A stretch of 29,200 nt of DNA from a virus, in IMG/VR virus record IMGVR_UViG_3300047557_002471, positions 1 through 29,200 of that record. One strand, given 5' to 3'. Both the position numbers and the translations under genes were made by a program. Below the pieces are notes generated by a model, which saw only the letters and a list, made by a program, of their open reading frames with translations, was not told where the DNA came from and did not search any database. Positions 1 to 29,200 of this stretch are shown here, piece after piece. Numbering within the stretch: position 1 is the first letter of the stretch; every line of letters begins with the position of its first letter.

Positions 1-997
1 TCAGCTCCAGAGCGCGCTCGTACTCGGGCAGACGAGCCAGATCATCTTCGGTGTCCGTTGCCATCGGTGCTGCCGGCACCAATGCGCCATCCGTCATGAC
101 CAGCATCACACCGCAGTCCGGACAGGGAATGGCTTCTTGCGACCGCAAGGAGCCACGCAGCGCCGTGAGCTTTCCTTCCCACTTCTTCAGTTCGGCCTGG
201 TCTCTATTCAGCTTCTCGGCGATCCTGGCGTACATGCTGGCCTTCTGGCGAAGACCAGCGATTCTGGCGACCTGCTCGGAAGATGCCCTGAAGCGCGCCT
301 GAGTTTCGCCCATGCAGACCGAGGCTGTTTCGATTTCCTGCCCGAGCGCGCTAAGTTCTGTGCGCGCCTGCGCCAGCCTCGTCGCGTCCACGGGCGGCTT
401 CTGGGCACGCCAAGCGACGGCCTTGGTCGACCCATAGGCCTCGCCGGTGATCGTTCTCCAGACCGCTTTCGCCTCGCGCGCCTTGGCCAGAGCTTCCTTG
501 CTGGCTGCGTCGAATCCCGACCGCAGGAACGGGGCGATTCTTTCGATCTTGGCGGGATCGCAGCCTTTGGCGGCCAGGCGATCGGTGACTTTCGGGCCAT
601 CGGTCTGAATATCCATCATGCCGAACAGGAACTGCCTGCGCTCGTTGGCGTCGAGTCTGGCGAAGCGCTGTGCGTCGAGACAGAACGAAACGGCGGCTGG
701 CGGGCGGCCGTTGCCGGTGTGTTCGTGGGCGCCGTTGGGCAGGGTGATCGCCGAGCGCTCGCCGTCATGTTCCACGACGGCGTAGCCGACTTCGGCGCCG
801 TCGGTCACGAGCTTCCGGTAATCCTTTTTCAAGGCGACGCGCACTGACTCGCCGGTGAGCGCATGGCGCACCGCCTCCTGGATGCTGCTCTTGCCGGAGC
901 CGTTCGGACCGGCGACGAGGCAGACCGGCTTGGTGAGCTTCAGGTCGACGTCGCGTGCGCCGAGAAAGCCATTTGTCTGGATGGCGGTGATTCTCAT
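1..997 (-). CDS. SbcC/Rad50-like ATPase, N-terminal part (cut by window edge)
   Basis: The reading frame is open to the left edge, giving about 332 residues. It starts MRITAIQTNGFLGARDVD, typical of RecF/SMC/SbcC ATPases, and has a Walker A motif GPNGSGKS at residues 30-37. A helical, coiled-coil-like stretch follows (about 175-290), then a CPDC (C-x2-C) motif at about 292-295 that resembles the zinc hook separating the two coiled-coil arms of SbcC/Rad50. The second arm and the Walker B/ABC signature would lie outside the window. The family tethers or processes DNA ends with a nuclease partner. Here it is the last visible gene of the recombination operon, so a role in phage DNA end processing or recombination is inferred. 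A GGAGG ribosome site precedes the ATG, which overlaps the upstream stop by 4 bp (ATGA). No SbcD-like nuclease is visible. Confidence 0.85.
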   Translation of the reverse strand, partial: MRITAIQTNGFLGARDVDLKLTKPVCLVAGPNGSGKSSIQEAVRHALTGESVRVALKKDYRKLVTDGAEVGYAVVEHDGERSAITLPNGAHEHTGNGRPPAAVSFCLDAQRFARLDANERRQFLFGMMDIQTDGPKVTDRLAAKGCDPAKIERIAPFLRSGFDAASKEALAKAREAKAVWRTITGEAYGSTKAVAWRAQKPPVDATRLAQARTELSALGQEIETASVCMGETQARFRASSEQVARIAGLRQKASMYARIAEKLNRDQAELKKWEGKLTALRGSLRSQEAIPCPDCGVMLVMTDGALVPAAPMATDTEDDLARLPEYERALEL

Positions 998-1692
998 GCC
1001 TTCCTCCCCTTGGCGTTCTTGCCTGCGTGGAAAGTCCGGTATCCGCGCAGCCATTCGATGACCAGCTCGCCACTGATGACCGGACAGTCGCTCTCCGGCT
1101 TTCCCGCGGCGGCGGCCTCGTACCCATCGTCGAAAGCCTGGTCCAGTTCCTTCGCTGTAGGTCCAGTGTCGCTGGGCGCGGGCAATCGGGGTACCTCGCC
1201 ATCGATCGTCGTGCCGCGGTCGTTCTCGTGCTTGTCCATCCCGCCGCCATCGTTGTCGTGGTACTCGTGCCCGAGGTCGAGGCCGCGCTGATCGGCTTCG
1301 CCATGGATTTCATCCATACCGCCCGTGTGATCGCCGGCGTCCGAGACGACGATCAGGACGGCCTTCCCCTGGGCGTCGTAGAGTTCATGCAACGACTCGG
1401 CACCGCGACCGATCTTGATCACCGCCTTGGTTCCGTCCTTGATCGTGATCTGCTCGAGATCGCCGACGACGACCGTGCGTCCTTGGGACGCCACCAAGTG
1501 GACGGCCATCCGGACGTTGCTGGTCACCCGGTCCCGGAGGCGGTCGATGATGTCGTCCTGCTTGCCCTTGGGCAGCTTTACCCACACATCGGGGAGCAGC
1601 CTCATTTCCTGGAGCAGGGCGGTCAGGAGATCCTTGCCAACGGTGTCGGCGGTCATGCCAAGCACGGCCTTGACGTCATCTGGTGCATTCAT
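994..1692 (-). CDS. phage early protein with C-terminal Rmf-like segment
   Basis: A 232-residue protein. Residues 1-120 resemble a conserved early phage protein, sometimes mislabelled FtsK, with helices followed by a segment around GRTVVVGDLEQITIKDG and AVLIVVSDA. A charged, Asp/His/Gly-rich linker covers about 120-180. The C-terminal part (about 183-225) carries the pattern D-x2-FDDGYEAAAAGK-x4-CP then WLRGY. This resembles ribosome modulation factor and related small Rmf-like domains (GY-x-G...CP...W-x2-GW). The fusion suggests a nucleic-acid or ribosome-directed tail, but its function is unknown. It lies 23 bp after recT and overlaps the ATPase gene by 4 bp, so it is co-transcribed from pL. 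The domain resemblance comes from motif reading only. Confidence 0.8.
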   Translation of the reverse strand: MNAPDDVKAVLGMTADTVGKDLLTALLQEMRLLPDVWVKLPKGKQDDIIDRLRDRVTSNVRMAVHLVASQGRTVVVGDLEQITIKDGTKAVIKIGRGAESLHELYDAQGKAVLIVVSDAGDHTGGMDEIHGEADQRGLDLGHEYHDNDGGGMDKHENDRGTTIDGEVPRLPAPSDTGPTAKELDQAFDDGYEAAAAGKPESDCPVISGELVIEWLRGYRTFHAGKNAKGRKA

Positions 1693-1715
1693 GTCGCGAT
1701 CCCTGAACTTGATGG

Positions 1716-2786
1716 TTACTCGATGCCCAGCCCACCGCGCTCGCGGCGCGGACGCTGGAGCCTGCTTTCCTTCTCGGCCTGCTCTTCCTTGGCCAGTTGC
1801 TCGGCGAGCGCCTGCTGGTAGGCGCGCTCGTCGTCGTCCTGCGTCGCGGCGACTGCCTCGGGTGCCGCGGTCTGCTGCGGGATGGTCATGCCTGGCTGCT
1901 GGTGCTCGATCTGAGCGTGGGTGTCGCCCTTGACGGCACCCCCACCTTGCTGCGGACCGTCCTGCGCGGAGTCAGCGCCCGCACGGAGCTCCTGCAGGGT
2001 TGGCGCGGCTGCGGCAAAGACGCCGTCCTCCTGGCGCACCACTTCGATCGCGTCGAAGTGGTCTTCGATGCTCCGCCCCATGCCCATGATCACGTCGGGA
2101 GCGTAGATGCTCGCGAAGAATGAGCCGGCCCGGTACTGGAGCATCTGGAAGCGCATGGCGCCCTGCCACTTCGACCCCGACTTGGAATACCAGCCCTCTT
2201 CGACCGCCATCTGCATGGTGACGGGAATGGACTGGACGACCTCCTTGGTCGGGGCGCCTTTGCCATCGAGCACGTAGGCCCAGGCAATGCATTCCCAGTT
2301 GTCGATCTCGACGGTTCGGTCGATGTAGTCGTAGCTGCCACGAGCCTTGTTCCAGTTCTGCTTCTCGCGGTACGTGGCCTTGATGCGACCGAGATTCTTG
2401 AGAGCGAAGCGCAGGGGCGAGAACCGCCGAGACGCGTTGACGGCGGCGATCTGGAACTTCGACGACCAACGGAGCTTTCCCTCGATCACGTCCGCGTTCT
2501 GCATGACGCTCGTGATGGACAGCCCCACGCTGGCAGACACCTCGATGGCGACGAGGCAGTTCCCGATGGCTGCCGGATTTTCGACGATGGTTTCCGAGAA
2601 ATCCTTGTTCTTCTTGACGTTGAACGACCGGAACGCCGCCGGAACTGCGTCGCTCGTGGCGTATGCCTTGGCGATCCGGCACGCCAGGTCGAAGCCGTTG
2701 CGGGAGAAAAAGTCGACCTTCAGATCAGGCGGCGGGGGAGGGTTGCGGAGCGTTGCGAGGTCGGTAACGGGAGCGGGGGCATTCAT
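1716..2786 (-). CDS. recT: RecT-family single-strand annealing protein
   Basis: A 356-residue protein. The central region has family landmarks: NPAAIGNCLVAIEVSASVGL (residues about 70-89), then VTMQMAVEEGWYSKSGSKW followed by RFQMLQYRAGSFFASIYAPD and VIMGM near residues 190-240. This matches the conserved C-terminal core of RecT, which has a G-Y/W-x-K-x-GSKW pattern and an MLRYRA-x-S-x-FAR-x-YAP-E/D block. RecT anneals complementary single strands and promotes strand invasion after resection by a 5'-3' exonuclease. The C-terminal 90 residues are Gln/Glu/Ala-rich and low in complexity. The nuclease gene ends 10 bp upstream, as expected for a nuclease/annealase pair. AAAGGA precedes the ATG. 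The protein is longer than Rac RecT, mainly because of this tail. Confidence 0.9.
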   Translation of the reverse strand: MNAPAPVTDLATLRNPPPPPDLKVDFFSRNGFDLACRIAKAYATSDAVPAAFRSFNVKKNKDFSETIVENPAAIGNCLVAIEVSASVGLSITSVMQNADVIEGKLRWSSKFQIAAVNASRRFSPLRFALKNLGRIKATYREKQNWNKARGSYDYIDRTVEIDNWECIAWAYVLDGKGAPTKEVVQSIPVTMQMAVEEGWYSKSGSKWQGAMRFQMLQYRAGSFFASIYAPDVIMGMGRSIEDHFDAIEVVRQEDGVFAAAAPTLQELRAGADSAQDGPQQGGGAVKGDTHAQIEHQQPGMTIPQQTAAPEAVAATQDDDERAYQQALAEQLAKEEQAEKESRLQRPRRERGGLGIE

Positions 2787-2796
2787 GTGCGTCCTT

Positions 2797-3609
2797 TCAT
2801 GAGTGAAATCTGCAGGTGCCGAAACGCGGGCAGTAGCGTTCTGAGCAGAGCAGAGAGGAGGGGTTGGGGAAGAACCTGCCGGTCCGGAACATGTCCGCGG
2901 CGAAATCGATCAGACCGGGGCTGTCGTCGGTGCCGACCATCACCGCCTTGGCGCCGGCAATCAATCCGGTTGCGATTTCCGGTTTGCCTTCCGTCTTGAG
3001 CCCGATGATCTCGGCGTCGTCGGTGATTGCCTCGCCGGTGGTGTGCTCGTACAGGAGTTCGTAGGTGCCGACTTGCGCCGCGCGGCCCTTGGTGTTGGCG
3101 AGATGCTTCACCACGGCGGTTGTGCCGCTCTTGAGGTCGGCGATACCTACGCCGTGCTCCGCCTTGCGGATACGAGCGCGGTCCATGGTGCCCGTCAGCC
3201 GCACGATCACGCCCCAGCCGCAGTCGATGTCCAGCGGCTTGGTGTCCATCTCGACCGCGACGAACTCGTACCGCGGGGAAACCTCGAGGCAGTACTTGGA
3301 AAGGAGCGAGATGCCGACGCGCTCCGCTTCTGGCAAGGTGAGGTCGTCCCGGTTTCGGTCGAACTCGTTGTCCGGATCGCGCAGTTTGTCGACCAGCACG
3401 CCGGCCGCGTCGTCGACTGTCATGCCCTGGCCATCGAGGCGCGACTGGTCGAATGCCGCGGTGCCGGCGTGAATCGCAGTGCCGAGCGCCGCTTTCAGGC
3501 CGACTACGTTGCGCATGCCGAGGATGTGGATTCCTTCCCACCGATACCCGCAGTCGAACAGCGGTCCCCAGGAGGAAGCCCGGACGGTGATCGAAGGTGC
3601 GCCGCTCAT
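2797..3609 (-). CDS. PD-(D/E)XK exonuclease, probable RecT partner
   Basis: A 270-residue protein starting at the ATG that overlaps the upstream stop by 4 bp; the longer open frame upstream has poor composition. Motifs in order: GTAIHAG with His47, EFVAVEMD with Glu120, TGTMDR with Asp143, IADLKSG with Asp158 and Lys160 (the D-x-K core of PD-(D/E)XK nucleases), and QVGTYELLY with Gln179/Tyr183. Cys20 together with Cys255, Cys260 and Cys266 near the C-terminus (C-x4-C-x5-C) resembles the four-cysteine iron-sulfur arrangement of Cas4/AddB-type nucleases; this is inferred from spacing only. It probably resects DNA 5' to 3' to make the single strands that RecT uses, filling the role of RecE or lambda Exo. 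Confidence 0.85.
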   Translation of the reverse strand: MSGAPSITVRASSWGPLFDCGYRWEGIHILGMRNVVGLKAALGTAIHAGTAAFDQSRLDGQGMTVDDAAGVLVDKLRDPDNEFDRNRDDLTLPEAERVGISLLSKYCLEVSPRYEFVAVEMDTKPLDIDCGWGVIVRLTGTMDRARIRKAEHGVGIADLKSGTTAVVKHLANTKGRAAQVGTYELLYEHTTGEAITDDAEIIGLKTEGKPEIATGLIAGAKAVMVGTDDSPGLIDFAADMFRTGRFFPNPSSLLCSERYCPRFGTCRFHS

Positions 3610-3854
3610 GGGAACAGGCTCCCGGCCATATCGTGCGCGTTGAGCATGGCCAGCCTGTAGCTCTCCCAATCGCGGCGGAACATGGCCGCCTCTGCGCGGT
3701 CGAGCTGTTGCCGGATCTCGGCGAGAAGGTCTTGAGACCCCTCTACCTCGTCGCTTGGCTCTACGTCGGTGCACGTTGGATCTCCAGGCGCCCCGCAACA
3801 AGCCGGCCAAGTGGCGGCGTCGCCTGGCCCGGGGAGGTCGCCGCGAGCGTTCAT
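3606..3854 (-). CDS. small hypothetical phage protein (82 aa)
   Basis: An 82-residue protein. I chose the ATG at 3854 because it overlaps the stop of the 48-residue gene by 4 bp, and the end in turn overlaps the nuclease start by 4 bp; the longer frame upstream looks like shadow sequence. The N-terminal half is Gly/Pro/Cys-rich with CC and a later Cys. The C-terminal half is a probable amphipathic helix containing LLAEIRQQLDRAEAAMFRRD and ending AHDMAGSLFP. I do not recognise the family. Its place directly before the exonuclease suggests an accessory recombination or early function, which is inferred only. Confidence 0.7.
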   Translation of the reverse strand: MNARGDLPGPGDAATWPACCGAPGDPTCTDVEPSDEVEGSQDLLAEIRQQLDRAEAAMFRRDWESYRLAMLNAHDMAGSLFP

Positions 3855-3997
3855 TTGGTCACTCCAGCCCGCTGCGCAGCGAACTGCCGGACGTACTCCG
3901 CCCGCAGTTCGGCAGACAGCAGTTCGACGTCGTAGTCGATCCGGCCGACGATGCCGAATGCGGCCAAGAGGGCGAGAAGAACCCAGATGGGCTTCAT
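3851..3997 (-). CDS. small single-span membrane protein (48 aa)
   Basis: A 48-residue frame starting MKPIWVLLALLAAFGIVGRI, a clear hydrophobic segment (residues 4-18) that is either one membrane span or an uncleaved signal. A charged tail of about 30 residues follows and ends RAGVTK. The ATG overlaps the stop of the 32-residue gene by 4 bp, and its own stop overlaps the next ATG by 4 bp. This tight coupling is the main support for it being real. A GAGGA-like ribosome site lies upstream. It is unrecognised. Small early membrane proteins of phages often serve superinfection exclusion or host takeover, but nothing here proves that. Confidence 0.65.
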   Translation of the reverse strand: MKPIWVLLALLAAFGIVGRIDYDVELLSAELRAEYVRQFAAQRAGVTK

Positions 3998-4092
3998 TCC
4001 CGTTCCTCACACCCGCGGCCGGCGGCGATGGCATGCCCGGCAAACACCGGGACGACGATCAGCACCGCAGCGAGCAGGATCCATGTAGCCAT
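3994..4092 (-). CDS. micro membrane protein (32 aa)
   Basis: A 32-residue frame beginning MATWILLAAVLIVVPVFAGH, almost entirely one hydrophobic span, followed by a short polar tail ending GCEERE. AGAGAGGGA lies at a suitable distance before the ATG, and the stop overlaps the next ATG in an ATGA. It is the first well-supported gene of the leftward operon, about 570 bp after the pL start. Function is unknown. The pairing of two consecutive tiny membrane proteins suggests they may act together. Confidence 0.6.
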   Translation of the reverse strand: MATWILLAAVLIVVPVFAGHAIAAGRGCEERE

Positions 4093-4122
4093 GTCGTTCC
4101 CTCTCTCGGTTCGTTGAAGCTC

Positions 4123-4138
4123 GCCGGCTGCCGCCGGC
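4123..4138 (-). other. GC-rich hairpin in pL leader
   Basis: GCCGGC, a 4 nt spacer (TGCC), then GCCGGC again form a six-pair stem. It sits 30 bp before the start of the 32-residue gene. There is no T-run, so it is not an intrinsic terminator. It could be an RNA site in the leader, or it could be chance in GC-rich DNA. Confidence 0.35.
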
Positions 4139-4251
4139 CGTTGTGCCAGTGGTATCGCCTTCGCCTCATCCGCCCGTGGGCAGCGTCTTGGCTCGGCTGA
4201 TTGCGCCGCTCGGGCGTTTTTCTGGCCTGGTTGCCCGTACTCTCCGGGCCG

Positions 4252-4386
4252 TCACGGGGCTTTCGTTCTCCCGTTACGCCAGCCGTAGGCCGCTAGTCGC
4301 CATTCGTTGCAGCAAGCGCCGGGCCCCTTCTTTCCCGTCGCGCAGCGGTTCCTTTCTGTATCAGTCCGCGACATCCGGCGCGGCAT
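4252..4386 (-). CDS. candidate small basic protein (44 aa)
   Basis: A 44-residue frame beginning MPRRMSRTDTERNR and ending GWRNGRTKAP. It is rich in Arg and Lys and has Cys residues at 15, 25 and 26. It lies on the leftward transcript between pL and the recombination genes, where lambda-like phages place the N antiterminator. The arginine-rich N-terminus would suit RNA binding. There is no strong Shine-Dalgarno sequence and I see no sequence match to known N proteins, so this is only a candidate. Confidence 0.25.
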   Translation of the reverse strand: MPRRMSRTDTERNRCATGKKGPGACCNEWRLAAYGWRNGRTKAP

Positions 4387-4667
4387 CCGGTGGCACTTGC
4401 TGCTGTTGAGCGTCCTGAGTGGATTCGTGGTGGCCGGTGCCTTCGGTCCGGACTCGCTCTCGATCGGCGCCGATCATTGGCGGCAGGCTTTGCACATCCA
4501 CGGGCACCCCAAGGCGCTCAACAGCAACGGCTCGCTGAGCAGCGCTTCTGCCGGTCGTCGCTTGTCCAAACACGCCGGCTTTGCGCTTGATTCGGTCGAG
4601 TGGAGATCAGAAAGACTCGCCGCAGCCTTGGTGAGAGGCTTGATGCACTCGCGAACCGTTGAGGTGA

Positions 4668-4696
4668 ATATTAGGCCGCCCTAAGTTGGCTGTCAA
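4668..4696 (-). promoter_or_regulatory. early leftward promoter pL
   Basis: On the minus strand, a perfect -35 TTGACA (4691-4696) is followed by a 17 bp spacer and -10 TAATAT (4668-4673). This is near-consensus for sigma70. The start would be near 4660, reading into the recombination operon. An operator palindrome covers the spacer and part of the -10, and a second lies directly upstream of the -35, so the promoter should be blocked by CI. Confidence 0.85.
4671..4684. promoter_or_regulatory. operator oL1 (TTAGG-N4-CCTAA)
   Basis: TTAGG CCGC CCTAA is a perfect 5+5 palindrome overlapping the pL -10 and spacer. It matches the site at 7299-7312 in 13 of 14 positions. It is the probable CI/Cro binding site that represses leftward transcription. 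Confidence 0.85.
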
Positions 4697-4709
4697 TAGG
4701 TAGCCCTAA
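4696..4709. promoter_or_regulatory. operator oL2
   Basis: ATAGG TAGC CCTAA matches the TTAGG-N4-CCTAA consensus in 9 of 10 half-site bases. Its centre is 25 bp from oL1, about 2.4 helical turns, similar to the spacing inside oR. It abuts the pL -35. Confidence 0.75.
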
Positions 4710-4810
4710 GCTTTTCCGCGTTGTAGCGCGCCATGACCCGGCGAGGCCGACCCTGGTCCGCTTCGTGCGGCCGCGATAACCGGATGGCGGGGTAGATCGT
4801 GCAGGCATGC

Positions 4811-4820
4811 GGGGGGGGGG
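4811..4820. repeat. run of ten G
   Basis: A homopolymer of ten G lies between pL and the terminator of the CI operon, outside any supported gene. Such runs are prone to slippage and to sequencing or assembly length errors. No obvious regulatory role can be assigned. Confidence 0.8.
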
Positions 4821-4848
4821 TCGAGCTGGGGTCGCCGGGACAGAGGCG

Positions 4849-4872
4849 AAAAAAATCCCGCGCAGGGCGGGA
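4849..4872 (-). terminator. Rho-independent terminator of the CI operon
   Basis: On the minus strand, TCCCGC, a 5 nt loop (CCTGC) and GCGGGA form a six-pair stem followed immediately by seven T. It lies about 32 bp after the last stop of the leftward lysogeny operon and before pL. This separates repressor-operon transcription from the recombination operon. Confidence 0.85.
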
Positions 4873-4903
4873 GTGAGCACAGCGGAATCTGCGAAGGTTA
4901 ACG

Positions 4904-5207
4904 CTATGCCGTGCGTGAGCAGTAGGAGTAGCCGCCGGCTGCGTCTTCAGCGATCATCTCGGCGATGAGATTGTCCATTGTGGGGTCATGATCGCCACCC
5001 CGGCACAGGTGTTCGGCATACCACGCGACCAGTAGGCTGCAAACGTTGTCCTCTGGGGTATTCCGAAAAACGTTCTGGATCGATACCGCTGGCAGAGCAG
5101 ATGCGATCGATGATGCGCCAGTCAAACGATACCTGTCCGTCACGGTCACGCGCAAGGCGCAGGTCGGCGACGGCCGAGCCGTCCGGAACGCGAACGCCAA
5201 CTTGCAT
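4904..5207 (-). pseudogene. phage hypothetical protein, frameshifted
   Basis: Two overlapping frames together give one coherent protein. The first starts at the ATG at 5207 (MQVGVRVPDGSAVADLRLAR, then FDWRIIDRICSASGIDPERF). Near 5066-5070 the sensible reading passes to the next frame (TPEDNVCSLLVAWYAEHLC, then DPTMDNLIAEMIAEDAAGG, ending YSYCSRTA). Removing one T from the five-T run on the coding strand would join them. The combined pattern (FDW, then PEDN, VAWY, and an AEDAAGG tail) fits a small conserved phage protein of about 100 residues of unknown role. It is the last gene of the CI operon, 32 bp before the terminator. It may be a genuine mutation, a sequencing error in the homopolymer, or, less likely, a programmed frameshift. 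Confidence 0.7.
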
Positions 5208-5224
5208 CTACAGCTTCTCTCCGG

Positions 5225-5635
5225 TCATGTGTTCGCGCAGACGATCCGCAATGATCTTCCGCGCAAGTCGCCTTCCTCAGTCTTGGCTATGACGCGCAGT
5301 TTGGTTGCTTTGTCGATCTGGAAGGGGGCAAGGACCAGCATCATCGTGACAACCTGCCAAGCGGCGTCATCGGATGCGTCGGGACGGGGTGGTGGCTGGA
5401 ACGGATCAGTAGCGATGATCGGAGAGTCGAAGCCGTCTTGGCAAAGGTTGATCTGTAGGTGCTCTACCGGAGCCTCGATGGAGGAGACCACGTTGACGGC
5501 GATGCACAGCTTTGGGAGAACGAACGGGAAACCTGGCACGATCATGTCATTTGAATAGATGCCCATGAAGGACAGCTTGCCGCCGACCTCTTCACGAATG
5601 TCATCGCAGAAGGTGACTTCCAGATGCCGGCTCAT
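5225..5635 (-). CDS. DUF6941-like protein
   Basis: A 136-residue protein beginning MSRHLEVTFCDDIREEVGGK, then LSFMGIYSNDMIVPGFPFVL and PKLCIAV. The pattern FCDDIR-x-E-x-GGK-x-S-x-MG-Y-S then LPKLC fits small conserved proteins I recall as DUF6941, predicted to be beta-rich. No catalytic motif is seen and the function is unknown. The ATG overlaps the antitoxin stop by 4 bp, so it is co-expressed with the toxin-antitoxin pair and expected in lysogens. Confidence 0.7.
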   Translation of the reverse strand: MSRHLEVTFCDDIREEVGGKLSFMGIYSNDMIVPGFPFVLPKLCIAVNVVSSIEAPVEHLQINLCQDGFDSPIIATDPFQPPPRPDASDDAAWQVVTMMLVLAPFQIDKATKLRVIAKTEEGDLRGRSLRIVCANT

Positions 5636-6000
5636 GGCGCCTTCCGCGTATTGCCCATGGCGATGGCCATTTGATCAAGGCCAACGCTCAAGGCGTCCGC
5701 CAGTTTTTCCATGGTACTCAGAGCGACGTCCACCTTGCCGGCTTCGATCTTGGAGTAGGTTGGTTGTGAGGTGCCCATCCTTGCGGCCAGGGTAGCTTGG
5801 GAATAGCCGCTATGCAGGCGCAACGCGGCCAAGGTAATCGGCCCACCGTTGACCAACAACTGCTCGGCCAAGCGCTGGCGAGCTCGACCCAAAGCGGCGG
5901 CGCGGCGCGAATCGGCCTCGTGCCTCTCGATCACGGCGTCGATCTCCGTGTAGCTGGCCGGCAGTGGTGCATGTACCACATGGCGCTCGATCGTGATCAC
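5632..6000 (-). CDS. Xre-family antitoxin (HigA-like)
   Basis: 122 residues from a GTG at 6000 (reads MITIERHVVHAPLP), with CGGGA upstream. The longer open frame has a Ser/Thr-rich start that overlaps the toxin end out of frame and looks spurious. The C-terminal half is a helix-turn-helix of the Xre type: ITLAALRLHSGYSQATLAAR, then MGTSQPTYSKIEAGK, then LSTMEKLADALSVGL. It follows a RelE-like toxin gene by about 46 bp, the toxin-first order of HigBA-type modules. The protein would neutralise the toxin and repress their shared promoter at 6485-6513. The exact start is uncertain. Confidence 0.75.
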   Translation of the reverse strand: MITIERHVVHAPLPASYTEIDAVIERHEADSRRAAALGRARQRLAEQLLVNGGPITLAALRLHSGYSQATLAARMGTSQPTYSKIEAGKVDVALSTMEKLADALSVGLDQMAIAMGNTRKAP

Positions 6001-6046
6001 GTTTGATATCCCGCTGGCGGGCGCGCTGAGTGGCCCGAAGACCGTC

Positions 6047-6475
6047 CTAATAACAGGGGATGTCGAGGTTCTCGTAGGCGTTGAGGATGCGCTGTGAGAT
6101 CGGGTGGCTGAGGTCATAGTCAAACTCTCGATCAACGATTCCTAAAACGTAATACCTGAGCTCGACGGGGTGAAATGCGTACACCACGCGATACCGGTCT
6201 GCGTCGCCCGTGAGCCAGAGCAAGCGGATGCGCCACAGGTTGAGCCGGATTCGCTTGGCAGCCTGCCATGCTTTGACGTTGTACGGGCAGTTGCCGTAGT
6301 CGACATAGCCATTGCGCGTGAGGCTGTCGAGCGTGTGCTGATTGTTCCTTGCTTCCTCCAGGAAGGCTTCAATGTCGGCCGCGGCGTCTTCGTCGTGCTC
6401 GTAAATACGGTCCAGATCGTCAACGGCATCGTCATGCAGAGCGATCGAGAACGTCGTTGACGAAGAGTATTTCAT
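6047..6475 (-). CDS. RelE/HigB-like toxin
   Basis: A 142-residue protein. N-terminal helices include DDAVDDLDRIYEHDEDAAAD and IEAFLEEARN. A strand-rich region follows: KRIRLNLWRIRLLW, DRYRVVYAFHPVELRYYVLG, IVDREFDY. This is the RelE/ParE fold pattern (helices, then R-x-L-x-W, RVVY, and a final I-x-R-x-FDY). Members usually cleave mRNA at the ribosome, but I cannot identify catalytic residues here with certainty. The paired antitoxin follows. It has its own promoter within the CI operon, supporting stable expression in a lysogen. It may stabilise the prophage or act against other phages. Confidence 0.7.
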   Translation of the reverse strand: MKYSSSTTFSIALHDDAVDDLDRIYEHDEDAAADIEAFLEEARNNQHTLDSLTRNGYVDYGNCPYNVKAWQAAKRIRLNLWRIRLLWLTGDADRYRVVYAFHPVELRYYVLGIVDREFDYDLSHPISQRILNAYENLDIPCY

Positions 6476-6484
6476 ATCGCCTAA

Positions 6485-6513
6485 GATATAGCAACGCGTA
6501 TCGTGTTGGTCAG
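6485..6513 (-). promoter_or_regulatory. promoter of toxin-antitoxin pair
   Basis: On the minus strand, CTGACC (6508-6513), a 17 bp spacer and TATATC (6485-6490) form a good sigma70-like promoter. The predicted start lies only a few bases before the toxin ATG at 6475, so the message would have almost no leader. An imperfect palindrome fills the spacer. Confidence 0.55.
6493..6507. promoter_or_regulatory. probable antitoxin operator
   Basis: AACGCG TAT CGTGTT is an imperfect 6+6 palindrome with one mismatched pair, filling the spacer of the toxin-antitoxin promoter. This position suits autorepression by the Xre-type antitoxin. It differs from the CI operators. Confidence 0.45.
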
Positions 6514-6567
6514 CTCGGCGCGCCTCGATGGCTGCCTGTAGAAGTCGCGCTGTTCGACGTAGCGCAT

Positions 6568-7251
6568 CTACACCCTCTCCCCTTTGAAAATCACCACCCC
6601 GCAGATGGTCGCGTCGCCGTCAATCTGCAGGATCTTGTCCGGCCAGGAAGGATTCGCGGCGCGCAGGTAGCGCCGGCTCCCCTCGACCACCAACTGCTTG
6701 AAGGTCGCCTCCCGCTCGTCGTCCAACCGCACCACCACCATTGATCCGTGGACCGGGTCGCGGTCAGGATCGACGAAGATCAGGTCGCCGTCTTGAAACG
6801 AGGGCCGGCCGTGCGGGTTCCACATGGACTCTCCGCGCACCCGAAGTACAAACGTCCTGGCACCGTGCTTCACGGGGCAGGGGAGCCACTCCTCCGCGTC
6901 GCCCGGGGCGAAGTTGTCGATCACCTCGCACCAGTGTCCGGCCTGAACCCACGAAATCAGCGGCACGGCGCCACGGATCGGCGGGCCGGGCTCGGTGTTG
7001 GCGTGACGCATCCCATCACTCGGTGGCCGCTGCCCATGCTGGGGGTCGCCGAAACCACGTGCTAGCCAAGACGCACTGACATTCAACGCGCTGGCCGCGG
7101 CAATAGCGGTCTCTGCCTTCATCGACCGGGTCTTCCCGCTCAGCCAGTCGTTCACCGATACCGGGGTGACTTTGCAAGCCCGGGCCAATTCGGCCTGGCT
7201 CAAGCCAGACTGCGCCAGAGCCGCAGCGACCCGCTCAGACAGTGTGCTCAT
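6568..7251 (-). CDS. cI: CI-like repressor with S24 self-cleavage domain
   Basis: 227 residues. Residues 4-60 form a Cro/CI helix-turn-helix (LSQAELARACKVTPVSVNDW, then LSGKTRSMKAETA). The C-terminal half is a LexA/CI S24 peptidase domain: cleavage site Ala104-Gly105 in SWVQAG, nucleophile Ser142 in RGESMWNP, and general base Lys185 in EATFKQL. It should hold lysogeny by binding the TTAGG-N4-CCTAA operators at pR and pL, and be destroyed through RecA-stimulated self-cleavage on DNA damage. The start codon touches operator oR3, so high CI levels would also limit its own transcription. It is divergent from the cro-like gene, as in lambda. Confidence 0.92.
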   Translation of the reverse strand: MSTLSERVAAALAQSGLSQAELARACKVTPVSVNDWLSGKTRSMKAETAIAAASALNVSASWLARGFGDPQHGQRPPSDGMRHANTEPGPPIRGAVPLISWVQAGHWCEVIDNFAPGDAEEWLPCPVKHGARTFVLRVRGESMWNPHGRPSFQDGDLIFVDPDRDPVHGSMVVVRLDDEREATFKQLVVEGSRRYLRAANPSWPDKILQIDGDATICGVVIFKGERV

Positions 7252-7264
7252 AAGGAAAGCCTAA
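7251..7264. promoter_or_regulatory. operator oR3, at the cI start
   Basis: TAAGG AAAG CCTAA matches the operator consensus in 9 of 10 half-site bases. It lies directly upstream of the cI coding sequence and touches its ATG. This fits lambda oR3, which controls repressor synthesis. Confidence 0.65.
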
Positions 7265-7275
7265 CACGCGAAGCA

Positions 7276-7289
7276 TTCGGTGAACTTGA
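7276..7289. promoter_or_regulatory. degenerate operator oR2
   Basis: TTCGG TGAA CTTGA matches 7 of 10 half-site positions. Its centre is 25 bp from oR3 and 23 bp from oR1. The regular spacing is the main reason to accept it. It overlaps the pR -35. Confidence 0.4.
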
Positions 7290-7315
7290 CAGCAAAGGTT
7301 AGGCCGACCTAAGAT
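7286..7315 (+). promoter_or_regulatory. early rightward promoter pR
   Basis: TTGACA (7286-7291), an 18 bp spacer and TAAGAT (7310-7315). The predicted start is about 7322-7324, at the ATG of the cro-like gene (7323), so the message may be leaderless. oR1 covers the spacer and -10, and oR2 touches the -35. Confidence 0.7.
7299..7312. promoter_or_regulatory. operator oR1 (TTAGG-N4-CCTAA)
   Basis: TTAGG CCGA CCTAA is a perfect 5+5 palindrome, nearly identical to oL1 at 4671-4684. It covers the -10 region of pR, so a bound repressor would block rightward early transcription. Confidence 0.85.
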
Positions 7316-7322
7316 GTTTGGC

Positions 7323-7577
7323 ATGAACGAGAAAGTCACTGAGGCCATCGATTCGCTTGGCGGAGTCACAGCCGTAGCGCGCCTGTGTGGCGTAAAGCCA
7401 CCGTCGGTTTGGGAGTGGAAGCGCCGGGGGAGCATCCCCATCGAACGCTGCGCCGCCATCGAGCGCGCCACCGGCGGCGCTGTCACCCGCAAGGATCTTC
7501 GCCCCGACGATTGGGCACGAATCTGGCCGGAGCTGGCCGACGCCAATCACTCGGCGCCCGTCGAGGAGGCGGCGTGA
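7323..7577 (+). CDS. Cro-like YdaS-family DNA-binding protein
   Basis: 84 residues from the ATG at 7323 (MNEKVTEAIDSLGGVTAVAR). An alternative ATG at 7314 lies inside the promoter -10. The pattern LGG-x-T-x-VA-x-LCGV then PPSVWEWKRRG-x-IP-x-ERC-x-AIE-x-ATGG matches YdaS-like Cro analogues. It is the first gene from pR and divergent from cI, so it is expected to bind the same operators and favour lytic growth. No ribosome site precedes either ATG, consistent with a leaderless message. It ends just before the next gene, whose GAGGAGG site lies within its last codons. Confidence 0.85.
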   Translation: MNEKVTEAIDSLGGVTAVARLCGVKPPSVWEWKRRGSIPIERCAAIERATGGAVTRKDLRPDDWARIWPELADANHSAPVEEAA

Positions 7578-7578
7578 C

Positions 7579-8097
7579 ATGACCTCCCGGCATCCGCACC
7601 AGCCCACGATCGACCTGTTCGCCACCCTCCGCGAGCGGCTTGCGGCGCTTGGAGCCAGCGCAGCCGATCTAGGTGTTCTCGCCGAGATCGAGATCGGTGC
7701 CCGTGAGTTGGCGTCCGATTCCATGGCGCGCGAAAGCCGCGCCAAGCACTGGTCGCACTGCGCCGTGTTTCGAGCGCCGGCCGAGTGGCCTGGACCTTGC
7801 GATTGTGGTGCAGCTACAGCTTCGCAAACACGCGTCGGTACCCTTGTTCGCTCCCTGTGTATCCTGGCCTTGCACGTTCGAACGAACGCTCGGTACTGGA
7901 TATCCGGTGCGCTTCGTCGAGGAACAGGAGCTTCCACCCGGTCGGCTTGCTCGCCTGGCTTCCTCCGCCGATCTGCCAGCAAAGTAGCCGATCGCGGTTG
8001 TCTTCCGTCTGCCCGTACAGATGTGGCTCTGCCAAGCGCGAGTAGCCGTGGTAGTGCAGCTCCAGAACTCGACGATTCTGGATGGCGGAAACGATGA
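7579..8097 (+). CDS. early phage protein with replaced C-terminus
   Basis: The frame gives 172 residues. Residues 1-79 look like a genuine small early protein (QPTIDLFATLRERLAALGAS, then RESRAKHWSHCAVFRAP and GPCDCGA with a CDC motif). From about residue 80 the composition becomes Ser/Arg/Ala-rich and the frame runs antisense through the WYL gene, whose stop lies exactly at that junction (7814). Related proteins probably end shortly after the CDCGA motif. I infer that inserting the WYL gene replaced the original end. GAGGAGG lies at a good distance before the ATG. Function unknown. Confidence 0.6.
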   Translation: MTSRHPHQPTIDLFATLRERLAALGASAADLGVLAEIEIGARELASDSMARESRAKHWSHCAVFRAPAEWPGPCDCGAATASQTRVGTLVRSLCILALHVRTNARYWISGALRRGTGASTRSACSPGFLRRSASKVADRGCLPSARTDVALPSASSRGSAAPELDDSGWRKR

Positions 8098-8107
8098 GCG
8101 AGTTCAC
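7814..8107 (-). CDS. small WYL-domain-like protein, opposite to early operon
   Basis: 97 residues from a GTG at 8107 with AAAGGGA upstream. The sequence MNSLIVSAIQNRRVLELHYH, then EPHLYGQTEDN, LLCWQIGGGSQ, GWKLLFLDE and RPGYTGSEQGY matches small stand-alone WYL-like proteins: I-x-NRRVL, Y-x-G, EPHLYG, W-x-GGGS, GWK-x-F. WYL domains sense ligands or nucleic acids in regulators and defence systems. There is no helix-turn-helix here. The gene is on the strand opposite to its early-operon neighbours and has its own promoter, so it could be expressed in a lysogen, like a phage moron. Its role is unknown. Confidence 0.8.
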   Translation of the reverse strand: MNSLIVSAIQNRRVLELHYHGYSRLAEPHLYGQTEDNRDRLLCWQIGGGSQASKPTGWKLLFLDEAHRISSTERSFERARPGYTGSEQGYRRVFAKL

Positions 8108-8169
8108 GGTTGTCCCTTTCGGTGGATCGGTCGAGTGGCATCACCATTCTATCGAACTGCGGACAACCG
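8107..8169. repeat. 9 bp inverted repeat flanking the WYL promoter
   Basis: CGGTTGTCC (8107-8115) and its exact reverse complement GGACAACCG (8161-8169) are 54 bp apart centre to centre. One arm overlaps the WYL promoter and the other its start codon. They may be paired operator half-sites or binding sites for looping. It could also be chance. Confidence 0.45.
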
Positions 8170-8173
8170 CCAA
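8146..8173 (-). promoter_or_regulatory. promoter of the WYL gene
   Basis: On the minus strand, TTGGCG (8168-8173), a 16 bp spacer and TAGAAT (8146-8151). The start would be near 8139, about 30 nt before the GTG. A 9 bp arm of an inverted repeat overlaps the spacer and -35. Confidence 0.5.
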
Positions 8174-8186
8174 TTCCTTCCTGCCC

Positions 8187-8252
8187 ACCCGGCAACCCCA
8201 GCCGGGTTTCGTCGGCCGGCGCGCGAGCACACCGCGTCGGCCGGCATTTTTT
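8187..8252 (+). terminator. two tandem terminator-like hairpins, tR-like
   Basis: The first hairpin is ACCCGGC, a 7 nt loop, GCCGGGT, then TTT counting the last paired T (8187-8209). The second is formed by GGCCGGCGCG pairing imperfectly with the CGCG and GGCCGGC region, followed by six T (8247-8252). An 11 bp direct repeat, CGTCGGCCGGC, occurs at 8210-8220 and 8235-8245. They lie on the pR transcript just before the next rightward gene. This suits an early terminator that must be read through, or insulation of the inserted WYL unit. Confidence 0.45.
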
Positions 8253-8269
8253 CGATGAGGTACGGGACG

Positions 8270-8497
8270 ATGGCACGCCCGCTCACACCCTTTCGCAACG
8301 AGATCAAGACGCGCGTCGAGGACGAGCTGTACGACGCGCTGCATCGCTACCGGCGGATGAATCATGGCATTTCCGAGGCCCAGGCCTGTCGTGATCTGTT
8401 GCGGTTCGCCCTGATGGGCATGCTCGCGACTATGCCGCAATCGCTGGTCGATAGCAGCGCCGCCCCGGCCAACCTTGGTCCGAGAACCACAGCATGA
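8270..8497 (+). CDS. small ribbon-helix-helix-like early protein (75 aa)
   Basis: 75 residues starting MARPLTPFRNEIKTRVEDEL, followed by a helix (LYDALHRYRRMN) and ACRDLLRFALMGML. An N-terminal strand followed by two helices would suit a ribbon-helix-helix fold, but this is weak inference. GAGG lies upstream. An in-frame ATG at 8255 is possible but less well placed. Its stop overlaps the next ATG by 4 bp. Confidence 0.6.
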   Translation: MARPLTPFRNEIKTRVEDELYDALHRYRRMNHGISEAQACRDLLRFALMGMLATMPQSLVDSSAAPANLGPRTTA

Positions 8498-8805
8498 GCA
8501 ATCCCCGCGAAATCATGCAGATATCCCTGCCGGTACCGGAAGCGGCGGATCTTGCAACCCGGGCGGCTGCAGCGAACATGCCGATCGCCGAGTACCTCGG
8601 ATTCCACGTTCTATCAAGCGCCTACGGTCTGTTGCACCCGGAGGTGCGGGCGTTCATGCGGCGGGCCATGGCCGGAGTTTACGGGCCAGCGGCCGAGCCG
8701 GTGCAGGCCGTCGGCGAGCCTGGTGCGCCGGGATATGGAAGCGGCAGCCCCGGCGTTGGGGCCATTGACTACGGGAAGGAGGAAAGAAGCGATGGAGAAC
8801 ACTGA
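8494..8805 (+). CDS. hypothetical early protein (103 aa)
   Basis: 103 residues. The N-terminal part (ISLPVPEAADLATRAAAANM, then PIAEYLGFHVL) resembles a strand-helix-helix unit like that of small DNA-binding early proteins. A Gly/Pro/Ala-rich tail follows. The start overlaps the previous stop by 4 bp and the end overlaps the next gene by 14 bp. Not recognised. Confidence 0.6.
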   Translation: MSNPREIMQISLPVPEAADLATRAAAANMPIAEYLGFHVLSSAYGLLHPEVRAFMRRAMAGVYGPAAEPVQAVGEPGAPGYGSGSPGVGAIDYGKEERSDGEH

Positions 8806-9001
8806 GTGGGCGATTCCGCACCGGCCGGCCCGCCAGCGGCGAGGGTTGCGGTCGGGCGTTCGGCAACTGGTCCTGTTGGGCGTTCGGATCCTGCTGACGG
8901 TTCTCATCGGCATTCCGGCAGTCGCAGGGGCGCTCGTCTGCAGCGGCTGCGCAGTGCTGTTGCGCGCCGTTCGGGACATCGGGAGCGAGGGCTTCGAGTG
9001 A
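8792..9001 (+). CDS. small membrane protein (69 aa)
   Basis: 69 residues with a very strong ribosome site (AAGGAGGAAAG). A basic N-terminus (PHRPARQRRGLRSG) is followed by one long hydrophobic segment (LVLLGVRILLTVLIGIPAVA and on to about residue 57), probably a single membrane span with the basic end inside. The stop shares one base with the next ATG. Function unknown. Confidence 0.65.
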   Translation: MENTEWAIPHRPARQRRGLRSGVRQLVLLGVRILLTVLIGIPAVAGALVCSGCAVLLRAVRDIGSEGFE

Positions 9002-9297
9002 TGGCGACCGATGACCACTACGGGCCTGTCGACACGCTCGACAGACCTCCTTTCCCTGCAGCGGTCCCGGCGATCTGCGAGATCGTGGAGGCGGCGATCA
9101 TGACGCCGACGCAGCGCCGCCTCCTGCATCCGCTCCGGCCGCAGGCACCGGGCGAGAAGCTGTGCAACCTGATCAATCTCGCCTGGACGCTCTGGCCACT
9201 GTCTGTTTGCCATGCGGCGATGCTCGCCTACTGCGAGACGTTCTCGGCGGTGCTCGATCCGCTGTCCCCCGGCGACTTCTACCTGGGGCCCGAGTGA
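9001..9297 (+). CDS. hypothetical early protein (98 aa)
   Basis: 98 residues starting MATDDHYGPVDTLDRPPFPA. The C-terminal half is moderately hydrophobic (LINLAWTLWPLSVCHAAMLA) and may be an amphipathic or membrane-associated helix. TGATG coupling occurs at both ends. Not recognised. Confidence 0.6.
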   Translation: MATDDHYGPVDTLDRPPFPAAVPAICEIVEAAIMTPTQRRLLHPLRPQAPGEKLCNLINLAWTLWPLSVCHAAMLAYCETFSAVLDPLSPGDFYLGPE

Positions 9298-9419
9298 TGG
9301 CAATCAAGCGCGACGTGAAGAAGTTCCGGCGACAGGTTGGAATGTTGGCGCTCGTCCAGCGTTACGACCACGCGGCCCTGCTGATCATGCTTCGGCACTG
9401 CTCGAGGATGAAGAAATGA
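9297..9419 (+). CDS. small basic protein (40 aa)
   Basis: 40 residues beginning MAIKRDVKKFRRQVGMLALV and ending CSRMKK. It is strongly basic and probably helical. It overlaps its neighbours by 1 bp at the start and 4 bp at the end, which supports translation. It could bind nucleic acid, but there is no family match. Confidence 0.55.
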   Translation: MAIKRDVKKFRRQVGMLALVQRYDHAALLIMLRHCSRMKK

Positions 9420-9943
9420 CGGACAAGGTGATCGTTCAAGGCCAGATTTACCGGGTCATGGTGACTGGCAAGACCATAGCACCTGACGGCCTCATCATCA
9501 CGCGGAACGAGTACGCCGTGATCGGGACGTCAGCAGACGAGGTTCGAGCGAAGCTCACGTATGTGATCGACGTCTCGGACTTCTCCGAGTACATGGTCGA
9601 CTACGTGGTGAAGGAGGGCGGCAGAGCCTGCCTGCTGCGGCATCACGCCGAGCTTGTCAGACAGGAAGTTCCGGACGCCGTGATACGGCGGAAGAATGGC
9701 TCGGATGCTGTGTGGCAGAAGACCGTGGTGAACCCTACGGATCGGCGATTCGTCGTGCACTGCGCTACGGCATGTTTCGCTTCCAACGCGGAGCACGCCA
9801 AGAAGAAGTTCAAGCGCCGCGCGAGAGAAAGCGAAGAGCTATTGCAGTTCGCGATCGAAGAGGTTCCGGTGTCCGACGGTCTGGCTCGCGCGAAGGACGT
9901 GAGCATCTTTCCGACCGCTAGATTGATCGGCTTTCGCGGCTGA
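9416..9943 (+). CDS. hypothetical early protein (175 aa)
   Basis: 175 residues starting MTDKVIVQGQIYRVMVTGKT; ATGA overlap with the previous gene. It appears to be alpha/beta, with a basic segment (AEHAKKKFKRRARESEELL) near residues 125-143. Two Cys (CATACF) precede this segment. I do not recognise it. Its position just before the VRR-NUC gene suggests a DNA-related early role, by context only. Confidence 0.65.
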   Translation: MTDKVIVQGQIYRVMVTGKTIAPDGLIITRNEYAVIGTSADEVRAKLTYVIDVSDFSEYMVDYVVKEGGRACLLRHHAELVRQEVPDAVIRRKNGSDAVWQKTVVNPTDRRFVVHCATACFASNAEHAKKKFKRRARESEELLQFAIEEVPVSDGLARAKDVSIFPTARLIGFRG

Positions 9944-9951
9944 CAGAAATC

Positions 9952-10421
9952 ATGTCCAGGCAACGGAAACAGTGGACCGACATGCTTGCGATGCGTCATC
10001 TGCAGCCGGCGTTGTTCGATCCGCCGGCGCAACCAAAGCGTCGCAGGCCTGGGACGATCAGGCCGCCACGGCTGCTCGAGAAGGACATCAAGACGGCGAT
10101 CTTCAATGCCCTGAGCGCGCATCCATTGGTGCTGGAGGTTTCCGTCGTCGGCGTGTCGTCTGGGCAGATGGTGCGCCCGGATGGCTCTCGGACGGCTTGG
10201 CGCCGGTGGGGCGAGGCGGGCACTCCGGATATCGTCGGCAGACTCAAGGGTTGCCCGCCTCGCCGCTTTCGCATCGAGGTCAAGACCCCGTCGAGGCGAA
10301 ACACGGTCACGCCAGAGCAACGCGAGCGGTTGGACGAGACGGTCGCCGCCGGAGGGCTGGCCGGGGTCGCGTGCTCGGTTGAGGAGGCGCTGGCGATCGT
10401 CGAAGGACACATGGAAGACAA

Positions 10422-10425
<4 letters not shown>
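9952..10425 (+). CDS. VRR-NUC domain nuclease
   Basis: 157 residues. After a basic N-terminus, the core has LLEKDIKTAIFNAL (conserved Glu), VSSGQMVRPDG, GEAGTPDIVGRL with the catalytic Asp, FRIEVKTP with the E-x-K pair, and a TPEQRERLD motif. This is the PD-(D/E)XK VRR-NUC pattern (GTPDI...F-x-EVK...T-x-EQ). Family members act as structure-specific endonucleases on branched DNA. In phages they sit beside replication genes and may resolve replication or recombination intermediates. The stop overlaps the next ATG by 4 bp. Confidence 0.9.
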
Positions 10426-11605
<1,180 letters not shown>

Positions 11606-11609
<4 letters not shown>

Positions 11610-12247
11610 GCAGTGTCCTGAAGGCGATCGCGGCAACAGCGGAACTGACCGGGACGGAACTCAGCGAGGCGGCGCTGAGGGTGTTTGAAGCCGACCTGAT
11701 GGCGTATCCAGAGGCTGATGTCCTCGCTGCGCTGACGCGGTGCAGGCGTGAAGTGAGGGGCCGACTGACAATCGGCGATGTGCTTGACCGGATGAGCGCA
11801 TCGGGCGGACATCCAACAGCCAACGAGGCGTGGTCGCTGGTCCTCGCATCGCAGGACGAAGAGGAAACGGTGGTCTGGACTGACCAGATCGCAGAAGCCG
11901 CTGCTGTTGCGAGGCCGGTTCTCGATGCAGGCGACGAGATTGGTGCGAGGATGGCATTCAGGGACGCTTACGAGCGAATCGTCAGGGCGAGCAGCGATCA
12001 CCCGCGCTGGGTTCCGAGCCTTGGGCATGACCCTGTTCGCCGGCAGGCGGCACTTGATCGCGCGGTGGCAAGCGGGCGATTGAGCAGCCAGCACGCCGCT
12101 GGATTGTTGCCCCCTCCGATCAACGCAAAGGGCGCTTTCATCGCTGGCTTGATCGGCGGGCCGCCCGCTCCGATGCCGAATGATCCCGAATTCAGGCGGC
12201 GGATCGCTGGCCTTCTGCGGCAGCTCAAGGGTGGTGAGGCGGCATGA
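11606..12247 (+). CDS. replication-associated protein, possible helicase loader
   Basis: 213 residues: MSSVLKAIAATAELTGTELS, then LRVFEADLMAYPEADVLAAL, RREVRGRLTIGDVLDRM, NEAWSLVLASQDEE and AFRDAYERIV. The helical pattern VFEADL-x-YP-x-x-V-x-AL-x-RCRRE then LT-x-GD-x-x-R recurs in phage proteins that directly follow a DUF1376 replication gene. There is no Walker motif. The place of lambda P suggests a helicase-loading or recruiting partner, by context. ATGA overlaps occur at both ends, so translation is coupled with the initiator. Confidence 0.65.
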
Positions 12248-12483
12248 AGCGTGACGCCGATATGAAGCAACTTGCGACGCCGAGCATGGACACGCTCGAT
12301 CCGCTGGAGTGGGCGAAGCGACTGCGGTCGCAGTGGGCGCTCGATGTCCTGCGGCGCGGCGCTGAACTCGGCGACAGCCAGCTTGCGGGCATTCTCTCCG
12401 GTCACAAGTCGTCTGGTGTCTGCGACGGGACCGGGAAAAATCTGCTGAAACGCTGGGACGGCCTGCAATGGGTGGCACCGTGA
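12244..12483 (+). CDS. small hypothetical protein (79 aa)
   Basis: 79 residues starting MKRDADMKQLATPSMDTLDP, with an ATGA overlap to the previous gene. WAKRLRSQWALDVLRRGAEL is a probable amphipathic helix, and the end (KNLLKRWDGLQWVAP) is Trp-rich. The next gene starts at the base after its stop. Not recognised. Confidence 0.6.
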   Translation: MKRDADMKQLATPSMDTLDPLEWAKRLRSQWALDVLRRGAELGDSQLAGILSGHKSSGVCDGTGKNLLKRWDGLQWVAP

Positions 12484-12705
12484 ATGTGCGGGCCCAAGCC
12501 GTGCGACAACCCCGACTGCACCTGGAGCGAGGCGCACAGAGCGCGCTGCGAGGCCCGGACCGTCATGCGGTGGCCAGCGCAGAACCGCAAGGCGTACTAC
12601 GCGAAGGTGGCCGAGAAGCGCGGCGACGCGGCGGCGCGACAGCTCGTGGCTGATGTTTCGACGGAATGGAGGAGGATCGGTGGTGCCCAGGTACAGCAGG
12701 ATTGA
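12484..12705 (+). CDS. small Cys/His-rich protein (73 aa)
   Basis: 73 residues. The N-terminus CGPKPCDNPDCTWSEAHRAR then C gives C-x3-C pairs and an HRARC motif that could bind zinc. A helical NRKAYYAKVAEKRGDAAARQ segment follows. Related small phage proteins with CTW...HR...C motifs occur in replication regions. Starts immediately after the preceding stop. Function unknown. Confidence 0.65.
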   Translation: MCGPKPCDNPDCTWSEAHRARCEARTVMRWPAQNRKAYYAKVAEKRGDAAARQLVADVSTEWRRIGGAQVQQD

Positions 12706-12760
12706 CGAGCGCTACGGAGCGGGCCGACGGTGCCCGGTGGAGCACTGTTCGTGCGGGTGA
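12683..12760 (+). CDS. tiny Cys-containing protein (25 aa)
   Basis: A 25-residue frame from a GTG at 12683 (MPRYSRIDERYGAGRRCPVE, then HCSCG). It overlaps the end of the preceding gene in another frame. A near-perfect ribosome site, GGAGGAGG (12668-12675), lies seven bases before the GTG. The short C-x4-C-x-C motif may bind a metal. The ribosome site is the best argument that it is real, because the next confident gene starts only at 12783. Confidence 0.45.
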   Translation: MPRYSRIDERYGAGRRCPVEHCSCG

Positions 12761-12782
12761 CGGGGCGGTGAGTTGTTCGGTC

Positions 12783-13088
12783 ATGACGCACGATCCCTAC
12801 AGCCTCGCCGCCCAGCTGTCGGCACTCACCAGGGAGCATCGCGTGCAATCCGGAGAGAGCGCATACGGCAAGGTGAGCCCGTCGCAAACCACTGCGACCG
12901 GCATGGTTCTCGACTATCTGCGATCGGAGCCTGTGTTCAGGAGGCAGTGCGAGATCCGCTGCGCTCTCAAGCTCAGGCATCCGTCGGTGGCCTGGGCGCT
13001 CCTGTGCCTGAGACGATGGGGTTTGGTCGACGTGGTGCAGGATGTGGCCAGGAACCCGCGCTACATGCGGTATCGGGCGAAGCCATGA
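12783..13088 (+). CDS. small winged-helix-like protein before terminase (101 aa)
   Basis: 101 residues from the ATG at 12783 (MTHDPYSLAAQLSALTREHR). The segment TATGMVLDYLRSEPVFRRQC, then EIRCALKLRHPSVAWALLCL and RRWGLVDVV has the rhythm of a winged helix (helix, helix, recognition helix, wing). It may be a late regulator or DNA-binding protein, as genes just before terminase often are, but there is no family match. An upstream GTG at 12771 is an alternative start. The stop overlaps the terminase start by 4 bp. Confidence 0.6.
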   Translation: MTHDPYSLAAQLSALTREHRVQSGESAYGKVSPSQTTATGMVLDYLRSEPVFRRQCEIRCALKLRHPSVAWALLCLRRWGLVDVVQDVARNPRYMRYRAKP

Positions 13089-13654
13089 GCCGGTTCAACG
13101 AGCATGGTCTGACGGCCCAGCAGGAGGCGTTTGCGGTGGCCGTGGCTGCAGGGTCGAGCCTGTCCGACGCGTATCGAAAAGCGTACCCGCGATCATTGCA
13201 GTGGGCGCCCGAAACGGTTCACGAGGCCGCCAGCAGGATGGCGGCGAGTTACAAGGTAAAGGCAAGGATTGCGGCCTTGCGTGTTGCAGCAGCAAAGGTT
13301 TCGACTCTGGAAGCCGCCCGTGTGCTGGACGAGATCGCGAAGCTGGCGCACTCCGACGTGTCCGGGATCATGCACCCGGACGGGCGCGTGAAGTTGCCGC
13401 ACGAGTTGGATGCTGCGACACGCGCAGCGGTGGCGTCCTTCGAGATCGACGCGAACGGGCGGATCAAGTACCGGTTCTGGGACAAGAACGCGGCGCTGGA
13501 GAAGGCGGCCAGGCACCTGGGCCTGTACGAGAAGGACAACGAGCAGCAGGCTACGCCGATACGCGACATGCTCGCGTCGCTCGGCGGCAAGGTGATTGTG
13601 CCGAAGAAAAGCCACGGTGACCGGCAGGAGCCAAGCGGTGCCAGCAGCGAGTAG
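13085..13654 (+). CDS. terS: terminase small subunit
   Basis: 189 residues. The N-terminus LTAQQEAFAVAVAAGSSLSD, then AYRKAYP and HEAASRMAASYKVKARIAAL matches phage small terminases of the Terminase_2 type (L-T-x-Q-x-x-F, AY-x-x-AYP, A-x-R-x-x, V-x-x-RIA-x-L). A DELDAATRAAV-like central region and a basic tail follow. It recognises phage DNA and starts packaging together with the large subunit. Overlaps the large subunit gene by 17 bp, as is usual for this pair. Confidence 0.88.
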   Translation: MSRFNEHGLTAQQEAFAVAVAAGSSLSDAYRKAYPRSLQWAPETVHEAASRMAASYKVKARIAALRVAAAKVSTLEAARVLDEIAKLAHSDVSGIMHPDGRVKLPHELDAATRAAVASFEIDANGRIKYRFWDKNAALEKAARHLGLYEKDNEQQATPIRDMLASLGGKVIVPKKSHGDRQEPSGASSE

Positions 13655-15239
13655 CCGGCAGCCTGGCGACGAGCCGTTCGACGCTGAGAGCATCGAGGCG
13701 ATACGGGAGATCCTTGACGACCCGGACATTCGCCTGAGCCGGCTGTACTGGATCATCACCAAAGGCGAAAACGATCATGATGAGTTGGTAGTCCGTTTCG
13801 ATCCGAACGTCGTGCAGCGCAAGCTGTTGGCGAAGCTGTGGCATCGAAACCTGGTACTCAAGGCACGCCAGCGTGGCATCACTACGCTGATGGCGATTCT
13901 ATGGCTCGACACGGCGCTGTTTTCCACGGGGCCGGTTTACTGCGGGATCATCGCCCACGAGCGAGAGGCTGCGGAGGAGATCTTCAGGACGAAGGTCGTG
14001 TTCGCCTACGAGCACCTGCCGGCCTGGTTGAAGAAGGAATTCCCGCTCGAGAAGAAGACGGCGACGGAGCTGGTCTTTGCGCACAACGGCGCGACGATCC
14101 GGGTCGCGACATCGATGAGGTCGGGCACGATCCATCGGCTCCACGTCAGCGAGCTGGGGAAGATCGCCGCGAAGTATCCGTTCAAGGCCCGGGAGGTTCT
14201 CACGGGCTCGATTCCGGCCGTGCCGACGTCCGGCGTACTGGTGGTCGAGAGCACCGCCGAGGGGCAGGACGGGGCCTTCTACGACCTCGCGCAAATCGCC
14301 AAGGCGGCCGCTGACGCGAGGCGCCCGCTGACCGAGAAGGACTACCGCTTTCATTTCTTCTCGTGGTGGGACGCCGACGAGTATGAGCTCGATCCGGGCC
14401 TCGTCGTCATGACCGATCATGACCAAGAGTATTTCCGGCGCGTCGAGTCGATCATCGGGCGCCCGATCTCGCTGCGCAAGCGCGCCTGGTACGTGGCCAC
14501 GCGGCGGGCTGACTTCGCCGACGAAGCGCCGTTGATGTGGCAGGAATACCCGAGCTATCCGGACGAGGCCTTTTCCGTGTCGATGGAAGGCTGCTACTAC
14601 GCGACCCAGATCACCACGGCGCGCCTGCAGGGCCGCATCGTGCCGAGTCTGCCGCGCGTCTCGGCTCCGGTGAACACCTTCTGGGACATCGGCAAAGGCG
14701 ACATGACGTGCATCTGGTTCCACCAGCGTGTCGGGCCGGAAAACCGGTTCATCCGGTACTACGAGGCAAGCGGCGAGGATCTCGACCACTACGCTTCCGA
14801 GCTGCAGAAAACCGGCTTCATCTTCGGCACCCACTACCTGCCGCACGAAGCGGACCACAAGCGGATCGGCCGCGACGCGGACCACAACCAGAGCATTCGC
14901 GAGATGCTGGAAGAGTTGCTGCCCGGACAGCGCTTCAGAGTGGTGCCGCGGGTGACGCAACTGATGGCCGGGATACAGGCGACTCGCCGACAGTTTGCGT
15001 CATGCCTGTTCGATGAGTCGGGATGCCAGCAAGGCATCAAGCGGCTATCGGGATACCGCAAGCGCTGGGATCGCGCGCGGGGTTGCTGGTCGGACGATCA
15101 TGAGCACAATGACGACTCTCACGGCGCGGACGCCTTTCGGCAGTTCGGACAGGTGGCTGATCGGGGCGACACGTTCGTTGTGGCAACGGTTTCGGAGTCG
15201 TCGCGGTCGTCAAGGCGCACATCGGATTGGAGGTTGTAG
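13638..15239 (+). CDS. terL: terminase large subunit
   Basis: 533 residues from a GTG at 13638 preceded by CAGGAG; the alternative ATG upstream lies deep in the small subunit gene. The ATPase half has a deviant Walker A (LKARQRGITT, about 74-83) and a Walker B-like VLVVEST with Glu204. The nuclease half has FWDIGKGD with Asp350, and a C-terminal DDHEHNDDSHGADAFRQF metal-binding segment near residues 490-507. It cuts concatemers and pumps DNA into the head through the portal. The P22-like portal downstream suggests headful (pac) packaging, inferred. Confidence 0.92.
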   Translation: MPAASSRQPGDEPFDAESIEAIREILDDPDIRLSRLYWIITKGENDHDELVVRFDPNVVQRKLLAKLWHRNLVLKARQRGITTLMAILWLDTALFSTGPVYCGIIAHEREAAEEIFRTKVVFAYEHLPAWLKKEFPLEKKTATELVFAHNGATIRVATSMRSGTIHRLHVSELGKIAAKYPFKAREVLTGSIPAVPTSGVLVVESTAEGQDGAFYDLAQIAKAAADARRPLTEKDYRFHFFSWWDADEYELDPGLVVMTDHDQEYFRRVESIIGRPISLRKRAWYVATRRADFADEAPLMWQEYPSYPDEAFSVSMEGCYYATQITTARLQGRIVPSLPRVSAPVNTFWDIGKGDMTCIWFHQRVGPENRFIRYYEASGEDLDHYASELQKTGFIFGTHYLPHEADHKRIGRDADHNQSIREMLEELLPGQRFRVVPRVTQLMAGIQATRRQFASCLFDESGCQQGIKRLSGYRKRWDRARGCWSDDHEHNDDSHGADAFRQFGQVADRGDTFVVATVSESSRSSRRTSDWRL

Positions 15240-15241
15240 GG

Positions 15242-17413
15242 ATGGCAGGCAGAGGTGATGGCGTCGAACTTTCGCTGGAGGAGTTCACGCAATTCCTCGA
15301 CGAGATCCGGGATCAGCCGGCGTGGCGCACCAAGGCCGACAAGGAGATGGACTACTGCGACGGCAACCAGCTCGACAGCGAGATCCTTGCCCGAATGCAG
15401 GAACTCGGTATTCCTCCGGCGGTAGAACCGCTGATGGGACCGACGATTGACGCCGTGCTCGGGCTCGAGGTTCGGAACCGCGGTGACTGGAAGGTGGTTC
15501 CAGATTCGCAGGATGACAGCGAGGATGTGGCCGACGCACTCAACTACAAGCTGCACCAGGCTGAGGCGCGATCCGGGGCCGATATGGCGTGCTCCGATGC
15601 GTTCGCGCCGCAGATCAAGGTCGGTCTTGGGTGGGTTTACGTCGGCCGCGAGCAGGATCCGTTCAAGTACCCTTACGTCGTCGAGGCGGTCCATCGCAAC
15701 GAGATCTTTCACGACTGGTTCGCAAAGCCGGACCTGAGCAACGCGCGCTATCTGGTGCGGCGCAAGTGGTTCGACCGGCGGATCCCGAAACTGATGTTCC
15801 ACGACAAGGCGACGTTGATCGATAGCGCAAGCTCCGGGTGGCTTGGATTCGACTACAGTTCGCTGACGCTGGATGGCGGCGATTCGGCGCAGTTGTACGC
15901 CTCGGCCGATCAGGAGCGCGGATGGACGGTCGAGGAGCAGGAGTGGCGCGACCTGCACAACCGCCGCGTCTGTCTGTTCGAGGTCTGGTATCGCCGCTGG
16001 GAGCGCGCGCTGGTGATCAAGTCGCCGGATGGCCGGGTGGTCGAGTACGACAAGCGCGATGCGATGCACCAGCTCGTCGTCGCCGAAGGCGCGGTCGAGT
16101 TGGAGTGGGCGATCGTGTCACGGGTCCGGCTGGCGTGGTGGATGGGGCCGCACAAGCTGTCCGACGGGCCGAGCCCGTACCGGCACAACAAGTTCCCCTA
16201 CGTTCCGTTCTGGGGCAAACGTGAAGACAGGACCGGCGTTCCATTTGCCCTGGCGCGCGGGATGATGTACCTGCAGGACCAGATCAACGCCTTGCACAGC
16301 AAATCGCAGTGGATGATGTCGGCGCGACGCGTGGTGCGCACCAAGGGCGCCGTCGTCGGCAGCGATGAGCAATTCCGGCAGGAGGTAGCGCGGCCAGACG
16401 CCGACATCGTGCTCGACGACAAGGCGATGCGCGACGGCGGTGTGTTCAAGGTCGAAACCGACCTGCAGTTGACACAGCAGCAGTTCCAGCGCCTGCAGGA
16501 CTCCCGGGACGGTCTGCGCAGGGTCGGCGGCATCTATTCCGAGTTCCAGGGGCAAAACTCCAACACGACCAGCGGCGTGCAGTTCAACTCCCAGGTCGAG
16601 CAGAGCAATCAGAGCCTGGCGGACATCCTCGACAACTTCAAGACGGCCCGGGCGGCCGTCGGTGATCTGTTGCTGTCGCTGATCATCGAGGATGGCATCG
16701 GCAAGCAGGAGTCGGTGTTCATCAACGGCGGCGGGATCCGGCCGGACAGGACGGTGATTCTCAACTCGCCGGCGACCGACGACCAGACCGGAGTGCGGTA
16801 TCTGAACAACGACATCGAGCGCGTCAAGACCAAAGTGGTGGTCGACAACGTTCCGTCTGCGGCGACGTTCAAGCAGCAGCAGCTCGCGGCGATGTCCGAG
16901 GCGTTCAAAGCGGCGCCGCCACAGTTCCAGCCGCTGATGCTGCCGTTCCTGTTGGCGCTCATGGACATCCCGAATCGCGAGGATCTCATCCGGGCCATCA
17001 AGGAGGCCGGCGCCAGCGCCACGCCGGAGCAGGTGCAGGAGCAGATCAGGGCGGCCGTCGAACAGGCGCTCACCAAAGCGCGGTACGAGCTGGAAATGCA
17101 GAAGCTGAGGCAACAGCAGCCGCTGATCGACGCACAGGTTCAAAAGGTCGTAGCCGAGGCCGCGACAAAGGCCGTCGAGGGATTCTTCAGCGCGACGCAG
17201 GCCGCGAATCAAATCGCCATGGTCCCCGGCGTCGCTCTGTCGGCAGACCAGATTCTGCGCTCCGCAGGAATGCCAGACCACGACGCAGCGCCGTTGATCG
17301 CCCAGGCGCCAGAAGGCGCCGAGTCGGCCAATCTGCCCCAGAACACGTCGCCGCTGTACCCGGCGAACCCTGATGTCGGCATGCGATCGGGGATCGAAGG
17401 AGGCGAGGCATGA
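15242..17413 (+). CDS. portal protein, P22-like
   Basis: 723 residues, close to the roughly 725 of P22 gp1. GGAGG precedes the ATG at 15242, which I prefer to the ATG at 15227. Features: an N-terminal WRTKADKEMDYCDGNQLD segment, then PTIDAVLGLEVRNR, VGLGWVYVG, RNEIFHDW, FPYVPFWGKREDRTG and SGVQFNSQVEQSNQSLADIL, consistent with P22-type portals. A Gln/Ala-rich coiled-coil or barrel region at about 590-660 recalls the long P22 portal barrel. Twelve copies should form the DNA channel at one head vertex and bind the terminase and adaptor. The stop overlaps the next gene by 4 bp. Confidence 0.9.
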   Translation: MAGRGDGVELSLEEFTQFLDEIRDQPAWRTKADKEMDYCDGNQLDSEILARMQELGIPPAVEPLMGPTIDAVLGLEVRNRGDWKVVPDSQDDSEDVADALNYKLHQAEARSGADMACSDAFAPQIKVGLGWVYVGREQDPFKYPYVVEAVHRNEIFHDWFAKPDLSNARYLVRRKWFDRRIPKLMFHDKATLIDSASSGWLGFDYSSLTLDGGDSAQLYASADQERGWTVEEQEWRDLHNRRVCLFEVWYRRWERALVIKSPDGRVVEYDKRDAMHQLVVAEGAVELEWAIVSRVRLAWWMGPHKLSDGPSPYRHNKFPYVPFWGKREDRTGVPFALARGMMYLQDQINALHSKSQWMMSARRVVRTKGAVVGSDEQFRQEVARPDADIVLDDKAMRDGGVFKVETDLQLTQQQFQRLQDSRDGLRRVGGIYSEFQGQNSNTTSGVQFNSQVEQSNQSLADILDNFKTARAAVGDLLLSLIIEDGIGKQESVFINGGGIRPDRTVILNSPATDDQTGVRYLNNDIERVKTKVVVDNVPSAATFKQQQLAAMSEAFKAAPPQFQPLMLPFLLALMDIPNREDLIRAIKEAGASATPEQVQEQIRAAVEQALTKARYELEMQKLRQQQPLIDAQVQKVVAEAATKAVEGFFSATQAANQIAMVPGVALSADQILRSAGMPDHDAAPLIAQAPEGAESANLPQNTSPLYPANPDVGMRSGIEGGEA

Positions 17414-17697
17414 GCGAGACGTATCAGGGGCACATCGATCGTCGCTGTGTGACCGGGCCGCCGAATCGTTTCCCGACGACCGACACTTGGAAGCTTTCGC
17501 ACATCGAGTCGCGCGGGCACATCTGGGGGACAGAAGCGTCAATCGACGCGCCGGAGGCGTTGGCGGCTGGGTCTGTTGTTGCATACGGTTGGCCGTGGCC
17601 GACTGTCCCCATGCCAAAGGTCTTCAATCGGCCAGGGAGCGGAGTCGATAGGGACGGCCGGATGGCAAGAGCAACCGAGCAAAGGACAACGCAATGA
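17410..17697 (+). CDS. hypothetical protein after portal (95 aa)
   Basis: 95 residues starting MSETYQGHIDRRCVTGPPNR, Trp/Pro/Gly-rich with WPWPTVPMPK near the middle. Coupled at both ends by ATGA overlaps. It lies between portal and scaffold, so it may be a minor head factor. Not recognised. Confidence 0.6.
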   Translation: MSETYQGHIDRRCVTGPPNRFPTTDTWKLSHIESRGHIWGTEASIDAPEALAAGSVVAYGWPWPTVPMPKVFNRPGSGVDRDGRMARATEQRTTQ

Positions 17698-17936
17698 GCA
17701 ACGTGAGCACATCGAGTTCGGCCGTCCGTTACGGCGCCGTGACGCCGAGCGACAGCACCGACTTGCAGTTCAAGCGGCTGTACGTCGGCGGCACAGGAAA
17801 CGTCGTCGTCAAGAACGCTGTGGACGGGGCAGCCGTGACGTTTTCTGCTGTGCCCGCAGGCGCGCAGCTCGACGTCTCTGGCGGCAGGGTCATGTTCGCC
17901 ACGACCGCGACCAACATCGTCTGGATGGACTGGTAG
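17694..17936 (+). CDS. small conserved head-region protein (80 aa)
   Basis: 80 residues. The pattern YGAVTPSDSTDLQFKRLYVG, then GTGNVVVKNAVDGAAVTFSA, VPAGAQLDVSGGRV and TATNIV resembles a widespread small phage protein (VTPSDST...LYVGG-x-G-x-V...F-x-x-VPAG) predicted to be all beta. It is found in head or baseplate gene sets. Role unknown, possibly a minor structural protein. AAGGA lies before the ATG. Confidence 0.7.
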   Translation: MSNVSTSSSAVRYGAVTPSDSTDLQFKRLYVGGTGNVVVKNAVDGAAVTFSAVPAGAQLDVSGGRVMFATTATNIVWMDW

Positions 17937-17996
17937 CGCTTCCTATCATGACCGGCGCGCGCTATACATAGCGCAGCCGGAGTTCAGCCGGCAGAA

Positions 17997-18022
17997 AGCC
18001 CGCCGTGATGGCGCGCGAATCC
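17997..18022 (+). repeat. leader element copy 1 (orphan)
   Basis: Begins AGCCCGCCGTGATGGC and ends GCGAATCC. With two preceding A residues it is a 28 bp exact match to copy 3 (17995-18022 against 19115-19142). It is followed by GATGGAG, like a ribosome site, but no start codon or gene follows. It may be left over from a deleted gene or duplicated segment. Confidence 0.85.
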
Positions 18023-18110
18023 GCAGCAGATGGAGGTCTGGCCTCTCGGGGCCAGGCCATTTGTAGCAACCGCCGCTCACATCCCGCTTCACGGCGATAT
18101 GTGACCGGAT

Positions 18111-18136
18111 AGCCTGCCGTGAGGGCAGGCGACTCC
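18111..18136 (+). promoter_or_regulatory. leader element copy 2, before scaffold gene
   Basis: Begins AGCCTGCCGTGAGGGC and ends GCGACTCC, differing from copies 1 and 3 at five of 26 positions. The hairpin GCCTGCC-GTGAG-GGCAGGC is perfect here. One changed pair (C-G in copies 1 and 3, T-A here) is compensatory. GATGGAG follows and the scaffold ATG lies 46 nt after the element start. Confidence 0.75.
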
Positions 18137-18156
18137 CGTAGATGGAGCGCGTAGCA

Positions 18157-19107
18157 ATGAGCAAGGACTTCGACTATTTCCTGGCGCATCCGGAAGAGTT
18201 CGAGAAACTGAGTGCCGAAGACCAGGCCAAGTTGGCAGAGGGCCAGTCAATCGAGGGCGAAATTTCCAGCGTTCCGCCCGACGCTGCGGCAACAGACGAG
18301 ACGAACCCGGAGCAGCAGGAGGCCGATCCTGCGGAAGCCAACAGCGATCCGCCGGAAGCACCAGTCGTGTTGGCCAAGGACGGAAAGCACACGATTCCGT
18401 TCGAGGAGCTTCAGGCTGCCAGAGAGCAAGCCAGGTACTGGCAGGCGAGGGCCGAAGAGGCTCTTGTCCAGCGGCAGGCCGAGACACAACCGGAGCCGCC
18501 CGTCGTCGATCTGAAGGAACTGCGCCGCGAGCTGCGCGAGGCGGTGTTCGCTGACAACGAAACGCTCGAGGCCGAGATTCAGGAGAAGATCGACGCCGAG
18601 TTGACGCGCAGGGCCGAGGAAGCGGCGTACCAGAGGATCGAACGCCGTGATGCCGAGGCCAGGCAGCGCGCCGCAGAACAGGCGGTGGAGGCTGCTGCGG
18701 CCAAGGCCATCGCCGATTATCCGTTCCTGGATCACACCGGCCCGGAGGCGAACCACGAAGCCATCGCTCAAGTGCAGGCGCTGAGCGCCTTCTTGTACGC
18801 GAACAACGGCTCGCCGCCTGACAAGGCGCTCGCGGATGCGGTGGCCAAAGTGGTCAAGATGTACGTCGATCCGCCCCCGCCGAAGCCCGACGCCAGCGGG
18901 GCCGGAGACATCGAGGCCAAGGCCGCAGCGGCGATCGCCAAGGCCAAGTCTCCCGCTCCGAACAGCATGTCGGCGATCCCGTCTGCGTCCGTTCCGCACC
19001 ACGACGAGGCCGAGGCGATGCTCAACATGAGCCCGGCTCAACTGTCCGCGAAGTTCTCCAAGATGACACCGGACCAGATCGAGGCCGCCGTGTCACGAAT
19101 CCTGTAA
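18157..19107 (+). CDS. scaffolding protein, P22-like
   Basis: 316 residues from the ATG at 18157, close in length to P22 gp8 (303). It is acidic and predicted mostly helical, with long charged coiled-coil segments (about 90-195) rich in Glu, Arg and Ala. A Pro/Ala-rich linker follows, then a C-terminal AQLSAKFSKMTPDQIEAAVS helix. The N-terminus is MSKDFDYFLAHPEEFEKLSA. Position between portal and coat, length and composition together support scaffolding, which guides procapsid assembly and then leaves. The ATG at 18142 lies before the GGAG site and is rejected. A repeated hairpin leader precedes the gene. Confidence 0.8.
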   Translation: MSKDFDYFLAHPEEFEKLSAEDQAKLAEGQSIEGEISSVPPDAAATDETNPEQQEADPAEANSDPPEAPVVLAKDGKHTIPFEELQAAREQARYWQARAEEALVQRQAETQPEPPVVDLKELRRELREAVFADNETLEAEIQEKIDAELTRRAEEAAYQRIERRDAEARQRAAEQAVEAAAAKAIADYPFLDHTGPEANHEAIAQVQALSAFLYANNGSPPDKALADAVAKVVKMYVDPPPPKPDASGAGDIEAKAAAAIAKAKSPAPNSMSAIPSASVPHHDEAEAMLNMSPAQLSAKFSKMTPDQIEAAVSRIL

Positions 19108-19116
19108 CCGACGAAA

Positions 19117-19142
19117 AGCCCGCCGTGATGGCGCGCGAATCC
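19117..19142 (+). promoter_or_regulatory. leader element copy 3, before coat gene
   Basis: Identical to copy 1 over its whole 26 bp core. The stem GCCCGCC with GGCGCGC has one C-C mismatch. It is followed by AGCTGGAG as the ribosome site, and the coat ATG lies 45 nt after the element start, almost the same distance as in copy 2. Confidence 0.8.
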
Positions 19143-19161
19143 CTTTAGCTGGAGCTACACA

Positions 19162-20439
19162 ATGACCACCACGACCATCCCATACGGCGCCCCGCAGGCG
19201 ATCAGTCTGCAGTCGGTTGCTCTTTTCTCGGCGTGCATGCAGCGCCTCACCATCCTCAACCGCCTGGCCGGCAAGATGCCGACGCAGGACGAGTCCGAAG
19301 ACAAGTTGCGGTTCCACACGTCGAACGACTACCCGATCGTGCGCTGCAAGGACCTCTCCCGAGGCCCAGGCGATGAGATCAAGTTCGACCTCGTACAACC
19401 GATCGGCGGCAAGCCGATCATGGGCGCCGCATACGCCGAGGGTAACGGCGACCCCATGGACTTCGCGTTCGACTCACTGCGGATCAACCAGTACCGCAAG
19501 CCGATCAGTGGTGGCGACTCGATGTCGCAGCAGCGCACGCCGCATCAGTTGCGCAAGCTGGCCAGGGCTCAGGCGCTCAACTTCATCAAGCGCTACGAGG
19601 ACCAGTCGGCGCTGGTGCATTTGGCCGGCGCACGCGGCTCCGACTACAACATCGAATGGGCGGTGCCGCTGACCTCCGACCCCGATTTCTCCAGCATCAT
19701 GATCAACCCGGTTCGCGCGCCGACGCGCAACAGGCACTACCTGGCGTCGTCCGGTTCGCTCAAGAAGGTCGTTGCGGCCGGTAACGAGATCACGATCGCC
19801 TCGACCGACACCATGACGGCCGATGTGATCGACGCGCTGCGCACCAAACTCGACAGCATGCCGTTGCCGCCGCAGGGGGTCCGGTTCGACGGCGATCAGG
19901 CCGCCGATGATGCCCCGCTGCGCGTGCTGCTGGTGTCGTCCGAGCAGTACACATCGATCGTCCAGAGCACCAACTTCCGCACCTTCCAAGCCAACGCGAT
20001 GGCACGTGCCGGGATGGCCAAGAACCACCCGATCTTCATGGGCGAGGCCGGCCTGTGGAACGGCATCCTCATCGTCAAGATGCCCAAGCCGATCCGTTTC
20101 TTCGCCGGCGACAGCCTGCGCTGGTGCGCCTCGACGTCAAGCCTCACCGAGACGGCAACGGACCTCGTGCCCGCGGCGTTCGGTACGACGTTCGCCATCG
20201 ACCGGGCGATTCTGCTTGGCGGGCAGGCGCTTGGCGAGGCGTTCGGCAAGGCGCGCAAGAGCGGTGACTCGTACTTCTGGTCGGAAAAGGAACTGGACCA
20301 CGACGACAAGCTGGAAGTGCTCGTCGGCGGAATCGGTGGCAAGTCGAAGATTCGCTACCTGATGGATTTCGGGTCCGGGATGGAATACACCGACCACGGA
20401 GTCATCGCCATCGACACTGCCGTCAGGCTGGTTCCGTAA
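19162..20439 (+). CDS. major capsid (coat) protein, N4 gp56/DUF4043-like
   Basis: 425 residues. Motifs NRLAGKMPTQDESEDKLRFH, then SRGPGDEIKFDLVQPIGGKP and INQYRKPISGGDSMSQQRTP, with later GLWNGILIVKMPKPIRF and AILLGGQALGEAFG, resemble the N4-gp56/DUF4043 family of HK97-fold coat proteins often paired with P22-like portals. It should form the icosahedral shell with the preceding scaffold. The hairpin leader and GGAG ribosome site precede the ATG, and a perfect ten-pair hairpin follows the stop, as expected for a highly expressed gene. Confidence 0.88.
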   Translation: MTTTTIPYGAPQAISLQSVALFSACMQRLTILNRLAGKMPTQDESEDKLRFHTSNDYPIVRCKDLSRGPGDEIKFDLVQPIGGKPIMGAAYAEGNGDPMDFAFDSLRINQYRKPISGGDSMSQQRTPHQLRKLARAQALNFIKRYEDQSALVHLAGARGSDYNIEWAVPLTSDPDFSSIMINPVRAPTRNRHYLASSGSLKKVVAAGNEITIASTDTMTADVIDALRTKLDSMPLPPQGVRFDGDQAADDAPLRVLLVSSEQYTSIVQSTNFRTFQANAMARAGMAKNHPIFMGEAGLWNGILIVKMPKPIRFFAGDSLRWCASTSSLTETATDLVPAAFGTTFAIDRAILLGGQALGEAFGKARKSGDSYFWSEKELDHDDKLEVLVGGIGGKSKIRYLMDFGSGMEYTDHGVIAIDTAVRLVP

Positions 20440-20459
20440 CCAGGGCGAACTGATCAACC

Positions 20460-20489
20460 GGCGCGCGGTAACGAAGCTGACCGCGCGCC
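20460..20489 (+). other. perfect ten-pair hairpin after coat gene
   Basis: GGCGCGCGGT, a 10 nt loop (AACGAAGCTG) and ACCGCGCGCC. There is no T-run, so it is not a classical terminator. It lies between the coat stop and the AAGGAG site of the next gene, and may stabilise or process the coat message. Confidence 0.7.
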
Positions 20490-20504
20490 CAGAAGGAGAA
20501 CCAC

Positions 20505-20987
20505 ATGGCAACAGTCACCAAGAAGTACATCCGCCAGGCTCGCAGTCACGGCGGCGTGCCGTATGGCAACGTCTGGCGGCAGCGGTACAACATGACCACC
20601 AACGCGAGCGGCGTCATCGTCGATTCGGACCAGGCGACGGCCATCCTCATCAGCGACGTGGTTCGCCTGGGCATCATCCCGGCCGGCACCGAGCTGCAGA
20701 ACGCCGAGTTGATCATCTCGGACGCATTCGCGGCGTCCACCACCTGCAAGATCGGGTTCCAGTACGTCGACGGTGTCGATTCGACCGCCGTGCCGCAGAA
20801 CGATGCCTTCTTCTTTGCCGCTGGTACGGCTCTGTCGGCGCTGGCCAGGCTTGTCAACTCTGCGACCGTTGCGCCGGTGGTTCTGCCCAAGAACGCATAC
20901 CTGGTCCTGACCAATGCTGGCGCCAACCATTCGGCCGTCGGCATCCTCGACGTCATCGTGACCGGCCAGGTCGTCGGCGCGCCGTAA
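20505..20987 (+). CDS. probable capsid decoration or minor head protein (160 aa)
   Basis: 160 residues beginning MATVTKKYIRQARSHGGVPY. It is beta-rich, with ISDVVRLGIIPAGTELQNAE, then IISDAFAASTTCKIGFQYVD and VVLPKNAYLVLTNAG. It lies directly after the coat gene with a strong AAGGAG site, as decoration proteins often do. The family is not firmly recognised; the structural role is inferred from place and predicted fold. Confidence 0.65.
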   Translation: MATVTKKYIRQARSHGGVPYGNVWRQRYNMTTNASGVIVDSDQATAILISDVVRLGIIPAGTELQNAELIISDAFAASTTCKIGFQYVDGVDSTAVPQNDAFFFAAGTALSALARLVNSATVAPVVLPKNAYLVLTNAGANHSAVGILDVIVTGQVVGAP

Positions 20988-21005
20988 CTCTCGAGTCGGC
21001 TTGTG

Positions 21006-21031
21006 GAGCAGCCCGGACGCTCGGGCTGTTC
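21006..21031 (+). other. hairpin between head genes
   Basis: GAGCAGCCCG, a 6 nt loop (GACGCT) and CGGGCTGTTC form a ten-pair stem with one G-U pair. No T-run follows. The next ribosome site, AGGAG, begins a few bases later. Confidence 0.65.
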
Positions 21032-21049
21032 GATCATCAGGAGTTCAGC

Positions 21050-21484
21050 ATGCAAGATGTGGTCAGTGTCGTCGGTGCGTCGAGAGTTGTCGCCACGCCG
21101 GTAGAGTACATCGGCAAGACCGACGAGTACCTGGATGCCCTCTACGGCACAGGGCTGTGGGTGCGCGGACAGGTCAAGGCAGTCATCCCTGAAGTGGCGG
21201 CGAAGATGCTGGTTCACATCGACCAGTACGTGAGAGCCGATCCGGTATCTGCGGAGCCCACTTCGGATGGTCTGGATGAGCCGATTGGCCAGGTCGCTGA
21301 CAAGCGGGAGAGGGCCGATTCGCCGGAGCAGTCGGTCCGCGACTCGATCGCCAGGATGGATCGCGACGGCCTGCGCGAGTTCATCGTGACCAACTACCGG
21401 GCGCCTGTCGACGGACGGCTTGGCGTCTCGGCGCTTCGCGAGCAGGCCGTGCGCCTGGTCGATCAGTTCGGGATTGCTGGATGA
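21050..21484 (+). CDS. hypothetical head-completion protein (144 aa)
   Basis: 144 residues starting MQDVVSVVGASRVVATPVEY. The N-terminal part has VEYIGKTDEYLDALYGTGLW, then VRGQVKAVIPEVAAKMLVHI, suggesting a small beta domain that might tolerate mutation as a minor head protein. The C-terminal helix (IARMDRDGLREFIVTNYRAP) is followed by LREQAVRLVDQFG. AGGAG precedes the ATG. The stop overlaps the adaptor gene by 4 bp. No firm family. Confidence 0.6.
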   Translation: MQDVVSVVGASRVVATPVEYIGKTDEYLDALYGTGLWVRGQVKAVIPEVAAKMLVHIDQYVRADPVSAEPTSDGLDEPIGQVADKRERADSPEQSVRDSIARMDRDGLREFIVTNYRAPVDGRLGVSALREQAVRLVDQFGIAG

Positions 21485-22125
21485 CGCTCGCAGAACTCAT
21501 CAGCGCGTTTCGCGTCGATGAGCGCGACACGGGCGTCCCACCGAACTGGTCGAATCTCGATCTGACGCGCTGGTTCAACGAAGCGGTCGAAGAGGCGGCG
21601 ATTCGCAAGAGCCTGCTGCGCGAGACACTTCCTCTGTCGCTCATCCCCGGCGATTTCGAGATCGCGCTGCCGGCGCGGGTCGTCGAGGTTCGCACCGCGA
21701 GGATCGTTGAGGGCGCTACGACGTACTGGCTTTCTGCGTCCGATCGCTACGAGCAGGACCGGCTGCTCCGCGACTGGCGAGACACCATCGAGCGGCCTAC
21801 CGCCTTCATCCATGACGACTCGTCGATCACGCTCAACAGGATCGTGGCCGCGTCCGGGGAACTGAGGCTCGATTGCTATCGCACACCGGTCAATCCGATG
21901 GCGGACGACTCTGATGAGCCGGAGATCTCCGTCGCGCATCATCGCCGGCTCGACGGATGGGTGCGGTACCGGGCGTACATGGTTCCTGACTCGGATTTCG
22001 GGGACAAGAAGCGGGCCGAGCAGGGGCTTGCGGACTTTGAAGACTACTTCGGCCGGCGGCCGGACGCGGACCATCGGCGCAACAACAACGCCAATCGGCC
22101 GCACAGGGTGAGGGCGTGGGTATGA
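21481..22125 (+). CDS. head-tail adaptor protein, DUF6682/gp4-like
   Basis: 214 residues. MTLAELISAFRVDERD, then WSNLDLTRWFNEAVEEAAIR, LPLSLIPGDFEIALPARVVE and HHRRLDGWVRYRAYMVPDSD are typical of phage adaptor proteins: N-terminal helices, a beta region that reads out side-chain parameters, and a C-terminal helix with RAEQGLADFEDYFG. It is likely to bind below the portal ring and complete the head, in the place of P22 gp4. ATGA coupling with the preceding gene. Confidence 0.75.
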   Translation: MTLAELISAFRVDERDTGVPPNWSNLDLTRWFNEAVEEAAIRKSLLRETLPLSLIPGDFEIALPARVVEVRTARIVEGATTYWLSASDRYEQDRLLRDWRDTIERPTAFIHDDSSITLNRIVAASGELRLDCYRTPVNPMADDSDEPEISVAHHRRLDGWVRYRAYMVPDSDFGDKKRAEQGLADFEDYFGRRPDADHRRNNNANRPHRVRAWV

Positions 22126-22135
22126 GGTCCGCGCC

Positions 22136-22750
22136 GTGCTGAGCAAGCTCAAGCTTTCCGTGCGCAAAGGCGCATCAGCCGACATCCCGCTGCGCCTCGA
22201 AACCGGAACGCTATCCTTCGCCGCAATCTCGGCAATGGAGAAGTCCGCCCCACTTCGCGTCACTGCTCCCGGCCACAACATCCCGGACGGCTGGTACGTG
22301 GCGATCGTCGACGCGAAGGGCATGACGGAACTGAACGCCGTGGATAGCAATTCGATCCGGGACAACGAGTTCCATCGCGTCACGTGGATTGACGCCGATA
22401 CGGTCGATTTCGACGGCATCAGCTCGGCGAACTTCAAGACCTACACCAGCGGCGGCTACCTGGCGTTCTACGCGCCAATGGGCCTCGCCAGCTACACGTC
22501 TGCCCGCATGGATGTCAAGACGCGCGTCGGCGGCGATGTGATTCTGGCGCTCAATACGACGGATGGGACGCTGGAGATTGAGGAAACGACGAGCACGGTG
22601 TGGATTCGGCTTGATGACGATGCGCTTGATGGCCTAACGGCACGGGATTACGTGTTCGACATCGAGTTGGCCCACGCAACGGCGGTCGATGCGATCTGCT
22701 CTGCTGAATCAGTTTTGACCGTGCTGCCAGAGGTTACGACAAGTGCCTAG
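22136..22750 (+). CDS. hypothetical structural protein (204 aa)
   Basis: 204 residues from a GTG preceded by GAGGT. Predicted beta-rich, with MEKSAPLRVTAPGHNIPDGW, then NEFHRVTWIDADTVDFDGIS and YTSGGYLAFYAPMGLASYT. Blocks of this kind occur in phage tail-module proteins as single jelly-roll-like domains. The exact role is unknown. The end overlaps the next gene by 8 bp. Confidence 0.65.
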   Translation: MLSKLKLSVRKGASADIPLRLETGTLSFAAISAMEKSAPLRVTAPGHNIPDGWYVAIVDAKGMTELNAVDSNSIRDNEFHRVTWIDADTVDFDGISSANFKTYTSGGYLAFYAPMGLASYTSARMDVKTRVGGDVILALNTTDGTLEIEETTSTVWIRLDDDALDGLTARDYVFDIELAHATAVDAICSAESVLTVLPEVTTSA

Positions 22751-23009
22751 CGTAATTCGCTGCCGCGTGCCGGATCCGGCCATCAGGCTGCGACAGCGCG
22801 CGTATTCCGTTGTGTCTGTTGCTGCATCGGCATGGGGCGGCGCCGAGAGATGGAGCGACGGGCGGACTTGGGACGGGCTGTTGCTCGGCAACTACACACA
22901 ATGGGGCGGCGGGCAGGCATGGCAGTCCGGCGACGCTTGGAGCGGAGCTTCGGCAGCGAGCCTTTCAGGAAATCTTCGCGCATCCGTGCGTGTGAATGTG
23001 AGGATGTAG
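22743..23009 (+). CDS. small Trp/Gly-rich protein (88 aa)
   Basis: 88 residues from a GTG at 22743 with GAGGT upstream. The middle repeats W-x-x-G patterns (WGGAERWSDGRTWDGLLLGN, then YTQWGGGQAWQSGDAWSGAS). Such Trp/Gly repeats occur in small tail proteins, but no function is known. It lies between two structural genes. Confidence 0.55.
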   Translation: MPSVIRCRVPDPAIRLRQRAYSVVSVAASAWGGAERWSDGRTWDGLLLGNYTQWGGGQAWQSGDAWSGASAASLSGNLRASVRVNVRM

Positions 23010-23012
23010 AAA

Positions 23013-24482
23013 ATGGCAACATCATTCCCAACGGGGCTCGATGCAATTCAGCGCGTGGGCGCAACCGATTTGCGGAACGCGCCAGGAAAAGAGGGTCACG
23101 TTCTGCACAACAACGTGTGCGACGCGGTTGAGGCGCTGCAGGCCAAGGTCGGTGTGGACGGCAGCGCGGTCTCGACGTCGATCGACAAGCGGCTGGCGGA
23201 TGTGGAAACCGGCGGCGCATCGTCCGCTGCCCATGCCGCTGCCGCAGCGCCGCATTCCGGGCACGCGACGCTCAACGATTTGCAGACTATACGCACGGAA
23301 AACGTCTTCCGCTCGCGGCGGGAGATGTACCGCACCAATCTGATCAGCCCATCAACTGCGCCAGGCGTGGTGCAGACGCTGGGCACCGTGACCGTAAGCG
23401 GGACGCACCCAGCTCCGAGGCGCGTCGATTGCGTGGCGACGTCATCTGGTTCGACAGCAAGAATTCTTGCTGCATGGACGGCGACCGGGCTGGATACAAG
23501 CAAATTCTACGAGTTTTCAGCGACCGTAGTTGCTTTGTCGCTGGCGACACCGGGAGCGTATGCGGACGAATGGATGGCTTCGTCTGGAATCCCAACGTCG
23601 GGTACGCAATCACTCAAATTTTCGACGCTGATGCCTGTTGCCGGGACGCGCTACGGTTTCAGATTCCAGCCGTCCGCATCGTCGTGGACGCTGCGAGTGG
23701 GCCTTGGCTGCAACACTGCCGAGACCGTCGCCGCCGGAGACTTCATTCGCTTCGAGGACTTTCAGCTCTGCGAGGTTGATTCTCTTTCCGGCACCGTTGA
23801 AGATTTTTCATACGCGTTTTACGGCGCCGCCGGAAAGTCGGCATCCGTTACCGATTCAATCGGCAGCTGTATTCTCGTTTGCGGCGACTCCTGGGCCAAC
23901 GACGCCGCGGATTTTGGCGCACTGCTCGCGAGCACTCACGGCAGGGAAGTGATCCTGGTCGCGACAGCGGGCAATAGGCTGGATCAGATATCAACGGACG
24001 TGGCTGCAAAAATCGCGTCCGGCACAACTGGACTTTACCGCCCGAATTTTCACGTCCCGCGTCTCGCTGTCGTGCAGGGCGGCATTAACGATCTTGTCGC
24101 TGATGCGTCGGCGATCACGATGTTTACTCGTTTGAGGACGATCGTTGAAGACCAGTTGATCGCCCGCGATATCGTGCCCTTGGTTGTGTTGCCGGTGCTG
24201 CCTTTGAACTCCACACATTACACCTCGGGGCGCAACAGCGCTTTATTGGATTACGCGCGCCGCGTGTATGCGGCAGGGTATCAAGTCATTGATCCGGCCG
24301 ACTGGTGCGTGCAGGCAAGCGGAAACGCGAATACCGATTTCATGGCGGATGAGTCCGGCGCATGGATCCATCTTTCGACCATCGGATACAAGCTGCTGGC
24401 GAAAAGGATTGATGAAAGAATATCAATCTTGGAAGGATGGGATTTCTTTGGAAGCGCAAGTGCCAGCGGAGACTGGGGGTGA
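23013..24482 (+). CDS. tail protein with SGNH-hydrolase domain
   Basis: 489 residues. Residues 1-65 form a typical phage fibre N-terminus (HNNVCDAVEALQAKVGVDGS), which probably attaches it to the virion. The beta-rich middle (about 110-265) resembles a carbohydrate-binding jelly roll. Residues 285-475 are an SGNH/GDSL hydrolase: block I ILVCGDSWAND with Ser293, block II AGNRLD with Asn321, block III VQGGINDL with Asn359, and block V WIHLSTIGY with His453. The usual Asp three residues before the His is Ala450. Asp446 lies nearby. It may remove acetyl groups from host surface polysaccharide. This gene is visibly more AT-rich than its neighbours, suggesting recent exchange. Confidence 0.82.
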   Translation: MATSFPTGLDAIQRVGATDLRNAPGKEGHVLHNNVCDAVEALQAKVGVDGSAVSTSIDKRLADVETGGASSAAHAAAAAPHSGHATLNDLQTIRTENVFRSRREMYRTNLISPSTAPGVVQTLGTVTVSGTHPAPRRVDCVATSSGSTARILAAWTATGLDTSKFYEFSATVVALSLATPGAYADEWMASSGIPTSGTQSLKFSTLMPVAGTRYGFRFQPSASSWTLRVGLGCNTAETVAAGDFIRFEDFQLCEVDSLSGTVEDFSYAFYGAAGKSASVTDSIGSCILVCGDSWANDAADFGALLASTHGREVILVATAGNRLDQISTDVAAKIASGTTGLYRPNFHVPRLAVVQGGINDLVADASAITMFTRLRTIVEDQLIARDIVPLVVLPVLPLNSTHYTSGRNSALLDYARRVYAAGYQVIDPADWCVQASGNANTDFMADESGAWIHLSTIGYKLLAKRIDERISILEGWDFFGSASASGDWG

Positions 24483-24562
24483 TGCTCGCCACCACCGAAA
24501 CCGCCATCCTCGCCAGCATGGCCGACGTCATTCGGGCTGCGACCAATGGGGCGCCGCGGTGA
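24482..24562 (+). CDS. tiny protein (26 aa) between tail genes
   Basis: A 26-residue frame, MLATTETAILASMADVIRAA followed by TNGAPR. Its ATG shares one base with the SGNH gene stop, and its stop overlaps the next GTG start by 3 bases. A single helix is predicted. The coupling suggests translation, but function is unknown. Confidence 0.5.
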   Translation: MLATTETAILASMADVIRAATNGAPR

Positions 24563-25791
24563 GTGTCCAATCCGTATCCCGCGACGGCTGGCCGTCCGGC
24601 ATGGACAACATCCACGCCGACCACGAGCTCGACGCAAAAACGCTCCGCCGGGCGGTCAACGCCGACGTGCTCGACTCGGGCAAGATACGCCGGCGCAAGG
24701 GGTTCTCTCCGTTTCTTGCCGAGCCGGGCGCGCACAGCCTGTGGGCGAGCAGCTCGGGCGCCGCTTTCTTCGTTTCCGGGCAGTCGCTTTGGCGCCTGTT
24801 CGCAGACGGCACGAAGGAGGCGATCACCACGCTGGCGCCGAACTCCGGCCCGCTCTGCTACCTCGAGGTCAACGGGCGCGTCTACTTCAACTCGGCGGCC
24901 AGCCGCGGGCGGATCGATAACAGCTTGGCTGTCGTGCCTTGGGGCGTCGATGTACCGGTGTCGCCGCCCTTGATGGTGCAGGGACCGGGTGCGCTCGATG
25001 CAGGCACCTATCACGCGGTCATCACCTACGTTCTGACCGACGGCCGGGAGTCGGGCGCATCGGTATCGTCGAGCATCACGCTCGCGTCGCCGGCGGACAT
25101 CGGGTTCTACGGCCTGCCCGTGCCATCTGATCCGGCCGTCGTCGCCAAGCGCCTCTACCTCACGACGGCGAACGGCGAGGCCTTCTTTATGGTTGCCGAG
25201 GTGGCGGCTGCGGCAACCCTGTCGACGCGCGGATCGTTCGGTGCGGAACTGCGCACGAGACATCTGTCGCCGCCGCCCTACGGATCGGACATGGACTACT
25301 GCCTGGGGCGGGTCTGGATCGCCAGCGGCAACACGGTCTTCGGCACCGAGGCGCTGGACTGCGACCACGTCGACCGGCGCAGGCAGTTCTACCAGTTCCC
25401 GGCCGACGTGTCGCTGATCGCGGCCGCTGCGAGCGGAATCTACGTCTGTGCCGACCAGACCTACTGGATCGGCGCTCCGGGCACTCCGGAAGCCAGCATG
25501 CGGACGGTGTTCGGATTCGGTGGGGTGCCGCGGTCGCGGGCGATCATTCCGAGCACTGGTGATCCGATCTGGTTCTCCGAGCGAGGGGCCATCGTGGGAC
25601 TGGACGGCGGCCAGGCGTCGATCGTTGCCGAGAAGCGGATCGCCCCTGGCGACATGAGCGGAGCGGCCTCGCTGGTCCGTGAGAAGGACAGCCTGCGTCA
25701 GTTCGTCGTCGTCGGCAACAACGCGCAGGCCTCGAGCCTGCAATGCGGCTCCTACGCGGAAGCCGAGATCATCAGGAGAAGCACACCATGA
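24559..25791 (+). CDS. tail-hub or DNA-stabilisation protein, gp10-like
   Basis: 410 residues from a GTG at 24559; an ATG further upstream would overlap the preceding genes. N-terminal SRDGWPSGMDNIHADHELDA, then LRRAVNADVLDSGKIRRRKG is a conserved start in phage proteins of this type. A series of beta repeats follows (LWASSSGAAFFVSGQSLWRL, PLCYLEVNGRVYFNSAASRG, DYCLGRVWIASGNTVFGTEA, IYVCADQTYWIGAP) compatible with a beta-propeller. By position in a P22-like phage it resembles the gp10 tail hub/DNA stabilisation protein. The family match is moderate. Confidence 0.65.
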   Translation: MSVQSVSRDGWPSGMDNIHADHELDAKTLRRAVNADVLDSGKIRRRKGFSPFLAEPGAHSLWASSSGAAFFVSGQSLWRLFADGTKEAITTLAPNSGPLCYLEVNGRVYFNSAASRGRIDNSLAVVPWGVDVPVSPPLMVQGPGALDAGTYHAVITYVLTDGRESGASVSSSITLASPADIGFYGLPVPSDPAVVAKRLYLTTANGEAFFMVAEVAAAATLSTRGSFGAELRTRHLSPPPYGSDMDYCLGRVWIASGNTVFGTEALDCDHVDRRRQFYQFPADVSLIAAAASGIYVCADQTYWIGAPGTPEASMRTVFGFGGVPRSRAIIPSTGDPIWFSERGAIVGLDGGQASIVAEKRIAPGDMSGAASLVREKDSLRQFVVVGNNAQASSLQCGSYAEAEIIRRSTP

Positions 25792-26300
25792 AGCACGAGC
25801 GATGCGGCGCCATCCTGCGCGTCGGTTTCGAGCACGTCGTCGAGCACATCCGCAACGGCAAGCTGATCGATGTCGAGACCGTCCACAACCTGGTCCCGAC
25901 CGAGGGGCTGAACCACATCTTGAACGTGGCGCTGCGGGCCGGCTCGCCGACACCAAACTGGTATGTGGCTCTGTTCGAGGGCAACTACACGCCGGTGGCC
26001 GGCCTGACTGCGGCTGCGTTCCCGTCCGCGGCCACCGAGTGCACCACTTACGACGAGGCGAACAGGGTGCTGTGGGTGCCGGCCGCGGCATCCGGCGGAA
26101 TCGTCACGAACGCGGCGAGCAAGGCGGTGTTCACCATGAACGCGACGAAGACCGTCTACGGCATCGTCATGACCTCCCTCCTGACGAAGGGCGGCACGAC
26201 CGGCACCCTGGTATCTGCCGTGCGCTTCGCTGCGTCCAAATCGGTCTTCGACGACGACCTGCTGCAGGTGACCAGCTCCATCACGATGACCAGCTCCTGA
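25788..26300 (+). CDS. phage structural protein (170 aa)
   Basis: 170 residues from the ATG at 25788, which overlaps the preceding stop by 4 bp and has AGGAG upstream; I reject an earlier start at 25743. Motifs NLVPTEGLNHILNVALRAGS, then WYVALFEGNYTPVAGLTAA and YGIVMTSLLTKGGTTGTLVS fit a common phage tail-module protein (NL-x-x-x-GLN-x-x-L...WY-x-ALF-x-x-Y-P). Beta-rich, probably a virion or fibre-associated protein. Role not established. Confidence 0.7.
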   Translation: MKHERCGAILRVGFEHVVEHIRNGKLIDVETVHNLVPTEGLNHILNVALRAGSPTPNWYVALFEGNYTPVAGLTAAAFPSAATECTTYDEANRVLWVPAAASGGIVTNAASKAVFTMNATKTVYGIVMTSLLTKGGTTGTLVSAVRFAASKSVFDDDLLQVTSSITMTSS

Positions 26301-26310
26301 GAGGCACGCC

Positions 26311-27084
26311 ATGACCATCAAGCTTTCGACCGCGGCCAGAAATTTCCTCGCCGCGGGTGGTTCGTACAAGGACATGTTCCAAAACGGGCGGATGGAGATT
26401 TACAGCGGGTCGCAGCCGGCGAACGCCGATGCCGCGGTGACCGGAACCCTGCTGTGCACCATCACCGACAACAGCGCCGCGCGAACGGCAGAAGTTCTCG
26501 CCACAGGCAGCGTCACGCTCACCGGTGGCGCATCCGGGTCGCTCAACACGCTCACCGTCAACAGCGTGGACATCCTCGGTGGGGCAGTGCCGTACAACAC
26601 GTCGCTGACCCAGACCGCGGCCGATATCGCCCTGCAGATCAACCGGAACAAGTCGAACGTCGAGTACACGGCCACGAGCAGCGGGGCGGTGGTCACGATC
26701 AAGGCGCTCCCCGGGACCGGAGCAAGCCCGAACGGATTCGTGGTCGCGTCGACCACGACGACGCTCACCAAGACCGACAGCAACATGGCCGGCGGCGTGA
26801 ATCCGGCCAACGGCCTGAAGTTCGGCGAGCCCTCGAGCGGCGCCGTGTCGAAACTGGCCTCGCAAACTTGGTCCGGGGTGAATGCGTCCTCTGGCACCGC
26901 CGGGTACTACCGCCAGTACGGCAGTGTTGCTGACGCGGGATCGCTGGACTCGGCCGCGGAGTTCTTCCGCGAGGACGGGGCTATCGGCACGTCCGGGGCC
27001 GACATGAACATGACGAGCACGGCCCTGACGGGCGGTATCGCGACTTCCATCACGACGTTCCAACGCACGATGCCGAACGCCTGA
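26311..27084 (+). CDS. phage structural protein, fibre-associated (257 aa)
   Basis: 257 residues starting MTIKLSTAARNFLAAGGSYK, then DMFQNGRMEIYSGSQPANAD and LLCTITDNSAARTAEVLATG. This start (A-x-N...F-x-N-G-x-MEIYSG-x-QP-x-x-A) is shared by many phage tail-module proteins of unknown role. The middle has a Thr/Ser/Val-rich beta region with LNTLTVNSVDILGGAVPYNT. GAGAGG precedes the ATG. Confidence 0.7.
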   Translation: MTIKLSTAARNFLAAGGSYKDMFQNGRMEIYSGSQPANADAAVTGTLLCTITDNSAARTAEVLATGSVTLTGGASGSLNTLTVNSVDILGGAVPYNTSLTQTAADIALQINRNKSNVEYTATSSGAVVTIKALPGTGASPNGFVVASTTTTLTKTDSNMAGGVNPANGLKFGEPSSGAVSKLASQTWSGVNASSGTAGYYRQYGSVADAGSLDSAAEFFREDGAIGTSGADMNMTSTALTGGIATSITTFQRTMPNA

Positions 27085-27105
27085 TTGATCTGACCGGCGG
27101 CCAAC

Positions 27106-28671
27106 ATGGCTATCTCCTTCGTCAACTCGGCGGCCTCGTTACAGTATGCCGGCACCAACATCTCGTTGACCCTCCCGTCTGGCGTCACGGCCGGCAATCT
27201 CTTGCTCGGGTTCGTTGCGTCAGGATCAACAAGCGGGACACATACCTGGCCCGCCGGATGGACGAAACTCGACGGGCAGCAGCAAGCGTCGTACGGCTAC
27301 ACGTCGTTTGCGTATCGGATCGCTGACGGCTCAGAGACAGCGCCAACCGTCACCCTCCCCGCCATCAACGCGGCGAATGGTGTGATCTGCCAATTCTCCG
27401 GGGCGTCCGGTATCGGTGCCGCGTGGCAAAAGAACGCCGGAGAGGTTGCTGGGGAAAGTGTCTCAAGCATCACTTCCACCGCCGCGAATTCGGTGGCCTG
27501 CTACCTGTGGTGGGGGCAGGGAGGGAATGCCAGCGAGCGCCTGCCGACTCCGTCTGGTTGGTCCAGAGAAATTGCCGCCGACAGCTCTACAGGAGGCGGC
27601 AATTTCCACATTGATGTTGGAACCAAAGCCCTTGGGGGATCCGGTTCAAGCTCTGGCTCCATATCGGAAACTTCCGGCCGGAGTTATTGGCACCTCTGGA
27701 ACATTGAGCTTAAAGAGTCGGCGCCGCCAGGCACCGGTACCAGTTCCGTCACGCTCGACAGCCTCACCGGCTCGGCAACCGCTGCGTCAGGGAACGTCTC
27801 CTCCGCGGCGTTGGACGCCATCACGGGAAGCGCGAGCGCCATCACCGGGGCCGGCGGCTCGTCAATTGCGAGCCTTTCGTCGGTCAGCGGGAGCGCCTCG
27901 GCGATCGGCGTCGCCGCTGTGTCTGTGGACAGCGGCGTCTCGGTCGTCACCGGGCTGATCGGTGAGCCGCTGCGCCTGGCGTTCGCTGATTCTGCCGTGC
28001 TAGCTTCGTCCGGCGCGTCGTCGCCGGTCATTCTGGTCGTGCTGGCCGACAGCTCTGTGCTCGCCGTTCATACGGCGTCGGCCTATCGCCTTCTCGAAGT
28101 CGCCGTCGACAGCAACTCGGCGCTGTCCACCTCGGCGCCTGTCGCAGCGGTGTACTCGGTGTCTGCCGCCTCGCTGGTCTCCGTGCTCACCGGCCTGCAG
28201 TTCGTTGCCGATTTCACGGATGGCTGGGCCTACAACCTCAACACGGGGGCGGGCAGCTTCTACGAGGGGTTCCGCTTCAACTCCTTCGCCCTGATCGACG
28301 GCGAATACTACGGCGCCAACGAGGCGGGCATTTTCCGCCTGGGTGACGATGCGGACGATTCGGCGCCGATCGACATGACGATCACGCTGGGTACTTCCAA
28401 CCTCGGGTCGTCCCGGGTGAAGCGCGTGCCGGCAGCCTACGTCGGCGCGCAGAGCGACGAACCGCTTGTGCTGACGTGCCGGGTCGAGGGGCAAGAGTAC
28501 AGCTACACGTTCTCGAGGGCCACGGCCACCATGGCCCCGGCCAAGGTGCAGATCGGCAAAGGTCTGGCCGGCGTCTATTGGCAGATCGAGCTGAGCAACA
28601 CGGCGGGCGCCGACGCAGAGATCGACGCGCTGGAGCTTCTCGTCGCGCCAAGCGACCGGAGGCGGGTGTAG
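27106..28671 (+). CDS. large tail protein with lectin-like and repeat regions (521 aa)
   Basis: 521 residues. Residues 1-205 resemble a beta-sandwich seen in phage tail proteins (SLQYAGTNISLTLPSGVTAG, NLLLGFVASGSTSGTHTWPA). Residues 213-285 hold imperfect repeats of the form LD-x-LTGSA-x-A-x-G (SLTGSATAASG, AITGSASAITG, SVSGSASAIGV), a flexible or beta-repeat spacer. After a low-complexity Ser/Val/Ala region comes a C-terminal domain (about 365-515) with FADFTDGWAYNL-like, EYYGANEAGIFRLG and QIELSNTAGADAEIDALELL. It is likely a fibre or receptor-side structural protein. The weak ribosome site (GGCGG) suggests lower expression or coupling. Confidence 0.65.
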   Translation: MAISFVNSAASLQYAGTNISLTLPSGVTAGNLLLGFVASGSTSGTHTWPAGWTKLDGQQQASYGYTSFAYRIADGSETAPTVTLPAINAANGVICQFSGASGIGAAWQKNAGEVAGESVSSITSTAANSVACYLWWGQGGNASERLPTPSGWSREIAADSSTGGGNFHIDVGTKALGGSGSSSGSISETSGRSYWHLWNIELKESAPPGTGTSSVTLDSLTGSATAASGNVSSAALDAITGSASAITGAGGSSIASLSSVSGSASAIGVAAVSVDSGVSVVTGLIGEPLRLAFADSAVLASSGASSPVILVVLADSSVLAVHTASAYRLLEVAVDSNSALSTSAPVAAVYSVSAASLVSVLTGLQFVADFTDGWAYNLNTGAGSFYEGFRFNSFALIDGEYYGANEAGIFRLGDDADDSAPIDMTITLGTSNLGSSRVKRVPAAYVGAQSDEPLVLTCRVEGQEYSYTFSRATATMAPAKVQIGKGLAGVYWQIELSNTAGADAEIDALELLVAPSDRRRV

Positions 28672-28674
28672 GCC

Positions 28675-29200
28675 ATGCGGGGGCTGCGAATCGTCAGCCG
28701 CGACGGGTCTGCCGTCGGCCAGGACGAGATCGACGCGGCGCACAGGGTGGTCGCCACCTTTGGCGGCCGGGCGTTCGGCACGCCGTCGGCGACGGACGAC
28801 GCCACCGGCGTCCGGGTGGAGTACCACGCGCACAAGCACCTGGCCATCGTGGAGCCGGCCGGCGTCGACTACCGCCTGGTGTCGTTCCCGAGCCCGTGGC
28901 CGGGAAAGAAGCTGTCGGTACATGGCGTGCTCGATAACGGCTTTGGATCCCCATACTATGAGGCGACCGCAATTGTCTGCCTTGACGACGGGGAAACGAT
29001 TGCCACGTTCCCCTATGACACCAGAGACGAAAGACTGATCAACGGCTGGGACGGGTCCACCTCGATTCAGTTCTATGACTCGAACTTGTACGATCCAGGG
29101 AGACCGTTCGGATACGTGCCGACGCGGGCAGTCACATTCGCTGTGCCGGCGGACTGCGTTTACTCCAACGGAGAGGACCAGGTGCCGAACATATTGAGCC
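28675..29200 (+). CDS. hypothetical tail-module protein (cut by window end)
   Basis: About 175 residues are visible from the ATG at 28675 (MRGLRIVSRDGSAVGQDEID), three bases after the previous stop. Later segments such as YRLVSFPSPWPGKKLSVHGV and ERLINGWDGSTSIQFYDSNL look like a soluble alpha/beta protein. The last visible third is more AT-rich than the beginning. It remains open at the right edge. The family is not recognised; membership of the tail gene cluster is inferred from place. Confidence 0.65.
   Translation, partial: MRGLRIVSRDGSAVGQDEIDAAHRVVATFGGRAFGTPSATDDATGVRVEYHAHKHLAIVEPAGVDYRLVSFPSPWPGKKLSVHGVLDNGFGSPYYEATAIVCLDDGETIATFPYDTRDERLINGWDGSTSIQFYDSNLYDPGRPFGYVPTRAVTFAVPADCVYSNGEDQVPNILS

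Follow-up and report, generated by a model that had tools for sequence, protein, structure and literature searches.

A short RNA hairpin capped by a GUGA loop, hereafter element A, recurs in the leaders of genes for major virion proteins in tailed phages that are otherwise unrelated and, as judged from comparative sequence analysis, is an RNA structure conserved across phages. We consider it probable that tailed phages of Proteobacteria share element A as a conserved RNA that acts in cis, at the step of translation initiation, on the genes for their most abundant virion proteins. The element was identified in the window, that is, the whole stretch of 29,200 nucleotides analyzed here (positions 1 to 29,200 of IMG/VR virus record IMGVR_UViG_3300047557_002471), a fragment derived from a tailed phage whose head module is of the P22/F116 type and consists of genes for the terminase, portal (PF16510), scaffold, coat, and adaptor proteins (Table 1). 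In its general layout, element A comprises a 4–5 bp stem with a GUGA or GUGAU cap, a 5' unpaired base that is usually A, and an outer stem of 2–3 bp, followed by UCC and, after about 7 nt, by GGAG.

The original prediction, made from the letters of the window alone, was that a hairpin leader occurs in three copies, each followed by a ribosome-binding site. The repetition is real: with up to three mismatches allowed, the consensus GCCYGCCGTGAKGGCRSGCGAMTCC matched the whole window at these three copies only, all in the sense orientation, compared to 0 matches expected by chance (100 shuffles), and GGAG follows each copy. The predicted leader distances of 46 nt for the scaffold gene (18111 to the ATG at 18157) and 45 nt for the coat gene (19117 to the ATG at 19162) were likewise correct, as was the replacement of a C-G by a T-A pair in the stem between copies. 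The stem of copies 1 and 3 is GC(C)CGCC-GTGAT-GGCG(C)GC, in which a C.C mismatch separates the 4 bp inner stem from 2 outer pairs, and that of copy 2, GCCTGCC-GTGAG-GGCAGGC, has 7 uninterrupted pairs; the mismatch, at a position where copy 2 has a C-G pair, had escaped the prediction. The GGAG motif is located 9 nt 5' of the scaffold ATG in copy 2 and 7 nt 5' of the coat ATG in copy 3. Downstream of copy 1, no start codon lies within usable distance and no ORF follows; instead, the copy is adjoined by a 9 bp hairpin that lacks a T-run and thus is not a standard intrinsic terminator. No terminator-like or promoter site was found in this region (positions 17600–19300 examined for terminator-like sites).

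Table 1. Features of the window and the loci carrying related or alternative hairpins (L followed by a number, individual loci)
Feature	Position or loci	Strand	Details
Element A copy 1	17998..18035	+	hairpin 17998-18016, loop GTGAT 18005-18009, TCC 18020-18022, GGAG 18032-18035; R2 40.0 bits
Element A copy 2	18112..18147	+	hairpin 18112-18130, loop GTGAG 18119-18123, TCC 18134-18136, GGAG 18144-18147; R2 40.7 bits
Element A copy 3	19118..19154	+	hairpin 19118-19136, loop GTGAT 19125-19129, TCC 19140-19142, GGAG 19151-19154; R2 43.2 bits
Scaffold protein gene	18157..19107	+	phrog_479 match
Major coat protein gene	19162..20439	+	PF13252, phrog_334
9 bp hairpin (GGTCTGGCC / GGCCAGGCC)	18035..18058	+	adjoins 3' end of copy 1; predicted fold
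Element B	18089..18104	+	TCACG-[GCGATA]-TGTGA; separate hairpin of P22/F116-like scaffold genes
Element B, all loci	window 18089-18104; L002, L003, L004, L005, L008, L010-L012, L014-L016, L027-L031, L033, L136		
UUCG terminator-like hairpins with T-run, or CCTTGGGCAAGG-type hairpins	L186, L193, L206, L210, L227, L254, L256 and L196, L199, L202, L235		HK97-type capsid leaders without element A

Among 58 distinct copies of element A, 93.7% of the cells were paired, double-sided changes were present in all 7 pairs, and the covariation score was 0.590, compared to 0.189 with shuffled partners and at most 0.117 with slid partners. Because this alignment had been fitted to the model, an independent pair count was performed on HK97-capsid loci that were picked by protein alone and anchored by the loop and closing pair only; in these loci, 88% of pairs 2–5 form, compared to 72% with shuffled partners and a maximum of 82% in 5000 shuffles. 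In loci oriented by their proteins, the matches were always in the sense strand (57 of 57 for the HK97-capsid loci, and 17 of 17 otherwise). The outcome originally named as refuting the prediction, a covariance search without relatives or with uncompensated stem changes, was the opposite of what was observed: relatives were found, and the stems in the coat leaders of coat-gene relatives show compensated changes (CGCC/GGCG, CGCT/AGCG, and CGTC/GACG). G-U pairs are tolerated. Strong covariation, occurrence in the sense orientation only, and a fixed register to the start codon bear out the prediction that the hairpin is a conserved RNA acting in cis.

Most copies have GTGA or GTGAT as the loop; GGGA(T), GCGA, and GGAT are minority variants, and GAGA occurs in some others. 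A control pattern with a GAGA loop, applied in a full scan of viral contigs, matched 57 stretches, about 15 of them genuine-looking by eye, compared to at least 120 for GTGA, so that the loop is best described as GNGA, GTGA being the preferred form. Among the 46 parsed copies with an unpaired 5' base, this base is A in 33 and C in 11, including those of the window, and the spacing between UCC and GGAG is 7 nt in 95 and 6–8 nt in 120 of 130 copies.

Relatives of the coat gene (46–68% protein identity) share the same architecture 5' of the coat gene, and several have an additional copy in the scaffold 5' region. On long contigs, R1, a covariance model built on 12 copies, detected scaffold- and coat-leader copies only, for example, two in a 54.5 kb contig and three in a 40 kb contig. 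When viral contigs were scanned with a pattern defined by the RNA only (CGCTGTGAAGCG, TCC, GGAG), at least 120 stretches matched; an ORF begins just after GGAG in 67 of 83 instances, and the largest group of downstream proteins was the HK97-type capsid, followed by tail-tube and other structural groups. By the reverse route, with loci picked solely by similarity to one HK97-type capsid protein, an R2 match ending 1–20 nt 5' of the capsid start was found in 41 of 73 loci, the others including a few without a rescan and many in which another hairpin, a terminator, or neither is present; many HK97-capsid loci contain a second copy about 3 kb downstream, 5' of a tail-tube gene. Leaders of HK97-type capsid genes without element A were observed to have other hairpins just 5' of the start (Table 1).

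Comparison of 80 downstream proteins with Pfam identified capsids (PF05065, 18; PF13252, 14; P22 coat, 4; GP7, 1), tail-tube proteins (PF06199, 10; PF16460, 5; PF16461, 5; PF18906, 2; at most 22 in total given possible overlap), and a few portals and proteases, to which PHROGs added 4 members of the scaffold family. The proposal that the element is a device for the scaffold and coat pair therefore stands with respect to the leader role and the RNA structure but not to pair specificity, given that HK97-type capsid genes, tail-tube genes, and a few others are preceded by it as well; copy 1, with no gene directly after it, likewise speaks against a role limited to these two genes.

The carriers, with 1–4 copies per phage, include podo- and siphophages, bacterial prophages, and the isolate phage PAJU2 of Pseudomonas aeruginosa, in which the single copy is 5' of the major tail protein gene. 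(In PAJU2, positions 23882–24064 also produced C4 antisense RNA, c4-a1b1 target, and isrK matches, beside an anti-repressor gene.) Many relatives with homologous capsids lack element A. A search of isolate phages with the leader alone by blastn produced chance matches only or none, and a reduced-sensitivity scan of 399 Pseudomonadota genomes gave one match at E<=2e-5, 5' of an HK97-type-capsid-like gene. A host chromosomal version of element A was considered and rejected: the R2 matches of 28–33 bits are false positives that correspond to the linker between the two aptamers of the glycine riboswitch, and the phage copies of element A produced no match to this aptamer. The tandem riboswitch linker of Comamonadaceae (L275–L279, L281), which imitates element A at these scores, is a trap for covariance searches.

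The distance from the loop to the start codon is 36 nt (10–90% range 34–38, n = 117) across unrelated genes, and an ORF start is present in 132 of 161 distinct copies, mostly 6–9 nt after GGAG. It is chiefly because of this narrow spacing that we place the action of element A at translation initiation. In some scaffold-leader copies, including copy 1 of the window, UCC and GGAG are retained although no ORF follows, a feature that a model based purely on start-codon register leaves unexplained. Pairing between UCC and GGA is predicted to be weak (mean probability 0.16), and its inward extension occurs less often than expected by chance, so that a classical Shine-Dalgarno switch is unsupported, and a strong second hairpin formed by these boxes is not favored on the same grounds; some leaders are palindromic across UCC/GGA (TCCAGTACTGGA, TCCTTTAAAGGA). 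Two GUGA hairpins in tandem were observed in the scaffold leaders of L006, L008, and L011, the first two of which have a further hairpin separating UUCCC from GGAGAUUGACC. The fixed spacing, the retention of GGAG in ORF-less copies, and these inserted hairpins suggest some contact between the UCC and GGA boxes.

The scaffold leader of the window contains another hairpin, element B, which precedes element A copy 2 and the scaffold start, in this order. Element B has a (G/C)CGAYA hexaloop on a 5–6 bp stem and is located directly 5' of the scaffold start in P22/F116-like phages, with 91.2% of cells paired and a covariation score of 0.604, compared to 0.199 with shuffled partners and at most 0.118 for slides. 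It is also present in F116, 8P, USP25, Y7, Y11, and Escherichia coli phi296, all of which lack element A; no element B-like hairpin was seen by inspection of the P22 gene 8 leader. Being scaffold-specific, element B is a more plausible means than element A of controlling the scaffold gene itself and can be regarded as a candidate autoregulation site. Further upstream, a CCCCCTGTAGGG-like sequence recurs 5' of the scaffold leader in L005, L011, L012, and L014, possibly representing a promoter or operator of the structural operon.

In the mechanism that we favor, the hairpin would reside upstream of the Shine-Dalgarno sequence, in the region where the 30S subunit receives the mRNA; the conserved loop and unpaired base could be recognized by a trans-acting factor or by the 30S subunit itself, and this recognition would set ribosome loading on GGAG. 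Boosting the output of major proteins over that of the neighboring minor genes of the operon is slightly favored over repression for timing or feedback. No protein family was common to 11 carriers by BLAST, to which very diverged families are invisible, and the best families were found in only 6 of the 11, leading us to reject a shared phage-encoded factor. CsrA-like proteins are encoded by F116 (L029), BcepIL02 (L369), Skulduggery (L371), and, with weak similarity, POI1126 (L370), which have the same coat family as the window and lack element A. The combination of no common protein family with CsrA being absent from carrier records and present in relatives without the element favors a host factor or direct action of the ribosome, and a host-encoded factor seems more likely than a phage-encoded one. 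That a single factor, most likely a ribosomal or other RNA-binding protein of the host, recognizes the GNGA hairpin and thereby links the genes for capsid, scaffold, and tail-tube proteins in unrelated phages into one translational regulon, with the leader as a portable module that moves between phages to any gene needing bulk output, is a tentative proposal, possible but short of probable.

Several other readings of element A were weighed against action at translation initiation. The hairpin could be an mRNA processing or stabilizing element, with a nuclease cutting upstream and the hairpin guarding the 5' end thus generated on mRNAs of abundant proteins. The position of element A 5' of such genes within long operons is compatible with this role, as are the other stable hairpins or terminators that often occur just 5' of the same capsid gene in relatives without the element and the promoter-like TTGCAT-17-TATTGT just upstream in one siphophage, which would place the hairpin near the mRNA 5' end; nevertheless, such an element would need neither a specific GUGA loop nor a UCC box nor a register of 34–38 nt to the start codon, and we consider this explanation unlikely. 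Under autoregulation, the leader hairpin would be bound by the scaffold or coat protein encoded behind it, with translation repressed as it is by the coat proteins of RNA phages. This reading draws on the architecture of the MS2- and PP7-type operators, which combine a hairpin, a 5' unpaired A, and a sequence-specific loop at the translation start, and on the reported post-transcriptional control by the P22 scaffold of its own synthesis. The likeness, a hairpin with an unpaired A and a specific loop beside the Shine-Dalgarno sequence, is in architecture only: the loop of element A is GNGA, the phages are tailed DNA phages, and the same module is found 5' of unrelated capsid folds and tail-tube families, which rules out any one structural protein as the common ligand. 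With element B available for the scaffold, autoregulation through element A is improbable.

Equally improbable is the binding of a host or phage CsrA/Rsm protein to the loop and GGAG. Element A resembles CsrA/Rsm leader sites in having a hairpin loop site and a second site at the Shine-Dalgarno sequence, the minority loops GGGAU and GGAU contain GGA, and of the related phages with CsrA-like proteins named above, two have GGAU capsid-leader hairpins; however, the dominant GUGA loop lacks the GGA core expected in the loop of such sites, and a CsrA gene was absent from the 17 carrier records examined, which speaks against phage-encoded, though not host, CsrA as the binder. The GGAU-containing hairpins in the capsid leaders of BcepIL02 and Skulduggery (GCGCAGGATGTGCG, GCGCTGGATGTGCG) suggest that capsid translation in these two phages may be under CsrA control. 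The lowest probability is assigned to a transcriptional or DNA-level site (an operator, an antitermination site, or part of a terminator) with a coincidental inverted repeat. The lambda-type boxB antitermination hairpin of nut sites is, like element A, a small stem with a GNRA-like tetra- or pentaloop in phage RNA, and another hairpin comes right after copy 1; unlike boxB, element A is found at a fixed distance to start codons and in multiple copies inside the late operon, and the start-codon register, sense-only occurrence, unpaired base, tolerance of G-U pairs, and conserved loop are as expected of an RNA, with the lack of promoter or terminator-like sites in the window region arguing in the same direction.

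The original prediction did not recognize the hairpin as a named element, in agreement with the absence of matches to any of the 4227 families of Rfam 15 for the window and distant copies, with thresholds of E = 1 for the window region and E = 5 for one strong copy; the scaffold leader of L014 gave chance matches only. The Rfam motifs Mu-gpT-DE and GP20 are conserved RNA structures near phage head genes, a location shared by element A, which matches neither. No published description of element A was found in the open-access literature, to which the search was confined, so that an earlier description elsewhere is possible. The closest system described there is the start-associated sequence (SAS) of actinobacterial phages, a similar idea with a different sequence, structure, and gene set. 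SAS and its extended form (ESAS) have been reported from mycobacteriophages of Cluster K (PMC3203893) and from Microbacterium phages of Cluster EF (PMC7302621). The 13 bp SAS consensus, GGGATAGGAGCCC, is located at ribosome sites and scattered along the genomes of related phages (PMC3203893); roughly half of the occurrences have an inverted repeat immediately 5' of them, and a role in translation initiation has been proposed, the binding factor not being known (PMC3203893, PMC7302621). Element A is likewise a short repeated sequence by the ribosome site of several phage genes but, unlike SAS, is a covarying GUGA-loop hairpin that is present in few copies per phage, at major structural genes, in unrelated phages. 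The 13 bp consensus is absent from the element A leaders compared, which read UCCC-N6/7-GGAG, and in place of the upstream 17 bp imperfect inverted repeat with a variable spacer of SAS/ESAS, element A has a 4–5 bp stem plus 2–3 outer pairs and a loop fixed at 4–5 nt.

Tailed phages produce hundreds of copies of the capsid and tail-tube proteins and few of the portal and adaptors from the same operon, and to our knowledge, how this ratio is set is poorly known. A covarying leader shared by just the major virion genes of unrelated phages offers a handle on the control of protein ratios, as a candidate for regulation at the RNA level with, possibly, a common host factor. Element A may further serve as a marker for major virion genes in unannotated phages and as a portable leader.
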